Shown here: positions 1-64,000 of the stretch, piece by piece
Layout: each line of letters begins with the position of its first letter
Numbering within the stretch: position 1 is the first letter of the stretch
Origin: Sandarakinorhabdus glacialis
Lineage (GTDB): Bacteria > Pseudomonadota > Alphaproteobacteria > Sphingomonadales > Sphingomonadaceae
Direction: 5' to 3'
NCBI RefSeq assembly: GCF_014643455.1
Contig: NZ_BMJM01000002.1
Coordinates: 124,406 to 188,405, forward strand
Length of the DNA stretch: 64,000 bases
Notes under the pieces: generated by a model
The model's database searches: none
The model's input: the letters and a program-made list of their open reading frames with translations, nothing else
What the model was told of the DNA's origin: nothing
Made by a program: the position numbers and the translations under genes

Positions 1-476
1 GACTGGACGCTGGGCGTCGACGTCAATTACATGAACCCCGATGCCAGCGACGATGATCGCGGGACCTGGCCAACGTCTCCCAGCGCGCCGTGCAGCCGAT
101 ATTGTTGATCGCATCAGCGAGAATTTCGAACTGGTCGGCGGCGCACGCTTCAACCAGATAGAACTCGAGTTCGAGAAGCTTGTCCCGGCGCTTGACGGCG
201 CCAGTCGCAAACAGGACCGGGTGGATCCCATCGTGGGTTTCGGGATGTCGGCGCCGTTCAGCAAGTTGGCGGCGTCGACTGTTCAGGCCAATGTCGGTGA
301 TTGCGGCATCGGCTCGGGCATCGCCGTCCAGTTCAGGCCGATGGTCATTTGAACATCTCGCCGCATGCGACGATCGATGTTGGCTACCAATTGTCCTACA
401 TGAAGTACGAGAAGGGCACCGGTCGCGACCTGTTCTTGTACGATGTGGTATACAAGAGTCCCATTGTCGGTGTGAC
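1..476 (+). pseudogene. Decayed outer-membrane beta-barrel protein, 5' end outside the window
   Basis: Three pieces of one barrel lie in alternating frames. Frame 1 at the left edge reads TLGVDVNYMNP. Frame 2 from about 120 to 350 reads ELVGGARFNQIELEFEKL, then DPIVGFGMSAPFSKL, then TVQANVGDCGIGSG. Frame 1 again from about 352 reads DVGYQLSYMKYEKG and closes with SPIVGVTFRF, a typical terminal strand ending in phenylalanine. This order (GAR strand, DPIVG, GxxGIGS, GYQ, VGxTFRF) matches small sphingomonad outer-membrane proteins whose last strands look like 'WVDPIVG..FGVGSD..GYQ..VGATFRF'. At least two frameshifts are needed and no stop follows the final FRF, so I call it a pseudogene. The family assignment is from memory of the pattern. 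Confidence 0.6.
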
Positions 477-486
477 GTTCCGCTTT

Positions 487-645
487 TGTTCGGCACGCGT
501 CCTGCCGGTTTCGGGCGCTGGCCGGGTTGGCCGCGATCCTCGTCGTGTGCGCTGCAGACGGGCAGGAGCTCGATCCGCGCGGTTATGCAATCTCCCACTC
601 GGCATGAACTTTGCTGTTCACCGCACTGAACAGGTGGCGCGCCGA
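487..645 (+). pseudogene. Possible remnant of an outer-membrane transporter of the phenol MetA-pathway family
   Basis: One frame reads a hydrophobic leader, LAGLAAILVVCAADG, followed by QELDPRGYAIS. A shift of frame gives PLGMNFAVHR. Joined, they resemble the mature start of SphA-like outer-membrane proteins, which often begin 'QELEPRAYSNAPVGMNF'. Nothing downstream continues the gene in any frame. It sits between two other decayed genes, so a gene fragment is plausible, but the match covers only about 40 residues and could be chance. Confidence 0.3.
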
Positions 646-724
646 CGCTGCAACGCATTGGGGGGCGGTACCGACCGTGAGGCTATTGCAAGTTGCTCTG
701 CCCCGCGATCGGCAAGATCCCGTT

Positions 725-1353
725 TTACTTGCGGCTCATCGCCCGATCATAAGAGCGCAGTGCCTTTTGCTTGAGGGCTGTTACTTCGGCCTGGCTGACG
801 AAGCCGTCCTTGCTGGCGTCGAGCGCGGTGAAGGTCTGGTCGATCATGCCGGCATCCAGCCATTCGGTCTTGCTCCATTTTCCGTCGCCATTGGTGTCGG
901 CGGCCTTGAACAGGGCTCGGGCGTCGGCGACACGCGCCTAGAGGTGGTCGCGGGCGGCACGCAGTTCGGCGCGGGTGAGGTTGCCGTCGGCATCGGCATC
1001 GAGGATGTAGAAATTTCCTCGACGCCGCCGGTAGCGACCCATCGGTCGTTTGTCAGCACGCCGTCGGTAGTGGTGTCCGCTACGGCAAGCTGGCCGCGCA
1101 CGACTTCGAGGCGACCACCGGTTGCCTTCGCACCGGCGGCACCATCGGGTGTCCAGTTGCCGGCATTCCGGGAGTCGCGGCGGTCGGCCTCGGCACCGGT
1201 CATGGCACTGTCTTCCTGGCCCTTTGTCTGCTGACAACTGTCGGTAACCTTGGCACTGCACACAGGCTGCGCAGCAGGTGCGACTGGAGCAGCCTCCTGG
1301 GCAAACACGGGCGTCGCCAAGATGGCGGCAATAACGAAGAGTGATTGCGTCAT
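725..1353 (-). pseudogene. EF-hand calcium-binding protein broken by one frameshift and one amber codon
   Basis: The minus-strand gene starts at 1353 with a signal peptide (MTQSLFVIAAILATPVFAQ). Four EF-hand-like loops follow: DTTTDGVLTND, DADADGNLTRAE, DTNGDGKWSKTE and DASKDGFVSQAE. The reading frame changes near 1011-1016 (A/T run) between the first and second loops. A TAG at 938-940 interrupts between the second and third, where the flanks read ARDHL and ARVADARALF. The frame then ends with AMSRK and TAA at 725-727. Intact, it would be a periplasmic EF-hand protein of about 208 residues. Two independent lesions argue for a real pseudogene over a sequencing slip, although both are single-base events. 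Confidence 0.75.
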
Positions 1354-1791
1354 GTTGTACAATCCCACTCAAGCCAAAATGCCGAGAATCCCGGTATATT
1401 ACTCAGGGCCAATGATTGAAAAGCAGCGATCAGTGAGTGAAAGCCGGCCGAATTGTCATCGACAATGACTGCAAGCCGCCTGCCTTGATCGGGGAATATC
1501 GTGCGCCGACGTGCACTGCGAAGGATTGGTGGGCACCGATTTTGACCGGCGAAGCGGTCGTTCGAGTGCGGGCACTGCGCAGCGCGCGGGAAGGATCGCC
1601 AAACATATGGAAACTTTACCGATGTTTGGCAGGCTCGTTTCGCATAACAAATGGTTGCAATTGCCGGTGTGCTTGTAAGTCGTCGAATTGACGTCGATAT
1701 CGATTAGGCCCAGCAGTTGGCACGGGACCTGCAAAGCATTGGTTATCGGAGGCCGGATGGTCTGGATCTCCGCCAACCAGAGGATCTCACC
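1354..1791. other. Intergenic region, no gene seen
   Basis: About 440 bases between the decayed EF-hand gene and urcA. The short open frames here have no family signal or convincing ribosome binding site. The region probably holds the two divergent promoters, but I cannot place them. Confidence 0.6.
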
Positions 1792-2133
1792 ATGTTCGCA
1801 AATGCTTTCACCGCCGTCTCGCACGCCGCCGTTCGCACCGTCATCGGCGCTGTCGGCACCGTCGTCCTGGCCGGCGCCTGCCTTGTTGGCGCAACTGCTC
1901 CAGCCGCTGCCGCCGAAGCGCCGCGCACGGCTTATGTGAAGATCAGCGATCTCAACCTGGGCAGCACAGCCGATCGCCAGCGCCTCGAGTTCCGCGTCAA
2001 TCATGCCGCTCGCCAGGTCTGCCGGACCGGCAGCGACGACCTTCGGTCGCGGAGCGACGAAGCCAACTGTGTCGATGCAGCCCGCGCCGGCGCCGAAGCC
2101 CAGACGAACGTTACCATCGCATCGCGCGACTGA
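1792..2133 (+). CDS. UrcA family protein
   Basis: 113 residues. The ATG at 1792 is preceded by GAGGA at a suitable distance; an upstream TTG frame at 1717 has no comparable site. Residues 1 to about 42 form a long signal peptide ending in PAAAA before EAPRTAYVKISDL. The mature part has the UrcA pattern: VKISDLNL, a DRQRLEFRVNHAARQVC stretch, and two cysteines (RQVC and EANC) likely to form a disulphide. UrcA proteins are small secreted proteins of unknown function common in sphingomonads. The family call is good; no function can be given. Confidence 0.85.
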   Translation: MFANAFTAVSHAAVRTVIGAVGTVVLAGACLVGATAPAAAAEAPRTAYVKISDLNLGSTADRQRLEFRVNHAARQVCRTGSDDLRSRSDEANCVDAARAGAEAQTNVTIASRD

Positions 2134-2160
2134 GATTTCCGCGATGCAGCCAAACAAGGG

Positions 2161-2184
2161 CGGGGCGGAGGTCATCCCGCCCCG
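2161..2184. terminator. GC-rich hairpin between convergent urcA and panD
   Basis: Arms CGGGGCGG (2161-2168) and CCGCCCCG (2177-2184) are perfectly complementary around an 8-base loop. It lies 27 bases past urcA and 8 bases past panD, which run towards each other. There is no strong T-run on either side, so termination is inferred from position and stem strength. Confidence 0.5.
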
Positions 2185-2192
2185 TTGTCGCG

Positions 2193-2558
2193 TCAAAGGA
2201 CCGTGTTTGCGGTCTCTCCGAGAAAACGCACGAAGCGATTGGCTTCGTCGACAAGAATGACCGATGGCTCGATCGGCGCGGCCGAAAGTTCAAAGCCCAT
2301 GATGATGATCTGTTCGCCCCTGGCGATCAAATGCGCTGCGGCGCCGTTCATCGCGATTGCGCCGGACCCGCGCGGGCCGCTGATGACATAGGTTTCAAGC
2401 CTGGAGCCTGAGGTGTTGGACACGACGAGGACGCGTTCGCCCGCCCACAGGCCGACCTGGTCGAGGAGATCCTGGTCGATGGTGATCGAGCCGATATAGG
2501 CCAGGTTGGCCTCGGTCACATAGGCATTGTGGATCTTCGATCGCAGTAACCAGCGCAT
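2193..2558 (-). CDS. panD: Aspartate 1-decarboxylase proenzyme
   Basis: 121 residues. PanD decarboxylates L-aspartate to beta-alanine for pantothenate and coenzyme A synthesis in the cytoplasm. It is made as a proenzyme that cleaves itself at Gly-Ser to create the pyruvoyl cofactor. Visible here are the substrate lysine region SKIHNAYVTEANL, the processing site YIGSITID (Gly23-Ser24), RLETYVI, and RGSGAIAMNGAAAHL, which is the conserved RGSGxxxxNGAAA block. The usual length is about 115-140. I chose the ATG at 2558 since it gives the normal N-terminus (MRWLLRSKIH); the frame runs open upstream without family similarity. It is a single gene, convergent with urcA and 87 bases from the efflux operon end. 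Confidence 0.9.
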   Translation of the reverse strand: MRWLLRSKIHNAYVTEANLAYIGSITIDQDLLDQVGLWAGERVLVVSNTSGSRLETYVISGPRGSGAIAMNGAAAHLIARGEQIIIMGFELSAAPIEPSVILVDEANRFVRFLGETANTVL

Positions 2559-2645
2559 TTCGGTCTTGCCTCTGCCCAAGGGCGGTTGTTGCCGGCGCCT
2601 CCTCCCACAACTGCGGGGAAGGTTCAATCATATCTCGCATGAGGC

Positions 2646-4088
2646 TTACATCGCCGCGGCGGTTCCGGCGGGGGCGGTGGCGTCCGCCTGCCAACCGCCG
2701 CCCAAGGCGCGGAACAGGTCGATCTGGGCGGTGATGACGCGGGCGTTGGAGGCGGCGAGCGCGGCTTCGGTATCGGCGAAGCTGCGCTCGGCGTCGATGA
2801 GGCTGAGCGAGTCGACGCGGCCTTCGCGGAGTTGCGCGCGCACGATGCGGACGGCGATCGCGGCTTCGGCACTGGCGTCGCCCAGGGCCTGGCGGCGATC
2901 GAGTTCATGGGTGAAGGCGGAAAGCGCGGTTTCGGTTTCGCGCAGGGCCTGGAGGATCGTCTGGTCGAAGCCGGCAAGGGCGGCGGCGGTGTCGGCGTTG
3001 GCACCGTCGATGTTGGCCCGCGCGGCCTCCTGGTTGAGGAAGTTCCACGACAGGAGCCCGCCGGTGAAGAAACGGAGTGCGCTGCTGGTCAAGGAGTTGC
3101 CGAAGCCGGTGCTGGTCGAGCCGACCGAGGCGCCGAGCGAGATCGTCGGGTATAGATCGGCTGTGGCGACGCCGATGCGTGCGGTCTGGGCGGCGAGGCG
3201 TCGCTCGGCGGCGCGCACGTCGGGGCGGCGTGCCAGCAAGGCGCGGCCGTCGCCGACGGGGAGCGGGCGATCGAGATGGAGGAGGGTAGCGCCGGTGTGG
3301 ATTGTTGGGGGCAGGTCGCGCGGCGTGCGGCCGGTGAGCAGCGCGAGGCTGTAGAGCGCGGCGTCGCGCTCGGCCTCGAGCGGCGGCACGCTGGCGCGGA
3401 CCTGGTCGCGCAGCGTCGCGGCGCGGGCGGTATTGAGGCGGGTGGCGCGGCCGGCTTCGTAGCGCTTGGCGGTCAGCTTAACGCTCTGGTCGACGAGGAC
3501 GACGATGCGGCGGGCGACGCGGATACGCTCCGCCAGCGAGCCGAGATCGGCATAGGCGCGGGTGGTTTCGGCGACGATGGCGACGCGCACGGCATCGCGA
3601 TCGGCGTCGGCGGCGGCGACATCGCCGCGCGCGGCTTCGATACCGCGCGAGATGCGGCCGAACAGGTCGACTTCATAGGCGATGCTGATGCCGCCATCGA
3701 CGACGCCGTTGTTGCGGCTGAAGCCGGGCAACGATTGAATCGACGGCAGGCGTTGATAGCCGCCCCGTGCGTCGAAGGTGGCGCTGGGCAGGCGATCGCC
3801 GCGGACGCCGCGCAGGGCGGCGCGAGCCTTGTCGAGGTTGGCCGCCGCGATGGCGATGTCCTTGTTGGCGGCGAGGGTGTCGGCCACCAGGCCATCGAGG
3901 ATCGGGTCCTGGTAGAGTTGCCACCAGTTGCCGGCGGGTTGGTCGGCGCTGGTGACCGCCGGCGAGGCGCTGCCGATGAAGGCGGGCGCCGACGCAACCG
4001 GGGGTTTCGGCGTGACATAGTCGGGGCCGACGGTGCAGGCGGCGAGCGCCAGCAATATGCCGAGGCTTGGGATGCGGTACATGGTCAT
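2646..4088 (-). CDS. RND efflux outer-membrane factor, NodT/OprM family lipoprotein
   Basis: 480 residues. It forms the trimeric outer-membrane channel that completes the RND pump encoded by the two genes upstream. The N-terminus carries a lipoprotein signal with lipobox LAAC, followed by TVGPDYVTP, the usual start of mature OprM/NodT proteins. Two OEP repeats follow, with the typical GNWWQLYQDP, PSATFDARGGYQ and RRPDVRAAERRLAAQTARIGVA segments. The start at 4088 gives MTMYRIP; a second ATG sits two codons in. It lies 5 bases after the pump gene and ends the operon. Substrates cannot be read from sequence. Confidence 0.92.
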   Translation of the reverse strand: MTMYRIPSLGILLALAACTVGPDYVTPKPPVASAPAFIGSASPAVTSADQPAGNWWQLYQDPILDGLVADTLAANKDIAIAAANLDKARAALRGVRGDRLPSATFDARGGYQRLPSIQSLPGFSRNNGVVDGGISIAYEVDLFGRISRGIEAARGDVAAADADRDAVRVAIVAETTRAYADLGSLAERIRVARRIVVLVDQSVKLTAKRYEAGRATRLNTARAATLRDQVRASVPPLEAERDAALYSLALLTGRTPRDLPPTIHTGATLLHLDRPLPVGDGRALLARRPDVRAAERRLAAQTARIGVATADLYPTISLGASVGSTSTGFGNSLTSSALRFFTGGLLSWNFLNQEAARANIDGANADTAAALAGFDQTILQALRETETALSAFTHELDRRQALGDASAEAAIAVRIVRAQLREGRVDSLSLIDAERSFADTEAALAASNARVITAQIDLFRALGGGWQADATAPAGTAAAM

Positions 4089-4093
4089 CGTTC

Positions 4094-7000
4094 CTATTCG
4101 GCCGGCTGGAGGTTCGTGGTCCGGGCCAGTGGTCGCCATGCCGAAAGCGCGCGGCAGGCGACGTAGAAGGTCGGCGTGAAGATCAACCCGAAGACGGTGA
4201 CGCCGATCATGCCGAAGAACACCGCGGTGCCGAGTGCCTGGCGGAGTTCGGCACCGGCGCCGGTCGCCAGCACCAGCGGCAGCGCGCCGAGGATGAAGGC
4301 GAACGAGGTCATCAGGATCGGCCGGAGACGATCGCGAGCGGCGCGGACGGCGGCTTCGGCCGGGGTCAGGCCATCGACTTCTTCGCCCTGGCGGGCGAAT
4401 TCGACGATCAGGATGGCGTTCTTGGCAGCAAGCGCGATCAGCACGACGAGGCCGATCTGGGTCAGGACGTTGTTGTCCATGCCGCGCAGGTTGATGCCGA
4501 CCATCGCCGCGAGCAGGCACATCGGCACGATCAGGATGATCGCCAGTGGGAGCGTCAGGCTTTCATACTGGGCCGCGAGGACGAGGAAGACGAAGACGAC
4601 GGCCAGGGCGAAGACGATGGCCGCGGTCGAGCCGGCGGCCTTTTGCTGGAAGGCGATGCCGGTCCAGCTTGTGGTATAGTCGGCGGGCAGGGTCGAAGCG
4701 GCGAGCTGCTCCATCGCGGTAAGCGACTGGCCCGACGAGAAGCCGGGAGCGGTGTCGCCATCGACCTCGACTGCGGGGAAGAGGTTGTAGCGGGTGACGC
4801 GGTACGGCCCGGTCTTGTCACGGAAGTTGGCGACGGCACCGAGGGGAACCATGGCGCCGGAGTTGGAGCGGGTTTTCAGATTGGCGATGTCGGCGACGGT
4901 GTTGCGATAGGGTGCGTCGGCCTGTGCGGTGACGCGGTAGGTGCGGCCGAGCAGGTTGAAGTCGTTGACGAAGGCCGAGCCGAGATAGACCTGGAGTGCC
5001 TCGAAGACACGCGCGGGAGGGACGCCGAGAAGGTCGGCCTTGGCACGGTTGATGTCGGCGAAGATGCTCGGCGTGCCGGTATCGAAGAAGCTGTAGACTT
5101 GGGCGAGGCCCTTGGTGGCGTTGGCCTTTTCGATCAGGCCGAACGAGACCTTGCCGAGCGCCGCATAGCCGTGGCCGCCGTGGTCCTCGACCATGATGCG
5201 GTAGCCGCCGGCCGAGCCGATACCCTGGATGAGGGGCGGCGGCACGACGAGCGTGCGGGCTTCGTCGATATCGGCGATGCTGGCCTGGGCCTCGGCCATG
5301 ATGCTTTGCAGGGTGACACCTAGTGCGGCGCGTTCCTCGAAGGATTTGAGCGGGATATAGGCGGCAGCGGAGTTCGGCGCGGCGGTTTGCGAGGGACCGT
5401 CGAAGCCGGCGAGCATTACCGAGCCGTTGACGCCTTTTAGCGGCAGGATCCGCGCCGAGACCTTGCGGAGGACGGCGTCGGTGCGCTCGAGCGAGGCGCC
5501 GGGGGGCAGCTGAACGATGGTGAGGAAATAGCCCTGGTCCTGCGCCGGGATGAAGCCGGTCGGGGTGAAGGTGAAGGCAGCGGCGGTGAGCGCGATCAGC
5601 CCGGCATAGGCGGCGAAGACCGACTTGGGGCGTTGGACGAGGGTGCGTGTCAGGCTGGCATAGGCGGTGCTCAGGCGGTCGAAGCCGCGGTTGAAGGCGG
5701 CGCCGGCGCGGGGGCCGATACCGCGCCAGCCGCTGGGGGCGGGGGCGTGATGGTCCTTGCCGCGGAGCAGCATCGCCGCAAGGGCAGGGGAGAGGGTGAG
5801 CGACAGCACGAGCGAGATCACCGTTGCGGTGGTGATGGTGACGGCGAACTGGCGGTAGAATTCGCCCGAGATACCGGTGAGGAAAACGGTGGGGATGAAC
5901 ACCGCGCAGAGGACGAGGACGATGGCGACGAGGGCGACGGAGACTTCGTCCATCGAGGTGCGCGCGGCTTCGAGCGGGGACAGGCTCCGCTCGAGGTTGC
6001 GCTCGACGTTCTCGACGACGACGATGGCATCATCGACGACGATGCCGATGGCGAGCACCAGTCCGAACAGCGACAAATTGTTGAGCGAATAGCCGAGCGC
6101 CGAGAGCATGGCGAAGCTGCCGATCAACGAGACCGGGATGGCGATGATCGGGATGATCGCGGCGCGCCAGCTTTGCAGGAAGATGAGGATGACGAGGACG
6201 ACGAGGATGATGGCCTCGACGAGGGTGCTTTTGACGGCGTCGATCGACTGGCTGATGAACTCGGTCGGGTTGTAGATGATGCGGTATTCGAGACCCTTGG
6301 GGAAGCGCTTGGCCATTAGGTCGAGTTCGGCGTGGATGCCGTCGGCGGCGGCGAGGGCGTTCGAGCCGGGGCGCTGGAAGACGGCAAGGATCAGCGATTC
6401 CTCGCCGCTGAGATAGGTGTTGGTGCCGTAATCCTGGGCGCCGAGTTCGACGCGGGCGACGTCGGAGACGCGGGTCTGGCGGCCACTGGCATCGGTGCGG
6501 ATGACGATGTTGGCGAACTGTGCCGGATCGGTCAGCCGGCCTTGCGTTTCGACGTTGAGCTGGAAGGCGTTTCCGCGGGCATATGGGGGCTGGCCGAGGG
6601 TGCCGGCGGAAACCTGGACGTTCTGGGCGCGCAGGGCGGCGATGATTTCGCCCGCCGTCAGGTCGAGCGACGCCGCCTTGCCGGGGTTGATCCAGACGCG
6701 CATGCCGTAATCGCGGGCACCGAACAGGCGGACGTCGCCGACACCGTCGACACGGGCGAGGCGGTCGCGGATCTGGGTGAGTGCGTAGTTGGAAACATAG
6801 CTGCGATCGAGCGATTTATCCGGCGATATCAGGTTGATGACCATGAGGAAGTCGGGCGAGGCTTTCTGGGTGACGATGCCGAGGCGGCGGACGTCCTCGG
6901 GCAGGCGCGGCTCCGCGATGGCGACGCGGTTCTGGACGAGCACCTGCGCCGCATCGAGATCGGTGCCGATCTTGAAGGTGACGGTGATGGTGACGCGGCC

Positions 7001-7261
7001 GTCGCCGGTCGATTGCGACGACTGGTAGAGCATGTTGTCGACGCCGTTGATCTCCTGCTCGATCGGCGCGGCGACGGTGTCGGCGACGACCTCGGCAGTG
7101 GCGCCGGGGTAGTTTGCGGTGACGGTTACCGTTGGCGGCACGATGTCGGGATATTGGGCGATCGGCAGCCGGAAATAAGCGGCGAGGCCGATGATGACGA
7201 TGACGATGGCCAGCACCGCGGCGAAGATCGGCCGGGTGATGAAGAAGCGGGAGAAACGCAT
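4094..7261 (-). CDS. RND multidrug efflux pump, inner-membrane HAE1-type permease
   Basis: 1055 residues, the normal length for AcrB/MexF proteins. It is the proton-driven inner-membrane pump of a tripartite efflux system. The N-terminus (MRFSRFFITRPIFAAVLAI) is the first membrane helix. The proton relay aspartates are seen in LAIGIVVDDAIVVVEN of helix 4, and the ends of both halves have FLQSWRAAIIPIIAIPVSL and PLAIILIVPMCLLAAM. Twelve membrane helices and two large periplasmic loops fit the ordering. The start at 7261 is supported by alignment of the N-terminus; the frame is open nine codons further. It lies 10 bases after the adaptor gene. The partner set looks more like MexEF-OprN than AcrAB, but that is inference. 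Confidence 0.95.
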   Translation of the reverse strand: MRFSRFFITRPIFAAVLAIVIVIIGLAAYFRLPIAQYPDIVPPTVTVTANYPGATAEVVADTVAAPIEQEINGVDNMLYQSSQSTGDGRVTITVTFKIGTDLDAAQVLVQNRVAIAEPRLPEDVRRLGIVTQKASPDFLMVINLISPDKSLDRSYVSNYALTQIRDRLARVDGVGDVRLFGARDYGMRVWINPGKAASLDLTAGEIIAALRAQNVQVSAGTLGQPPYARGNAFQLNVETQGRLTDPAQFANIVIRTDASGRQTRVSDVARVELGAQDYGTNTYLSGEESLILAVFQRPGSNALAAADGIHAELDLMAKRFPKGLEYRIIYNPTEFISQSIDAVKSTLVEAIILVVLVILIFLQSWRAAIIPIIAIPVSLIGSFAMLSALGYSLNNLSLFGLVLAIGIVVDDAIVVVENVERNLERSLSPLEAARTSMDEVSVALVAIVLVLCAVFIPTVFLTGISGEFYRQFAVTITTATVISLVLSLTLSPALAAMLLRGKDHHAPAPSGWRGIGPRAGAAFNRGFDRLSTAYASLTRTLVQRPKSVFAAYAGLIALTAAAFTFTPTGFIPAQDQGYFLTIVQLPPGASLERTDAVLRKVSARILPLKGVNGSVMLAGFDGPSQTAAPNSAAAYIPLKSFEERAALGVTLQSIMAEAQASIADIDEARTLVVPPPLIQGIGSAGGYRIMVEDHGGHGYAALGKVSFGLIEKANATKGLAQVYSFFDTGTPSIFADINRAKADLLGVPPARVFEALQVYLGSAFVNDFNLLGRTYRVTAQADAPYRNTVADIANLKTRSNSGAMVPLGAVANFRDKTGPYRVTRYNLFPAVEVDGDTAPGFSSGQSLTAMEQLAASTLPADYTTSWTGIAFQQKAAGSTAAIVFALAVVFVFLVLAAQYESLTLPLAIILIVPMCLLAAMVGINLRGMDNNVLTQIGLVVLIALAAKNAILIVEFARQGEEVDGLTPAEAAVRAARDRLRPILMTSFAFILGALPLVLATGAGAELRQALGTAVFFGMIGVTVFGLIFTPTFYVACRALSAWRPLARTTNLQPAE

Positions 7262-7271
7262 TGAACTGGTC

Positions 7272-8531
7272 CTAGCGGGCCGCAGCAAAGGTCGCCTGGG
7301 CGGCGATCGGTGCGGTGGAATCGAGTGTCATGGTGTCGTCGGCGCTGGCGGCCGCGGTCGTCGTTTTGGGCGTGACGGGCGCGCCGGGGATGGCGTTCTG
7401 CATGCCCTGGACGATGACGCGGTCGGTCGGCTTGAGGCCGCTGCGGACGATGCGCAGGCCTTCGATGACGGGGCCTAGGACGACGGGGTGGATGGCGACG
7501 ATATTGTCGGCGCCAACGACCTGCACGGTCTTGCGGGCCTGATCGGTGCCGATGGCACTGTCGGGCACAAGCAGGGCCGAGCGGGTCGGGCCGCTGGCGA
7601 GCCGCATGTTGCCGAACATGCCGGGGGTGAGGAAATAGCCCGGGTTGGCGATGATGGCACGGCCGCGGATGGTGCCGGCGCCGGGATCGATGCGGTTGTC
7701 GCTGAAATCGACGCGGCCTTTCCAGCGGTAGCCGGTTTCGTCCTGGAGCTGAATTTCGACGCGGTCGTTGGTTGCGTCGCCACCGCGGTGGGCCTTGAGG
7801 TAAAGCGCCTCGGAGCCGTCGAAGCTGAAGTAGATCGGGTCGAGGGCGTAGACGGTGGTGAGGAGCGTGGCGCTGTTGGCCTCGCCGCCGGCGACGAGGT
7901 TGCCGATATCGGCGCGGCGGTCGGAGATGCGGCCGGTGATGGGGGAGCGGACTTCGGTGAATTCGACGTCGAGGGCGCGGGCGGTGACCTGGGCGCGGGC
8001 GGCGCCGACGGCGGCTTCGGCGGCACGAAGCGCGGCGCGGAGGGTGTCGATTTCCTCGGCGGAGACGGCCTCGTCGGCGATGAGGCGGGTGGCGCGGGCG
8101 AGGGCGCTATGGGCCAGTTGGACGGATGACAAGGCGCTTGATTCGCGGGCTTTTGCTTCGGCGAGGGCGGCGGCGAAGGGGCGTGCATCGATACGGAACA
8201 GGAGCTGGCCCTGGCGGACGATTTCGCCGTCGGTGAAGAAGATCCCGGTCAGGGCGCCGGAGACGCGGGGGCGGATTTCAACCGATTTGCTGGGGGCGAA
8301 GCGACCGATATAGTCGTCCCACTCGTTGACCTGGCGAACCAGCGGCACGGCGACGGTGACGCCGGGGGGCGGCAGGGCGGCCTGGGCGGGGGCGGCGCTG
8401 CCGGCGAGCTTGGCGGCACCGATGGCGATGAGGGCGGTGGTGCCGAGGATGATGGCAACGCCGACACGGTTGGGGCGGCGCCGGGCGCGGTCGATGGCGC
8501 GGGAAAAGTCGGATTGTACGGTCATGTTCAT
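7272..8531 (-). CDS. RND efflux periplasmic adaptor (membrane fusion protein)
   Basis: 419 residues. It bridges the pump and the outer-membrane channel. An N-terminal membrane segment (VGVAIILGTTALIAIGAA) anchors it; there is no lipobox cysteine. The biotinyl-lipoyl half-motifs flank a helical hairpin: DYIGRFAPSKSVEIRPRVSG and LDVEFTEVRSPITGRIS, and the C-terminal barrel has LLVPDSAIGTDQARKTVQVV. It is first of the three pump genes and overlaps a small upstream frame by ATGA. The tail is rich in Ala and Thr and lacks conservation. Assignment is secure; the substrate range is unknown. Confidence 0.93.
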   Translation of the reverse strand: MNMTVQSDFSRAIDRARRRPNRVGVAIILGTTALIAIGAAKLAGSAAPAQAALPPPGVTVAVPLVRQVNEWDDYIGRFAPSKSVEIRPRVSGALTGIFFTDGEIVRQGQLLFRIDARPFAAALAEAKARESSALSSVQLAHSALARATRLIADEAVSAEEIDTLRAALRAAEAAVGAARAQVTARALDVEFTEVRSPITGRISDRRADIGNLVAGGEANSATLLTTVYALDPIYFSFDGSEALYLKAHRGGDATNDRVEIQLQDETGYRWKGRVDFSDNRIDPGAGTIRGRAIIANPGYFLTPGMFGNMRLASGPTRSALLVPDSAIGTDQARKTVQVVGADNIVAIHPVVLGPVIEGLRIVRSGLKPTDRVIVQGMQNAIPGAPVTPKTTTAAASADDTMTLDSTAPIAAQATFAAAR

Positions 8532-8773
8532 GCGCGGAGATCCTGATGGGTTGCGAGCAGCGCGAATTCGGCGGCGTGCACGTCTTCGATGCGGTAGAGG
8601 GCAGGGGTGAAGTGACGCGCCTCGCCGAGCAGCATTGTCAGTAGCTTGTCGATGATGTCGGGCGCGGCGACCGGGCTACCCAGGGCGGCGGATGGCGCCT
8701 GGGTGCCGCAGCGCTTGATGGCGCGGTTCGATGCGCCGCGCTTTTCAACGTGATCCACACATGCCATGTTCAT
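8528..8773 (-). CDS. Small hypothetical protein translationally coupled to the efflux adaptor
   Basis: 81 residues beginning MNMACVDHVEKRG. I do not recognise a family. It lies between the regulatory palindrome and the adaptor gene, in the same direction. Its TGA overlaps the adaptor ATG (ATGA), the arrangement of translational coupling. There is no membrane segment or signal peptide. It may be a real small operon member, a leader peptide, or only the 5' leader of the pump mRNA that happens to be open. Confidence 0.4.
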   Translation of the reverse strand: MNMACVDHVEKRGASNRAIKRCGTQAPSAALGSPVAAPDIIDKLLTMLLGEARHFTPALYRIEDVHAAEFALLATHQDLRA

Positions 8774-8789
8774 ATTCCCTGCGCTATCA

Positions 8790-8838
8790 AATGTAACAGA
8801 CCGGTACGTCTTGATGTTACGTACCGTTCTGTTACATT
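8790..8838. promoter_or_regulatory. Large palindrome, probable operator of the TetR regulator and efflux operon
   Basis: Left arm 8790-8809 (AATGTAACAGACCGGTACGT) pairs with right arm 8819-8838 (ACGTACCGTTCTGTTACATT), with one mismatch in 20 and a 9-base spacer. It is centred in the 115-base gap between the divergent efflux operon and tetR gene. TTGATG (8811) and TACATT (8833), 16 bases apart, could be the tetR promoter inside the operator. Binding by the neighbouring TetR protein is inferred from position, as is usual for this arrangement. Confidence 0.75.
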
Positions 8839-8888
8839 AAGTCAAGCGTCGGTTGGGGAATTCGGCGCGAACGCGAGGCAAAGAAAAA

Positions 8889-9500
8889 ATGTCAGTGCAT
8901 AAAGCCGCAGCCGATACCGACATCGCAGAGGGCAAGCGCCGATCGGCGGCCGACCGTCTGTGCGAGACGGCGACCAACCTGTTCTATCAACGCGGTATTC
9001 GGGCCGTCGGGGTCGACGAGATCGTCACCGAGACTGGCGTGACCAAGCCGACATTGTACCGCAGCTTTGCGTCGAAGGACGATTTGATTGTGGTGTGCCT
9101 GCAGAAGCAGATTGCCGATAGCCAGGCGCGATGGGAGGCGATCGCAGCGCGTTATCCGGACGATGCGCTTGCCGAATTGAAGGCCCATTTCGCTGATTTT
9201 GCGGAGGAAATCGGGGCGCCTGATTATCGCGGTTGTGCGTCGACGAATGCGGCGGTGGAATTTCCGGACCCCCGGCATCCGGCGCGGGCGATCACCGATA
9301 ACTGCAAGGCGTTCATGCGCCAGCGGATGGGCGACCTGATTCGTCGGCTGCCGGTCAAGGATGCCGAGGGGCTGGCGGATGGCCTGATGCTGCTGCTCGA
9401 GGGCGCCAGCAGCAGCCGGCATACATCGGGGTCGCAGGGGCCTTCTTCGACGCTGGTTCAGACGTCGAACATGTTGCTGGCTGCCTATCTGGCGGGGTGA
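8889..9500 (+). CDS. TetR/AcrR family transcriptional regulator of the efflux operon
   Basis: 203 residues. The N-terminal TetR helix-turn-helix is clear: RLCETATNLFYQRGIRAVG, DEIVTETGVTKPTLYRSFAS, KDDLIVVCL. The C-terminal half is the ligand-binding helical domain. The ATG at 8889 follows GAGG by about 12 bases; a TTG at 8853 in frame would add twelve residues with no known role. The gene is divergent from the efflux operon across a long palindrome, the standard layout of a local repressor that releases when the pump's substrate binds. The ligand is unknown. Confidence 0.9.
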   Translation: MSVHKAAADTDIAEGKRRSAADRLCETATNLFYQRGIRAVGVDEIVTETGVTKPTLYRSFASKDDLIVVCLQKQIADSQARWEAIAARYPDDALAELKAHFADFAEEIGAPDYRGCASTNAAVEFPDPRHPARAITDNCKAFMRQRMGDLIRRLPVKDAEGLADGLMLLLEGASSSRHTSGSQGPSSTLVQTSNMLLAAYLAG

Positions 9501-9588
9501 TTTCGGGTGTTTCGGAGCGTGTTTCGGGTAAGCTGCCGGATAATGCCGGGGCCGTTACGACCTTGAAACCGGCATTTCGGGGTGGTCC

Positions 9589-9600
9589 GGGGGGGGGGGG
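9589..9600. repeat. G12 homopolymer in the frmA upstream region
   Basis: Twelve consecutive G on the plus strand, about 112 bases before the frmA start, inside a 211-base gap with no gene. The flanks carry several TTTCGG copies (9504-9530, 9576, 9616). Runs of this length are slippage-prone. An effect on frmA expression is only a suggestion; the run may also be an assembly artefact. Confidence 0.8.
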
Positions 9601-9711
9601 CATTTCCGACCTTGTTTCGGGATATCGGCGAATTTGTAGCGTTCGCGACATTTGCGGACTATTCCGGCCTGCCGGCACCGGAGTTCAGGTTGGTGGCAGA
9701 CAGGAGTTTTC

Positions 9712-10821
9712 ATGAAGACCCGTGCCGCCGTTGCGTTCGAAGCCAAGCGTCCGCTCGAAATCGTCGAGCTTGACCTGGAGGGGCCCAAGGCGGGCGAGGT
9801 TCTGGTCGAGATCATGGCCACCGGCATCTGCCATACCGATGCCTATACTCTGGACGGCCTCGACAGCGAGGGGCTGTTCCCCGCCGTGCTCGGGCATGAG
9901 GGTGCCGGCATCGTTCGCGAGATCGGCGCCGGGGTGACCAGCCTCGCTGTCGGCGACCATGTCATCCCGCTTTACACGCCCGAGTGCCGCCAGTGTAAGT
10001 CGTGCCTGAGCCAGAAGACCAATTTGTGCACGCAGATCCGGGCGACGCAGGGCAAGGGCGTGATGCCCGATGGCACGTCGCGGTTCAGCTACAAGGGCGC
10101 GATGCTGCATCATTACATGGGCTGCTCGACGTTTTCGAACTTCACGGTGTTGCCCGAGATTGCGCTGGCGAAGATCCGCACCGACGCACCGTTCCAGTCG
10201 GCGTGCTATATCGGGTGCGGGGTCACCACCGGCGTCGGCGCCGTGGTCAATACCGCCAAGGTCGAGGCCGGCGCCACTGTCATCGTGTTCGGGCTGGGCG
10301 GCATCGGGTTGAATGTCATCCAGGGGGCGCGGATGGTCGGCGCCGACAAGATCATCGGGGTCGATCTGAATGACGACAAGGCGGAATGGGGTCGCCGGTT
10401 CGGCATGACGCATTTCGTCAACCCCAAGGCGGTGGAGGGCGATATCGTCCAGCACCTGGTGGCGCTGACCGAGGGCGGGGCGGATTATACCTTTGACTGC
10501 ACCGGCAACACGACCGTAATGCGCCAGGCGCTCGAGGCGTGTCATCGCGGTTGGGGCGTGTCGGTTGTCATCGGCGTTGCCGAGGCGGGCAAGGAGATTT
10601 CGACGCGGCCGTTCCAGCTGGTGACCGGGCGGGTGTGGAAGGGGTCGGCATTCGGCGGTGCGCGCGGCCGGACCGATACGCCGAAAATCGTCGACTGGTA
10701 CATGAACGGCAAGATCGAGATCGATCCGATGATCACCCATGTGCTGACCCTCGACGAGATCAACAAGGGGTTCGACCTGATGCATGCGGGCAAGTCGATC
10801 CGCAGCGTCGTGGTTTTTTAG
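9712..10821 (+). CDS. frmA: S-(hydroxymethyl)glutathione dehydrogenase / class III alcohol dehydrogenase
   Basis: 369 residues. It oxidises the spontaneous formaldehyde-glutathione adduct to S-formylglutathione with NAD+, in the cytoplasm. Cys40 in [12 protein letters not shown] and the GHEGAG block bind catalytic zinc. The four-cysteine structural zinc loop is present ([17 protein letters not shown]). The NAD site reads [17 protein letters not shown] with an acidic residue after the next strand (IGVDLND). The C-terminus has [13 protein letters not shown], typical of class III. The ATG at 9712 follows CAGGAG. The next gene, fghA, starts 8 bases later and carries out the following step, so this is a two-gene formaldehyde detoxification operon. 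Confidence 0.96.
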
Positions 10822-10829
10822 GAAACGGC

Positions 10830-11684
10830 ATGTCGATGGACAGTTTGCTGGAGACGGTATCGAGCAACCGGGCGTCTGGCGGCACGCAGGGCGTTTATCG
10901 GCATGCGTCGGCCGCGACCGGGACGCCGATGGTGTTCAGCGTCTTCGTGCCCGATCATGCGCCGGGGACGAAGCTGCCGCTGGTCTGGTATCTGTCGGGG
11001 CTGACCTGCACCCACGTCAATGTCACCGACAAGGGCGAGTTCCGGCGGGCGTGTGCCGAGCTTGGGTTGATCTTCATTGCGCCCGATACGTCGCCGCGCG
11101 GCGAGGGCGTGCCCGACGATGCTGCCGGGGCTTATGATTTCGGGCTTGGCGCCGGATTTTATGTCGATGCCACCGAAGCGCCGTTTGCGGCGAACTATCG
11201 GATGGAGACCTATGTCACGCAGGAGTTGCCGGCGCTGATTGTGGCGAATTTCCCGGTCGACACGGCGCGGCAGGGCATCACCGGCCATTCGATGGGTGGC
11301 CATGGCGCGCTGACGCTGGCGCTGCGCCATCCGGGGCAATATCGATCGGTCTCGGCGTTCTCGCCGATCGCCGCGCCGGGCCAAGTGCCGTGGGGCGAAA
11401 AGGCGCTGGGTGGTTATCTGGGCGGCGACCGCGAACTATGGCGGCACCATGATGCCACGGCGCTGATCGAAGACGGCGCGCGGGTGGCGGATATTCTGGT
11501 CGACCAGGGCGATGCCGACCAGTTCCTGGCGGAGCAGTTGCGCCCGGAATTGCTGGCGGCGGCGTGCGCGGCGGCGGGCATTCCGCTGACGCTGCGCATG
11601 CAGCCGGGCTATGACCATAGCTATTATTTCATATCGACGTTCATGGCCGACCATCTGGCCTGGCACGCCGCGCGGTTGAGCTAG
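10830..11684 (+). CDS. fghA: S-formylglutathione hydrolase
   Basis: 284 residues. It hydrolyses S-formylglutathione to formate and glutathione, finishing the pathway begun by frmA. It is an esterase-D-type alpha/beta hydrolase: the oxyanion region is WYLSGLTCT, the nucleophile is Ser154 in GHSMGGHGAL, the acid lies in LVDQGDADQF, and the histidine is in GYDHSYYF. The length is normal for the family (about 280). The start at 10830 is ATG; a second ATG follows two codons later. The gene ends with TAG 19 bases before a palindromic repeat and is convergent with cobU. Confidence 0.95.
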   Translation: MSMDSLLETVSSNRASGGTQGVYRHASAATGTPMVFSVFVPDHAPGTKLPLVWYLSGLTCTHVNVTDKGEFRRACAELGLIFIAPDTSPRGEGVPDDAAGAYDFGLGAGFYVDATEAPFAANYRMETYVTQELPALIVANFPVDTARQGITGHSMGGHGALTLALRHPGQYRSVSAFSPIAAPGQVPWGEKALGGYLGGDRELWRHHDATALIEDGARVADILVDQGDADQFLAEQLRPELLAAACAAAGIPLTLRMQPGYDHSYYFISTFMADHLAWHAARLS

Positions 11685-11702
11685 AAAAGGGCGCAGGGAA
11701 GT

Positions 11703-11737
11703 AGCTGGGTCCCGGGTTCAAGTCCGGGATGACAGCT
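11703..11737. repeat. Dispersed palindromic element, copy 1, between convergent fghA and cobU
   Basis: Core CTGGGTCCCGGG, then TTCAAG, then TCCGGGATGACA, with outer AGCT on both sides. It shares the core with copies at 21637 and 57471. All three sit between genes that converge. It may act as a two-way terminator or mRNA end stabiliser. Confidence 0.75.
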
Positions 11738-11738
11738 T

Positions 11739-12254
11739 CTATTTCAAGCGCAGGGTGAGACCGGCGGCGACGAAGAACACGGTATCGGCGAGTGCGGCGA
11801 CCTGTTGGTGGAGACGGCCGGCGGCGTCGCGGAATTGCCGTGCAAGGGCGTTGTCGGGGACGATGCCGAGGCCGGTTTCGTTGCTGATGAGGATGACCGG
11901 GCACCGGGCGGCGGCGAGGGCGGCGAGGAGCGCGGCCTGGGCGGCCGGGAGGTCTGCGTCCGAGAGAAGGAGGTTGCTGGTCCAGAGGGTCAGGCAATCG
12001 ACGAGGACGATGTTGCCGAGGACGGCTTCGCGGGCGATGGCGGCGGGCAGGTCGAGCGGGCAGTCGGTGGTGCGCCAGCGCGGCCCGCGGTCGGTGCGAT
12101 GACGGGCGATACGGTCGGCCATTTCGGCGTCGAAGGCTTGGCCGGTGGCGAGATAGGCGAGCGAGCCGTGTTGGCTTTCGGCCATTTCCTGCGCCAGGCG
12201 GCTTTTGCCCGAGCGGGCGCCGCCGAGGAAAAAGGTCAGGGAATTCTTGGTCAC
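11739..12254 (-). CDS. cobU: Adenosylcobinamide kinase / adenosylcobinamide-phosphate guanylyltransferase
   Basis: 171 residues. This bifunctional enzyme (also called cobP) phosphorylates adenosylcobinamide and then attaches GMP, giving adenosylcobinamide-GDP for CobS. The P-loop is FFLGGARSGKS near residue 8. Family blocks follow: RHRTDRGPRWRT with the guanylylated histidine region, VLVDCLTLWTSNLLL, and SNETGLGIVPDNALARQFRD. The protein ends in AAGLTLRLK, as in the family. It reads away from the main cob operon and starts 36 bases from the riboswitch, so it has its own promoter in the shared region. Confidence 0.94.
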   Translation of the reverse strand: MTKNSLTFFLGGARSGKSRLAQEMAESQHGSLAYLATGQAFDAEMADRIARHRTDRGPRWRTTDCPLDLPAAIAREAVLGNIVLVDCLTLWTSNLLLSDADLPAAQAALLAALAAARCPVILISNETGLGIVPDNALARQFRDAAGRLHQQVAALADTVFFVAAGLTLRLK

Positions 12255-12289
12255 TCTTGCCCTTTCGGCGGCGGACGCATATCGGGCCT

Positions 12290-12475
12290 ATGCGACAGGT
12301 TTCCAGAAATGGAAATAATAGGGAACCCAGAGGCAGATTTCGTTTCTGCAAACCGGGGCTGTGCCCGCAACTGTGACCGGATAGCGGTCGCCCCAAATTG
12401 CCACTGATTGCGCAAGCGATCGGGAAGGCGGGGCGGACGCAGCGACCCGGGAGCCAGGAGACCTGCCTGTCGCGG
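12290..12475 (+). ncRNA. Cobalamin riboswitch
   Basis: The 5' leader of the btuB operon shows the B12-element parts in order: the P3-P6 core with GGCTGTGCCCGCAACTGTGA (about 12355-12374), the B12-box core GCCACTG at 12400-12406, GGGAAGGCGGGGC from about 12421, and the closing GAGCCAGGAGACCTGCC at 12451-12467. Adenosylcobalamin binding is expected to repress the genes downstream. The limits are approximate since I could not fold it. Confidence 0.9.
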
Positions 12476-12619
12476 TCGGTCCATTGTGCAGACGGGGTGT
12501 TCTGTGTGATCGAGGTTCGCCTCGCGTGACGACATCGAAGGAGGTGGCGTTGCGCGAAGGGTCGATCATGACCGTTTTGCCAGGCTTTCTGCCGTGTCCG
12601 GGTAACCGGGGCACGCCCT

Positions 12620-12640
12620 CTCCTGTTGTTCAACCAGGAG
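12620..12640 (+). promoter_or_regulatory. btuB: Hairpin masking the btuB ribosome binding site, probable riboswitch expression platform
   Basis: CTCCTG at 12620-12625 is complementary to CAGGAG at 12635-12640, and a few inner bases can also pair. CAGGAG is the start of the AGGAGG ribosome binding site of btuB, 5 bases before its ATG. Closing this stem would hide the site, so control at translation is likely. Confidence 0.6.
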
Positions 12641-12645
12641 GCCAA

Positions 12646-14544
12646 ATGCGCAATCTTTCCTATCTTCTGCTCGCTACTGTGTCGGTTCTTGCTACCGCGG
12701 GCCATGCCGACGAGGCACCCGATACCATCGTCGTCACCGCCAATCGTTCGCCGCAGCCGATCGAGCGGGTCGGACAGTCGATAACGGTCATCGATTCCGC
12801 CGAGATCGCGCGCCGCCAGACGGCGAACGTCGTCGATATCCTGCGGACCGTTCCCGGCGTGGCGATCTCGCGCAATGGCGGTATCGGGTCGTCGACCTCG
12901 GTTTACATCCGCGGCGCCGACAGCGACCAGACGGTGGCGTTGATCGACGGCGTCAAGCTGAACGATCCGTCGTCGCCCGGCGGCGGCTTCAACTTCGGCA
13001 ATCTGCTGGTCGGCAATATCGACCGGATCGAGGTGCTGCGCGGATCACAGTCGGTGCTGTGGGGCAGCCAGGCGATCGGCGGCGTCATCAACATGATCAC
13101 CCGCCAGCCAAGCGAAGACCTGGCGATCAATGCGCACGGCGAATATGGCTATCGCAACACGGCGCAGATCGTCGGCAATGTCTCGGGCAAGGCCGGGCCG
13201 CTGTCGGCAAGCGCCGGGGCGGGATATTTCCGCACCGATGGCATCTCGAACTTTTCCGAGGATCGCGGCGGCACCGAGAAGGACGGCTATGAGAATTTCG
13301 GCGCCAATGCCAATCTCAACCTGGCGCTGAGCGAGGCGATCTCGATCGACGCGCGCGGCTGGTTTTCAAACGGCGAAGTCGGCATCGACGGTTTCCCCGC
13401 ACCCAGCTTTGCCTTTGGCGACACGCTCGAGACGTCGACGGCCCGCGAGATCGTCGCCTATACCGGGATCAACGCGGCGTTGCTGGACGGGCGCTTTCGC
13501 AACCGGGCCGGCTTTGCGTTCACCGACTCGCGGCGCCGCAACGACGATACCGGCACCGAGACCTTTGCCGGTGACGGGCGCAACGAGCGGTTCGAATACC
13601 AGGGCGTATTCGACATCGCCAAGGGCTGGCAGGCGACGGCCGGGCTCGAGCGCGAGACTTCGCGGTTCTCGACGTCGAGCTATGGCGGGCCGGTGACCAA
13701 GGGGCGGGCACGGCTTGACAGCATCTATGGCCAGTTGCTGGCGTCGCCGGTGGCCGGGATGACGTTGACGGCCGGCGTGCGGCACGACGATCATGATCGC
13801 TTCGGTGGTGCGACGACGTTCGGCGGTAGCGGCGTTTATACGGTTGCAGCCACGGGCACGACGATCCGGGCGAGCTATTCGGAAGGCTTCAAGGCGCCGT
13901 CGCTGTTCCAGTTGCAGAGCGAATATGGCAATCAGGCGCTGCGGCCGGAACGGTCGACGGGCTGGGATGCGGGGATTACGCAGCGGGCTTTGGATGGCGC
14001 GATCGAGGCCAGCGCGACCTATTTCAAGCGCGATACCACCGACCTTATCAACTTCGTGTCGTGTTCCCGGCCGCTGACCGGGATCTGTGCCGGGCGGCCG
14101 TTCGGCACTTATGACAATGTCGCGAAGGCGCGCGCCGACGGCGCCGAGTTGGTGCTGGCGTTGCGGCCGGTCGATGCGCTGCGGGTGCAGGCCAACTATA
14201 CCTATGTCAACGCCGTCAACCGGTCGCCGGGGAACGTCAATTTCGGCAAGCTGCTGGTGCGGCGGCCGCAGCACAGTGTCAGCACGGTGGTCGATTACCG
14301 CTGGCCGTTCGGGCTCGAGACGGGAGCGACACTGACCCATGTCGGCGCCAGCTTCGACAATGCCAACAACAAGCGCAAGGTCGAGGGCTATGTGCTCGCC
14401 GATATTCGGGCTTCGTTCCCGATCACCACGGGCGTCGAGGTCTATGGCCGGATCGAGAATTTGTTCGACGAGCGTTATGAGACGATCTTCCGCTATGGCC
14501 AGCCCGGGCGCGCCGGTTATGCTGGGGTGCGATTGCGCTACTGA
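12646..14544 (+). CDS. btuB: TonB-dependent vitamin B12 outer-membrane receptor
   Basis: 632 residues. It imports cobalamin and other corrinoids across the outer membrane using TonB energy. A signal peptide ends near HADEAP. The TonB box region is PDTIVVTANR, then the plug domain (ITVIDSAEIARRQTANVVDI, VYIRGADSDQTVALIDGV, RIEVLRGSQSVLWGSQAIGG) up to about residue 150, then the barrel. The end is GYAGVRLRY with a terminal aromatic residue. The start is fixed by AGGAGG 5 bases upstream. The riboswitch in the leader and the cob genes behind it support corrinoid, not iron, as ligand. Its stop overlaps the next start (TGATG). Confidence 0.94.
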   Translation: MRNLSYLLLATVSVLATAGHADEAPDTIVVTANRSPQPIERVGQSITVIDSAEIARRQTANVVDILRTVPGVAISRNGGIGSSTSVYIRGADSDQTVALIDGVKLNDPSSPGGGFNFGNLLVGNIDRIEVLRGSQSVLWGSQAIGGVINMITRQPSEDLAINAHGEYGYRNTAQIVGNVSGKAGPLSASAGAGYFRTDGISNFSEDRGGTEKDGYENFGANANLNLALSEAISIDARGWFSNGEVGIDGFPAPSFAFGDTLETSTAREIVAYTGINAALLDGRFRNRAGFAFTDSRRRNDDTGTETFAGDGRNERFEYQGVFDIAKGWQATAGLERETSRFSTSSYGGPVTKGRARLDSIYGQLLASPVAGMTLTAGVRHDDHDRFGGATTFGGSGVYTVAATGTTIRASYSEGFKAPSLFQLQSEYGNQALRPERSTGWDAGITQRALDGAIEASATYFKRDTTDLINFVSCSRPLTGICAGRPFGTYDNVAKARADGAELVLALRPVDALRVQANYTYVNAVNRSPGNVNFGKLLVRRPQHSVSTVVDYRWPFGLETGATLTHVGASFDNANNKRKVEGYVLADIRASFPITTGVEVYGRIENLFDERYETIFRYGQPGRAGYAGVRLRY

Positions 14545-15530
14545 TGACAGGGATGCGCGCCAGCATCGCGCCGTTTGCCGTTCATGGCGGACGGATCGAG
14601 CTGGCGCGCGCCCGATTTCCCGGCGGGGCGGGTTGGATCGACTTGTCGACAGGGATCAGCCCCTGGGCCTATTCGTTTTCGGTCGATGCCGGGGCGTTGT
14701 TGCGGTTGCCCGAGCCGGGGGCGTTGGCGGGGCTCGAACAGGCGGCGGCGGCGGTGTTCGGCAGTGTGCCCGCCGAGACAGTGGCGGTGCCGGGGAGTGA
14801 TTTGGCGCTGCGGTTGGTCGGGCAACTGGCGGGGGCGCGGACGCCGGCTGTCGTTGGGCCGGGATATTCGGGGCACCGGGCGATGTGGGATGATGCGGCG
14901 ATGCTGGCCGACGTTCCTGAGACGGGGCATGACGCGGTCGTGCTGGCGCGGCCGAACAATCCCGATGGACGGATGATCGATTTTGATTTGCTGGCGGGCG
15001 CGGCGCGGCGGCTGGCGGCGCTGGGGGGCTGGCTGGTGGTCGACGAGGCGTTTGCCGATGCGGGGGATGAAGCGAGCATTGCCTCGCTGGGCTGGCCGGG
15101 GACGATCGTGCTGCGGTCGTTCGGCAAGTTTTTCGGGCTGGCCGGGCTGCGGCTGGGATTCGTGATTGCGCCGGCACCGATGGCGGCGGCGCTGCGGCGG
15201 TTGCTGGGGGATTGGCCGGTATCGGGGCCGGCGATTGCCATCGGGACGGCGGCGTATGGCGATCATGCCTGGCAGGCGGCGCAGCGGGTTCGGCTGGCCG
15301 ACGCGGCGGGGCGGCTGGATGGGCTTTTGACGGGTGCGGGATTGGCGGTGGTTGGCGGGACTTCGTGTTTTCGGCTGGTCGATACGGCCGATGCGGCGGG
15401 GCTGTTCGTGCGGCTTGCCGGCCATAGCATCCTGACCCGGCCTTTTGCCGATGACGGGCGGCGATTGCGGATTGGACTGCCTGTGGATGAGGTTGCCTTT
15501 GCGCGCCTTGGCGTTGCACTCGGGAGATGA
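14544..15530 (+). CDS. cobC: Threonine-phosphate decarboxylase (PLP-dependent)
   Basis: 328 residues. In alphaproteobacterial naming cobC (enteric cobD) decarboxylates L-threonine phosphate to (R)-1-amino-2-propanol phosphate, the linker of the nucleotide loop. It is a fold-type-I aminotransferase homologue: HGG near the start, WIDLSTGISPW, a short ARPNNPDGRM substrate loop, VVDEAF, and the PLP lysine in LRSFGKFFGLAGLRLGF. The C-terminal arginine region is RRLRIGLP. The start overlaps the btuB stop by one base. The family also includes histidinol-phosphate aminotransferase, but context and the SFGKFFGLAG motif favour CobC. Confidence 0.9.
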   Translation: MTGMRASIAPFAVHGGRIELARARFPGGAGWIDLSTGISPWAYSFSVDAGALLRLPEPGALAGLEQAAAAVFGSVPAETVAVPGSDLALRLVGQLAGARTPAVVGPGYSGHRAMWDDAAMLADVPETGHDAVVLARPNNPDGRMIDFDLLAGAARRLAALGGWLVVDEAFADAGDEASIASLGWPGTIVLRSFGKFFGLAGLRLGFVIAPAPMAAALRRLLGDWPVSGPAIAIGTAAYGDHAWQAAQRVRLADAAGRLDGLLTGAGLAVVGGTSCFRLVDTADAAGLFVRLAGHSILTRPFADDGRRLRIGLPVDEVAFARLGVALGR

Positions 15531-16144
15531 CGATGACCGAAACCGACGAGGATTTTGCTGTTCATAACGCGCGGATGAAGCGCGTGCAGGCGGCGCGCGA
15601 GCGGATGCAGGCGCGGCGGACGCTCGAGCGCGGGCTGTTGATCGTTCACACCGGCAACGGCAAGGGCAAGTCGTCGTCGGCGTTCGGCATGGCGATCCGC
15701 AGCCTTGGCTGGGGGATGAAGGTCGGCATCGTCCAGTATGTGAAGGGCGGTTGGGAAACGGGGGAGAAGACTTTTTTCCAGGCCAATCCGGACCTGCTGA
15801 CGTTCGAGGTCATGGGCGAGGGGTTTACCTGGGACACGCAGGACCGGGCGCGGGATATCGCGGCGGCGCGGGCGGCGTGGGAGCGGTCGAAGGCGCTGAT
15901 CCTTGATCCGGCGTATGAGTTCGTCATCCTCGATGAGCTGAATATCGTGTTGCGCCACGATACGCTGCCGATCGGCGAGATTGTCGCGTTTCTGAAGGAA
16001 CGCCCGCTGACCAAGCATATCTGCATTACCGGGCGTGATGCGAAACCGGAGCTGATCGAGGTTGCCGATCTGGTGACCGAGTTCGCCGAGGTCAAGCATC
16101 CGTTCAAGGCGGGTTTCAAGGCGCAGAAGGGCGTCGAATATTGA
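15527..16144 (+). CDS. cobO: Cob(I)yrinic acid a,c-diamide adenosyltransferase, CobO/BtuR type
   Basis: 205 residues. It transfers the 5'-deoxyadenosyl group of ATP to the cobalt of reduced corrinoids. The P-loop is IVHTGNGKGKSSSAFGMAIR near residue 38, unusual in ATP orientation but diagnostic of the CobA/CobO family. Further blocks are GIVQYVKGGWETGE, FVILDELNIVL and HICITGRDAKPELIEVADLVTE. The first 35 residues are the charged helix seen in the family. ATG overlaps the cobC stop (ATGA) and the gene ends in a one-base overlap with the next. Confidence 0.95.
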   Translation: MTMTETDEDFAVHNARMKRVQAARERMQARRTLERGLLIVHTGNGKGKSSSAFGMAIRSLGWGMKVGIVQYVKGGWETGEKTFFQANPDLLTFEVMGEGFTWDTQDRARDIAAARAAWERSKALILDPAYEFVILDELNIVLRHDTLPIGEIVAFLKERPLTKHICITGRDAKPELIEVADLVTEFAEVKHPFKAGFKAQKGVEY

Positions 16145-16938
16145 TGCGAGTTATCGGCCTGGCGCTGGTGTTGGCGGGTGCTCCGGTGGAAGCGGCGCCG
16201 CGGATCGTGTCGATCAATCCGTGTGTCGATGCGATATTGATGCATGTTGCCGACCCGGGCCAGATCGCGGGGATCAGCCATTATTCGAAGGATCCGCGCG
16301 CGAGTTCGATCACGGTCGCCCAAGCGGCGCGGTTCAAGGCGACGTCGGGGACTGCCGAGGAAGTGGTGGCGCTGGCGCCCGATATCGTCATTGCCGGGGC
16401 GCATGTGGCGCCGTCGACGATCGCGGCGCTGCGGCGGATGAATATCGCGCTGCTGCAGCTGGGTGTGTCGGAGAGCCTTGCCGAAAATCGGGTGCAGATT
16501 GCGCAGATTGCGGCGGCGGCGGGGCATGTGGGGCGCGGGGCGCGGTTGAATGCGCGGATCGATGCGGCGGTGAAGGCGGCGCATACGGCGGGGTCGGCGG
16601 TGCCGGCGCTGATCTGGCAGGGCGGTGGGCTGGTGCCGGGGACCGAGACGCTGGCCGATGAGCTGCTGCGGACGACGGGGTTTCATAATCTGAGCAAGGA
16701 TTATGGCTTGAAGCGCTGGGACGTGTTGCCGCTGGAGCATTTGGTTGGGCGGCCGCCGCGGGTGTTGTTTTCGGTGGGCGATGCCTCGGGGACCGACAGG
16801 ATGCTGGGGCACCGGGTGCTGCGGCCGCTGGCCGGGCATATCGCGGTGCGGGAATATCCGGAGCGGCTGATGCATTGCGGCGGGCCGACGATCATAGAGG
16901 CGGTGGGGCTGCTGGCGCGGGTGCGGCGGTCGCTTTGA
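16144..16938 (+). CDS. btuF: Periplasmic corrinoid-binding protein, BtuF-like
   Basis: 264 residues. A helical-backbone substrate-binding protein of the BtuF/FepB class: a short signal sequence ending VEAA, then PRIVSINPCVDAILMHV, GISHYSKDP, EEVVALAPDIVIAGAH and a C-terminal lobe with LGHRVLRPLAGH. Its place between cobO and cbiB points to a corrinoid ligand. No BtuC permease or BtuD ATPase gene lies in the window, so the transporter partners must be elsewhere. The start is ATG at 16144, overlapping the cobO stop; the gene ends in a 4-base overlap with cbiB. Confidence 0.82.
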   Translation: MRVIGLALVLAGAPVEAAPRIVSINPCVDAILMHVADPGQIAGISHYSKDPRASSITVAQAARFKATSGTAEEVVALAPDIVIAGAHVAPSTIAALRRMNIALLQLGVSESLAENRVQIAQIAAAAGHVGRGARLNARIDAAVKAAHTAGSAVPALIWQGGGLVPGTETLADELLRTTGFHNLSKDYGLKRWDVLPLEHLVGRPPRVLFSVGDASGTDRMLGHRVLRPLAGHIAVREYPERLMHCGGPTIIEAVGLLARVRRSL

Positions 16939-17858
16939 ACCGGGGTGAGCTGTTGTTGGTGGTGCTCGTTGCCGAGGCGGCGCTGGGGTATCCGGCGTGG
17001 TTGTTTGCGGCGGTGGGGCATCCGGTGAGTTGGGTGGGGGCGTTGATCGGGGGGCTTGAGCGGCGGTGGAATGCGGGGGGGGCGGGGCGCCGGCGGGCTT
17101 TCGGGATGCTGTTGCTGGTTGTGCTGGTTGGGGTTGCGGGCGGGGCTGGTTGGGCGGTGACGTTCTTGGTCGGGGAGGGGTGGGGCGTTGCCTTGCTCGT
17201 GCTTGTGGCGACTGCGGGGTTGGCGCAGCGCAGCCTGTACGATCATGTGGCGGCGGTGGCGCGGCCGCTTGGCGCGGGCGATCTGGTGGCGGCGCGGGTG
17301 GCGGTTGGGGCGATCGTTGGGCGTGATACCGGGGCGCTCGATGAGAGCAGGGTTGCGGTGGCGGCGATCGAGAGCCTGGCGGAGAGTTTTTGCGATGGTG
17401 TGGTGGGGCCGGCGCTGTGGTTCCTGGTGGGCGGGCTGCCGGGGCTGTTGATTTGCAAGGCGATCAATACGGCGGATTCGATCGTCGGGCACCGGGATGC
17501 GCGGCATGGCGATTTCGGCTGGGCGGCGGCGCGGGCGGATGATTTGGTGATGTGGGTGCCGGCGCGGGTGGCGGGGTTGCTGGTGGCGGCGGCGGGCGGG
17601 GGCGGGTTGCGGGTCATGTGGCGGGATGCGGGCAAGCATGCTTCGCCGAACGGGGGTTGGCCGGAGGCGGCGATGGCGGGGGCGCTCGGGGTGCGGCTGG
17701 GGGGAGCGGTCTCCTATGATGGTGAGTTGGCGCAGCGGGCGGTGCTGGGGGATGGCCGGGCGCCGGGAGTGGCGGACCTGGCGCGCGGCTTGCGGATTTA
17801 TGTGCGGGCGTGCGGATTGCTGTGGGTGGTGGTCGGGGGTGCGGCATGGCTGCTGTGA
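16935..17858 (+). CDS. cbiB: Adenosylcobinamide-phosphate synthase, CbiB type
   Basis: 307 residues; also named cobD in aerobic pathways. This integral membrane enzyme attaches aminopropanol or its phosphate to adenosylcobyric acid. Motifs include [81 protein letters not shown] and [12 protein letters not shown]. Several hydrophobic helices fit the family. The most likely start is TTG at 16935, overlapping the btuF stop as TTGA, giving [20 protein letters not shown]. No ATG is available nearby. It overlaps cobQ by 13 bases. Confidence 0.93.
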
Positions 17859-19294
17859 TGTTGCAGGGGACGGGGTCGGACGTGGGCAAGTCCGTGCTGG
17901 TGGCGGGGCTGTGCCGGTTGTTCGCCAATCGCGGCATGACGGTGCGGCCGTTCAAGCCGCAGAACATGTCAAACAATGCGGCGGTGACGGCCGATGGCGG
18001 CGAGATCGGGCGGGCGCAGGCGTTGCAGGCGCTGGCGTGCCGGACGCCGCCGACGACCGACATGAACCCGGTGCTGATCAAGCCGCAGTCGGATACCGGG
18101 GCGCAGATTATCGTGCATGGCCGGGTGATGGGGAATCTGGCGGCGCGGGAATATCAGGGGCGCAAGGGGGAATTGCTGGGCGCGGTGCTGGAGAGTTATG
18201 CGCGGCTGCGGTTGGGGGCCGACCTGGTGATTGTCGAGGGGGCGGGGAGCCCGGCGGAGATCAATCTTCGCGCTGGGGATATCGCCAACATGGGGTTTGC
18301 GCGGGCGGCTGGGGTGCCGGTGGTGCTCGTTGGCGATATCGACCGGGGCGGGGTGATTGCGTCGATCGTGGGGACGCGGGTGGTGATCGAGCCTGAGGAT
18401 GCGGCGATGATCAGGGGGTTCCTGATCAACAAGTTTCGCGGCGATGTGCGGCTGTTTGATGATGGCTATGCCGAGATCGCGCGGCGGAGCGGCTGGCCGG
18501 GACTGGGGGTGGTGCCGTGGATCGCGGCGGCGCGGGCGTTGCCGGCGGAGGATGGCGTGGTGCTGGAGACGGCGGGCGAGACCCAAGGGGCGGTGACGAT
18601 TGCGGTGTTGATGCTGTCGCGGATTGCCAATTTCGATGACTTCGATCCGTTCGTGCACGAGCCGGGGGTGCGGCTGGTGTTCGTGCCGCCGGGGCAGGCG
18701 GTGCCGGTCGAGGCGGCGCTGATCGTCATTCCGGGGACCAAGTCGACGATTGCCGATCTGGCGTTCCTGCGGGCGCAGGGGTGGGATGTGGATATTGCCG
18801 GGCATGTGCGGCGGGGCGGGCATGTGCTCGGGATTTGCGGGGGATATCAGATGCTGGGCACGAGTGTTGCCGATCCGGATGGGGTCGAGGGGCCGGTGGA
18901 GACGGTGGCGGGGCTGGGGTATCTGCCGGTTGAGACGGTGTTGACGGGGGACAAGCGAGTTTCTGCGGTCGTGGGCGTGAGCGTTGCGGATGGAGCGGGT
19001 TTCGCAGGGTATGAGATTCACTCGGGGCGGACCGTTGCGGCGGCTGCGCCCTTGCTGCGGTTCTCGGATGGGAGCGGGGATGGCTGTTCGGTCGGGCGGG
19101 TCGCCGGGTGCTATGTCCATGGGTTGTTCAATGCGCCGGCGCAGCGGGCGGCGTGGCTGGGGCGATTGGGGGTTTTGTCGGACGGGGTTGACCAGGGGGC
19201 GCGGGTGGACGCGGCGCTCGATGCGCTGGCGGCGGCGCTGGACGAGCATGTCGATACCGGGGCGTTGATGGACATTGCGAGGACGGCGACATGA
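17846..19294 (+). CDS. cobQ: Cobyric acid synthase (glutamine-dependent amidotransferase)
   Basis: 482 residues. CobQ amidates four side chains of adenosylcobyrinic acid a,c-diamide to give cobyric acid. The dethiobiotin-synthetase-like ATP domain begins [20 protein letters not shown] and includes [12 protein letters not shown] and [14 protein letters not shown]. The C-terminal class I glutaminase domain has the nucleophile in [13 protein letters not shown] and the histidine in YVHGLF. The start at 17846 gives MAAVMLQG, matching the length of the E. coli-type N-terminus; the ATG at 17858 would overlap the cbiB stop as TGATG and cannot be excluded. It is joined to cobT by ATGA. Confidence 0.95.
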
Positions 19295-20289
19295 TCGACG
19301 AAGGCGCGGCCTGGGCGCGGATCGATGCGTTGGCGCGGCCGCATCGCAGCCTTGGGATGCTCGAGACGCTGGCGGTGCGGCTGGCGGTGATCCAGCAGCG
19401 GCTCGACCCGGTGACGCGGCCGCGGTGTGTGGTGTTGTTTGCGGCGGATCATGGGGTGACGGCGCAGGGGGTATCGGCGTGGCCGTCGGCGGTGACGGGG
19501 GCGATGGTGGCGACGATCGCGGCGGGGCGGGCGAGCAGCAATGCGTTGGCGCGGGCGCATGATTGTGCGTTGCGGCTGGTCGATGTGGGGGTGGCTGCGG
19601 CATTGGTGGGGCCTTCGCCGGATTTCTATCGGGCGGCGGCGGTTGGGCCTGGGACGGCGGATCTTTCGCAGGGGCCGGCGATGACGGTGGCGGACTTCGA
19701 TCGGGCCTGGGCGGTGGGGTCGGATGAGGCGCGGCTGGCGATTGCGGCAGGCAATGCGGTGTTGATCGCGGGGGAGATGGGGATCGGGAATACGACGTCG
19801 GCGGCGTGCCTGACGGCGTTGCTGGCGGGGATCAGTGCCGACGAGGCAGTCGGGCGCGGGGCCGGGGCGGATGATGCGATGATGTCGGTCAAGGTCGCGG
19901 TCGTGGCGGCGGCCGTGGCGCGGGTGGCGGGCGGTGATGCGCGGGGCGCGATTGCGGCGTTGGCGGGGTTCGAGATTGCGGCGATGGCGGGGTTTTATGC
20001 GGCGGGGGCGGCGGCGGGGGCGACGGTGTTGCTCGATGGCTATGTGGCAACGGCGGCGGCTTTGATGGCCGAGCGGCTGGCGCCGGGGAGCGTGCGGAAT
20101 TTCATCGCGGGGCATCGGTCGGCGGAGCCGGGGCATGGGGCGGCGCTTGCAAAGTTGGGGCTGGAGCCGTTGCTTGAATGGGGGATGCGGCTGGGCGAGG
20201 GGAGCGGGGCGCTGGTGGCGTTGCCTTTGCTCGATAGTGCGGCGGCGATCATTGGCGATGTGGCGTTGTTGTCGGAGCTTGGCGGCTGA
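19291..20289 (+). CDS. cobT: Nicotinate-nucleotide--dimethylbenzimidazole phosphoribosyltransferase
   Basis: 332 residues. It activates the lower ligand base, making alpha-ribazole phosphate from dimethylbenzimidazole and nicotinate mononucleotide. Family blocks are present in order: [55 protein letters not shown] and the catalytic glutamate region [18 protein letters not shown]. The length is typical (about 340). It overlaps cobQ by ATGA and cobS by TGATG. A dimethylbenzimidazole synthesis gene (bluB) is not in the window, so the base must come from another locus or outside. Confidence 0.95.
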
Positions 20290-21062
20290 TGGCCTGGTGG
20301 GTGCCGCCATTGCTGGCTGTGCAGTTTTTGACGCGGGTTCCGGTGCCCGGATTGCGGGGGCTGGGGGCGGCGGAGGTTCGGACCGGATTGGTGCGGGCGG
20401 TGGGATGGTTTCCGCTGGTCGGGGCGCTGGTCGGGGCGGTTACCGCAGCGGTTGCCGTGGGCGGTGCGAGCGTGTGGCCGGTGCCGGTTGCGGTCGTGCT
20501 GGCGCTGGTGGTCGAGGCGCGGCTGACCGGGGCGTTTCACGAGGATGCGGTGGCGGATTTCTGCGACGCGTTCGGCGGGGGGCAGGAGCCCGGTGACGTG
20601 CTGCGGATCATGAAGGACAGCCGGATCGGCAGCTATGGCGCGCTGGGGTTGATGCTGGCGGTCGGAGCGCGGGCGGGGTTGATGATTGCGGTGCTGGAGG
20701 GGTTTGCGCCGCTGGTCGCGGGGTTGGTGGTTGTTGCCTCGGCGAGTTTCGGGCGGTTGCTGGCGGTGGGGATGATGGCGATCGTGCCGCCGGCGGGGGC
20801 GGGGCTGGGCAAGGATATCGGGGCGGGCGTCGGGGCGGGGTTGCTGGGAATGGCGGTGGTGACGGCGGTGCCGGGGGTGATGCCGTTGGCGTTGCTGGCG
20901 CCGTTGGCTGTTGCCGGGGCGATTGCGGCGGGGCTGGTGTTCGCGCTGTGGTTTCGCGGGCTGCTGCTGCGGCGGATCGGCGGGAGCACGGGGGATTGCC
21001 TCGGGTTTGCGGCCTATGCGGGGCAGTTGATGATGCTGCTGGCGGTGACTGCGGGACGGTGA
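20289..21062 (+). CDS. cobS: Adenosylcobinamide-GDP ribazoletransferase (cobalamin synthase)
   Basis: 257 residues. This membrane enzyme joins adenosylcobinamide-GDP with alpha-ribazole or its phosphate, the last assembly step. The conserved N-terminal block is AVQFLTRVPVPG, then GWFPLVGALVG, and the metal-binding region reads TGAFHEDAVADFCDAFGGG, followed by MKDSRIGSYGALGL. The C-terminus has GSTGDCLGFAAYAGQ. Six or seven hydrophobic helices are visible. The third glycine-rich block varies (FHEDAVADFCDAFGG where many have LDGLAD), which is normal for alphaproteobacteria. Confidence 0.95.
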   Translation: MAWWVPPLLAVQFLTRVPVPGLRGLGAAEVRTGLVRAVGWFPLVGALVGAVTAAVAVGGASVWPVPVAVVLALVVEARLTGAFHEDAVADFCDAFGGGQEPGDVLRIMKDSRIGSYGALGLMLAVGARAGLMIAVLEGFAPLVAGLVVVASASFGRLLAVGMMAIVPPAGAGLGKDIGAGVGAGLLGMAVVTAVPGVMPLALLAPLAVAGAIAAGLVFALWFRGLLLRRIGGSTGDCLGFAAYAGQLMMLLAVTAGR

Positions 21063-21613
21063 CGGTCTTGCTGGTGCGGCATACCGAGGTGGCGCTGGCG
21101 TGGCGGGGGCGATGTTACGGGCGGTCGGATATGGGGTTGAGCCGGGTGGGGGCCGCGCGGGCGGCGGCGTTGGCGGGTGGATTGGCAGGGTGGCGGCCGG
21201 ATGTGGTGGTGCATTCGGGGCTGCGGCGAAGTGCGGTTTTGGCGGTGCGGATTGCGGGATTGGCGGGTGTTGCGGTGCACGAAGATGCGGCCTGGGGTGA
21301 GCGTGATTTCGGGGATTGGGAGGGACGGAGCTGGGCGGCGATTTATAGGGAGTCGGGGGATGCCATGGACGGGATGGTTTTGGCGCCGGGTGTTTTTCGG
21401 CCGGGAGGGGGCGAGACGACGGATGAGATGGGCGACCGGGCGGGGCGGGCGTTTTCGGGGCTGCCGGCGGGGCGGGTGATTGTCGTCGGGCATGGGGGGC
21501 CGGTTGCGGCTTTGCGGGGGCGGCTGTCGGGGGTGCCGGTGAGTGAGTGGCTGGGGCTGATTCCGGGGTATGGCGAGGCTGTGGAGGTTGACCTGGCGGC
21601 GGCTGGGGCGTGA
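21059..21613 (+). CDS. Alpha-ribazole phosphatase, histidine phosphatase family
   Basis: 184 residues. It removes the phosphate from alpha-ribazole phosphate or adenosylcobalamin phosphate. The phosphohistidine motif is at residues 6-10 (LLVRHTEV), followed by YGRSDMGLS, GERDFGDWEGRSW and the second histidine in VIVVGHGGPVAALRG. The start is GTG at 21059, overlapping the cobS stop as GTGA. It is usually named cobC in enteric bacteria; I leave the symbol blank to avoid a clash with the decarboxylase. It is the last gene of the riboswitch-led operon and is followed by a palindromic repeat. Confidence 0.85.
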   Translation: MTVLLVRHTEVALAWRGRCYGRSDMGLSRVGAARAAALAGGLAGWRPDVVVHSGLRRSAVLAVRIAGLAGVAVHEDAAWGERDFGDWEGRSWAAIYRESGDAMDGMVLAPGVFRPGGGETTDEMGDRAGRAFSGLPAGRVIVVGHGGPVAALRGRLSGVPVSEWLGLIPGYGEAVEVDLAAAGA

Positions 21614-21636
21614 ACTTTGTGCGCTAGGGGATTGGC

Positions 21637-21686
21637 TTTTCGTCCAAAGAGAAGCAGCTGGGTCCCGGGTCAAGCCCGGGATGACA
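21637..21686. repeat. Dispersed palindromic element, copy 2, between convergent cob operon and oxidoreductase
   Basis: Core GGTCCCGGGTCAAGCCCGGG with flanking CTG and ATGACA. The 25 bases before it (TTTTCGTCC, AAAGAGAAGCAG) also resemble those before copy 3, so the mobile or copied unit is about 50 bases. It lies 23 bases after the phosphatase gene, and the converging oxidoreductase gene ends 15 bases beyond it. Confidence 0.75.
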
Positions 21687-21701
21687 AATTTGCGGGGGCG
21701 A

Positions 21702-22811
21702 TCAGCTTGGGGGGTTGAAGAGGTCCTTGTAGCGGCGGGGTTGGCTGCGGAGATATTGGTTGGGGACGGTGATGCGGGCACCGAGGGCAGCGGCGGCGTG
21801 CCAGGGCCAGCGTGGGTCGTAGAGGATGGTGCGGGCTAGTGCGATCATGTCAGCGTCGCCGCCGGCGATGATGGCTTCGGCGTGCTCGGGTTCGGCGATG
21901 AGGCCGACGCCGATGACGGGAAGGCTGGTGGCCTGCTTGACGGCGCGGGCGAGGGGGACCTGGTAGCCGGGGCCGACCGGGATCTGCTGGCGCGGGTCGA
22001 GGCCGCCGCTTGATACGTGAATCGCGGAACAGCCGCGCGCTTCGAGGGCCTTGGCGAACTCGATGGTCTGGTCGGAGTCCCAGCCGCCGGGGACCCAGTC
22101 GGTGCCGGAAACGCGCATGGTAACGGGCTTGGCGGCGGGGAAGGCCTCGCGGACGGCGTTGAAGACTTCGAGCGGGAAGCGCATGCGGTTTTCGAGGCTG
22201 CCGCCGTATTCATCGTCGCGGTGGTTCGATAGCGGCGACAGGAATTGGTGGAGCAGATAGCCGTGGGCGCCGTGGAGCTGGATGGCGTCGATGCCGAGAC
22301 GATCGGCGCGGCGCGTTGCGGCGACGAAGGCATCGCGGATGCGGTCCATGCCGGCGCGATCGAGCGCGGTCGGCGGGTTTTCATGGGCTTCGAACGGTTC
22401 GGCGGACGGGGCGACGGTCTGCCAGCCGTTTTCGGCATCGGGTGCGATCTGGGCATTGCCGAGCCAGGGCAGGTCGGTCGAGGCCTTGCGGCCGGCATGG
22501 GCGAGCTGGATCGCGACCGGCATGTCCGAATGGCGGCGGATGCTGGTGAGCACCCGTGCCATCGCAGCCTCGGTGGCGTCGTCCCACAGGCCGACATCGG
22601 CCCAGGAAATGCGGCCCTCGGGGACGACGGCGGTGGCTTCGATGGTCAGCAGCGCGGCGCCCGAGAGTGCGAGATTGCCGAGGTGTATGAGGTGCCAGTC
22701 GGTCATGCAGCCGTTCACGGCGGAATATTGGCACATCGGCGCGATGACGATGCGGTTGCACATCGCTAGGTTGCCGATGGTGATCGGTCGAAAAAGTCTG
22801 GGGCCGCTCAT
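21702..22811 (-). CDS. NADH:flavin oxidoreductase, old yellow enzyme family (YqjM-like)
   Basis: 369 residues. An FMN-dependent ene-reductase fold (TIM barrel) that reduces activated C=C bonds with NAD(P)H. Visible are the FMN and substrate region NRIVIAPMCQYSA with Cys27, the YqjM-type redox cysteine; GRKASTD; the HGAHGYLLHQFLSPLSNHRDDEYGG block; ENRMRFPLEV; and the C-terminal phosphate site IAGGDADMIALARTIL. YqjM is about 340 residues. The ATG at 22811 gives MSGPRLFRPITIGN, the normal start. It has no operon partner: convergent with the cob operon and 76 bases from the next gene. The natural substrate is unknown. Confidence 0.9.
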   Translation of the reverse strand: MSGPRLFRPITIGNLAMCNRIVIAPMCQYSAVNGCMTDWHLIHLGNLALSGAALLTIEATAVVPEGRISWADVGLWDDATEAAMARVLTSIRRHSDMPVAIQLAHAGRKASTDLPWLGNAQIAPDAENGWQTVAPSAEPFEAHENPPTALDRAGMDRIRDAFVAATRRADRLGIDAIQLHGAHGYLLHQFLSPLSNHRDDEYGGSLENRMRFPLEVFNAVREAFPAAKPVTMRVSGTDWVPGGWDSDQTIEFAKALEARGCSAIHVSSGGLDPRQQIPVGPGYQVPLARAVKQATSLPVIGVGLIAEPEHAEAIIAGGDADMIALARTILYDPRWPWHAAAALGARITVPNQYLRSQPRRYKDLFNPPS

Positions 22812-22887
22812 GGACTCGGGCTTTCGATTATGGTTCCGATTCAACGCGCAGCGGCGGCGAATGGGTCAGGCCGCGCAAGAGTACGGC

Positions 22888-23796
22888 TTATGCGTCGCTG
22901 AGCAGCAGGGCGGCGGCGACGAGCTCGGTTTCGGGGACGACATCGACTTCGACCTTGATGTGCTGGCCGCCGGGGGCGAGGATGATGCCGTCGATGGGGG
23001 CGACATCGGAATAGTCGCGGCCGATGGCGAGGATGATGTGATCGCCCAAAGCGAGGACGGCGTTGGTCGGGTCGAAGCCGATCCAGCCGTTGGCGCCGCA
23101 CCAGACCGAGACCCAGGCGTGGGTGGCGTCGGCGCCGGCGAGGCGTGGCCGGCCGGGGGGCGGGTTGGTGCGGAGATAGCCGCTGACATAGGCAGCGGAA
23201 AGCCCGAGTCCGCGCAGCCCGGCGATCATGATATGGGCGAAATCCTGGCAGACGCCGTGGCGGGCCTCGAAGGCCTCGATGGCGGGCGTGGCGACGTTGG
23301 TTGCCTCCGGATCATAGGTGAATTCGGCGTGCATCCGGGTCATCAGGTCGCGCGCGGCGTCGACGATCGGGCGGCGGGGCTGGAAGCTGATGCGGGCATA
23401 GTCGGTGATCATGGCGGCGGTGGGGGTCCGGCGGGTCGGATAGAGATAGGCGGCGGGGCCGGCCTCGGTGAGCAGCCGGCTTTCGAGCGCGGCGATGCGC
23501 ACGTCTTCCCATGGGGCGCTGCCGGCGGGGTCGATGGTGCGGGTGTCGACATCGACGCGCGAGCGGGCCTCGATGACGAGCCGGTCGTGCGACTGGTCGA
23601 TGACGAGGGTGCGGGTTTCCTCCCCGAAGGCACCGCGGCCGATGACGAGGCCGGCGGGTGCGGGGGAGACGGCGGTACTGCTGTCGAGCAAACGCTGGGT
23701 AGGCGTGGAGGCGGGCGTCAGGCGGAGCACGCAGCGCGCGAAACCGACGGGCTTTTCATAGCTGTAGGTCGTCTTGTGGCCGATCGTGTAGATCAT
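22888..23796 (-). CDS. Transglutaminase-like cysteine peptidase of the amidoligase cluster
   Basis: 302 residues. The N-terminal half is the bacterial transglutaminase-like N domain (IGHKTTYSYEKPVGFARCVL). The catalytic core follows with Cys in ARHGVCQDFAHIMIAGLR, His in GADATHAWVSVW and Asp in WIGFDPTNA. No signal peptide is visible. The ATG at 23796 overlaps the stop of the upstream ATP-grasp/alpha-E gene (ATGA). This gene class travels with DUF2126 and circularly permuted ATP-grasp proteins and has been proposed from genome analysis to cleave or exchange peptide bonds on products of the amidoligase. No substrate is known. Confidence 0.88.
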   Translation of the reverse strand: MIYTIGHKTTYSYEKPVGFARCVLRLTPASTPTQRLLDSSTAVSPAPAGLVIGRGAFGEETRTLVIDQSHDRLVIEARSRVDVDTRTIDPAGSAPWEDVRIAALESRLLTEAGPAAYLYPTRRTPTAAMITDYARISFQPRRPIVDAARDLMTRMHAEFTYDPEATNVATPAIEAFEARHGVCQDFAHIMIAGLRGLGLSAAYVSGYLRTNPPPGRPRLAGADATHAWVSVWCGANGWIGFDPTNAVLALGDHIILAIGRDYSDVAPIDGIILAPGGQHIKVEVDVVPETELVAAALLLSDA

Positions 23797-26330
23797 CCCA
23801 TGCTGGCCAGCTTGATGGTCGGGACAGCGGTGGCACCCTGCAGGAAATAGCGGTCGGCGATGGCGCCGGAGAGGTACATCAGGGTCTTTTCGAAGAGGCG
23901 GATCTTTTCGATGGTCAGGTAGGAAGCCTCGGTGGTCTCGATGTCGGTCGACAGCGGCAGCAGCAGCCGCAGCGGTTCCTCGATCATGCCGTCGTCCTGC
24001 AGGGTCGGTAGCGCCTTGAGATGGTGCTTGATGGTTTCGACCTGGAAGGCGAGCGAGCGGGTGTTGAAGCAATCGAGGACGACCATGTCGCGAACGGGGA
24101 TCATCGCGATGCCGACAAGGTAGCGGGCGCGGTAGCTGATCTGGCTGTCGATGAGGTCGAGCAGCAGGTCGAGGTCGTCGGTCGTCGCGTCGTCATGGGC
24201 GAAGGTGCGCGCCATGCGGCAGGCGTTTATGCCGCGTTCGAGGCGGCGGCCCATGTCGAGGAAGCGCCAGCCGGCGACGCGGTTCATGTTTTCCTGCGAC
24301 AGGCCCGATAGCGCGGCGAGGATCTGCAGGGCGCTTTCGACCTGCTCGAGCGCTTCGGCTTCGGATTGCGGGGCGCGGTGGGCGTCGGTGAGCTCGGTTT
24401 CGAGGTTGAGAAGGAGCGCCCAGAAATCGGCGGACAGGCGCTCGCGCATGCTGGCGGCGGTTCGCCTGGCGGCGCGGACGAGATAGATGACCGAGCCATG
24501 GGCGTCCTGGTCGCGCACGGTGCAGCGCGCGGCCTCGAGCGAGCTGCCGGCGGGGGCGTCCTTGTCGAGCGCGCCCCATTCGATCAGCAATTGTTGCAGG
24601 CCCTCGAGGGTTTCGCCGCTGCTGTGGATGGCGGAATCGGAGACCATCAGGCTGGTGCAGAGGCTGCGGGCGAGGCGCAGGGTGGCTTCGGCGCGTTCGA
24701 TGTAGCGGCCGAGCCAGAACAGATTGTCGGCGGCGCGGCTGGGGAGATGGCCGAGGATGCGGCGGACCTTGACGTCGTCCTTGCTGGCGAGAAGCGTGGT
24801 GCTTTCGGTGGGCTTGTCGTCGAGCACCCAGACGTCGGCGGTGCGGGCGCTGGCGTCCATCGAGATGGCGCGGACGTCCTTGATTTCGGAGGTGCGGCAG
24901 AAGCCGCCGGGCATGATGCGGAAGCCTTCGGGGGTCCAGGCGGCGTAGACGCGGAGGACGAAGGGTGCGGCCTCCAGCCGGTCGCCGCGGAGGACAGGCA
25001 TGGTCGAGAGGCGGACGACCTCCTGGCCGACATAGTCGCCGGGGCGGTCGTTCAGGCGGGCGCGGAGGGTGGCTCGTTCGGCGGATGACAGGTCGGCGAT
25101 GAGGCGGGGGCGGGATTTTTCGCCGCTGCCGGCATAGGTGTTGAAGGCGGGGCCGATGACGAGATTGTCGAACTCGCGATCGACGCGCTCGTGCTCGGCG
25201 GGTTGCCCGCACCACCAGGTGGCGACATTGGGCAGCTTGAGGCTTTCGCCGAGGATCTGGCGGCAGAGCTTGGGCAGGAAGCCCAGCAGCGCGCGCGATT
25301 CGATGACGCCGGTGCCGGGCATGTTGACCATGGCGACGCCGCCGGTGCGGATGGCCTCGAGGATGCCGGGGGTGCCGAGGTGGGAGCTGCCGTTGAGCTC
25401 GAGCGGGTCGAGATAATCGGCATCGACGCGGCGCAGGATGACGTCGGCGCGCTTGAGGCCGGCGATGGTGCGGACATAGACGCGGCCGTCGCGGGCGACG
25501 AGGTCGGCGCCCTGGACGAGCAGGAAGCCGAGGTAGCGGGCGAGATGGGCCTGTTCGAAATAGGTCTCGCTGAAGGGTCCGGGGGTGAGCAGGCAGACGC
25601 GGGGGTCGCTGCGATCGGCGCTGGCGACGAGGCCCTTGCGCATGCCGTCGAAGAAGGGCGCGAGGCGTTGGACGTTCATGGAATTGTAGAGGGCGGGATA
25701 GGCGCGCGACAGGACGAGGCGGTTTTCGAGGGCATAGCCGGCGCCGGAGGGGGCCTGGGTGCGGTCGTCGAGGACCCACCAGCGGCCATCGGGGCCGCGG
25801 CCGAGATCGACGGCGTAAAGCGGCATGTGGCGGCCGCCGGGAGGGGCGACGCCGCGCATGGCCCGGATGAAGTCGATGCTGCCGGTGACGGCGGCGGCGG
25901 GGAGGGCGCCGCTCTCGATGAGCTTGGCGGGGCCGTAGATGTCCTGGAGGATGGCTTCGATGAGGGTGGCGCGTTGTTCGACGCCGGCGGCGATCTGCGC
26001 CCATTCGCGGTGGCCGAGGATGAGGGGGAGGGGGTTGAGCGGCCAGCTGCGCTCGGTTTCCTCGCCGTAGACGCGGTAGGAGACGCCGGTGTCGCGGATG
26101 TGGCGGGTGGCGGCGGCGAAGCGGCTGCGGGACTCGGTTTCGGGATATTCGGCGAAGCCGGCGAGGAGGTTAAGCCAGTCGGCGCGCGGGCGGCGCATGA
26201 CATCGAACAGCTCGTCGGGAACGCCGGGCAGGGTGCGGTAATCGCGTAGCCATGCCGACAGGCGCGCCGCGGCTTCGGGGCCGAGGTCGCCTTGCTGGCG
26301 CGGCGCAGCGCGTGCGGCGTCAGCGGCCAC
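23793..26330 (-). CDS. Circularly permuted ATP-grasp protein fused to alpha-E domain
   Basis: 845 residues. Residues 1 to about 500 are the circularly permuted ATP-grasp type 2 domain (old DUF404/DUF407): [94 protein letters not shown] and TWWCGQP. Residues about 530-845 are the alpha-E helical domain (old DUF403): [21 protein letters not shown], and [14 protein letters not shown]-like motif [19 protein letters not shown]. In many genomes these are two adjacent genes; here they are one frame. The start is GTG at 26330, overlapping DUF2126 by 11 bases. Predicted ATP-dependent carboxylate-amine ligase; product unknown. Confidence 0.9.
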
Positions 26331-29300
26331 GCGGGCGGCGCAGGTCGAGGGTCATGGGGAATTCCCACGACCGTTCGGAGACCGGGGGCTTGATGACGCC
26401 GGGGGTGTGGCCGTGTTCGTCGAAGCGGGCCTTGCGGCGAGCCTGGGCTTCATAGGCGTTGACCGGGACGGTTTCGTAATTGCGGCCGCCGGGGTGGACG
26501 ACGTGATAGACGCAGCCGCCGATCGAGCGGTTATGGGCGCGGTCGATGATGTCGAAGGTAAGCGGCGCGTCGACTTCGCGGGTCGGATGAAGGCCGCTGC
26601 GCAGTTTCCATGCCTTGTAGCGGATGCCGGCGACGGCCTCCATTGCAGTTTCGGTGGGGGTCATCGGCAGGACGCGGCCGTTGCAGGTGATGACATGGCG
26701 GTCGGGATTGAAGCCTTCGACGCGGACCTGCAGGCGTTCGACCGAGGAATCGACGAAGCGGACGGTGCCGCCGGCTGTGCCTTCCTCGCCCATGACGTGC
26801 CAGGGTTCGAGGGCGTGGCGGATCTCGAGCGCGACCGCACCGTACTGGACGCGGCCGTGCACGGGGAAGCGGAAGGCCAGTTGGGCCTCGTACCAATTAC
26901 TGTCGAAGGCATAGCCGGCGCCGTTCAAGTCGGCGAGCACGTCCTTGAAATCATTCCAGGCGAAGTGCGGCAGCATGAAGCGATCGTGGAGGCTGGTGCC
27001 CCAGCGGACCAGCGGGGCATCGAGCGGCTGGCGCCAGAACCAGGCGATGAGGGCGCGGATGAGCAGCTGCTGCGACAGGCTCATGCGCGCATCGGGTGGC
27101 ATCTCGAAGCTGCGGAATTCGAGCAATCCCAGACGCCCGGTGGGGCCGTCGGGGGAGTAGAGCTTGTCGATGCAGATCTCGGTGCGGTGGGTGTTGCCGC
27201 TGACATCGGTGAGCAGGTTGCGGAGCAGGCGGTCCACGAGCCATGGCGCCGGGCGCTTGCCCTTGGCCGAGGGGATCATGCCGAGGGCGATTTCAAGTTC
27301 GTAGAGCGAGTCGTGGCGGGCTTCGTCGATGCGCGGTGCCTGGCTGGTCGGGCCGACGAACAGCCCGGCGAAGAGGTACGACAGTGACGGGTGGCGCTGC
27401 CAGTAGATGAGCAGGCTTTTGAGCACGTCGGGGCGGCGCAGGAAGGGCGAGTCGGCGGGGCTGGCGCCGCCGACGACGACGTGCGCGCCGCCGCCGGTGC
27501 CGGTGTGGCGGCCGTCGATCATGAACTTGTCGGCACCGAGGCGGACGACGCGGGCGTCGTGGTAGACACCGTTGGTGATGTCGACGGCTTCGCGCCATGA
27601 CGACGCGGGTTGAACGTTGACTTCGATGACGCCGGGGTCGGGGGTGACCTTGAGCACGCCCATGCGCGCGTCGTCGGGGGGCGCATAGCCTTCGATGCGG
27701 ATGGGCAGGCCCTCCGATGCGGCGGCGAGGTGCGCGATGAGTTCGAGATAGTCCTCGAGCCGGGCGACTGGCGGCATGAAGACGTAAAGGATGCCGTCGC
27801 GGGCCTCGACGTTGAGCGCGGTGCGGACGTGCGGGGGCTGGCGTTTGGTGAGTTTGGGAGCGGCGGCGGGCTGGACGGCTCTATAGTCGGGCAGCGGCTC
27901 GCGCTCGACATAGGGGTCGAGCGGGACGATGTGCGGATAGTCCTTGTCGGCGAGCGCCGGCAGGGTGTCGAGCGGCAGGCGCAGCCCGAGCGGGGAGTCG
28001 CCGGGGATGACGAACAGGCCCTCGCGGGTGAACTGCCAGGCTTCGCTGAGCCAGCCTTCGCCCTCGAATTTGCCGAAGGAACGACGCAGCGGGAGGACAT
28101 AGCCGATGGTCTTCGACAGGCCGCCCTGCATGGCGCGGCGCAGGCGGGTGCGGGCGCGGGGATCGTCGATGGCGGCGTCGTCCAAGTCAATGTTGGCGGG
28201 GAGGTCGCCTTCGGCCTTGATGAAGTGGATGGCGTCCTCGCGCGCCGGGATGACCATAAAGGGGTCGATGCCGAGGCGGGCGGCGAGGCGGGTGATCAGC
28301 GCTTCGGCGTCGGCGATGGTGACGCCGGCCTCGACACGCAGGGGGTCGGAGGCGATTTCGGGCCAGACCGGCAGGCCGTCGCGGCGCCAGTAGAGGCCGA
28401 GGGCCCAGCGCGGCAGGGGCTCGCCGGGATACCATTTACCCTGGCCGTAGTGGAGCATGCCGCCGGCGCCGAAGCGATCGCGCAGGCGCTTGAGCAGGGT
28501 TTCGGCGATGATCGGCTTGGTTGGGCCCGAGGCGTCGATGTTCCATTCGGCGGCTTCGAAATCGTCGATCGAGACGAAGGTTGGCTCGCCGCCCATGGTC
28601 AGGCGGACGTCCTGTTTCTGGAGATCGGCCTCGACCTGTTCGCCGACGGCATCGAGGGCGTCCCAGTCGCCATCCTCGAACGGGCGAGTGATGCGGATCG
28701 GTTCAACGAGGCGCGATACAGTCATCGAGAAGTTGAAATCATCGGCCGGACGGCTGGCACCGCCGGTGGTGGCGGCGGCGGAGCGATAGTGCGGCGAGGC
28801 GGCGAGGGGGATATGGCCTTCGCCGCACAGGAGTCCGGAGGTGGCGTCGAGGCCGATCCAGCCTGCCCCGGGGATATAGACTTCGGCCCAGGCGTGAAGA
28901 TCGGTGAAATCGGTCTGGGTGCCGAGCGCGCCTTCGATGGGGTCGATATCGTGCTTGAGCTGGATAAGGTAGCCCGAGACGAAGCGTGCGGCGAGACCCA
29001 TCCGGCGGAGCAGCTGGACGAGCAGCCAGCCGCTGTCGCGGCACGAGCCGAGGGCCAACGCGATGGTTTCGTCGGGGGTCTGGACGCCGGCTTCCATGCG
29101 GACGGTATATTCGACCAGTTGGGAAATCCGGGCGTTGACGCCGACGATGAAGTCGACGGTCGGCTGGCCCTCGGGCCTGAGGCTTTCGAACAGCGCTTCG
29201 AGCCGGGGACCGTGGTCGTCGACGGCGAGAAAGGGCGACAGGTCCTGGGCGAGCTGGACCGGATATTCGAACGGCAGGGTCATCGCATAGGGTTCGACGA

Positions 29301-29580
29301 AGAAGTCGAAGGGGTTGATGACGACCATTTCGGCGGTCATGTCGACGGTGATGCTGAACTCGCGGGTCGGTTCGGGAAAGACGATGCGTGCCAGCCAGTT
29401 GCCGTGGGGATCCTGCTGCCAGTTGATGAAGTGCGCCGCCGGCGTGATCTTCATCGAATAGCTGGGGATGCGGGTCCGGGTATGGGGTGCCGGCCTGAGG
29501 CGGACGACGTGCGGCCCGAGGGTGACTGGCTCGTCGTAACGATAGGCAGTGACGTGATTGAGGGCAGCGATGACCGACAG
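26320..29580 (-). CDS. Transglutaminase-DUF2126 fusion protein, probable CTG start
   Basis: About 1086 residues. The N-terminal part has the transglutaminase N region ([17 protein letters not shown]), then a core with Cys near residue 179 in [17 protein letters not shown], His in [15 protein letters not shown] and Asp in GLDATSGLL. The rest, from about residue 300, is DUF2126, including [32 protein letters not shown] and [21 protein letters not shown]. The first ATG (29454) would lose 42 residues of the conserved N-terminal domain. In frame upstream, the codon at 29578-29580 is CTG exactly where homologues start MS-(I/V)-AALNHVT; a TAA lies 8 codons before it. So either CTG is used or the ATG has mutated. 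Confidence 0.85.
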
Positions 29581-29657
29581 GATGATTTCCCAACTTTATC
29601 TGGCGCCTCCACACTAACGAAGGCTTTGGGCGGCGGCAACGAGCCTCGCGCGCCGGG

Positions 29658-30470
29658 TCAGGCCGGTTCGACCTCGTCGGCATGGACCTTGAATCCGTTG
29701 AGCCAGACCGGTCCGAAGGTGGTGGTCAGCGCGGTGTCGACGGCGTCGCGGCCTTGTGCCATCAGCACCCGCCCGATGCGGGGCCGATTGTGGCGGGCGT
29801 CGAAGACGTGCCAGGTGCCGCCGAGATAGACATCGAACCAGGCATGGAAATCCATCGGGGTCAGCGACGGCGCGATCCCGATATCGCCCAGATAGCCGGT
29901 GCAATAGCGCGCCGGGATGTTCATGCAGCGGCACAGGGCGATGGCGAGATGGGCGAAGTCGCGGCAGACGCCGACTTGCTGGATATGACCTTCATGGGCG
30001 GTGCGGGTGGCGTCGGCGTGTTCATAACCGTATTTCATGTGGCGGTGCGCATAGTCGACGATGGCCTAGACGCGGCCCCAGCCGGGCTCGAAATGGCCGA
30101 ACAGGTCCCAGGCCAGGCCCGACATGCGGTCGGTATCGCAATAGCGACTGCCGAGCAGGTAGATGAGAATGTCGTCGGGCAGGTCGGCGACAGGGTGCTG
30201 CACGGCGTCCGGTGATTGGCGGTCGGGTTCGCCGCTGTCCTCGACCAGCAGGTCGCAGCTGAGGATCGTGTCGCCCGGCGGCAGCGTCATGCGCGTGCAG
30301 ATGTTGCCGAAACTGTCGAGATAATCGTGCATCGCCAGGTCGGGGACCGTGACGACATTTTGCGGCGTGCGCAGGTCGGCAAGCCGCGATGGATGGACCT
30401 TGAGCATGGCGGTCATGGCGGTGGGTACATTGACACACAGAATGATCTCGTAGCCGGCGCGAATGAGCAT
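29658..30470 (-). pseudogene. Transglutaminase family protein interrupted by an in-frame TAG
   Basis: Would encode 270 residues from ATG at 30470 (MLIRAGYEIILCVNVPTAM). The N domain runs DYLDSFGNICTRMTLPPGD, EDSGEPDRQSPDAVQHPV, LLGSRYCDTDRMSGLAW, EPGWGRV. Codon 135 (30066-30068) is TAG; the frame then continues without a gap: AIVDYAHRHMKYGYEHA, the catalytic QQVGVCRDFAHLAIAL, DFHAWFDVYLGG and FDARHNRPRIGR. Homologues have Gln (RVQAI) at the TAG position, so a single CAG to TAG change explains it. The truncated product would lack the whole catalytic triad. The rest of the gene is undamaged, so the lesion is recent or a sequencing error. It is the first gene of the amidoligase operon. Confidence 0.85.
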
Positions 30471-30743
30471 GGAAAATCTCGTTGGCCGCAGCGCCAGGTC
30501 GCTGCGAAAAACCGACGGTGGAAGATCGCCGCGCCTGCTGCAATCTCCCTGTGACAACGGCGCTAACCGCCCGGTGCAAGCTGCTGAAACAGTTCGAATG
30601 GGCAGTTGATTGCTTGCTGGCGACGTCGGCCGGGCTATCGGCAGCGCGCGCAACTTCGGACCGAGATGTTACATGACCACGTTTGTAACCCGGGCGGAAC
30701 AATATCGGGCGTTCTGGGTAATTGGGGTTCAGCACGAGGGTTT

Positions 30744-32642
30744 ATGGACGCGAACAGGCGGGCAGGGTGGTCGGGGGCGCGTTGGGCAGCTCTGATCCTG
30801 GCGGCGACGGCGGCGATCGCGGTCGTGGCAGTCGTGATTTTGGCGGCATTCCCCTGGGAGATACTGCGGACGCGGGCCGAGGCCAGGCTGAGCGCGGATC
30901 TCGGCAGGCCGGTCACGATCGGGTCGATCGAGCGGCTGGAGCGCTTTTCGCTTCGACCGACAGTGATCGTCCACGATGTCCGAGTTCCGCAACCGGCGTG
31001 GGCGGGGCCGGGGAGTTTGGTGACGATCGAGGCGCTGCGAACGCGATTTGGCGTGTTGCCGTTGTTGGTTGGCCGGTTCAGCGCCGACAGGCTGGAAGTC
31101 GCCGGGGCGCGTATCGACCTGGTACGCGATGCCGATGGGCGCGAGAGCTGGTCGACAGGTGAAAAGGATGACGATGATGGCGGGCCGCCGGCGATCGGCG
31201 GGCTGATCATCGTTGACACTGTCGTTCGGTATCGGGACGCCCGGCGGGATCGGTCGTTCACCGTGGCGGTCGTTGCCGACCGACGGGAGGGGCTGCGGAT
31301 TAGCGGGACCGGGCTCGTTCGCGGCGAGGCGGTGCGTATTTCGGCGAGCGGGGCGGCGGTCGGCGAGACGGCGACGAGCCAGGCCTGGCCGTTTCGGGTA
31401 AAAATCGAGGGCGAGGCTGTTGGCCTGACGGCTGTCGGGCGCATGGACCGGCCGCTCGATGTCGATCATTTCAGCGCGGAGGTGACGGGGCATGGCCGCG
31501 ACCTGAAGCTCCTCGACGCGATCATCGAGGCGGGGTTGCCGGCGACACAGGCGGTCGCGCTGAAGGCCAGGGTGCGCCACGACGATCGGGAATGGCGGAT
31601 CGATGACCTGGCGGCGACGATCGGGCGTTCGGACATTGCCGGTAGCGCGGTGGTGGTCAAGCAGGGCCGCGGGTCGCGAATCGAGGGCGTGGTCCGGTCG
31701 AAGCAATTCGATTTCGATGATTTGTCGTCGGACGAGGGGCGCAAGCGCGGGGCCGCCAAGCGGTTGATTTATGGCAAGCGGTTGATCCCCGACACGGCGA
31801 TCGACCTGCGGCGCCTGGCCCGGACGGAAGGGACGCTCGACGTCACGATCGATGAATTGCTGTGGCCGGGGCCGTCGCCGCTGCGGACGTTGAAGGCGGT
31901 GCTGGTACTCGGCGGCGGCAGGCTGACGGTCAAGCCGCTGACGATCGGGCTGTCGAACGGGACGATGCACGGGGAGGTTTTGGTCGACCAGCGCAAGGGT
32001 GGCCCGGTGTTGACGCTCAGCCTCGATCTCGAGGGCGCGCAATTGCTCGACCTGGCGCCGGATACCGGGGTCGACGGGCGGTTGGCGGGCAAGTTGCGGC
32101 TGACGGGGGCGGGGCGGACGGTTCGGCAGGCGGTCGGGAGGTCGAGCGGAACGGTGACGCTGGTGGCGCGCGATGGCCAGTTGCCGGCGCGGACGGCGGT
32201 GCTGCTCGGGCAGGATGTCGGGCGCGGGCTGCTGACCGGCAAGGACAGGTTGGCGACGCTCAACTGTGTCGTGATGGCGCTCGATGTCGACCAGGGAGTG
32301 GCGCGGACCAACCCGTTGCTGATCGATACGTCGCGGTCGGTGACGCGGATCGAAGGGACGATCGCCTTGGCCGACGAGCGGTTCGACCTGGTGCTGCGCG
32401 GGGCGCCGAAACAGGCGAGCGTGCTGCGGCTGGATGTGCCGATTTTGATTGGCGGGACGATCAAGACGCCGGTGATCAATGTGCCGCCGCGGAGCAAGTC
32501 GGTGGGCAGTGTGCTGCGGATGCTGGGGCGGGCGGTTGCCGGCGAGCAGGGGGCGCTTGCGGCGCCGCTCGATTGCGACGCCCTGGTGATGGCGCGCGGG
32601 GTGACGCTGGGCGGGGCGCAAGCGGCGGAAATTGCTGAATGA
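30744..32642 (+). CDS. AsmA family protein
   Basis: 632 residues. One N-terminal membrane helix (ALILAATAAIAVVAVVILAAF) anchors a long periplasmic beta-rich domain. The AsmA start is clear: EARLSADLGRPVTIGSIERL, the same motif as in AsmA/TamB-like lipid-bridge proteins. The C-terminal AsmA domain has QLLDLAPDTGVDGRLAGKL, GRSSGTVTLVARDGQLPA and LLIDTSRSVTRIEGTIALADE. Members are thought to help move lipids to, or maintain, the outer membrane. The ATG at 30744 follows a GAGGG; the frame is open 46 codons upstream without sense. It is divergent from the amidoligase operon across 273 bases that should hold both promoters. Confidence 0.88.
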   Translation: MDANRRAGWSGARWAALILAATAAIAVVAVVILAAFPWEILRTRAEARLSADLGRPVTIGSIERLERFSLRPTVIVHDVRVPQPAWAGPGSLVTIEALRTRFGVLPLLVGRFSADRLEVAGARIDLVRDADGRESWSTGEKDDDDGGPPAIGGLIIVDTVVRYRDARRDRSFTVAVVADRREGLRISGTGLVRGEAVRISASGAAVGETATSQAWPFRVKIEGEAVGLTAVGRMDRPLDVDHFSAEVTGHGRDLKLLDAIIEAGLPATQAVALKARVRHDDREWRIDDLAATIGRSDIAGSAVVVKQGRGSRIEGVVRSKQFDFDDLSSDEGRKRGAAKRLIYGKRLIPDTAIDLRRLARTEGTLDVTIDELLWPGPSPLRTLKAVLVLGGGRLTVKPLTIGLSNGTMHGEVLVDQRKGGPVLTLSLDLEGAQLLDLAPDTGVDGRLAGKLRLTGAGRTVRQAVGRSSGTVTLVARDGQLPARTAVLLGQDVGRGLLTGKDRLATLNCVVMALDVDQGVARTNPLLIDTSRSVTRIEGTIALADERFDLVLRGAPKQASVLRLDVPILIGGTIKTPVINVPPRSKSVGSVLRMLGRAVAGEQGALAAPLDCDALVMARGVTLGGAQAAEIAE

Positions 32643-32711
32643 GCGCTGTCGATGTTGTTCAGGAAACCTGCAGGCAGGTTGAAGCAATGTGCAAGTGCGT
32701 TTCAAGGAGGA

Positions 32712-33299
32712 ATGATCATGCGTACGATGCTTATCCCGTTTGCTGCCCTTGCCATCGGCGCCGTTGCGGCACCTGTGGCGGCCCAGAATTATGACAATGG
32801 TCGCAATGACCGGGCGTATTCCAGCCAGGGTGAGGTGCGTCGTAGCGCCCAGCGCCTGCAGGAGGAACGGCGCGATTTGCGCGATGCCCAGCGCTATGGC
32901 GACCGGCGCGATATCAAGGAAGAACGCCGCGATGTGAAGCGGGCGCATAAGGAGTATCGCCAGGATGCGCGTGACTGGCAGCGCGGCCGCAACTATAATT
33001 ATAATCGTCCCGATCCGCGATACAACGGTTATTATGCCGACAATTACTATCGTGCGGGGCAGAATTATCAGCCGCGGCGGATGAATTCCAACGACCGAAT
33101 TTATCGCGGACAGGACAATCAATATTACTGCCGCCGGAACGACGGCACGACGGGCCTGATTATCGGTGCCCTTGGTGGCGGCGTGCTTGGTAACGTCATC
33201 GCGCCGGGCGGTTCCAAGACGTTGGGATCGTTGATCGGTGGCGGCCTGGGTGCGGTGCTCGGCAATTCGATCGGGCAGGGTAACGTCACCTGCCGCTGA
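32712..33299 (+). CDS. Periplasmic or surface protein with glycine-zipper 2TM domain
   Basis: 195 residues. Signal peptide ends at VAAQ (residue about 24). A very charged middle follows, rich in Arg and Asp with repeats of EERRDLRDAQRYGDRRD type, then a Tyr/Asn-rich stretch. The C-terminus is the glycine zipper TTGLIIGALGGGVLGNVIAPGG and SLIGGGLGAVLGNSIGQG. AGGAGG-like AAGGAGG directly upstream of ATG at 32712 is a strong ribosome binding site. Such proteins resemble SlyB/Rick_17kDa-like envelope proteins in sphingomonads; the exact role is unknown. A strong terminator follows. Confidence 0.8.
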   Translation: MIMRTMLIPFAALAIGAVAAPVAAQNYDNGRNDRAYSSQGEVRRSAQRLQEERRDLRDAQRYGDRRDIKEERRDVKRAHKEYRQDARDWQRGRNYNYNRPDPRYNGYYADNYYRAGQNYQPRRMNSNDRIYRGQDNQYYCRRNDGTTGLIIGALGGGVLGNVIAPGGSKTLGSLIGGGLGAVLGNSIGQGNVTCR

Positions 33300-33321
33300 T
33301 TGCTGAATTGAATCGATGATC

Positions 33322-33357
33322 ACGGCGTTCGGTAAAATTATTACCGGGCGCCGTTTT
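33322..33357 (+). terminator. Rho-independent terminator after the glycine-zipper gene
   Basis: Arms ACGGCGTTCGGTAA (33322-33335) and TTACCGGGCGCCGT (33341-33354) pair over 14 bases with two G-U pairs and a 5-base loop, followed by TTT. It is 23 bases after the stop codon. Confidence 0.8.
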
Positions 33358-33398
33358 CACATGCCATAGAGTGCGGTCTCGAATGCAAGGGATCGAAG

Positions 33399-33893
33399 AT
33401 GGCGAAATCGACCAAGAAATCTGTCGTTGCTGTCGACCTGGGGTTCGATGACAAGCAGCGCCGGGCGATTGCCGGCGGCCTGTCGAAGCTGCTCGCGGAT
33501 ACCTATACGCTGTATCTCAAGACGCATAATTTTCACTGGAACGTTATTGGCCCGCAGTTCAACTCGCTGCACCTGATGTTCGAGGGCCAGTATAACGAGC
33601 TGGCGCTGGCGGTCGACATGATCGCCGAGCGGATCCGGGCGCTCGGCGAGCCGGCGCCGGGGAGTTATTCGGCATTTGCCAGGCTTTCGACGATCGTCGA
33701 GGCCGAGGGCCATCCGGTTGCCGAGGAGATGGTGCGTATTCTTGCCGAGGACCAGTTGGCGGTGGTGCGGACGGCGCGCGAGGTGTTCGCGCTGGCCGAT
33801 GCGGCGAACGACGAGCCGACGGCGGATCTGTTGACCCAGCGCATGCAGGTCCATGAAAAGACGGCGTGGATGCTGCGGGCGAATTTGGCCTGA
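33399..33893 (+). CDS. dps: Dps family DNA-protection / ferritin-like protein
   Basis: 164 residues. It forms a 12-subunit shell that oxidises and stores iron and protects DNA in stress. The ferroxidase residues are in KTHNFHWNVIGPQF (His and the following His/Trp) and LHLMFEGQYNELALAVDMIAERIRALG (Asp and Glu ligands). The end HEKTAWMLRANLA is the usual Dps C-terminus. The N-terminal tail has several lysines (MAKSTKKS), which can contact DNA. It stands alone, after a terminator and convergent with the DUF1345 gene. Confidence 0.93.
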   Translation: MAKSTKKSVVAVDLGFDDKQRRAIAGGLSKLLADTYTLYLKTHNFHWNVIGPQFNSLHLMFEGQYNELALAVDMIAERIRALGEPAPGSYSAFARLSTIVEAEGHPVAEEMVRILAEDQLAVVRTAREVFALADAANDEPTADLLTQRMQVHEKTAWMLRANLA

Positions 33894-33905
33894 GGCGGGA
33901 CGGGC

Positions 33906-34550
33906 TCAGCCGCCGAGGACGGAGGCCACCAGGTTTATCGATATGGCGACGACGGCGATGTTGAAAAAGAATGCCAGCACGGCGTGGCCGAGGGTGAGGC
34001 GGCGCAGGCGTTTGCTGGTGACTTCGACGTCAGAGACCTGGAAGGTCATACCGAGGACAAAGGCGTAATAGCTGAAATCCCAATAGTCCGGGTCGGTGTC
34101 GCCGCCGGGGAAATCGAGGCCGCCAAGGTCGCCGGAGCCGGTTTCCGCGGGCAGGTACCAGACATGGGCATAGTGCGAGGCGAACAGGGTGTTGGCGAAG
34201 AGCCAAGCCAGTATCAAAGTGGCGGCGGCGAGGCTGATGCCGACGGCGTCCCGGCCCGAGCGGCCGGATAGCTCGACCCAGACAGCGACGAAGATGACGG
34301 CGACGACGAGAAGGGCGATCGCGACCATGGCGGCGTGATCGGGTTCGTTTTCAACGGCCTTCGAGCGCATCGCGGCGGGATTGGCGGTGTTGAAGCGGAT
34401 GGCGATGATGATGAGGAAGGCCAGTGCGCCGCAGTCGTAGCCGGCGAGGAAGGCCCGGGACGGGGGCAAGGCGAGGGTCAGCAGCGCCGTTGTCGCGGCG
34501 GTGACAAGGGCGAAGGCGGTGAAGGCGGTGTAGCGGCGGAAGAAGGCCAT
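33906..34550 (-). CDS. DUF1345 integral membrane protein
   Basis: 214 residues with about five or six hydrophobic helices (ALVTAATTALLTLAL, CGALAFLIIIAIRF, AIALLVVAVIFVAVWVEL, LILAWLFANTLFASHYAHVWY, HAVLAFFFNIAVVAISINLV). The family signature is FANTLFASHYAHVWY followed by DFPGGDTDPDYWDFSYYAFVLGM, diagnostic for DUF1345. Function unknown. The start at 34550 is the first ATG that matches homologues; the frame upstream is open only as it reads through an intergenic repeat. Confidence 0.88.
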   Translation of the reverse strand: MAFFRRYTAFTAFALVTAATTALLTLALPPSRAFLAGYDCGALAFLIIIAIRFNTANPAAMRSKAVENEPDHAAMVAIALLVVAVIFVAVWVELSGRSGRDAVGISLAAATLILAWLFANTLFASHYAHVWYLPAETGSGDLGGLDFPGGDTDPDYWDFSYYAFVLGMTFQVSDVEVTSKRLRRLTLGHAVLAFFFNIAVVAISINLVASVLGG

Positions 34551-34626
34551 TTGTGGGGCTCGGTGGAGAAGGGTCGTGCCGGGTATGGGCCGGCATCGAC
34601 TGCGAGGATAGACTGGCCGCGGGATG

Positions 34627-34656
34627 GATGCTGAAACAAGTTCAGCATGACGAACG
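34627..34656. repeat. Palindromic intergenic element, second family
   Basis: TGCTGAA (34629-34635), ACAAG, TTCAGCA (34641-34647), then TGACGAACG. Read on the minus strand in frame it gives RHAELVSAS, the phrase that this common alphaproteobacterial repeat produces. It lies after rmlB, between that gene and DUF1345, where it could end transcription of the rml operon. Confidence 0.7.
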
Positions 34657-34677
34657 TTTATAGGTGGTTCCGAGGGT

Positions 34678-35772
34678 CTAGCTGCGGGCGGCGTAGTTGG
34701 TTTCGACCCAGTCGCGGTAGCTGCCGTCGAGGACCGAGCGCCACCAGGATTCGTTCTGAAGGTACCAGGCGAGGGTGGCGGCGAAGCCGGTTTCGAAGTC
34801 GCGGGCGGGGGTGTAGCCGAGTTCGGCGCGGGCCTTGCGTTCGTCGATGGCGTAGCGGCGATCATGTCCGGGGCGATCGGTGACGGTGGTTTTCAGGGTG
34901 TTGGTGGGGATGTTCCGGGCAGCGGGGGCGTCGGGGAAGCGGGCTTTCAGGCTCGGATCGGTCTCGAAGGCCTTGTCGACGGCTGCGCACAACGTGTCGA
35001 TGACGGTGATGTTGGGAAGCTCGGCGCCGCCGCCGATGTTGTAGGTTTCGCCGATGCGTCCCTTGAGCAGGACCGATTCGATACCGCGGCAATGGTCCTC
35101 GACGTGGAGCCAATCGCGGATCTGCATGCCGTCGCCGTAGATCGGCAGGGGGCGGCCATGGAGGGCGTTGATGAGGAATAGCGGGATCAGTTTTTCGGGG
35201 AATTGATACGGGCCGTAGTTGTTCGAACAGTTCGAAGTCGAGACCTGAAGGCCGTAGGTGTGGTGCCAGGCGCGGACGAGATGGTCCGACGCTGCTTTCG
35301 AGGCGGAATAGGGGCTGTTGGGAGCATAGGCGGTGGTTTCGCTGAAGGCCGGGTCGTTCGGGCCAAGGCTGCCATAGACTTCGTCGGTCGAGACGTGGTG
35401 GAAGCGGTGGGGCTTGGCATCGTTGCCGAGCCAGGCGCTGCGGGCGGCGGTGAGCAGGCTCATGGTGCCAAGGATGTTGGTGTCGATGAAGGCGGCGGGG
35501 CCGTGGATCGAGCGGTCGACATGGCTTTCGGCAGCGAAGTGGACGAGCGTGTCGATGCCGCGGTCGCGGAGGAGCGATTCGACCAGCGGCGTGTCGCGGA
35601 TGTCGCCGACGACGAGCTCGGCGCTGTTGGCGCCCTGGAGGTTGGCGCGGTTGCCGGCATAGGTCAGGCTGTCGAGCACGGTGATCGTGTCGGCGGGGTG
35701 ATGTTCGCGCCAGTAATGGACGAAATTGGCGCCGATGAAGCCGGCGCCGCCGGTGACGAGAAGGTTGGTCAC
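34678..35772 (-). CDS. rmlB: dTDP-glucose 4,6-dehydratase
   Basis: 364 residues. Second step of dTDP-L-rhamnose synthesis. The NAD-binding fingerprint is LLVTGGAGFIGANFVHYW; the catalytic triad is seen in HVSTDEVYGSLG (Thr-Asp-Glu) and YSASKAASDHLVRAW (Tyr-x3-Lys). The substrate region has SNNYGPYQFPEKLIPLFL and YGDGMQIRDWLHVEDHC. Length is normal (about 350-360). Last gene of the five-gene rml operon, with its ATG overlapping the rmlD stop (ATGA). Confidence 0.97.
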   Translation of the reverse strand: MTNLLVTGGAGFIGANFVHYWREHHPADTITVLDSLTYAGNRANLQGANSAELVVGDIRDTPLVESLLRDRGIDTLVHFAAESHVDRSIHGPAAFIDTNILGTMSLLTAARSAWLGNDAKPHRFHHVSTDEVYGSLGPNDPAFSETTAYAPNSPYSASKAASDHLVRAWHHTYGLQVSTSNCSNNYGPYQFPEKLIPLFLINALHGRPLPIYGDGMQIRDWLHVEDHCRGIESVLLKGRIGETYNIGGGAELPNITVIDTLCAAVDKAFETDPSLKARFPDAPAARNIPTNTLKTTVTDRPGHDRRYAIDERKARAELGYTPARDFETGFAATLAWYLQNESWWRSVLDGSYRDWVETNYAARS

Positions 35773-36656
35773 GAGATGGCTTTCTTGATTGCGGCGTCTT
35801 TTATGGCGGCGAGGCAGAGGCGGAGTTCGGTGCGCCAGTGCGCCGCCGGTCCGGTAATGGCCCAGGTCGCCGATTTGTCGAGGACGCTGTACGCCGGGCG
35901 CTGCGCCGGGGTGGGGTAGTCCGAGGTGCGAATGGGGATGATCGGGATGGCGTTTTCGAGGAGGCCGATGGCGATGGCTTCCTCGTGGATGGCGACCGCG
36001 AAATCATACCAGGATGCGGTGCCGGCGTCGGTCCAGTGGAAGGTGCCGGTGTGTCCGGACAGCGCCCAGACGGCGCGGGCGAGGCCGGCGGCGTGGGTGG
36101 GGGTGCCGATCTGGTCGCCCACGACGCGGAGCTCGGGGCGATCCCGCATCAGGCGGAGCATGGTGTGGACGAAGTTGTTGCCCTGCGCGGCGTAGACCCA
36201 GGCGGTGCGCAGGATGAGGGGGGCACCGTGGAGGTCGATCGCGGCCTGCTCGCCTTCGAGCTTGGTGCGGCCGTAGACGCCGAGCGGGTTGGGCGCGGCG
36301 GTTGGGGGGTACGGCGATGACGCAGTGCCGTCGAAGATGAAGTCGGTCGAGACCTGGACGAAGGCGGCGCCAGCGTGGCGCGCGGCCGATGCGAGCAGGC
36401 CGACGGCGTTGACGTTGACGCGCTGGGCGGTGGCAGCGTCGGTTTCGGCCTTGTCGACGGCGGTATAGGCGGCAGCATTGATCACGATGGTGGGGCGATG
36501 CTCGGCGACGATGCGCTCGACGGTGTCGGGGTCGGTGATGTCGAAATCGGCCTCGGGCGGGGCGATAACGCTGGTGCCGGGAGGCGCGGTTTCCTGGAGG
36601 GCGCGGCCGAGTTGGCCGCCGGCGCCGGCGATGAGAGCAATGGTTGTGGCGGTCAT
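35769..36656 (-). CDS. rmlD: dTDP-4-dehydrorhamnose reductase
   Basis: 295 residues. Last step of dTDP-L-rhamnose synthesis, NAD(P)H-dependent. The fingerprint is IALIAGAGGQLGRALQ; VINAAAYTAVDKAETD and FVQVSTDFIFDGTASSPYP are family blocks; the catalytic Tyr-Lys pair is in PLGVYGRTKLEGE. The ATG at 36656 overlaps the rmlC stop by one base. The frame upstream in the longer reading is antisense-like and not conserved. Confidence 0.95.
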   Translation of the reverse strand: MTATTIALIAGAGGQLGRALQETAPPGTSVIAPPEADFDITDPDTVERIVAEHRPTIVINAAAYTAVDKAETDAATAQRVNVNAVGLLASAARHAGAAFVQVSTDFIFDGTASSPYPPTAAPNPLGVYGRTKLEGEQAAIDLHGAPLILRTAWVYAAQGNNFVHTMLRLMRDRPELRVVGDQIGTPTHAAGLARAVWALSGHTGTFHWTDAGTASWYDFAVAIHEEAIAIGLLENAIPIIPIRTSDYPTPAQRPAYSVLDKSATWAITGPAAHWRTELRLCLAAIKDAAIKKAIS

Positions 36657-37201
36657 CAGGCGAACACCTGTGCGTCGGCGAGCAGCGGGGCTGTCGCGTC
36701 CTTGGCGGAGAGGGTGGGGGGCAGGCCGCCGGCCGGCCAGTCGATGCCGATGGCGGGATCGTCCCAGCGGACGCCGCGATCGTCCGACGGGTCGTAAAGC
36801 TGGGTGCATTTATACAGGAAATCGGCGGTTTTGCTGATGACGACGAAGCCATGGGCGAAACCGGGTGGGACCCAAAGCATGCGCTTGTTGGTGTCGGAGA
36901 GTTCGTAGCCGACCCATTGGCCGAAATTGGGGCTGCTGCGGCGGACGTCGACGGCGACATCGAAGACGGCGCCCGAGGTGACGCGGACCAGCTTGCCCTG
37001 CGGGTTGGCGAGTTGATAGTGGAGCCCGCGCAGGACACCTTGGGCCGAGCGGCTGTGATTGTCCTGGACGAAGGTGAGATCGAGGCCGGCGTCGGCGAAG
37101 CTGCGTGCGTTCCAGCTTTCGAGGAAGAAGCCGCGATCGTCGCCGAAGACGCGCGGCTCGATCAGCATGACGCCGGGCAGGGTGGTTTCGGTGACGATCA
37201 T
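36656..37201 (-). CDS. rmlC: dTDP-4-dehydrorhamnose 3,5-epimerase
   Basis: 181 residues. Cupin-fold epimerase of dTDP-L-rhamnose synthesis. Key parts: EPRVFGDDRGFFLESW, FVQDNHSRSAQGVLRGLHYQ with the catalytic histidine, GAVFDVAVDVRRSSP with the catalytic Asp region, and MLWVPPGFAHGFVV. The DDRGVRWDDPAIGIDWP tail is typical. It abuts the stop of the FrhB-like gene directly, so all five genes are one transcript. Confidence 0.96.
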   Translation of the reverse strand: MIVTETTLPGVMLIEPRVFGDDRGFFLESWNARSFADAGLDLTFVQDNHSRSAQGVLRGLHYQLANPQGKLVRVTSGAVFDVAVDVRRSSPNFGQWVGYELSDTNKRMLWVPPGFAHGFVVISKTADFLYKCTQLYDPSDDRGVRWDDPAIGIDWPAGGLPPTLSAKDATAPLLADAQVFA

Positions 37202-38464
37202 TCAGGCGCGTCCCTGTAACAGGCGGCGAACCAGCCCGGCAAAGCTGCGGGCGTGTTGCCGGGGCGTGCCGCGGGCTGCGGCCTGCCAGAGTTGAAGCCC
37301 GTGATAGTGCGGGCGGGGGCGACCGGTGACGGCCATGGCGGCAAGGCGGGCGAGAATTTCCTTTTTGCGGCGCGCCTGGGCGGGCTGCATCAGGGCGATC
37401 TGGTCGATGGCGAGGGGGGCGGTTTCGACGCGGCCCGTATTGCGGGCGTCGTCAAGCAAGGCAAGTCCGGCGGTGCTGCGCGCCATGACGAGGCTGCGGC
37501 CGTCCTGTTCGGCGAAGCTGGGGTAGCCGCGTTCGTCGCCGATCCAGGCGTCGGCGCAGGCAATGTCCGCCGCGTTGCCGATGGCGTCGGGGCAGATCTT
37601 GCAGCGGAACTGGACTTCCTTGGACAGGATATCGCCCCAGCTGTCGGCGTAGCTCATGCGGTGGCTCGAGCCGTCGTTGAGCGTCGCGGTGGCGAAACCG
37701 GGCCAGCCGTCGCCGCGGTAGCGGAATGTGGCGACGTCCTTGGCAACAACGCCGAGGCGCTCGAGGATGCGGCCGGTGCCGGCGGCGCTGGGGATGCCGG
37801 CGCAGAAGAAGGCGAGCATCAGCGGCACCTTGGCATCGACGCGCGGATCGGTGCGGGCGTGGGCGCGAAGGGCCGAGACGTCGCAGGGCTTGCCGACAAA
37901 GGCGAAGCGGCCCGGACGGGTCAGCCAGGTTTCGAGATCGGCGAGGGGGGCGGACGCGGTGTAGCGCGAGCCGGCCGAGGCGAAGACCTCGGCGGCGGTG
38001 GTCGATGCGGTGGTGACATTGGCCATCGGCAGCAGCGGGTCGGCGCCGGTTTGCACGACGAAAGCGACGAGGCCGGTTTCGAGGGCGTGGACCAACAGGG
38101 CGGAGATGACGCCGCCCGACGAGGCCTGGTGGCGGAGGGCGGCGTCGGTTGCGTGGCCGGTGCCGATGAAATGGGCGCGGCCCCAGAGTGCATCGTCGAC
38201 GGGTGCGGTGAGGCCGCGTTCGTCGATGACGAGGGCCGGGCAGGATGCGGCGATGGCGGACTCTTGTGGCGGGGTGAGCGGGGCGGACTGGCGCGGGCGG
38301 AGGTAGCCGGGGGGCGTCATCGCCATGGTTATGGCGGCGGGGGCGATGGCGGCACAGAGGCCGCAGCCGGTGCAGAGGCGGCCGCGCTCGACGCGGGCGA
38401 GGGCGGGGGAGGACGCGATTGCCCGCGGCCCGATCTCGCCCGTCGATGGCGCCGCGCTGGTCAT
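37202..38464 (-). CDS. Coenzyme F420 hydrogenase/dehydrogenase beta-subunit family protein (FrhB-like)
   Basis: 420 residues. Near residue 30 is a ferredoxin-like cluster motif CTGCGLC; the usual fourth cysteine position reads Ala (AAIAPAA). The FrhB N domain follows ([43 protein letters not shown]), then the C domain ([43 protein letters not shown]). Family members in bacterial polysaccharide loci are found next to pyruvyl transferases and glycosyltransferases; their reaction is not settled. Here it sits between rmlA and rmlC in the rhamnose operon, overlapping rmlA by ATGA. A redox role in modifying a sugar or lipid carrier is possible but unproven. Confidence 0.85.
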
Positions 38465-39342
38465 CCGGCGATGCGGAGCTGGGTCAGGAGATATTCGCCG
38501 TAGCCGGATTTGCGCAGCGGCTCGGCGATGCGGGCGAGCTGGTCGGCGGTGATGAAGCCCTGGCGCCAGGCGATTTCCTCGGGGCAGCAGATCTTGAGGC
38601 CCTGGCGTTCCTCGACGATGCGGACGTAGAGACCGGCGTCGAGCAGCGAGCCATGGGTGCCGGTGTCGAGCCAGGCGAAACCGCGGCCCATGAGCTCGAC
38701 ATCGAGCTTGCCGGCTTCGAGATAAAGGCGGTTGAGATCGGTGATCTCGAGCTCGCCGCGCGGCGAGGGTTGCACGTCGCGGGCGAGGCGGACGGCGTCG
38801 CCATCGTAGAAATAAAGCCCGGTGACGGCGTAGTTCGAGCGCGGGTTGGCGGGTTTTTCCTCGATGGTGGCGGCGCGGCCGTTTTCGTCGAAGGAGACGA
38901 CACCGTATGCCTGGGGGTCCTTGACGTAATAGCCGAAAACGGTAGCGCCGTCGGTGCGATCGGAGGCATTGGCGAGCAGTTCGGGGAGGCCGTGGCCGTA
39001 GAAAATATTGTCGCCGAGGATGAGGGTGGAGGGCCGATCGCCGACGAACTCCGCACCGATATGATAGGCTTGGGCGAGGCCCTTGGGCTCGGGTTGCACG
39101 GCGTACTGGATGGACAGCCCCCAGTCGGAACCGTCGCCGAGCAGGGTCCGGAAGCCGGCGCTGTCGGCGGGGGTGGTAATGATCAGGATCTCGCGGATGC
39201 CGGCGAGCATGAGCACCGACAGCGGATAGTAGATCATCGGCTTGTCATAGACCGGCATCAGCTGCTTGGAGACCGATTTGGTCAGTGGATAGAGCCGGGT
39301 GCCGGAGCCGCCTGCCAGGATAATACCACGCCGTTCAGTCAT
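38461..39342 (-). CDS. rmlA: Glucose-1-phosphate thymidylyltransferase
   Basis: 293 residues. Makes dTDP-glucose, the first step of dTDP-L-rhamnose synthesis. The nucleotidyltransferase signature is [21 protein letters not shown]; further blocks are [45 protein letters not shown] and [14 protein letters not shown]. Length matches RmlA (about 290). First gene of the operon; the 157 bases before it should hold the promoter. The ATG at 39342 matches the family start; upstream frame is noise. Confidence 0.96.
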
Positions 39343-39499
39343 GTATGTTCCTGCCGTTGGGGCCGGCCGATACTCTGGCCGCGTTGGTGCGGGATACCGG
39401 CAAGGGGCGGTGGCTGCAACGGATAATGCCGGGTTTGGCGGTAAGAAATATTGCAACGCAGCAAATACTTGATCGCGAAGGATTTGGCGAAACCTGTTG

Positions 39500-40852
39500 T
39501 TAATCTCGTGCTGCAAGGACCCTGCGAACGATGACATATTGGGTGACGGTGCGGAACACCAGGGTCAGAGAGGTGGTGAGCGCGGCACCGACGAGGCCGA
39601 ATGCCGGGATCAGGGTGACGCAGAATACGCCGAGCAGGATGAGCGCGGCGACCGAGATGCGCGCCGCCCAGCGCTCCTCGCCGGTCATCACCATGACGGC
39701 GCCGAGCGGCCCGGCGAGTATGTTGACGAGTTGGCCGAGCGCCAGGATGCGCAGCGCGGTGGCGCCGACGACGAATTCGGGGCCGAACAGCCCGAGCACC
39801 CACTCGGGAAAGCCGAGCATGACGACGAAAAGCGGGAGCGAGAGCGCCGACATGGTCATTACCGCCTGGCGCAGGATCTGGCGGATATGAGCGGTGTCGC
39901 CGACGCGGTGAGCGGCGGCGATGCGCGGGCCGGAGACAGTATCGAAGGTGGTGACGATGAGGGTGATGAGCATCGCCACCTGCCAGGCGGCGCGGAACTG
40001 GCCGACATCGGCGACGGACGCATAGGCGCCGAGGCTGAGGAGGACGATCCAGTCGACGGCCATCCGGCTGAGCACGATGAAGCTGATCTGCCAGCCCTGG
40101 GCAAGAAGGGGCTTGACCGCCTGGGGGGCGGCGGGCGGCCATTTGCGGGCGTGGCGGGCGTAGATGATCCAGGCGACGGCGCCGCTGAAGGTGACCATGC
40201 CGAAATAGAGGAGGCTGACATCGAGGGCGTCGAGTTTTGTCCCGATGAGGACGAGGCCGGCGAGCGCGAGCATGGCGAGCAGCGTAGCCTGCGGGCCTTC
40301 GAGCCATTGACCGGCGAGGACGAAGCCGGCGCCGCGCAGCGAGGTGATGGCGACGCGGATCATGGCGAGGGGGAGGACGGCGATGCCGGCGAGGATGACG
40401 AGGCGCTGGTCGATCTCGCCGCCGAGGAGGGCGGCGAAGGCGGGACCGCCGGCGAGGATGAGGATGGCACCGACGATGACGGCGAAGACCGCGACGATGC
40501 GCGTGGTGGTGCGCGAGATGCCGCGCGCGGCGGCGGGGTTGCCCTCGCGGATGCTGCCCGCCATCGAGCGGAGCAGGACATAATCGAGGCCGAACAGCGC
40601 CACTGTCGAGCCGAAGAGCCCGGTGGTGAGGGCAAGGGCGAAGCCGCCGGTGCCGACCGGGCCGAGGTTGCGGGCGATGAGGAAGCTGAAGCCGAAGCTG
40701 ACGGCGGCGCCAACGAACTTGATGGCCGAGGCGAAGATCGCCTCGGGTATGTTGGGGTTGGCGCGGATATAGGCGACCAGCGCGGCGCGGTTAGCGAGAG
40801 GCCCGCGGCGCAGGCGGGCGTGGACGACGCCGAGCCGTTTGAAGGGTTTCAT
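39500..40852 (-). CDS. Polysaccharide flippase (Wzx/MOP family)
   Basis: 450 residues with about 12 hydrophobic helices. Likely moves undecaprenyl-linked repeat units across the inner membrane. The N-terminal region has [39 protein letters not shown] and [14 protein letters not shown], the pattern of MOP-superfamily oligosaccharide flippases. The C-terminal helices include [22 protein letters not shown] and [19 protein letters not shown]. It overlaps the pyruvyl transferase gene (ATGA), so the repeat unit is likely pyruvylated. The substrate is inferred from context only. Confidence 0.88.
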
Positions 40853-42021
40853 TGTTTTTCGGCGAGGCGCTTGAATTCGGTGGCGAGGACGGCGGTATAG
40901 TCCTCGAGGCCGCGGGTGATGACGGGGGTGCCGGCGGCGATGTCGCGGGCGAGATCGGCGCGGTTGGCGAAGGCGCTGAGGATGAAGGACGTGGCGGCAT
41001 CGGTGGTCATGCCCTTGGCAGGGACGAGCCAGGGGTAGTGGAGGCCGGAATAAAGGCCCTCGAACTTGCGGCTGTAGCTGATCGGCACGACGGGGACGCC
41101 GGCCGAGTAGGCGGCGATTGTGGCGTGCATGCGGGCGCCGACGAGGAAATCGAGGCCGGCGATGAACGACTTGGCGGCCGACGGCGAGGTAAAGTCCGGA
41201 TGGCGGACGAGGTGGGGAAATTCGGCCTTGAGGGCGTCGGCGGCGGCGCCATCGTCATCGGTGGGCATGCCGGGGGCGTAGACGTGGGGGACGAGGTGGA
41301 CTTCGGTGTCCGGGATGGCGGCGAATTCGGTGATGAGGCGGCGGGTTAGGGCGGCGTAATCGACGGTAAGGCCGTATTGGTTGCCGCCGGCATAGCCACC
41401 GTTCATCAGCAGGCCCGAGACGTTCAGGCCGATCTTGATTGGGCCGCCAGTTCGCGCGGCTGGGCGGTCGTAGGGCAGGGCAAAGGCGACATCGATGACC
41501 TGGTGGGCCTTGGCCCGGGGGCTGAGGTCCTGGAGGACCTGCATCGAGAGGGGGTCGCGGGCGAAGACCTGCGCGGCGCGGTTGCAGATCCAGGCGGCGA
41601 TGGCGGTGTGGGGTTGCCGGGTGAAGGGTCCGATGGTCTGCGGTGACAGGATGAGCGGCTTGCCCATGGCGATCGCCATGGCCTTGGTGGCGACGATATA
41701 GGCGAAGCGCTTGTCGTTGTAGATGTCGGCGAAGCTGTCGCCGGCGCCGATATCGAGGAGGATATCGAGCCTCGCGACATCGGCGCGGTAGCCGCCGGGG
41801 GAGAGCATGTAGCGGCCGGTGAGGGCGCGCACGTCGATGTCGGTATCGGTGATGTAGGGCACGCCGGTTTCGCGGGCGCCGAGCAGGGTGAAGTGCGGGC
41901 GGACGCCGGCGCGGGCGGCGGCCTCGCGGGCGAGGGCGATGTTGCCGACGCTGAGCGCGCCGACGCCGAGGTTCCCGGCCGCGGTTGCGTGCCAGAGGAG
42001 CCCGATGCGGAGGGTCTTCAA
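40849..42021 (-). CDS. Polysaccharide pyruvyl transferase family protein
   Basis: 390 residues. Probably adds a pyruvate ketal to a sugar of the repeat unit from phosphoenolpyruvate. Family features: IGLLWHATAAGNLGVGALS at the start, LLDIGAGDSFADIYND, KPLILSPQTIGPF, RDPLSMQVLQDL, and the C-terminal FLVGARMHATIAAYSAGVPVVPISYSRKFEGLY. The start is taken as TTG at 42021 with AGGA upstream, giving the conserved N-terminus; no ATG lies nearby in frame. A polymer with pyruvate groups would be acidic. Confidence 0.87.
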   Translation of the reverse strand: MKTLRIGLLWHATAAGNLGVGALSVGNIALAREAAARAGVRPHFTLLGARETGVPYITDTDIDVRALTGRYMLSPGGYRADVARLDILLDIGAGDSFADIYNDKRFAYIVATKAMAIAMGKPLILSPQTIGPFTRQPHTAIAAWICNRAAQVFARDPLSMQVLQDLSPRAKAHQVIDVAFALPYDRPAARTGGPIKIGLNVSGLLMNGGYAGGNQYGLTVDYAALTRRLITEFAAIPDTEVHLVPHVYAPGMPTDDDGAAADALKAEFPHLVRHPDFTSPSAAKSFIAGLDFLVGARMHATIAAYSAGVPVVPISYSRKFEGLYSGLHYPWLVPAKGMTTDAATSFILSAFANRADLARDIAAGTPVITRGLEDYTAVLATEFKRLAEKQ

Positions 42022-42082
42022 GGGGCCAGATCCTGTCAGAAGGCAGGGAGGGGACGCGCCGCGGGGCGGCGGCGCGTCTCGA

Positions 42083-43063
42083 TCAGTTTGCGACGGGTGC
42101 CGGAGTCGCTGCAGTCGGAGTCGCTGATGTCGGTGTTGCGGCGGCCGGGGTCGCCGGCGCGGCACCGGAAGCGGCAGGCTTGGCGCCGGGAGCGGTCAGG
42201 TCAGGGGCGGCATAGCCCTTGGCGTAGACGATCTTGGACTTGTAGGCGTCCTGCCACTTCTTGAGTTCGCTCGCGAGGCGCTTTTGGATTTCCTGGCGCT
42301 GCAGCACGTTTTGGGCATAGGCGATGGCGCGCTCGCCGGTGAATGGCTGGGTCTTGGTGTTGGTCACGTGGTTGACGTAGATCACCGGGACCGGCGCGCC
42401 GGCGGGCTGGTCGGCGAACATGAATGGCTCGGCGTTGGGGTTGCTGCTGAGCTTGACGATCTGATTGGTCAGCGCCGGCGCGACGGTCAGGCTGTCGAGC
42501 TGCTGCGGGGCGCGGCGATATTCGAGGTTGGCGTTGACGAGGATGTCCTCGACCTCGGCCATGGTCTTGGCATCCTTGAACGGCAACTGGTCGATATTGG
42601 CCGGGCGCAGGAACTGGATCTGGTCGAGGGTGAAGATCTTGCGATCGCCGAAGACCTGCGGATTTTCAGCGACGAACTTCTGCGCGGCTTCGCGGGTCGT
42701 CGGCGAGACCTTGCGCTGGATATCGGACTGCAGCGCCTGGACGAGCAGGCCTTCGTCGGTGCGGGTACGGGCGAGAAGGAACTGCGGATTCTTGTCGAGC
42801 GCCAGCTTGGTGGCCTCCTTGGCAAGCATCTTGCGTTCGACGACACGGGCCAGCGCGACCGATTCAACCAGCTTGCGCGGGGCGTTGGCGCCCTTGTTGG
42901 GGATCATCGCGATTTCGGCGTTGAGTTCGTGAATGGTGACATCGGTGCCGTCGACTGTCGCGACGACCTGGCCTTCGGGAAGCTTGGCGGATTTGTTGCA
43001 GGCCGAGAGTGCGAGAAGCGCCACTGCGGCCGAAGCCAGCAGGGAGACACGTGCCAATGCCAT
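42083..43063 (-). CDS. EpsD-family peptidyl-prolyl cis-trans isomerase lipoprotein
   Basis: 326 residues. The N-terminus is a lipoprotein signal with lipobox LSAC at about residue 20. The SurA/PpiC-like region reads GQVVATVDGTDVTIHELNAE, VALARVVERKMLAKEA and YAQNVLQRQEIQKRLASELKKW. EpsD proteins belong to exopolysaccharide loci with exosortases and are thought to help fold or assemble export proteins in the periplasm; the isomerase domain itself is degenerate. The C-terminal 40 residues are Pro/Ala/Thr-rich with ATPTSATPTAATPAP, a low-complexity tail. Confidence 0.85.
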   Translation of the reverse strand: MALARVSLLASAAVALLALSACNKSAKLPEGQVVATVDGTDVTIHELNAEIAMIPNKGANAPRKLVESVALARVVERKMLAKEATKLALDKNPQFLLARTRTDEGLLVQALQSDIQRKVSPTTREAAQKFVAENPQVFGDRKIFTLDQIQFLRPANIDQLPFKDAKTMAEVEDILVNANLEYRRAPQQLDSLTVAPALTNQIVKLSSNPNAEPFMFADQPAGAPVPVIYVNHVTNTKTQPFTGERAIAYAQNVLQRQEIQKRLASELKKWQDAYKSKIVYAKGYAAPDLTAPGAKPAASGAAPATPAAATPTSATPTAATPAPVAN

Positions 43064-43181
43064 TATTGATGCTCCTGAAAACGGATTCGATACTGAAGAT
43101 ACGGAGTCAATGCCCTTGAGGCGCCGCCTTGGTCAACTTTTAACGCTGCAATGCGTGCCATGTTTACTTGTCGGCAACCGA

Positions 43182-44105
43182 TCAGGGGCTGCGATTCCAG
43201 AAATCGGCGCCGCTTTCGGTGGGTGCCGACATCAGGCGCAGCATCTCGGTGGCGCGGAACCAGCGGATGCGGGCGAGGGCGCCGACGCCAGCGAGGCGGT
43301 TCGCCGCACCGGAGATGCGGTCCGAGGTGAACAGCTTGAGCGCTTCGACCGGCAGCGACAACGCCATCGCCGCGGCGCGGGCCCGCCAGCGCCACGCCGG
43401 ACGCCCGCCAGCGACATGTGCGTTCCAGTCGTGGCGGGTGTGGCGCTGCCACTTGCGCTCGAGAGCGGTGCTGTCGGGCCGCGCGGGGTGGTACACGCGC
43501 ATCGACGGCAGGTAGTGGATGGCGAAGCCGAGACGATGGGCGCGCTGGCCCCAGTCGAGGTCCTCGGCGGTGTCGATGCCGGCGAAATCGCCGACGATGG
43601 CATGGACCCGGCGCGCCATGGCGAGGTTGGCGGTGACCGAGAAATGCTTTTGCTCGATATACATCTGCTGGCGGAAGCCGAACACTGCCTCATAGGCCTC
43701 GATCGGAGTCAGGTGCGCGGCATCGGCAAAATCGATGCGGATGTCGCCGCCGATGATGGCGCGAGCGGGATCGGCTTCTACCGCATCGACGGCGGCCTGC
43801 AGCCAGCCGGGAGCGGCGCGGCAATCGGCGTCGATGAAGGCGAGGACTGGGGCGGCGGCGAGCGCGATGCCATGGTTGCGCGCCAGGCCGGGGCCGGGAC
43901 GGGGCTCGGCGGCGAAAACGACGCCGCGGTAGCGGGCCTTGACAGCATCGAGTGATACCGAGGAGCCGTTGTCGACGACGATGATTTGGGCGCGGCCGCG
44001 GTCGAGATGCTGTGCGGTGACGGAATCGAGGCAGCGGCCGAGCGATTCGGGGGTGTTGAGGTGCGGGATGATGACGGTGACGCGGGGTTGCGCGCTGTCG
44101 ACCAT
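43182..44105 (-). CDS. Glycosyltransferase family 2
   Basis: 307 residues. GT-A fold: RVTVIIPHLNTPESLGRCLDS at the nucleotide-binding end, IIVVDNGSS, and the metal-binding region APVLAFIDADCRAAPGWL. A second acidic block is AGIDTAEDLDWGQRAHRLG. The C-terminal 70 residues include a hydrophobic or amphipathic stretch that may touch the membrane. The ATG at 44105 sets MVDSAQPRVTVI. It lies 14 bases from the acyltransferase gene, suggesting joint transcription. Donor sugar unknown; rhamnose is possible. Confidence 0.88.
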   Translation of the reverse strand: MVDSAQPRVTVIIPHLNTPESLGRCLDSVTAQHLDRGRAQIIVVDNGSSVSLDAVKARYRGVVFAAEPRPGPGLARNHGIALAAAPVLAFIDADCRAAPGWLQAAVDAVEADPARAIIGGDIRIDFADAAHLTPIEAYEAVFGFRQQMYIEQKHFSVTANLAMARRVHAIVGDFAGIDTAEDLDWGQRAHRLGFAIHYLPSMRVYHPARPDSTALERKWQRHTRHDWNAHVAGGRPAWRWRARAAAMALSLPVEALKLFTSDRISGAANRLAGVGALARIRWFRATEMLRLMSAPTESGADFWNRSP

Positions 44106-44119
44106 GGCAGAACCTGAAG

Positions 44120-44722
44120 TCAAGCGAGCGGGGCCAGGTTTGCCGGGGTCGGGTGCCAGACCGATTCGGGGCTGCGGCGCACGAGGTCGGCGAGCGCCGC
44201 CTTGTCGAGCAGCCACCAGCCTGACGCTTCGATCGCCGCGATCGTTGGCGCATCGAAGCGATCGCGCAGCCGTTTCGCGGGCATCCCGGCCATGATGGCG
44301 TAGGGCGGCACGTCGCGGGTCACGACCGCGCCGGCACCGATGACCGCGCCGCGGCCGATCGATTTGCAGCCGGGGGTGATGATGGCGTTGTGGCTGATCC
44401 AGACATCGTCGGCGATATCGAGCCAGACGGAGTCGATGCGATCGGCCGGTACGACGCCGAAGCGGGCTTCGTAGAGGTAGGGGTGGGTGGTCAGCGCTTC
44501 CATCGGGTGGTTGGCATCGAGGATGCGTGCCGATTTCGCGATCGAGCAAAAGCGGCCGATCCGGGTCCGCGGCGGCACTCGCCACGGATCGAAGCAGCCA
44601 TAGCTGTACAGGCCGACCTCGACCTGCCAGCGGCGCGCGAAATGTGCTCGCAGCGGCAGGCTTTCATATTCGTTGCGCCGCAATCGCCAGATCCGCAGCT
44701 TTTCGGCAATGCCCGAGAACAT
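44120..44722 (-). CDS. Hexapeptide-repeat acyltransferase (CatB/XAT type)
   Basis: 200 residues. A left-handed beta-helix acetyltransferase: [16 protein letters not shown], the catalytic histidine in [13 protein letters not shown], the loop after it, [19 protein letters not shown], then [26 protein letters not shown] with [11 protein letters not shown]. This order is that of xenobiotic/CatB-like O-acetyltransferases also used in polysaccharide decoration. In this locus O-acetylation of the exopolysaccharide is more likely than drug resistance. It precedes the glycosyltransferase in the same direction. Confidence 0.87.
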
Positions 44723-44760
44723 CTGCGTTCAGCGCGCCAATTGGCCCCGGCCAGCCGATG

Positions 44761-46218
44761 TCACGGGGTCATCCGCGCCATTGCGGCCGACATCAGCAAC
44801 AGCGACGACACGCCGGGATAACGAAAGCGGAAGCGCACCTCGCTTTCGAATTCGTGGAGTTCGAGCAGGTCGTGCGGGTGGGCAAAACGCTTGAGGTCGC
44901 GCTCGATCAGCGGCGGCGACTGGGTGCCGCCAAGCTCGGTATAGACGTCGTCGACACCGAAATAGCCGTCGGCGGAGCTGCCGGCGCGGGCGGCAGCGAT
45001 AAGCAGTGGCCATTGCGAGCGGGCTTCGTCGCGGCCGAGGCTGGCCTGGACGCGGCGGGGCAGCGAGGCGTTCCAGTCAGTCAACACGCGCTCGATGGCG
45101 GCCCGGCCGTGTTTTTCGTCGACGACGGAGCGCTTGTCGGTCAGCGCCGCCAGCCCGGCCTGGTGGGCGAGCAGGCGGACAAGGTAGGGCGAGCCACCGG
45201 CCATGGCAGTGACCATGGCGACGGCTTCGTCGGAGTAGCGGATTTCGGCGGCCACTTCTCCGATGGCGATGACTTCGCGAACTTCGGCAGCCGACAGCGG
45301 CCGCATCGGTAAGCCGACGATGTTGCGCCGAATCGACGGGGCATAGCCGATGAGCTCGTCGAGGTTCTGCGCGACGCCGGTCAGCACCAGCTGGACCCGC
45401 GCGGCGCGATCGGACAGGTTCTTGATGAGCTCGGCCACGTCGCGGCGGAAGTTGGGATCGAGGACCCGGTCATATTCGTCGAGGATGATGATGACGCGGG
45501 TGCCGGTGACGTCCGCGAACAGGTCGGCGAGTTCGCGCGGGCCGAAATGTTCCTCGAGCATGGTGTCAAAATGGTCGCCGCGTTCGGCTTCTGCGGAATT
45601 CGGAAGGACCGATTTGTGATAAAGCCGCGGGATGCGGGCCGCAAAGGCGCGGAACATCGCATCGAAATGGGCTTCGGTGCCGCAGCTGCCATACAGCACA
45701 AGGTAGCGGGCTTCACGCGCGGTTTCGGCGAAAACATGCGCCAGGCTGGTCTTGCCGATGCCGCGTTCGCCGTAGATGACGACATGGACGCGCTGCTGCT
45801 CGATGCAGCCGATCAGCTGCGCCAGTGCATCGTGGCGGCCGGCAAAGCTCTCACGGCCGATGACCGGCTGCGAGGCGCCCAGCGCATCGCGCAGCGCCAA
45901 TTTGCGACGGGACAGCGACGAATCGGCGTCGGTGCTTTCGACATCGTCGGATGCCGATGCCGAGAAACGCGGCAGCGCCTGGTTGCGGGGGCCTTCCTCC
46001 GGCTCACGCCACAATGTGTCGAGGAACGCCGGGCGGGCTTCGCGGGTGCCATCGGCAGTGCCGGCAGCGAACACGGTCGGGCCGTCAGAAGCCGTCGATG
46101 TCGTGCCGGTCAGGCCGGGGTCGAAACGCGAGGCGTCGGACAAACCGGGGGCGAGCAGCGCCTCGGGGGCCGCCTCGGCTGTGGTCCGTTCCGAGCGCGA
46201 CCAGCGTTTCCAGATCAT
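44761..46218 (-). CDS. AAA-type ATPase of the exopolysaccharide locus
   Basis: 485 residues. The first 115 residues are low-complexity and not conserved in any way I recognise. The ATPase part starts PVIGRESFAGRHDALAQL, Walker A VIYGERGIGKTSLAHVF near residue 150, Walker B RVIIILDEYDRVLD, and a sensor-like LVLTGVAQNLDEL. A winged-helix-like end follows (YFGVDDVYTELGG). It looks like ORC/AAA_16 ATPases. It does not match the ExeA-like ATPase of classical PEP-CTERM loci closely. The role here is unknown. It is divergent from the outer-membrane export gene across 186 bases. Confidence 0.75.
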   Translation of the reverse strand: MIWKRWSRSERTTAEAAPEALLAPGLSDASRFDPGLTGTTSTASDGPTVFAAGTADGTREARPAFLDTLWREPEEGPRNQALPRFSASASDDVESTDADSSLSRRKLALRDALGASQPVIGRESFAGRHDALAQLIGCIEQQRVHVVIYGERGIGKTSLAHVFAETAREARYLVLYGSCGTEAHFDAMFRAFAARIPRLYHKSVLPNSAEAERGDHFDTMLEEHFGPRELADLFADVTGTRVIIILDEYDRVLDPNFRRDVAELIKNLSDRAARVQLVLTGVAQNLDELIGYAPSIRRNIVGLPMRPLSAAEVREVIAIGEVAAEIRYSDEAVAMVTAMAGGSPYLVRLLAHQAGLAALTDKRSVVDEKHGRAAIERVLTDWNASLPRRVQASLGRDEARSQWPLLIAAARAGSSADGYFGVDDVYTELGGTQSPPLIERDLKRFAHPHDLLELHEFESEVRFRFRYPGVSSLLLMSAAMARMTP

Positions 46219-46404
46219 TTCTGCTTCTCACTCTGCTCAATACGCGCAATCGAGCCCGGTCTATACAAGCCCGTGTTTTAATAACAGGTGCTTTTCGCAA
46301 CAATACGCCATTCATCGAGTAGAAAGGCTTGAGTTCGCACATGCGGCGGACAGTTGCCGAAGCAAGTGCGGGCGTGTAGCAGCAGCCAACCAAGGGGTTT
46401 CGAT

Positions 46405-47760
46405 ATGATGCGGAAAATGATGTCCAGGTCTGTTCTGTTGGCCGCAGCGAGCGTAACCGTCGGGCTGTCGGCGACCGCGATCGCCGCACCCAATACGGCC
46501 GGCGATGACCCCAGCTTCACCGACACGGGGTTGACCTCGGTACCCGCTGTGGCGGGCCGTGGTTACCAGCTCGAGGCCAGCGTCCGGACATTGTACGACA
46601 GCAACATATTGCGCACCGGCGACGAGGTCCTGCAGCGTCCCGACAGCTCCAAGAGCGATTTCCGGATCTCGCCATCGGTGACGGCATCGGTCGGCGTGCC
46701 GGTCGGCCGGCAGCAGATCTATCTGGGCGGTATCATCGGCCGGGATTTCTACCTGCGCAACACGCGGCTGAACCGTAACCGGTACAATATCGGCGGCGGC
46801 GTCAACCTGGTTGCCGGCAACCGTTGCACCGGCGGCGTCGGCATTGATTTCAACAGCCGGCAGTCGCTGTTCTCGGAAGAGGCGGAAGTCGTGCCGAACG
46901 TCCAGGAGCGTCTGGCCCTTGGCGCTTCGGTGACCTGCCAGGGACCGATCGGCATCGGTTTCGGCGGCAGTGTCCGGCGATTCCAGACGCGCAACAAGAG
47001 CGCCGAGCGCAACCAGTTCGACGTCGACAGTCTGGCCGTCAGCCCGCAGATCAGCTATGGGCTGGGGAATATTGGCCGGTTCTCGCTGTCGGGAACGTGG
47101 AACCAGGTCAGCTATCCGAACCGCAACGTCTTTCTGCCGGGCGGCGGCGTGACGAACGACGGCGCCGAAATCATGAATGGCCGGTTCGGCTTCCAGCGCG
47201 AACTGGGGTCGCGGTTCTCCATCTCGCTCGGCCTGTCGTATCTCGAATCGATGCCCGATCCGTCGACAATCGTGCAGATTTTCCCGGCGCCGCCGCCGCA
47301 GGTCGGATTTGTCGGCACCGAGGTCGTCCGCGAGAAATTCTCGGGGCTGGGTTACGACGCCAATATTACTTACCAGCCGAGCCCGCGGATCACGTCGTCG
47401 CTGTTCGCAGGTCGTAATTCGACAGCGAGTGCCAACGTCGGGGCGCAATTCCAGGTGCAGAGCAATTTTGGCGTCGACGTCGATTATCGGCTGGGATCAT
47501 CGATGACGGTCGGTGCCGGTGCCACGCATAATCGCCGACAATATTATAATAGTTTCATTAACGTTGGCGATGAAGGCCGGCGCCGCATCGAAGACAAAAT
47601 CAATCGCGTATATGCAAGTATTGGCTATGCCCCGGTGAAGCTGTATTCCGTCAACCTGCTGCTTGCGTATCAGGATCGGCAATCCAATCCGGAAGATTTG
47701 TCGTTCAACAGCTTTTCCGCTCTTTTGTCCTTGCGCCTGAACTTTGGGAGGCAATCTTGA
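46405..47760 (+). CDS. Outer-membrane beta-barrel protein of the exopolysaccharide export operon
   Basis: 451 residues. A signal peptide ends near TAIAAP. The rest is a run of amphipathic strands with typical turns: YQLEASVRTLYDSNILRTG, RISPSVTASVGVPVGRQQIY, NRYNIGGGVNLVAGNRCTGG, and the last strand FSALLSLRLNFGRQS. This is the pattern of outer-membrane proteins found beside EpsE/GumB genes in exosortase loci (EpsL-like). It probably forms the outer-membrane exit for the polymer together with the OPX protein. Start ATG at 46405, with an AAGGGG upstream; its stop overlaps the next start (TGATG). Confidence 0.82.
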   Translation: MMRKMMSRSVLLAAASVTVGLSATAIAAPNTAGDDPSFTDTGLTSVPAVAGRGYQLEASVRTLYDSNILRTGDEVLQRPDSSKSDFRISPSVTASVGVPVGRQQIYLGGIIGRDFYLRNTRLNRNRYNIGGGVNLVAGNRCTGGVGIDFNSRQSLFSEEAEVVPNVQERLALGASVTCQGPIGIGFGGSVRRFQTRNKSAERNQFDVDSLAVSPQISYGLGNIGRFSLSGTWNQVSYPNRNVFLPGGGVTNDGAEIMNGRFGFQRELGSRFSISLGLSYLESMPDPSTIVQIFPAPPPQVGFVGTEVVREKFSGLGYDANITYQPSPRITSSLFAGRNSTASANVGAQFQVQSNFGVDVDYRLGSSMTVGAGATHNRRQYYNSFINVGDEGRRRIEDKINRVYASIGYAPVKLYSVNLLLAYQDRQSNPEDLSFNSFSALLSLRLNFGRQS

Positions 47761-48566
47761 TGTCCTTGGCATTCGTTCGCCGGCTTTTCACAACGCTGCT
47801 TCGAGTCGCAGCGATCGCCGGCATGGTATCCTTCGGTACGGCGGCGATGGCGGCCGACCCGACCGATGGTGGTTATATACTTGGTGCCGACGATACGGTG
47901 CAGGTCATTGTGTACGGTCAGCCCGAGGCCGGGATCACCACCCGGATCAAGTCCGACGGCAGCATCGTGATGCCGTTGATTGGTAACGTCAAAGCGTCGG
48001 GGCTGACCAACATCGGCCTTGCCAAGCTGATCACCGATCGGCTGACGCAGGGCGGGTTCCTGAAGGACCCGGTCGTCAACGTCGAGATCGGCGCCTATGT
48101 CAGCAAGTCGGCTAATGTTGCCGGCAAGGTCACCAGCCCCGGCATCGTGGCGCTCGACCGCCAGTACCGCGTGCTCGACGTGCTGCTCAAGTCGGGCTGG
48201 ATCCGCGAAAACGGTGCGTCCTATGTCTATCTTCGCCGGCCGGGTAGCCCCGAGGTCCGCCTCGAGGCCGAGAGCCTGGTACGCGGCGAGACCGACCGGA
48301 ATCCGTTGGTGCGGGATGGCGACACGCTGTTCGTACCCGATGCTGACCAGTATTATATCTATGGCCAGATCAACCGCGCCGGGGCGTTCCCGGTGCTGCC
48401 CGGGATGTCGGTCCGGCAGGCGATTGCGATCGGCGGCGGCGTGACGCCGACGGGCCAGTCCAACAAGGTCGGGCTGATCCGCGACGGCGCCAAGGAAGTC
48501 GACGCCGATCTTTTGCAGACAATCCGTAAGGGCGACGTGATTGTGGTAAAGGAACGGCTGTTTTGA
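47760..48566 (+). CDS. Polysaccharide export protein, OPX family (Wza/GumB-like)
   Basis: 268 residues. Signal peptide to about residue 32 (TAAMAAD); no lipobox, so unlike Wza it is not evidently a lipoprotein. The Poly_export domain starts YILGADDTVQVIVYGQPE and contains TTRIKSDGSIVMPLIGNV; SLBB domains follow (VNVAGKVTSPGIVALDRQ-like VAGKVTSPGIVALD, and YYIYGQINRAGAFPVLPGMSV). It links the periplasmic co-polymerase to the outer membrane. ATG overlaps the preceding stop; 34 bases separate it from the GumC-like gene. Confidence 0.92.
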   Translation: MSLAFVRRLFTTLLRVAAIAGMVSFGTAAMAADPTDGGYILGADDTVQVIVYGQPEAGITTRIKSDGSIVMPLIGNVKASGLTNIGLAKLITDRLTQGGFLKDPVVNVEIGAYVSKSANVAGKVTSPGIVALDRQYRVLDVLLKSGWIRENGASYVYLRRPGSPEVRLEAESLVRGETDRNPLVRDGDTLFVPDADQYYIYGQINRAGAFPVLPGMSVRQAIAIGGGVTPTGQSNKVGLIRDGAKEVDADLLQTIRKGDVIVVKERLF

Positions 48567-48600
48567 TGATTGCTGGTCGCTTGCCTGGAGTGTTGATGCA

Positions 48601-49998
48601 ATGAGTATCGTGCAGTTCCTGCGCATCCTGATCGCGCGCCGGTGGATCATCGCCGCATCGCTGATAACCTGCGTCGTCGTGGCGCTGACGGTGGCGAGCC
48701 TGTTGCCCGAGCGTTACCCGGCGAGCGCGCGCGTGCTGCTCGATATCGTCAAGCCCGATCCGGTGACCGGGCAGTTGATCTCGGGCGGGGCGACGCGGGG
48801 TTACATCAAGACCCAGATGGAGCTCATCCAGGACTACCGGGTTGCCGGTGAAGTCGTCGACAAGCTTGGTTGGGCGGAAAACCCGGCGATCGTCGCGGCA
48901 TGGCAGGCCGAAACCGGCGGTGCCGGCGATCTGCGGCGCTGGGGCGCCCAGCGCATCATCAATTCGACCGAAGTCAGCATCATCGACGGCTCCAATATCA
49001 TGGAGATCAAGTTCGAGGCGCCGAATCCGGATACCGCCAAGGCGGTGGTCGGGCTGCTGCGGTCCTCGTATATCGATGCCAGCCTGCGCTTTCGCACCGA
49101 TAGCGCTGGACGGACCGCGGACTGGTATCTCGACCAGGCCGAGCGGGCGCAGAAGGCGCTGGCCGCGGCCGAGCGGGCCAAATCGAAATTCGTGCAGGAA
49201 AACGGCATCGTCATCACGCCGGGCGGCACCGAGGCCGAGAGCACCAAGCTTGCCGGCCTGCAGGGTGCTTTGCTGTCGGCGCAGGGGGCCGAGGGCTCCC
49301 AGCAGTTCCAGGCGACGATGCGGGCGACGACGTCGGCGGTTGTCGACCAATTGAAGCTGCAGGTGGCGACGCTCAACGACCAGATGGAGCAGGCGGCCGA
49401 GAAGCTGGGCACCGAGCATCCGACCTACAAGGCGATGATCTCGCGGCGCCGGTTGCTGAATGAGCAGCTGTCGAAGGAAGAGGGCGCAGCGCGGGCGGCC
49501 GGAGCGGCGCAGAGTGGATCGTCGCGCCAATCGATTGCCCAGCTGCAGTCGGCCTATAATGCGCAGAAGAATGTCGTGCTTGGCATGAAGGACCAGCTCG
49601 ACCAGCTGGCCCAGCTGCAGCGCGAAGTCGATCTGCGCCAGTCGCAGTATGAGAAATCGGCGGCACGGACGGCCGATCTGCGGCTTGAATCGAATGTTTC
49701 GGAGTCCGGGCTCGTCATTCTGGGCGATGCCATCGGTTCGACGGCACCGTCGTTTCCGAACTGGCCGCAGATCACCGGTCTTTCGGTGGCATTCGGGCTG
49801 GCGCTTGGCTTGGTGCTGGCGATCGTGACCGAGCTCCTGGCGCGCCGGGTTCGCGGCACCGAGGACCTGCACTTTGCCGCCAAGGCGCCGGTGCTGGCTG
49901 TCATTACCGACGCCGGACCGTCGCCGCTCCGCGAACGCATTCGCAAGCTGCTCAGCCGGGGCGGTTCAGCGGGCGGCGATCTTCAACCTGCCGAGTGA
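48601..49998 (+). CDS. GumC/Wzc-type polysaccharide co-polymerase without kinase domain
   Basis: 465 residues. Chain-length determinant (Wzz) N domain: FLRILIARRWIIAASLITCVV with the first membrane helix, PERYPASARVLLDI. A long periplasmic coiled-coil region spans about residues 170-370 (DQAERAQKALAAAERAKSKF, LNDQMEQAAEKLGTEHPTY, GNUS-like GMKDQLDQLAQLQREVDLR). The PxxP-like SFPNWPQITG motif and second helix (LSVAFGLALGLVLAIVTELL) follow. No Walker motifs, so the ATPase partner is the next gene, which overlaps by GTGA. This corresponds to EpsF in related loci. Confidence 0.9.
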   Translation: MSIVQFLRILIARRWIIAASLITCVVVALTVASLLPERYPASARVLLDIVKPDPVTGQLISGGATRGYIKTQMELIQDYRVAGEVVDKLGWAENPAIVAAWQAETGGAGDLRRWGAQRIINSTEVSIIDGSNIMEIKFEAPNPDTAKAVVGLLRSSYIDASLRFRTDSAGRTADWYLDQAERAQKALAAAERAKSKFVQENGIVITPGGTEAESTKLAGLQGALLSAQGAEGSQQFQATMRATTSAVVDQLKLQVATLNDQMEQAAEKLGTEHPTYKAMISRRRLLNEQLSKEEGAARAAGAAQSGSSRQSIAQLQSAYNAQKNVVLGMKDQLDQLAQLQREVDLRQSQYEKSAARTADLRLESNVSESGLVILGDAIGSTAPSFPNWPQITGLSVAFGLALGLVLAIVTELLARRVRGTEDLHFAAKAPVLAVITDAGPSPLRERIRKLLSRGGSAGGDLQPAE

Positions 49999-50906
49999 GT
50001 GATTATTTGATGGACAATCCCTCCCTCGCCGATCGGGCATCATCACGCGTGGACGATGGCCGGGACATTTTCGATGCACCGATCAGGGATGCGCTGCTGC
50101 GGCTGGGCTATCTGTCGGAAGACCAGACGGCGCGGGTCGCGGCACACCAGGCGGAGCGAGGCCTGGATTTCGACCAGGCGGCGCTCGAACTGGGGTTCAT
50201 TACGACGGATGATCTCGACCAGGCGCGCGACCAGCTGATCAACAGCATGGCGTTGCAGGATGTGCGGCGCCGTGCGGTTTCGGCCGAACTGGTGGTGCTG
50301 AGCGATCCGTCGAGCGTGCGGGCGGAGTCTATCCGTTTGCTGCGGACCCAAATCATCGCCCAGCATATCCGTTCGGGGCGCCGCGGGCTGGCATTCGTGT
50401 CGGCGGTCGATGGCACGGGTTGCAGTTTCCTGGCGGCCAATCTGGCGGCATCGCTGTCGCAGGTCGGCATCAAGACGCTGTTGATCGACGCCAATATGCG
50501 GGCGCCGCGGATCGACCAGTTCTTCGGGCTCGAACCCGGCGCTGCGGGGCTGTCGAGCTTCTTGTCGTTGCAGGTGGCGCGGCCGGAGCGGGTGGTGAAT
50601 GCCAACGTGCTGCCCAGCCTGTCGGTGATGACGGCGGGACCGCCGGTGACGAGGCCGCAGGAGCTGCTTTCGGGCAATCGCTTCCGCGACGGCGCCAACA
50701 TGCTGTTGCGGGAATATGACCTGGTGATCTTCGATACGCCGCCGTCGAGCACGAACGCCGATGCGCTGACGATCGGTGCTGCGGCAGGCTACGCCTTGCT
50801 GGTGGCGCGCCGCGACCACAGCTATTTCAGCGACGTCCAGACGCTTGTCAGCCAATTGGCGGCAGCGCGCTGTCCGGTTATCGGCTCGGTTCTCAACGAA
50901 TATTGA
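49995..50906 (+). CDS. EpsG-like BY-kinase homologue with substituted Walker A lysine
   Basis: 303 residues from GTG at 49995, or 298 from ATG at 50010. Residues about 30-80 (RDALLRLGYLSEDQTARVAA, ALELGFITTDDLDQARDQ) resemble the MshEN/GspE N-terminal helical repeat. The kinase-like domain has RLLRTQIIAQHIRSG, then FVSAVDGTGCSFLAANLA, where the P-loop lysine (GxGKS) is Cys143. Walker A' is TLLIDANMRAP; Walker B is DLVIFDTPPSSTNADAL. There is no C-terminal tyrosine cluster; it ends VLNEY. So it may bind nucleotide weakly or serve as a regulatory partner of the co-polymerase and not as a tyrosine kinase. Confidence 0.82.
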   Translation: MSDYLMDNPSLADRASSRVDDGRDIFDAPIRDALLRLGYLSEDQTARVAAHQAERGLDFDQAALELGFITTDDLDQARDQLINSMALQDVRRRAVSAELVVLSDPSSVRAESIRLLRTQIIAQHIRSGRRGLAFVSAVDGTGCSFLAANLAASLSQVGIKTLLIDANMRAPRIDQFFGLEPGAAGLSSFLSLQVARPERVVNANVLPSLSVMTAGPPVTRPQELLSGNRFRDGANMLLREYDLVIFDTPPSSTNADALTIGAAAGYALLVARRDHSYFSDVQTLVSQLAAARCPVIGSVLNEY

Positions 50907-51796
50907 TCGTGGCAACCATAGTTTCACAACCCCGGGTCGCCTGGCGGCAGGTAACCTTGCACCACTGGCCGCTTATTCTTGGCGTGCTCGCCATGGCGGT
51001 GCCGACGCTGGTGTCGCTGGCACGGGGGCCGTGGTCGCTCGAATCGGGCGTGCATGGCCCGATCGTGCTGGCGACCGGGCTGTGGCTGATCTTCCGGCGC
51101 CTGCCCGAGATCCGCGAGCAGATGGTGCCGGGCAATGTGTTGTTGACCGCGCTCGGGCTGGCGATCGGCGTGCCGCTTTATATCTTTGGCCGGGCGTTCG
51201 ATTTCGTCAGTATCGAAGTCGCCGCGCTGCTGTTGGTGATGTTGTCGGTTGGCCATGCCTATGTCGGGGCGCGGGTCATCCTGTCGCTGTGGTTTCCGAT
51301 CTTTTACCTGGGGTTCATGATCCCGGTGCCGGGCTGGGTGCTCGATGCAGTGACGCAGCCGTTGAAGCTGCTGGTGTCCGAGGTTGTTACCCAGGTGCTG
51401 GCATATTTCGGCTATCCGATCGGCCGTGTCGGCGTGACGATCTATGTCGCGAATTACCAGCTGCTGGTCGAGGATGCCTGTGCGGGGCTCAATTCGCTGG
51501 TCAGTCTTTCGGCGATCGGGTTGTTCTATGTCTACATGCTGCGCGGCAGTAACTGGCGTTATTCTATCCTGTTGCTGATGCTCGTGGTGCCGATCGCCAT
51601 TGCCGCGAACATGGTGCGGGTGGCGGCGCTGGTGCTGATCACCTTCCATTTCGGCGACGCCGCGGCGCAGGGGTATCTGCATAATTTCGCCGGCATGGTG
51701 ACCTTCACGACGGCGCTGCTGTTCATTTTCCTGGTCGACAAGATCCTGTCGCCGGTGCGCAACTGGCTGGCCCAGCCGGCGGAGGCTGGAGCATGA
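50903..51796 (+). CDS. Exosortase, probably V type (XrtV)
   Basis: 297 residues. An integral membrane transpeptidase that cleaves and attaches proteins with a C-terminal sorting signal. About eight helices. The catalytic residues are clear: Cys193 in LLVEDACAGLNSLVSL, Arg239 in PIAIAANMVRVAALVL and His260 in QGYLHNFAGMVTF. The preceding PIFYLGFMIPVPGWVLD is also conserved. The start may be TTG at 50903 (overlapping the previous stop as TTGA) or GTG at 50909. The following EpsI gene overlaps by ATGA. The V-type call rests on the neighbouring EpsI and small accessory gene. Confidence 0.9.
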   Translation: MIVATIVSQPRVAWRQVTLHHWPLILGVLAMAVPTLVSLARGPWSLESGVHGPIVLATGLWLIFRRLPEIREQMVPGNVLLTALGLAIGVPLYIFGRAFDFVSIEVAALLLVMLSVGHAYVGARVILSLWFPIFYLGFMIPVPGWVLDAVTQPLKLLVSEVVTQVLAYFGYPIGRVGVTIYVANYQLLVEDACAGLNSLVSLSAIGLFYVYMLRGSNWRYSILLLMLVVPIAIAANMVRVAALVLITFHFGDAAAQGYLHNFAGMVTFTTALLFIFLVDKILSPVRNWLAQPAEAGA

Positions 51797-52482
51797 ACCG
51801 GCGTGACCTGTTGATGGGCGCAGCGATGCTGTCGGCCGCGGGCGGCGCCTTTGCACTGACCCCGCGGACGCGGCTGGTCTTGCTTGGCGACCGCAAAATC
51901 GACGATGTCATTCCGGCGAAGATCGGCGAGTGGAAACATTATCCGTCGAGCCAGTTCGTGATGCCAAAGTCACCCGGCAGCCTCGCGGACCGGCTTTACA
52001 GCCAGACCATGTCGCGACTGTACGTGGCCGAGGGCAGGCTGCCAATGATGGTCGTCATTGCCTATGGCGCGGTCCAGAACGATTCGCTGCAGTTGCATCG
52101 CCCCGAGGCTTGCTATTCCGCGGTCGGGTTCACGATTTCCGAATCGCGAACGGCATTCGTGCCGCTCGGCGATGGCCAGAAGTTGCCGGTCCGCGAACTG
52201 ACCGCGACCAGCAACGCACGGATCGAGCAGATTACCTATTGGACGCGGATCGGCGACGACCTGCCAACCGATGGCGCCGAACAGCGCCGGGTGAAGCTGC
52301 GCCAGCAGATGCGCGGGTATCTGGCCGATGGCATCCTGGTGCGGATCTCGACGGTTGCGGAAACGTCGCCGGAGGTCTTCGCCGAGCTATCGAATTTTGC
52401 GACGGCGTTGATCAAGGCGATGGCGCCGGGCGATCGCGATATCCTGATCGGACGGCCATTGGCCGCGGCCATGATTGCCTGA
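51793..52482 (+). CDS. EpsI domain protein associated with the exosortase
   Basis: 229 residues. A twin-arginine-like or plain signal (MNRRDLLMGAAMLSAAGGAF) leads to the EpsI domain: IGEWKHYPSSQFVMP, YVAEGRLPMMVVIAYGAVQ, LQLHRPEACYSAVGFTISES with the conserved HRPExCY motif, and TNARIEQITYWTRIGDD-like SNARIEQITYWTRIGDD. In other exosortases EpsI is fused to the C-terminus; here it is separate, as in the V-type system. It is secreted to the periplasm. Its exact part in sorting is not known. Confidence 0.9.
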   Translation: MNRRDLLMGAAMLSAAGGAFALTPRTRLVLLGDRKIDDVIPAKIGEWKHYPSSQFVMPKSPGSLADRLYSQTMSRLYVAEGRLPMMVVIAYGAVQNDSLQLHRPEACYSAVGFTISESRTAFVPLGDGQKLPVRELTATSNARIEQITYWTRIGDDLPTDGAEQRRVKLRQQMRGYLADGILVRISTVAETSPEVFAELSNFATALIKAMAPGDRDILIGRPLAAAMIA

Positions 52483-52553
52483 TGACCGGGTCGGCGCCTG
52501 TGTGCGGCACCGTTGCCCGGCCAGGCGTGCCGTTCGCTGCCCCAATCGCTGCC

Positions 52554-52817
52554 CTAGTCGCTGGGTTCGCTGAACGGCCGCAGGGCAAACCAGATAAAGC
52601 CCAAGGTTGCGGCGCCAAGGGCGATGGCAGCCATGTGGTAAGCCGTGGAATCGAGCTTGAGGGCCTCGTTGCCGAGATAGTTGGTGGTGGCGCAGCCGAC
52701 CGCGGCGACGAGATATTGCCACAGGTGATCGCGAGCGACACCTTGCGAACGTTGCAGGAAGAGCACGATAAGCCCGGCAAATATGATGATTGTGACCCAA
52801 TCATAGGGTGTTTCCAT
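52554..52817 (-). CDS. Small membrane protein, probable exosortase V accessory protein
   Basis: 87 residues in the opposite direction between epsI and the sugar transferase gene. It begins METPYDWVTIIIFAGLIVLFLQRS, a first helix, followed by HLWQYLVAAVGCATTNYLGN and a last helix (MAAIALGAATLGFIWFAL). Three membrane segments in 87 residues. I recall a family of this size and start annotated as an XrtV sorting-system accessory protein in sphingomonads; the match is from memory. The longer frame through its 5' side is not supported. Confidence 0.72.
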   Translation of the reverse strand: METPYDWVTIIIFAGLIVLFLQRSQGVARDHLWQYLVAAVGCATTNYLGNEALKLDSTAYHMAAIALGAATLGFIWFALRPFSEPSD

Positions 52818-52942
52818 GCTGTTTCCCCTGATGCGATACGTGTCCCTACAACAGTTCTTGCCCCCGGGGCCACTGCCATTGGTACAACTTCGATTTTCGT
52901 CGCATACGAGTTTGCGGCAACTGCTTTCGGTGCCGGGCCACG

Positions 52943-54406
52943 ATGATGAAGGACGTTCGGCTGCAACCGCCTCTTGAAGCTCCGAAGACCAGCAAGCCGG
53001 GCGTTCCGCTCGACCTGGCGATCTTTGGCGTTCGTGTCCTCGAATTCCTGACCGTCCTTGCCAGTGGTGCGCTGGCAACCTTCCTGGTGCGTGACAGCCT
53101 GTCGGTCGAAGCCGTGTCGAGCTATGGCCGGGTCGTATTCGTGGCGGCGATCGCCTATGGGGTGCTCGCCGAAAGCCTTGGCTGTTATGACATCGACGCG
53201 CAGTTTTCGCTGCGCCGGGCCTGGCAGCGGGTGGCGACGACATGGGTGACGGTCGCGCTGTTCATGATCACGCTGGGCTTCTTGTTGAAGTCGTCGGACG
53301 TCGTGTCGCGCGGTTGGGCGCTGGGCTGGTTCGTCGCCGGTGGCCTGACGCTGCTGATGCTGCGCGCGATCTCGACGATATGGGTGCGGCGTCTGAAGAA
53401 TCGCGGCACGTTCAACCAACGGGTGGCGATATTCGGCGCCGGGGCACAGGGCGCGCGCTTTGCCGATTACGTCCAGTCGCACGACCGCCTGACCATTTCA
53501 CTGGTCGGGTTTTTCGACGATCGCCGTGACGGGCGGGTGCCGGCGGAAGCGTCGAACGTGCCGGTGCTGGGCAACTTGTCGGCTTTGGTGTCGATGATCC
53601 GCGATGGCCATGTCGACCAGGTCGTGGTGGCGTTGCCATGGTCGGCGGAAACGCGGCTGCAGCAGGTTGTCAGCCGGTTGGCGCTGACACCGGTGAAAAT
53701 CCGCCTGGCGCCCGACCTGGCAAGTTTTGCATTTGCCCGCCGGCCGTTGGTGATGCTTGGCGAAATGCCGGTGATGACGCTGTTCGAGAGGCCGATTTCA
53801 GGGATGGATGCAGCGGTCAAATCGATCGAGGACAAGGTGCTGACGCTGTGCATCCTGGCCGTAATCTGGCCTATATTATTGATCGCCGCGATTGCGGTGA
53901 AGCTCGATTCAGCGGGCCCGGTGTTCTTTCGACAGCCGCGCGAAGGGTTCAACAACAAGCATTTCCATGTGCTCAAGTTCCGGTCGATGTACCATGACCG
54001 CGCCGAGGTCCATGCGATCAACCAGGCCAGCCGCGAGGATCCTCGCATAACGCGGGTCGGGCGTATCCTGCGGCGGACCAGCATCGACGAGCTTCCTCAG
54101 CTTTTCAACGTCCTGATGGGCGACATGTCGCTGGTTGGGCCACGGCCGCATGCGCCGCACACGCGCGCCGGCGGGCGGTTGTTCTCGGAAGTGGTGGCGT
54201 CTTACGCGGCACGCCACAAGGTCAAGCCGGGAATTACCGGATGGGCGCAGGTTTGCGGTTGGCGCGGCGAGACCGACACCGAGGACAAGCTGTTGAAGCG
54301 CTTCGACCATGACCTCCACTATATCGAGAATTGGTCGCTGGGTTTCGACTTTTACATTCTATTCAGGACGATCGGATCTGTCCTGCTGCCGAAGAATGCC
54401 TTTTAG
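52943..54406 (+). CDS. Undecaprenyl-phosphate glucose phosphotransferase (WcaJ-type initiating transferase)
   Basis: 487 residues. It starts the repeat unit by moving a hexose-1-phosphate onto undecaprenyl phosphate. The N-terminal half has four or so helices and a Rossmann-like CoA-binding region (RVAIFGAGAQGARFADYVQS, VGFFDDRRDGR). The C-terminal bacterial sugar transferase domain has SAGPVFFRQPREGFNNKHF, VLKFRSMYHD, RRTSIDELPQLFNVLMGDMS, LVGPRPHAP, KPGITGWAQVCGWRGETDT. ATG at 52943. Glucose is the usual substrate of this subfamily; galactose is possible. Confidence 0.93.
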   Translation: MMKDVRLQPPLEAPKTSKPGVPLDLAIFGVRVLEFLTVLASGALATFLVRDSLSVEAVSSYGRVVFVAAIAYGVLAESLGCYDIDAQFSLRRAWQRVATTWVTVALFMITLGFLLKSSDVVSRGWALGWFVAGGLTLLMLRAISTIWVRRLKNRGTFNQRVAIFGAGAQGARFADYVQSHDRLTISLVGFFDDRRDGRVPAEASNVPVLGNLSALVSMIRDGHVDQVVVALPWSAETRLQQVVSRLALTPVKIRLAPDLASFAFARRPLVMLGEMPVMTLFERPISGMDAAVKSIEDKVLTLCILAVIWPILLIAAIAVKLDSAGPVFFRQPREGFNNKHFHVLKFRSMYHDRAEVHAINQASREDPRITRVGRILRRTSIDELPQLFNVLMGDMSLVGPRPHAPHTRAGGRLFSEVVASYAARHKVKPGITGWAQVCGWRGETDTEDKLLKRFDHDLHYIENWSLGFDFYILFRTIGSVLLPKNAF

Positions 54407-54454
54407 ACGCGCATGACGGCGCAGCGGCGACTGCGGCCAGTCTGCTCGAAGAAC

Positions 54455-56032
54455 TTAGCCTTGGCCGGGTTGCAGGGCGTGATCGAGCATGCCGCGGGCG
54501 ACGATGTCGATCTCGGGGTTTGCGGCGCGAGCCTGTTGCACGACCTGGCCGGCTTCGAAGCTGCCCGGAATGGCGACGAACAGGTGGCGCGCGGCGGTGA
54601 TGCCGGCGGCGGTGAGCATGGCAGCCGACGAGGCGTTTCCGACCAGGCCTTCGTGACCCAGCGCAAGGACTTCGCGGATGCGGTCGGGGGATTCGTCGAT
54701 GACGAGGATTTGCTCGCCGGCGGCGGTCAGCCCGGCGACGAGGGCTCGGCCGACGCGGCCATGGCCGATGACGATGGAATGGCCCGATTTGCGCGTCGGC
54801 ACGAGATCGATGTCGGGGGTTTCGGCCTTGCCTTGCGGGATGGTGACGGCCGGAGCGGCGATGAGCGGAGTGAGTAGCGCGAAGACGGCGGGATTGAGAA
54901 TGATCGAGAAGATGCTACCGGCGAGGATGAGGTCGCGGCCTTCGGGCGGAAGCAGGCCGAGGCCGACGCCGAGCGCTGCGAGGATGAACGAGAACTCGCC
55001 GATCTGGGCGAGGCTGGCGGAGACGGTTAGGGCGGTCTTGTCGGTGTGGCCGAACGCCCGGATGATGACATAGGCGGCGATCGACTTGCCGATGATGATG
55101 ACGGTGATGGTGCCTAGCAGTTGCAGCGGCTGCTCGGTGATGACGGCCGGGTTGAAGAGCATGCCGACCGAGACGAAGAACAGCACGGCAAAGGCATCGC
55201 GGAGCGGCAGGGTTTCCTCGGCGGCGCGCTGGCTGAGCGGGGACTCGGCGAGGATCATGCCGGCGAAGAAGGCGCCGAGCGCGAAGGAGACGCCGAACAG
55301 CGTTGCGGCGCCGAAGGCTACACCGAGGGCGATGGCGAGGACGGCGAGGCGGAAGAGCTCGCGCGAGCCGGTGTGGGCGACATAGTGGAGCACCCAGGGG
55401 ATGAGGCGCTTGCCGACGACGAGCATGAAGGCGACGAAGCCGGCGACCTTGGCAAAGGTGAGGGCGAGGACCGACCAGGGGCTGGTGGTGCCGGCAGCTT
55501 GCGGATCGAGCGCCTGGGCGAGGACGGGGAGGAGGACGAGGGCGAGGACCATGGCGAGGTCCTCGACGATGAGCCAGCCGACGGCGATGCGGCCGCGCTC
55601 GGTTTCGGTGATGCGGCGGTCCTGGAGGCTGCGCAGGAGGACCACGGTGCTGGCTACGGACAATGCGAGGCCGAAGACCAGCCCCGCCGGCCACGGCCAG
55701 CCGAACAACCAGGCGAGACCCATGCCCATCAGCGTCGCGCTGACCATCTGGACGATGGCGCCGGGGATGGCGATGGCGCGGACCGAGAGCAGGTCTTTCA
55801 ATGAGAAATGCAGGCCAACGCCGAACATGAGCAGGATGACGCCGATCTCGGCGAGCGGGTTGGCGATCGACTGGTCGGCGACGAAGCCGGGCGTGAACGG
55901 GCCGACGGCGATGCCCGCGACGAGGTAGCCGACAAGCGGCGACAGGCGGAAGCGGTGGGCAACAAGGCCGAGCAGGAAGGCAAGCCCGATGCCGGCGGCG
56001 ATCATGGCAATCAGGGGCGTGTCATGGGGCAT
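54455..56032 (-). CDS. Kef/YbaL-type monovalent cation:proton antiporter with TrkA-N domain
   Basis: 525 residues. CPA2 antiporter with about 12 helices: FRLSPLVGYLVAGIAVGPFTPG, GVILLMFGVGLHFSLKDL, LSVASTVVLLRSLQDR, WLIVEDLAMVLALVLLPVL, GAFFAGMILAESPLSQ. The cytoplasmic RCK/TrkA-N domain begins IVIGHGRVGRALVAGLTAAG near residue 420. Homologues continue past IVARA for 30 or more residues with a second contact motif; this frame stops soon after DIVARGMLDHALQPGQG. The C-terminus may be shortened by a frameshift. Role: K+/H+ or Na+/H+ exchange. Confidence 0.88.
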   Translation of the reverse strand: MPHDTPLIAMIAAGIGLAFLLGLVAHRFRLSPLVGYLVAGIAVGPFTPGFVADQSIANPLAEIGVILLMFGVGLHFSLKDLLSVRAIAIPGAIVQMVSATLMGMGLAWLFGWPWPAGLVFGLALSVASTVVLLRSLQDRRITETERGRIAVGWLIVEDLAMVLALVLLPVLAQALDPQAAGTTSPWSVLALTFAKVAGFVAFMLVVGKRLIPWVLHYVAHTGSRELFRLAVLAIALGVAFGAATLFGVSFALGAFFAGMILAESPLSQRAAEETLPLRDAFAVLFFVSVGMLFNPAVITEQPLQLLGTITVIIIGKSIAAYVIIRAFGHTDKTALTVSASLAQIGEFSFILAALGVGLGLLPPEGRDLILAGSIFSIILNPAVFALLTPLIAAPAVTIPQGKAETPDIDLVPTRKSGHSIVIGHGRVGRALVAGLTAAGEQILVIDESPDRIREVLALGHEGLVGNASSAAMLTAAGITAARHLFVAIPGSFEAGQVVQQARAANPEIDIVARGMLDHALQPGQG

Positions 56033-56081
56033 TTCGCAGTCTTGCCATAATATCGCGGCAGGGGCGACCGCGGCAGGGTGG

Positions 56082-56837
56082 TCAGGTGAAGTGGAGCGAG
56101 AGCGGTGCGAAGCCTTCGATGCGGGCCTCGAAATGGTCGCCGGGAGCGGCGGGGAGGACGGGGCCGAGGGCGCCGGCGAGGATGATTTCGCCGGCGCGGA
56201 GAGGCTCGCCGCTGTCGATGGCGTGGCGGGCGAGCCAGGCGAGGGCGGTGAGGGGGTTGCCCATTGTCGCGCTGCCGAGGCCGGTGGATCCGATGTGGCC
56301 GTTGCGGGCGAGGGTCATTTTCAGGTTGGGCAGGTCGAGGTCGGCGAGGCGAAGATGAGGCCCTCCGATGACGAAGCCCCAGGCCGAGGCGTTGTCGGCG
56401 ACGGTGTCGATGAGGACGATGTTCCAGTCGGCGATGGCGCTGTCAACGATCTCGATGGCGGGGACGACCGCGGCGATGGCGGGTTCGAGCGGGGCGTCGG
56501 GGTCGGTGATGTCGCGGGCGAGGATGAAGGCGATTTCGGCCTCGACGCGGGGAGCGATGAGGTTGGTGGTGGGGACTTCGGCGCCGTTGGCGAAACGGGT
56601 GTCGGTCCAGAGCCATCCGCTGTCGGGGGCGGTGACGCCGAGCTGGCGTTGGACGGCCGCCGAGGTCAGGCCGATCTTGCGGCCGGCGCTGGGGGTGCCG
56701 GCGGCGCGGCGGCGGTCGGCGTTGAGGCGCTGGACGGCGTAGGCGTCGGCAAGGGTCGCGATTTCGCTGCGTATGGGCGGGATTGGCACGGCGGTGCGGC
56801 GCGCGGCGGCGAGGCGGTCGGCGATGATCTCGATCAA
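56082..56837 (-). CDS. 2-keto-4-pentenoate hydratase family protein
   Basis: 251 residues. Family members (MhpD/DmpE/HpaH and the related decarboxylase DmpH) act in the lower part of aromatic meta-cleavage pathways on 2-hydroxypenta-2,4-dienoates. Key parts: GRKIGLTSAAVQRQLGV, APDSGWLWTD, APRVEAEIAFILARDI with metal-binding glutamates, PAIEIVDSAIADWNIVLIDTVADNAS, GSATMGNPLTALAWLA and GEIILAGALGPVLPAAPGDHF. Start TTG at 56837 with AGGA 7 bases ahead; no ATG in frame nearby fits. An 18-base motif shared with the ligase promoter lies 17 bases upstream. Confidence 0.88.
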   Translation of the reverse strand: MIEIIADRLAAARRTAVPIPPIRSEIATLADAYAVQRLNADRRRAAGTPSAGRKIGLTSAAVQRQLGVTAPDSGWLWTDTRFANGAEVPTTNLIAPRVEAEIAFILARDITDPDAPLEPAIAAVVPAIEIVDSAIADWNIVLIDTVADNASAWGFVIGGPHLRLADLDLPNLKMTLARNGHIGSTGLGSATMGNPLTALAWLARHAIDSGEPLRAGEIILAGALGPVLPAAPGDHFEARIEGFAPLSLHFT

Positions 56838-56853
56838 ATGGGCGTCCTTTCGG

Positions 56854-56871
56854 AAAGGATAGTATTCTAAG
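56854..56871 (-). promoter_or_regulatory. Shared 18-base site upstream of the hydratase gene
   Basis: On the minus strand this reads CTTAGAATACTATCCTTT, identical over 18 bases to the site at 58087 in front of the acyl-CoA ligase. It contains TAGAATACTA with partial two-fold symmetry. Probably an operator for one of the two nearby MarR regulators, or a shared promoter element. Confidence 0.7.
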
Positions 56872-56914
56872 GACGTGAGCGGCGGCAAGTGATTGCCGTT
56901 CGGTGGTGAACATC

Positions 56915-56932
56915 CTAAGCTATCTATCCTTT
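56915..56932 (+). promoter_or_regulatory. Related site upstream of the first MarR gene
   Basis: CTAAGCTATCTATCCTTT agrees with the 18-base site at 13 positions, with the right half (CTATCCTTT) exact. It lies 34 bases before the proposed MarR start, fitting autoregulation. Confidence 0.5.
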
Positions 56933-56965
56933 GCGGATTGTACCTCCGCTGGCTTGGGGGTGGGC

Positions 56966-57463
56966 ATGGCACAACGGTTCAGACATCCGGCCGAATATTA
57001 CACCGATCCCGAGAACAGCATCGGCTATCTGGCGCGGGTGGTGTTCCGGTCGTTTTCGCGGTTGCTCGAGCGCGGCACGCTGACCCATGACGTGTCGGCG
57101 GGGCAGTGGCGGTTTTTGCGGCAATTGTGGCGGCAGGACGGGATCACCCAGCGCGAATTGAGCGAGCGGGTCGGGATGCGCGAGCCGACGACGGTGGTGG
57201 CGTTGAAGAGCCTGGAGGCGGCAGGATTCATCCGCCGCGAGAAGACCGACACCGACAAGCGCAAGACGTATATCTATCTGACGCCGCACGCGAAACGGCT
57301 TGAACTGGTGCTGGCGCCGATGAACGCCGAGATCCACGAGATCGCGACGCGTGGGATGACCGATGCCGAGGTGGCGACGCTGCAGGCAATGCTGCGGCGG
57401 GTGGTCGAGAATTTGGCCGACGAGACGCGGACGCTTTCGGTGCTTTCGGATGTGCAGGCTTAG
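56966..57463 (+). CDS. MarR family transcriptional regulator (first of two)
   Basis: 165 residues. Winged helix-turn-helix: SAGQWRFLRQLWRQDGITQ, RELSERVGMREPTTVVALKSL, and the wing EKTDTDKRKTYIYLTPHAKRL with the conserved DKRK. The ATG at 56966 starts MAQRFRHPAEYYTD; GTG at 56903 would place the putative operator inside the gene, so I prefer 56966. Divergent from the hydratase, with two copies of the shared site between them. Typical role: a repressor released by an aromatic acid or its CoA thioester. Confidence 0.88.
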   Translation: MAQRFRHPAEYYTDPENSIGYLARVVFRSFSRLLERGTLTHDVSAGQWRFLRQLWRQDGITQRELSERVGMREPTTVVALKSLEAAGFIRREKTDTDKRKTYIYLTPHAKRLELVLAPMNAEIHEIATRGMTDAEVATLQAMLRRVVENLADETRTLSVLSDVQA

Positions 57464-57470
57464 GGGGGCG

Positions 57471-57520
57471 TTTTGTCCTCAAAGAAGAAACTGGGTCCCG
57501 GGTCGAGCCCGGGATGACAG
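57471..57520. repeat. Dispersed palindromic element, copy 3, between the convergent MarR genes
   Basis: Core CTGGGTCCCGGG, TCGAG, CCCGGGATGACAG. The leading TTTTGTCC and AAAGAAGAAA resemble those of copy 2. It fills most of the 65-base gap between two MarR genes that converge. Confidence 0.75.
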
Positions 57521-57528
57521 GGTGAACT

Positions 57529-57984
57529 TCAGCGCGATGTAGTGGATTCGGGAACTGGCGGTTCTATGTTTTCGCCCCAGTCGGCTTCGAGAGTTGCGAG
57601 CAGGGCGTCGAAGCGGCGGCGGCCGAGGCGGCCGGCGACCTGGGCGCCGAGGGCATCCATGGCGACCTGGGCATCGTGGCGCATCTGTTCGCCGGCGGGG
57701 GTGAGCGAGACGATCTTGTGGCGGCGGTCGTCGGGGTCGTCGGTAAGCATTACCATGCCAAGCTGGGTCATCTGGCCGATGGTGGTGTGGATGGCCTGGC
57801 GCGAAAAGCCGAGGTTGCGGGCGATATCGGAGGGGCGGGCGACGCCGGTGACGATGTTGGTCATCACCATCGATTGCGCGCGGCTGACATCGGGCCAGCC
57901 GGCATTGTGGAGGCGCGCTTGCAGTCCCTCGTCCAGCCAGCAGAAGCGCTGGAAAAGCGCAATGATGAGCTGGTGGGTTTGCAT
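57529..57984 (-). CDS. MarR family transcriptional regulator (second of two)
   Basis: 151 residues from ATG at 57984; TTG at 58017 would add 11. Winged helix region: RAQSMVMTNIVTGVARPSDIA, RNLGFSRQAIHTTIGQMTQLG, and the wing MLTDDPDDRRHKIVSLTPAG with the DDRR motif. The C-terminus is acidic and short (PPVPESTTSR). It is divergent from the acyl-CoA ligase, with the 18-base site in the gap. It differs clearly from the first MarR protein, so the two are not a recent duplication. Confidence 0.87.
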   Translation of the reverse strand: MQTHQLIIALFQRFCWLDEGLQARLHNAGWPDVSRAQSMVMTNIVTGVARPSDIARNLGFSRQAIHTTIGQMTQLGMVMLTDDPDDRRHKIVSLTPAGEQMRHDAQVAMDALGAQVAGRLGRRRFDALLATLEADWGENIEPPVPESTTSR

Positions 57985-58086
57985 GAAGCGGTGGTGTTCC
58001 TGCTGCGCTATTGCCAAAGTGCTAGGCCAAGCGCGTGTCGCTGGGAAGCGGGGGCTTGCGGACGGCCCCGTTGCGTGGACTTTTAG

Positions 58087-58104
58087 CTTAGAATACTATC
58101 CTTT
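58087..58104 (+). promoter_or_regulatory. Shared 18-base site upstream of the acyl-CoA ligase gene
   Basis: CTTAGAATACTATCCTTT, identical to the minus-strand site at 56854. It is 29 bases before the ligase start and about 100 bases before the second MarR start on the other strand, so it could control both. Confidence 0.7.
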
Positions 58105-58133
58105 TTCAAGAATGAATGCCGAAAGGGCCGGAT

Positions 58134-59795
58134 ATGCTTGGGTTGATGCAGGACGCGGCGCTGACGGTCGACAAGATTATCGACCATGCCGCCGAATGGC
58201 ATGGGTCGCGTGAAATCGTGTCGCGCGATGCCGAGGGGCTGGTGACGCGAACCGATTATGTGGCGATGCGCGGTGTCGCCAAGCAGGTTTCGGGGGCGCT
58301 GGCGGCGGCGGGGATCGGGATGGGTGAGCGGGTGGCGACGCTTGGGTGGAACAGCGCTCGGCATATGGCGGCCTGGTACGGGACGGCCGGCATGGGCGCG
58401 GTGCTGCACACGCTCAACCCGCGGCTGTTTCTGGAGCAGATCGTCTATATCGCACGGCATGCGGGCGATCGGATCTTGCTGGCTGATCCGGCGGCGGCGG
58501 GGATCGTTGCGGAGCTGCTGGCGCAGGTGCCGTCGATCGAGCGGGTGATCTTTTTCTGCGATGCGGCGGGCATGCCGACGACCGAATATGCGGCGACGGC
58601 GTTCGACGACTGGATCGCCGGGCAGCCGGCGGAATATGCCTGGGGCGGGTTCGACGAGCGGTCGGCTTGCGGGCTTTGCTATACGTCGGGGACGACGGGC
58701 AATCCCAAGGGGGTGCTGTATTCGCACCGGTCGAACACGCTGCATTCGATGATGACGTTGCAGGCCGATGCGCTGGCATTGTCGGCGCGCGACACGGTGC
58801 TGCTGGTGGTGCCGATGTACCATGCCAATGCGTGGGGAGTCGTTTATTCGGCGCCGGCGGTGGGGGCAAAGCTGGTGCTGCCGGGGCAGCGGATGGATGG
58901 AAAATCGATCTATGACCTGATCGAGAGCGAGGGGGTAACCTACTCCGCCGCGGTGCCGACGGTGTGGCAGATGTTGCTTCAGCATGTGCGCGAAATCGGC
59001 GGGCGGTTTTCGACATTGCAACGGGTGACGATCGGCGGGTCGGCGTGCCCGGAATCGATCGTGCGGGCGTTTTGCGACGATTATGGGATCGATGTCATCC
59101 AGGGCTGGGGGATGACCGAGACATCGCCGCTGGCGACGATTTCGGTGCCGAATGCCGAGATCGCGGCGGCTTCGGACGATGTCCAGGTGGCGTACAAGCT
59201 GAAGCAGGGCCGGCTGATCTGTGGCTTGCAGATGAAGCTGGTCGACGATGCCGGCGCGCGGTTGCCGCATGACGGTAAGACGCCGGGGCGGCTGATGATC
59301 AAGGGGCCGACGATCGCGTCGGGATATTTCGGCGGCGATGGCGGTGATGTGCTCGACGACGAGGGCTATTTCGATACCGGTGACGTTTCGACGATCGACG
59401 GGCAGGGTTACATGCAGGTTACCGACCGCGCCAAGGACGTCATCAAGTCGGGCGGTGAGTGGATCAGCTCGATCGAGATCGAGAATGCGGCGATGGGGCA
59501 TCCGGCGGTGGCGATTGCGGCGGTGGTCGGAGTGGCGCATCCGAGATGGGACGAGCGGCCGATTTTGCTGTGCCAGCTCGAGCCGGGGGCAAGTGCGGTG
59601 GCGGGTGACGTGCTGGGGTATTTGAAAGGGCGGATTGCCGGGTGGTGGATGCCGGATGATGTGCTGTTCGTCGAAGTGATACCGCTCGGGCCGACGGGGA
59701 AGATCGACAAGCGGGCGATCCGGGCGAGTTTGCAAGGGTATGAGCTGCCGTTTGAAGTGGCGCGTGACTTGATCGAAAGCGCGCGGGAGGTATAA
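58134..59795 (+). CDS. Acyl-CoA ligase (AMP-forming), FadD/medium-chain or aryl type
   Basis: 553 residues. Activates a carboxylic acid to its CoA thioester through an acyl-AMP. P-loop LCYTSGTTGNPKGVLYSHRS; A5 region QGWGMTETSPLATIS; A7-A8 YFDTGDVSTIDGQGYMQVTDRAKDVIKSGGEWIS; A10 lysine in PLGPTGKIDKRAIR. The ATG at 58134 follows AAAGGG at 6 bases and gives MLGLMQDAALTVDKI, the usual family start; ATG at 58116 is six codons earlier. Best guess is a long- or medium-chain or arylpropanoid acid. It heads a plus-strand series of catabolic genes. Confidence 0.9.
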   Translation: MLGLMQDAALTVDKIIDHAAEWHGSREIVSRDAEGLVTRTDYVAMRGVAKQVSGALAAAGIGMGERVATLGWNSARHMAAWYGTAGMGAVLHTLNPRLFLEQIVYIARHAGDRILLADPAAAGIVAELLAQVPSIERVIFFCDAAGMPTTEYAATAFDDWIAGQPAEYAWGGFDERSACGLCYTSGTTGNPKGVLYSHRSNTLHSMMTLQADALALSARDTVLLVVPMYHANAWGVVYSAPAVGAKLVLPGQRMDGKSIYDLIESEGVTYSAAVPTVWQMLLQHVREIGGRFSTLQRVTIGGSACPESIVRAFCDDYGIDVIQGWGMTETSPLATISVPNAEIAAASDDVQVAYKLKQGRLICGLQMKLVDDAGARLPHDGKTPGRLMIKGPTIASGYFGGDGGDVLDDEGYFDTGDVSTIDGQGYMQVTDRAKDVIKSGGEWISSIEIENAAMGHPAVAIAAVVGVAHPRWDERPILLCQLEPGASAVAGDVLGYLKGRIAGWWMPDDVLFVEVIPLGPTGKIDKRAIRASLQGYELPFEVARDLIESAREV

Positions 59796-59806
59796 AGGTT
59801 CGAATA

Positions 59807-59822
59807 CTAAGAATATGCCTTT
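59807..59822 (+). promoter_or_regulatory. Degenerate copy of the shared site upstream of the hydrolase gene
   Basis: CTAAGAATATGCCTTT resembles CTTAGAATACTATCCTTT with two bases missing from the middle. It lies in the 36-base gap between ligase and hydrolase, 10 bases before the hydrolase ATG. Weak evidence by itself. Confidence 0.35.
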
Positions 59823-59831
59823 GGGGGATGT

Positions 59832-60959
59832 ATGGACGGGAATTCGATAGACGGACTGGATGCGCAGTTTATCGGGCGAGTTTCGCCGACGGCGCCGCGG
59901 ATCCAGGCTGGCGGGCATCCTTGCCAAGGCATTTATTGGACGAAAAGCGGCACGCGGCCGAAGATCGCGGTGATCGCGACGCATTATAACGTCGATTTTT
60001 CGGAGCATTACCTGGCGCCTTATTTTGCCCGGCGCGGGATCGGGTTCTTGGGCTGGAACACGCGGTATCGGGGGTTCGAGGACCAGTTCCTGCTCGAGCA
60101 TGCGGTGATCGACATCGGGGTCGGGATGGACTGGCTGCGCGCGGAGGCGGGGGTCGAGGCGATCGTCATTCTCGGCAATTCGGGGGGCGGGTCTTTGATG
60201 GGGGCGTACCAAGCCGAGGCGATTGCGCCGACGCTGACCGACCGCTTGCCAGCTGCTGCACAGGATGCGCTGGGGGCGCTGCGCAAGGGCGATTTGTATG
60301 TGTCGTTCAATGCGCACCAGGGGCGGCCCGAGGTTTTGACCGACTGGATGGATGCCAGCGTTACCGACGAGACTGATCCGGTGGCGACCGATCCGGCGCT
60401 CGATCCGTTCAATCCCGATAATGGCCCGCCTTATTCGGCGGAATTTCAGGCGACGTATCGCGCGGCGCAGCGGGCCCGGAACCAGCGGATTACCGATTGG
60501 GCGAAGGTGGAGTTGCAGCGGTTGAATGCAGCGGGGATTCCGGACCGGCTGTTTCCGATGTTCCGATGCTGGGGGGATATTCGCTGCATCGACCCGGTGA
60601 TTGATCCGTCGGACCGGGCGCCGGGGCAATGTTATCGGGGTGATCCGCGGATTGCCAACCGGACGCCGTCGATCGGGCGGGTGAATACGATCAAGACGTG
60701 GCTGAATATGTGGAGTTTGGAGACGTCGCCGTGCCGGGGGGCGCCGCATCTGGCGAAGTTCGATACGCCGGCACTGGTGGTGCAGGGGATGGGCGATACC
60801 GGGGTCTTTCCGAGCGATGCGCGGGCGATCTTCGAGTTCATCGGGTCGGTCGACAAGCGGATCGAGCTGATTGCCGGGGCGCATTATTTCGAGGATTTGG
60901 CGATCAATCGCGAGAATGCGGCGGATCTGGTGACGAGCTGGATTCGCGAGAAACTGTGA
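59832..60959 (+). CDS. Alpha/beta hydrolase of unknown substrate
   Basis: 375 residues. The nucleophile elbow is Ser117 in VILGNSGGGSLMGAYQAEA. The strand before it has IAVIATHYNVDFSEHYLAPYF with the oxyanion region. Near the C-terminus ALVVQGMGDTGVFPSDARAIF supplies the acid and AGAHYFEDLA the histidine. A long cap insertion (about residues 145-290) contains several cysteines and many Pro and Asp (RCWGDIRCIDPVIDPSD). No signal peptide. The next gene overlaps by GTGA. It may be an esterase, thioesterase or C-C hydrolase; sequence alone does not decide. Confidence 0.8.
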   Translation: MDGNSIDGLDAQFIGRVSPTAPRIQAGGHPCQGIYWTKSGTRPKIAVIATHYNVDFSEHYLAPYFARRGIGFLGWNTRYRGFEDQFLLEHAVIDIGVGMDWLRAEAGVEAIVILGNSGGGSLMGAYQAEAIAPTLTDRLPAAAQDALGALRKGDLYVSFNAHQGRPEVLTDWMDASVTDETDPVATDPALDPFNPDNGPPYSAEFQATYRAAQRARNQRITDWAKVELQRLNAAGIPDRLFPMFRCWGDIRCIDPVIDPSDRAPGQCYRGDPRIANRTPSIGRVNTIKTWLNMWSLETSPCRGAPHLAKFDTPALVVQGMGDTGVFPSDARAIFEFIGSVDKRIELIAGAHYFEDLAINRENAADLVTSWIREKL

Positions 60960-61927
60960 TCGATGCGGCGATCCTTGGCGGGTTGCGGGCGGCGGGGCTG
61001 GTCGGCGAGGCACCGGTGGTGACGGCGCTGGCGGGCGGGGTTTCGTGCGATGTGTGGCGGGTCGAGACAGGCTCGCGGATGATTGTGGTGAAGCGGGCGT
61101 TGCCGAAATTGCGGGTGGCGGCGGACTGGTTTGCGCCCGTGGACCGGGTGGCGAGCGAGGTGCGGTGGTTGCGGCGGGCGCGGGGGATCGAGGCGCGGCT
61201 GGTGCCCGAGGTGCTGGTTGAACTGCCGGAATTGCACAGTTTTGCGATGGCGTTCGTCGAGGATGCGCCGGTCTGGAAGGACGAGCTGGTTGCAGGGCGG
61301 GTCAATGTTGAATTTGCGGCGGCAGTCGGGCGTGAGTTGGTGCGGATCCATGCCGCGACGGCGGGGAATGTGGCGGATGCGGCGGCGTTCCAGACCGGAG
61401 CGATGTTCGAGGCGCTGCGGATTGCGCCTTTCCTGCGGTATGTGGCGGAGCGCGATGCCGGGGTGGCCGAGGCGCTGGGGGCGATTGCCGATCGGCTGGC
61501 GGGGGCGCGGATTGCGCTGGTGCATGGGGACGTTAGCCCGAAGAACATCCTCGTGACGGCGGAGGGGCCGGTGTTTCTTGATGCGGAATGTGCGGTCTTT
61601 GGCGATCCGGCCTTCGACTTGGCGTTTTGTACGGCGCATTTGTTGTTGAAGGCGGTGTGGAAGCGCGATGACCGATATCGGGCGGCGGCGGGAGCGCTGG
61701 TTGCGGCGTATGCGGCCAAGGTTGGCTGGGAGCCAGTGTCGGGGTTGATGGAGCGGGCGGGGGCGTTGACGGCAGCGATCCTGCTGGCGCGGGTCGATGG
61801 CAAGTCGCCGGCGCCGTATTTGACCGAGGCAGGGGATCGCGAGGTTGTGCGGTTCCGCGCGCGGGATTTGATCAATGCGCCGCGATCGTTGGGTGGAATG
61901 GTTGCGGACTGGAGAGCTGAGGCATGA
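60956..61927 (+). CDS. APH-fold phosphotransferase (small-molecule kinase)
   Basis: 323 residues. Protein-kinase-like aminoglycoside phosphotransferase fold. N-lobe: ALAGGVSCDVWRVETGSRM, then the ATP lysine in IVVKRALPKL, with a glutamate in RVASEVRWLRR. Catalytic loop ALVHGDVSPKNILV has Asp192 and Asn197; the metal-binding Asp209 is in PVFLDAECAVFGDPAFDLAF. All kinase residues are in place. GTG start at 60956 overlaps the hydrolase stop, and the enolase-like gene overlaps by ATGA. In this context it more likely phosphorylates a pathway hydroxyl than a drug. Confidence 0.85.
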   Translation: MIDAAILGGLRAAGLVGEAPVVTALAGGVSCDVWRVETGSRMIVVKRALPKLRVAADWFAPVDRVASEVRWLRRARGIEARLVPEVLVELPELHSFAMAFVEDAPVWKDELVAGRVNVEFAAAVGRELVRIHAATAGNVADAAAFQTGAMFEALRIAPFLRYVAERDAGVAEALGAIADRLAGARIALVHGDVSPKNILVTAEGPVFLDAECAVFGDPAFDLAFCTAHLLLKAVWKRDDRYRAAAGALVAAYAAKVGWEPVSGLMERAGALTAAILLARVDGKSPAPYLTEAGDREVVRFRARDLINAPRSLGGMVADWRAEA

Positions 61928-63216
61928 GTGTTATTGCGGCGGTCGTGGCTCGGCAATTGTGGGATTCGCGGGGGCGGCCGACGGTTGAGGCCGAGGTGAC
62001 CTTGGCTAGTGGCGCTGTCGGGCGGGCGATTGCGCCGGCGGGGGCGTCGCGGGGGGCGCATGAAGCGGTCGATCTGCGTGATGACGGGGCGCTGTTCGGG
62101 GGATTTGGGGTTTCGCGGGCGGTGGCTGGCGTAGCGGCGGAGATCGCGCCGGCGTTGGTAGGGCGCGACATTGGCGACCAGGCGGCGATCGATCGGGCTT
62201 TGGTGGCGCTCGATGGGACGGCGGACAAGTCGCGGTTGGGAGCTAATGCGGTGGTGGCGGTGTCGATGGCGGTGTTGCATGCGGCGGCGGCGGATGTGGG
62301 AGAGCCGTTGTGGCGGTACTTGACCGGCGGGCGGAAGGTGCGGGTGCCCTTGCCCGAGATCCAGATTTTCGGTGGCGGGGCGCATGCGGGCAGGCGGACC
62401 GATATCCAGGATTTCATGGTGATGTGCCCCAAGGCGGGGTCGTTTCGGCGGGCACTGGAGATTACGTCGGATGTCTATCGGACGGCGGGGCGGTTGATGG
62501 AGGCGCGCGGGCCATTGTCGGGGGTTGCCGATGAGGGCGGCTGGTGGCCCGATTTCGTGTCGAATGAAGATGCGCTCGATGTGCTGACCCAGGCGATCGA
62601 GACGAGCGGGCATCGGCCGGCGGAGGATGTGTGGATCTCGCTCGATGTTGCGGCGAACGAGCTGGGGGATGCTTCAGGGTATGAGCTGGCGCTCGATGAG
62701 TTGCGGCTGTCGGGGGCGGAGATGGCCGAGCGGGTGATCGGCTGGGCGAACCGTTATCCGATTTTGTCGATCGAGGATCCGGCGGGGCAGGACGATTTTG
62801 CGACGATGGCGGCGGTGACGGCGGCGATAGGGGGGCGGGTGCAGATTATTGGCGACGATGTGCTGGTGACAAATGCGGCGCGGGTTGCGGCGGCGGCCGC
62901 GGCGGGGGCGTGCAATGCGGCGTTGATCAAGGTCAACCAGGTCGGGACGGTGACCGAGGCGAAAGCGGCGCTCGATGCGGCGGCGACGCTGGGTTGGGGG
63001 ACGATCGTGTCGGCGCGGTCGGGGGAGAGCGAGGATGTCACGATCGCGCATTTGGCCGTTGGGTGGGATGCGGGGCAGTTGAAGGTGGGGAGCTTTACGC
63101 GGTCCGAGCGGATGGCGAAGTGGAACGAGGTGCTGCGGATCGAGGAGGCGATGGGCGGCGAGGCGGTGTTTGCCGGGGCGTCGTGCTTTGCGGCCGCGGT
63201 GGCGGCGGGATTGTGA
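61924..63216 (+). CDS. Enolase-superfamily protein, divergent from glycolytic enolase
   Basis: 430 residues, collinear with enolase. Kept: QLWDSRGRPTVEAEV, loop-1 serine in AGASRGAHEA, FGGGAHAG histidine, Glu204 in ADEGGWWPD, metal ligands in SLDVAANE, SIEDPA and GDDVLV, catalytic Lys336 in LIKVNQVGTVTE and the lysine in GQLKVGS. Changed: the SHRSGE block reads SARSGE (Ala364 for the histidine known as H373 in yeast enolase), QEF reads QDF (Asp163 for E168), and the loop-1 ST reads SR. The proton-abstraction lysine and metals remain, so abstraction alpha to a carboxylate is still likely, but 2-phosphoglycerate is probably not the substrate. It is translationally coupled to the kinase and the dehydrogenase. 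Confidence 0.88.
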   Translation: MSVIAAVVARQLWDSRGRPTVEAEVTLASGAVGRAIAPAGASRGAHEAVDLRDDGALFGGFGVSRAVAGVAAEIAPALVGRDIGDQAAIDRALVALDGTADKSRLGANAVVAVSMAVLHAAAADVGEPLWRYLTGGRKVRVPLPEIQIFGGGAHAGRRTDIQDFMVMCPKAGSFRRALEITSDVYRTAGRLMEARGPLSGVADEGGWWPDFVSNEDALDVLTQAIETSGHRPAEDVWISLDVAANELGDASGYELALDELRLSGAEMAERVIGWANRYPILSIEDPAGQDDFATMAAVTAAIGGRVQIIGDDVLVTNAARVAAAAAAGACNAALIKVNQVGTVTEAKAALDAAATLGWGTIVSARSGESEDVTIAHLAVGWDAGQLKVGSFTRSERMAKWNEVLRIEEAMGGEAVFAGASCFAAAVAAGL

Positions 63217-64000
63217 TCGTCCTGGAGGCGCGGCCTTCGCCGGGGTTTCGCGCTGAGGTCGATCGAGTGTTCGGGGCGGGGGTCGTGGTGCATGTCGACG
63301 AGGCGGCGTCGCTGGATGACGTGCTGCCGGAGATGACCGTGTTGCTGCATGTGCTGACGCCGGTGACGGGGGCGCATATCGGGAGAGCGCCGCGGTTGCG
63401 GCTGATCCAGAAGTTGGGGGTTGGGGTCAATACGATTGCTTTGGCGGCGGCGCGGGAGGCCGGAGTGGCGGTTTGCAATATGCCGGGGACGAATAGCCAG
63501 GCGGTGGCAGAGATGGCGCTTTCGCTGATGTTTGCGGTGTTGCGGCGGACGTGTTTTTCCGATGCGCAGGTGCGGGGCGGGGAAGGGTGGACGGTTGATC
63601 CCGCCGAGCATGACAGCGTTGGGGAGATTGCCGGGCGGACTGTCGGGCTGGTGGGGTTCGGGAATTCGGCGCAGCGGTTGGCGGGGGTGCTGCAGGCGTT
63701 GGGGGCGCGGGTGATTTATACGGCGCGCGGGGCGCGGGATGTGCCGTTTGAATATGTATCGTTGGAGCGGTTGCTGGCGGAGGCGGATGTTGTTTCGCTG
63801 CATGCGCCGCTGACGGAGGAGACGCGGGGGATGATCGATCCTGGGGCGATGAAGGCGGGGGCGGTGCTGGTGAATACGGCGCGGGGTGAGCTGGTGGATG
63901 AGGGCGCGCTGGTGACGGCGTTGCGGTCGGGCCGGTTGCGGGGGGCGGGGCTGGATGTGTTTGCTGCGGAGCCTTTGGGGTTGGACAATCCGTTGCTGGT
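63213..64000 (+). CDS. D-isomer-specific 2-hydroxyacid dehydrogenase, cut by the window end
   Basis: 263 residues visible from GTG at 63213, which overlaps the enolase-like stop (GTGA). It has the substrate domain (LIQKLGVGVNTIALAAAREAG, NMPGTNSQAVAEMALSLM), the dinucleotide fold (GRTVGLVGFGNSAQRLAGVL), VVSLHAPLTEETRGMID and catalytic Arg224 in LVNTARGELVDEGAL. It ends at GLDVFAAEPLGLDNPLLV; the catalytic histidine lies beyond the window. GFGNSA replaces the common GLGxIG. Related to phosphoglycerate dehydrogenase and hydroxypyruvate reductase; the specific substrate is unknown. Confidence 0.9.
   Translation, partial: MIVLEARPSPGFRAEVDRVFGAGVVVHVDEAASLDDVLPEMTVLLHVLTPVTGAHIGRAPRLRLIQKLGVGVNTIALAAAREAGVAVCNMPGTNSQAVAEMALSLMFAVLRRTCFSDAQVRGGEGWTVDPAEHDSVGEIAGRTVGLVGFGNSAQRLAGVLQALGARVIYTARGARDVPFEYVSLERLLAEADVVSLHAPLTEETRGMIDPGAMKAGAVLVNTARGELVDEGALVTALRSGRLRGAGLDVFAAEPLGLDNPLL

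Follow-up and report, generated by a model that had tools for sequence, protein, structure and literature searches.

The window is a 64-kb stretch of the Sandarakinorhabdus glacialis genome (contig positions 124406–188405). Its exosortase region reads as the end of a polysaccharide export operon, flanked by two further genes:

44761–46218, minus strand: AAA ATPase, divergent from epsL (PF13191 45.3, over the cut-off of 32.6)
46354–47760, plus strand: EpsL-like outer-membrane beta-barrel (TIGR03014 78.5, below 275; PF10082 33.1, over 23.7)
47757–48566, plus strand: EpsE-like polysaccharide export protein with Poly_export and SLBB (TIGR03028 152.1, below 262.65; PF02563 68.3, over 28)
48601–49998, plus strand: EpsF-like chain length determinant (TIGR03017 289.6 bits, below 422.75)
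49995–50906, plus strand: EpsG-like chain-length kinase homologue (TIGR03029 203.4 bits, below 313.8)
50903–51796, plus strand: xrtV, exosortase V, a membrane Cys-Arg-His enzyme (NF035943 382.6 bits, cut-off 313)
51793–52482, plus strand: epsI, V-type, stand-alone exosortase-associated protein (NF045608 282.2 bits, cut-off 228)
52554–52817, minus strand: XrtV sorting system accessory protein with 87 aa in three helices and a predicted N-out/C-in topology (NF045607 115.1 bits, cut-off 35)
52943–54406, plus strand: WcaJ-type undecaprenyl-phosphate glucose phosphotransferase (TIGR03023 483.2 bits, cut-off 410.75)

The xrtV product has 297 residues from a TTG start. An alternative in-frame GTG lies at position 50909, and the NF035943 score was computed from it. 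The complete catalytic set noted in the initial annotation was located at Cys193 (51479), Arg239 (51617) and His260 (51680), and these three columns are unchanged in 30 of 30 aligned XrtV sequences. No solved relative was detected by sequence at E ≤ 1. The general exosortase/archaeosortase model, run at E ≤ 1, gave no second exosortase in the genome; several other genomes of the order panel described below carry a second, longer one elsewhere. The curated cut-offs rule out another exosortase type for this gene, since it reaches 253.9 bits with the XrtB model (TIGR03113, cut-off 275) and 128.6 bits with the XrtA model (cut-off 208).

Together with the tail model NF035944, all four models of the NCBIfam XrtV system (NF035943, NF045608, NF045607, NF035944) are matched over cut-off, and no difference in composition from that system was seen. 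Thus the locus is a complete example of an already catalogued kind, and it is the facts of gene position that were worked out in this analysis. The XrtV-type layout suggested earlier on is borne out by exosortase, EpsI and small protein alike. The opposite outcome, in which the profiles would have put the exosortase in some other type unconnected with the small protein, was looked for and the XrtV and accessory models were matched instead. The closest other exosortase type is the XrtB (EpsH) system, whose EpsE, EpsF, EpsG and EpsL models are also matched here, but the window genes stay under the cut-offs of XrtB, EpsI_B, EpsE, EpsF, EpsG and EpsL. The XrtA/PEP-CTERM system follows the same tail logic as XrtV; it differs in that the window exosortase scores under the XrtA cut-off and in that EpsI is a separate gene here. 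In nucleotide-binding proteins the Walker A consensus is G-x-G-K-S/T. The EpsG-like protein has DGTGCS with the lysine replaced, so that the two marks of an EpsG tyrosine autokinase, a score over the TIGR03029 cut-off and the Walker A lysine, are both absent from it.

The start of epsI overlaps the end of xrtV by 4 bases and, as had been proposed, EpsI is encoded by its own gene. The product has an Arg-Arg N-terminus and an HRPEACY motif. All 53 relatives compared have H.PE.C, 48 of them have RR among residues 1–12, and an alignment of 45 sequences contains 23 invariant columns, including His102, Pro104, Glu105 and Cys107. The EpsI_B model gives 189.5 bits, under its cut-off of 220. The predicted structure (pLDDT 91.9) aligns best with DcrB (Z 7.8, 111 residues, 3.8 Å), followed by SciW (Z 7.1, 119 residues, 3.9 Å), and titles naming DcrB, SciW, EagT6, Mog1 or PsbP occur in 13 of the first 31 rows. 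All Z-scores to this Mog1/PsbP-like set (SciW, EagT6, DcrB, Mog1, PsbP) remain below 8, and Foldseek gave a best E of 2.6e-4 with TM-scores below 0.5. EpsI differs from the set in its 23 invariant columns and in having no sequence match to the solved chains of the set; the sole match to any solved chain has E 0.83.

An 87-residue three-helix protein on the opposite strand directly after epsI was likewise predicted at the outset, and gene and fold agree with this prediction. The accessory gene is convergent with epsI (71 bases between) and divergent from wcaJ (125 bases between), and a purine-rich AGGGGA precedes its ATG. Neither a sigma-70 promoter nor a terminator was found within 52400–53000. 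That the frame is a chance or antisense open reading frame might be considered, because it lies in reverse between two forward genes and the plus strand is also open (a 338-aa frame at 51930–52946). The probability of this is practically nil, however: the curated equivalog cut-off is passed threefold (115.1 versus 35), further genomes carry the gene at different positions and on different strands, and an alignment of 63 sequences has 13 invariant columns, a number to which the search patterns contributed in part, while a set of 26 sequences gathered by profile has 10. Curated profile and relatives in other genomes together refute a chance origin.

The structure model of the accessory protein (pLDDT 92.4) contains helices at 4–24, 32–55 and 58–79. 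Mean K+R counts are 0 for the N-terminus, 1.8 for loop 1, 0.4 for loop 2 and 1.6 for the C-terminus, a pattern that fits N-out/C-in; since loop 1 has a net charge slightly below zero (−0.6), this topology is read from the K+R counts alone. Foldseek returned no match to the model at E ≤ 0.001. A second structural comparison reached at most Z 9.3 (NINJ1), which may mean only a common helical-bundle arrangement, and the sequence profile has one match among solved chains, sc-CC-5-24, over 21 positions.

The initial annotation regarded the substrates of such a system as little known and saw no protein with a sorting tail in the window. Its assignment to the XrtV system stands, and the tails that score over cut-off with the tail model used all lie outside the 64-kb window; the proposed genome search, however, makes candidate substrates recognisable elsewhere, with 36 PEPxxWA-CTERM tails (NF035944) over cut-off. 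We took NF035944 to belong with XrtV, and the co-occurrence was tested later. The tails have the form VPEPxxWAM, hydrophobic helix, Arg-rich end. Control genomes gave an NF035944 match at E ≤ 10 in 10 of 14 cases, and 0 of 14 passed the cut-off. Among 30 fetched tail proteins, PEP is present in the printed end of 26, and 19 have a signal-peptide-like start as judged by eye; a script placed every start at the first Met, incorrectly so in several of the 30. The 36 proteins are likely substrates of XrtV. The generic PEP-CTERM model matched 16 of 16 chosen genomes and did not set apart those without the accessory gene.

At 10 of the 30 examined tail loci an apparent sigma-54-type site, in a strict pattern, lies 13–71 bases before an in-frame start. 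The sigma-54 −24/−12 consensus was the source of a loose pattern (background 25.7 per Mb). As the strict pattern was applied after the loose one to the same 30 loci, the p-value of the site is flattering. The strict pattern has no match in the 64-kb window, including the regions before the accessory gene and the xrtV operon; the loose one has two, at about 20216 and 42985, neither adjoining these genes.

In an order panel of 246 genomes of Sphingomonadales (accessory gene counted when over cut-off, tails at E ≤ 0.001) all 32 accessory-positive genomes contain XrtV, EpsI-V and PEPxxWA tails (32/32 each; Fisher p < 1e-27, ignoring relatedness of the 246 genomes). XrtV occurs without the accessory gene in four panel genomes (G146, G179, G209 and G227, the last with an xrtV match covering positions 3–177 only). 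Hence, the small gene is not always needed. It is not near xrtV in 4 of the 32 genomes, lying at 80 kb, at 1.1 Mb and, in two, on another contig.

From 127 relatives of the accessory protein in public genomes, the best 80 were used as related loci. In these, the accessory gene is on the strand opposite xrtV wherever both genes are seen (65/65), as it is in 24 of the 28 linked panel cases, the remaining four having both on the same strand. The gene is found at either operon end in different loci, and its reversed orientation is a conserved habit. In relative G133, which has 24 tails and in which no exosortase was found, the flanking antiporter, used as locus anchor, gave only matches of 29–32% identity and was uninformative.

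In a literature search covering mainly openly available papers, none of the names 'XrtV', 'exosortase V' and 'PEPxxWA' turned up in a biological paper, no paper had both 'exosortase' and 'PsbP', and none dealt with the role of the accessory protein; EpsI is not treated in passages of PMC12419801.

We propose, with a probability of about 0.7, that the locus is a complete XrtV machine ending an exopolysaccharide export operon and that the 87-residue protein is a dedicated membrane subunit of XrtV/EpsI. Secreted proteins with PEPxxWA tails would cross the inner membrane and be retained there by the tail. The periplasm-facing Cys-Arg-His site of XrtV would then cut or transfer them at the PEP side, after which the processed proteins would be free to reach the cell surface along with the polysaccharide. 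EpsI presumably acts as the periplasmic partner of XrtV, while the accessory protein, made from its own transcript, would be the three-helix membrane subunit of the complex. Its conserved residues Thr3, Asp6, Trp7, Asn46, Gly49 and Asn50, predicted to be periplasmic, most likely help to hold XrtV or to admit the tail helix.

A mirror-tree analysis of 36 loci does not favour direct contact between the small protein and XrtV. The partial correlation of the small protein is 0.00 with XrtV, 0.24 with EpsE and, as the strongest, 0.38 with EpsF; that between XrtV and EpsI is 0.50. These values would suit a role on the polysaccharide side, with the accessory protein as a partner of EpsF, WcaJ or the AAA ATPase that tracks XrtV since the whole locus travels together. 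In the same direction point its divergence from wcaJ, seen in the window and in 31 of the 80 related loci, and the ATPase homologue, which in 28 of the 80 follows the accessory gene as the next of eight searched-for genes, on the same strand. Moreover, of the 15 related loci whose flank lacks xrtV, four (L146, L161, L166 and L171) show the ATPase after the accessory gene and gave no match to an export gene. We nevertheless consider this role unlikely. In seven related loci, read for at least 3.8 kb upstream of xrtV, the accessory gene adjoins xrtV or epsI and the search for export genes detected none; four more have one weak export match. In L145, L160 and L164 a gap of 54–160 bp without epsI separates it from xrtV, and XrtV is present in each of the 32 panel genomes that have it. 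A membrane sensor adjusting the activity or amount of XrtV would explain the usual placement on the opposite strand, by which the gene is rarely part of the xrtV transcript. A protein of three helices in 87 residues is too small to include a soluble sensor or a DNA-binding part, however, and the same-strand placement in four panel genomes also speaks against a regulator, which we judge quite improbable.

A Mog1/PsbP-like fold of EpsI would allow an extension of the subunit proposal. Eag chaperones (SciW, EagT6) cradle membrane helices with a Mog1/PsbP-like fold. EpsI, if it has this fold, might receive the PEPxxWA helix in the periplasm or present it there, the three-helix protein might keep either the tail or XrtV in place within the membrane, and both might form a tail-handling module, with XrtV doing the cutting in an exosortase complex of three parts. 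At present this is a long shot; if it were true, what EpsI does in exosortase systems could be put to the test and XrtV would be no lone enzyme.

Exosortase systems couple protein sorting with polysaccharide export. The genome of S. glacialis is a clean test case for such a system: exosortase, EpsI and accessory gene are each present once, alongside 36 candidate substrate tails. Since the accessory gene lies on the strand opposite the operon, it should be deletable with little polar effect.

The genes for the exosortase, EpsI and the small protein, whose coordinates in the initial annotation proved correct on re-reading of the sequence, form a further member of the already known XrtV system. 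Both the facts and the type assigned there were right, since all three products exceed the curated cut-offs for XrtV (NF035943), V-type EpsI (NF045608) and the accessory protein (NF045607). XrtB as the nearest other type was rejected (253.9 bits, cut-off 275).

Genes of the XrtV locus and its surroundings (window coordinates, strand, product)
44761-46218, -, AAA ATPase; homologue is the next searched-for gene after the accessory gene in 28/80 related loci
46354-47760, +, EpsL-like barrel; significant Eps model match, below cut-off
47757-48566, +, EpsE-like exporter; significant Eps model match, below cut-off
48601-49998, +, EpsF-like chain-length protein; significant Eps model match, below cut-off
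49995-50906, +, EpsG-like kinase homologue; significant Eps model match, below cut-off
50903-51796, +, exosortase XrtV; 382.6 bits, cut-off 313
51793-52482, +, V-type EpsI; 282.2 bits, cut-off 228
52554-52817, -, XrtV sorting system accessory protein, 87 aa; 115.1 bits, cut-off 35
52943-54406, +, WcaJ-type sugar transferase, divergent from the 87-aa gene

The six genes from epsL-like to epsI constitute one tightly packed unit with 4-base overlaps at four of five junctions. The locus differs from XrtB/Eps systems in that its EpsL-, EpsE-, EpsF- and EpsG-like proteins all remain under the cut-offs of the Eps models. The 87-aa gene and epsI converge across a 71-base gap, and on its other side the 87-aa gene diverges from the WcaJ-type gene across 125 bases. 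XrtV possesses the catalytic residues Cys193, Arg239 and His260, and these columns are invariant in all 30 aligned XrtV sequences of the order. In the EpsG-like homologue, DGTGCS is found at the expected place of the Walker A lysine. Among 50 EpsG-like proteins from XrtV loci this place is occupied by Cys (33), Ala (7), Thr (1) or Val (1) and never by Lys, while eight did not fit the pattern. Judged by its sequence, the homologue may be kinase-like but depart from the usual mode of ATP use.

The reversed orientation of the small gene, already pointed out in the initial annotation, is evolutionarily persistent, with some exceptions. A contig scan with one genome per species gave 127 relatives of the accessory gene; the best 80, which were analysed, are, judging by record titles, mostly from Sphingomonadales, the nearest being alphaproteobacterial bins, Polymorphobacter and Sandarakinorhabdus. 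An xrtV gene is present in the flank of 65 of these 80 loci, never in tandem with the accessory gene: the two are on opposite strands throughout, converging in 44 loci and diverging in 21; the other 15 have no xrtV within the flank covered, and several stop at contig ends. In an order panel of 246 genomes, searched by profile, linked accessory and xrtV genes are on opposite strands in 24 of 28 cases and on the same strand in four (genomes G156, G119, G062 and G030); in 4 of the 32 accessory genomes the gene is more than 30 kb from xrtV or on another contig. The position varies between the 3' end, with the gene between epsI and wcaJ (28/80 related loci), and the 5' end, where it is divergent from epsL and followed on its own strand by the AAA ATPase (16/80). 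In all, the ATPase is the next of eight searched-for genes on the accessory strand in 28 of the 80 loci, in four of which neither xrtV nor export genes were detected.

In seven related loci, each covered for at least 3.8 kb upstream of xrtV, the small gene adjoins either xrtV or epsI and export genes were not detected, which favours a role with XrtV as judged from gene neighbourhood; four further loci have one weak export-gene match (42-59 bits). Alternatively, the small protein may belong with the polysaccharide side, for example as a partner of EpsF. A mirror-tree analysis of 36 non-redundant loci, out of 42 holding all six genes, points in this direction, with partial correlations of 0.38 for small protein and EpsF versus 0.00 for small protein and XrtV (XrtV and EpsI, 0.50), but the seven loci free of detected export genes speak against it. 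We consider the locus evidence for an XrtV role stronger, because the mirror-tree rests on an 80-residue protein and on shared descent.

The predicted model of the small protein (mean pLDDT 92.4) has helices at residues 4-24, 32-55 and 58-79; Foldseek, a second structure comparison and a sequence profile against solved chains found no structural relative. All of 26 profile-gathered sequences share M1, T3, D6, F13, S24, Y35, A43, N46, G49 and N50; three of them have Phe in place of W7. In a separate set of 63 proteins gathered by two peptide patterns, 13 columns are invariant, partly owing to those patterns. Since the K+R counts fit an N-out/C-in topology (loop 1 has a slightly negative net charge), D6/W7 and N46/G49/N50 would be located on the periplasmic side. 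PEP-CTERM tail cutting is thought to occur on this side (PMC1569441).

EpsI was described in 2006 as having no known function (PMC1569441). An H-x-P-E-x-C motif is found in all 53 EpsI relatives, and a Tat-like Arg-Arg within the first 12 residues in 48. The window's EpsI has an Arg-Arg stretch at 51793-51870 that resembles a Tat signal, scoring 12.2 with the TAT model (cut-off 16.7). Its predicted structure (pLDDT 91.9) retrieved five SciW chains in Foldseek at E <= 0.001 (best 2.6e-4; TM-scores < 0.5), followed by LpqN, DcrB and others. In a second comparison, 13 of the first 31 rows were titled DcrB, SciW, EagT6, Mog1 or PsbP; with Z <= 7.8 this likeness is a lead only, because the tool cautions that Z < 8 may mean a common arrangement. 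Since binding of transmembrane segments is known for SciW and EagT6 (PMC7773334), the modelled likeness suggests, as a speculative reading of low probability, that EpsI could take part in tail handling.

Within the order panel the accessory protein exceeds its cut-off in 32 genomes (two more are below it). XrtV reaches 200 bits, a line set in this analysis, in 35, to which G119 was added for a C-terminal piece of 91.8 bits; only 23 genomes pass the curated cut-off. EpsI-V reaches 100 bits in 36 (27 over cut-off), and 48 genomes have PEPxxWA-CTERM tails (NF035944) at E <= 0.001, 39 of them over cut-off, with at most 33 candidates scored per genome, so that a count of 33 is a lower bound. Counted in this way, each of the 32 accessory genomes also contains XrtV, EpsI-V and one or more tails; XrtV without the accessory gene was found in G146, G179, G209 and G227. 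At least five tails are present in 26 genomes, 24 with the accessory gene and 25 with XrtV, G133 being the exception to both; co-occurrence p-values were computed ignoring relatedness. In a class sample of 385 genomes, only the window's own genome and G381 pass the accessory cut-off.

In G133, from the window's genus, 24 PEPxxWA tails at E <= 0.001 and 22 PEP-CTERM matches were found. The general exosortase model, EpsI-V, accessory and EpsF gave no match in this assembly (99% complete, about 10 contigs), which reflects either orphan targets after locus loss or an assembly gap. G239 carries a second XrtV-like gene (C3:328824-330321, 180 bits) adjoined by a partial EpsI match (56 bits); the main xrtV lies on the same contig at a distance of about 240 kb. 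In G119 the XrtV match (C1:3444042-3444245, 91.8 bits) is limited to the last 68 positions, with EpsI and the accessory gene present; its xrtV is possibly broken.

One XrtV is encoded in the window's own genome (3.32 Mb in 40 contigs), and the general exosortase/archaeosortase model detected no second exosortase in it at E <= 1. The tail model was taken to belong with XrtV, and this pairing was then tested by co-occurrence. In the window's genome the tail model gave 36 tails over cut-off among 38 matches at E <= 10; in 14 control genomes, 10 match at E <= 10 and none over cut-off. None of the 36 falls in the window, as the initial annotation had stated, whereas its view that the substrates are little known needs revision, likely ones being identifiable elsewhere in the genome. 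In the best 30 matches, retrieved for inspection, PEP is visible in the printed C-terminal end of 26 (typically VPEPASWAMLIAGFGLVGAAMRRR), and 19 have a signal-peptide-like start, judged by eye; among the rest, a contig end truncates one, and for several the script chose an incorrect start.

In these 30 tail loci (90,455 bases), a strict -24/-12 pattern, TGGCA[CT]-N5-TTGC[AT], has 11 sense-strand and two antisense-strand matches; the window has none. The background in related loci is 11 in 2.85 Mb of strand-bases (3.9 per Mb), so that about 0.35 would be expected; the Poisson p of ~2e-13 is optimistic, because a looser pattern had already been applied to these loci when the strict one was fixed. 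Ten sense sites (tail loci L005, L012, L013, L019, L021, L022, L024, L026, L028 and L031) are located 13-71 bases upstream of an in-frame start of a PEPxxWA-CTERM gene, nine preceding a signal-peptide-like start by eye; the eleventh, in L011, is 490 bases away. A sigma-54 motif has been reported ahead of PEP-CTERM genes in Proteobacteria (PMC1569441), and the putative sites found here are consistent with it.

In the accepted view, exosortases trim off PEP-CTERM tails and assist the transport of proteins to the cell surface together with polysaccharide; when cyanoexosortase B was deleted, fewer PEP-CTERM proteins were detected in the exoproteome, cleavage not being directly proved (PMC12188702). 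In S. glacialis, the 36 PEPxxWA-CTERM proteins, as recognized by their tails, are likely the substrates of XrtV.
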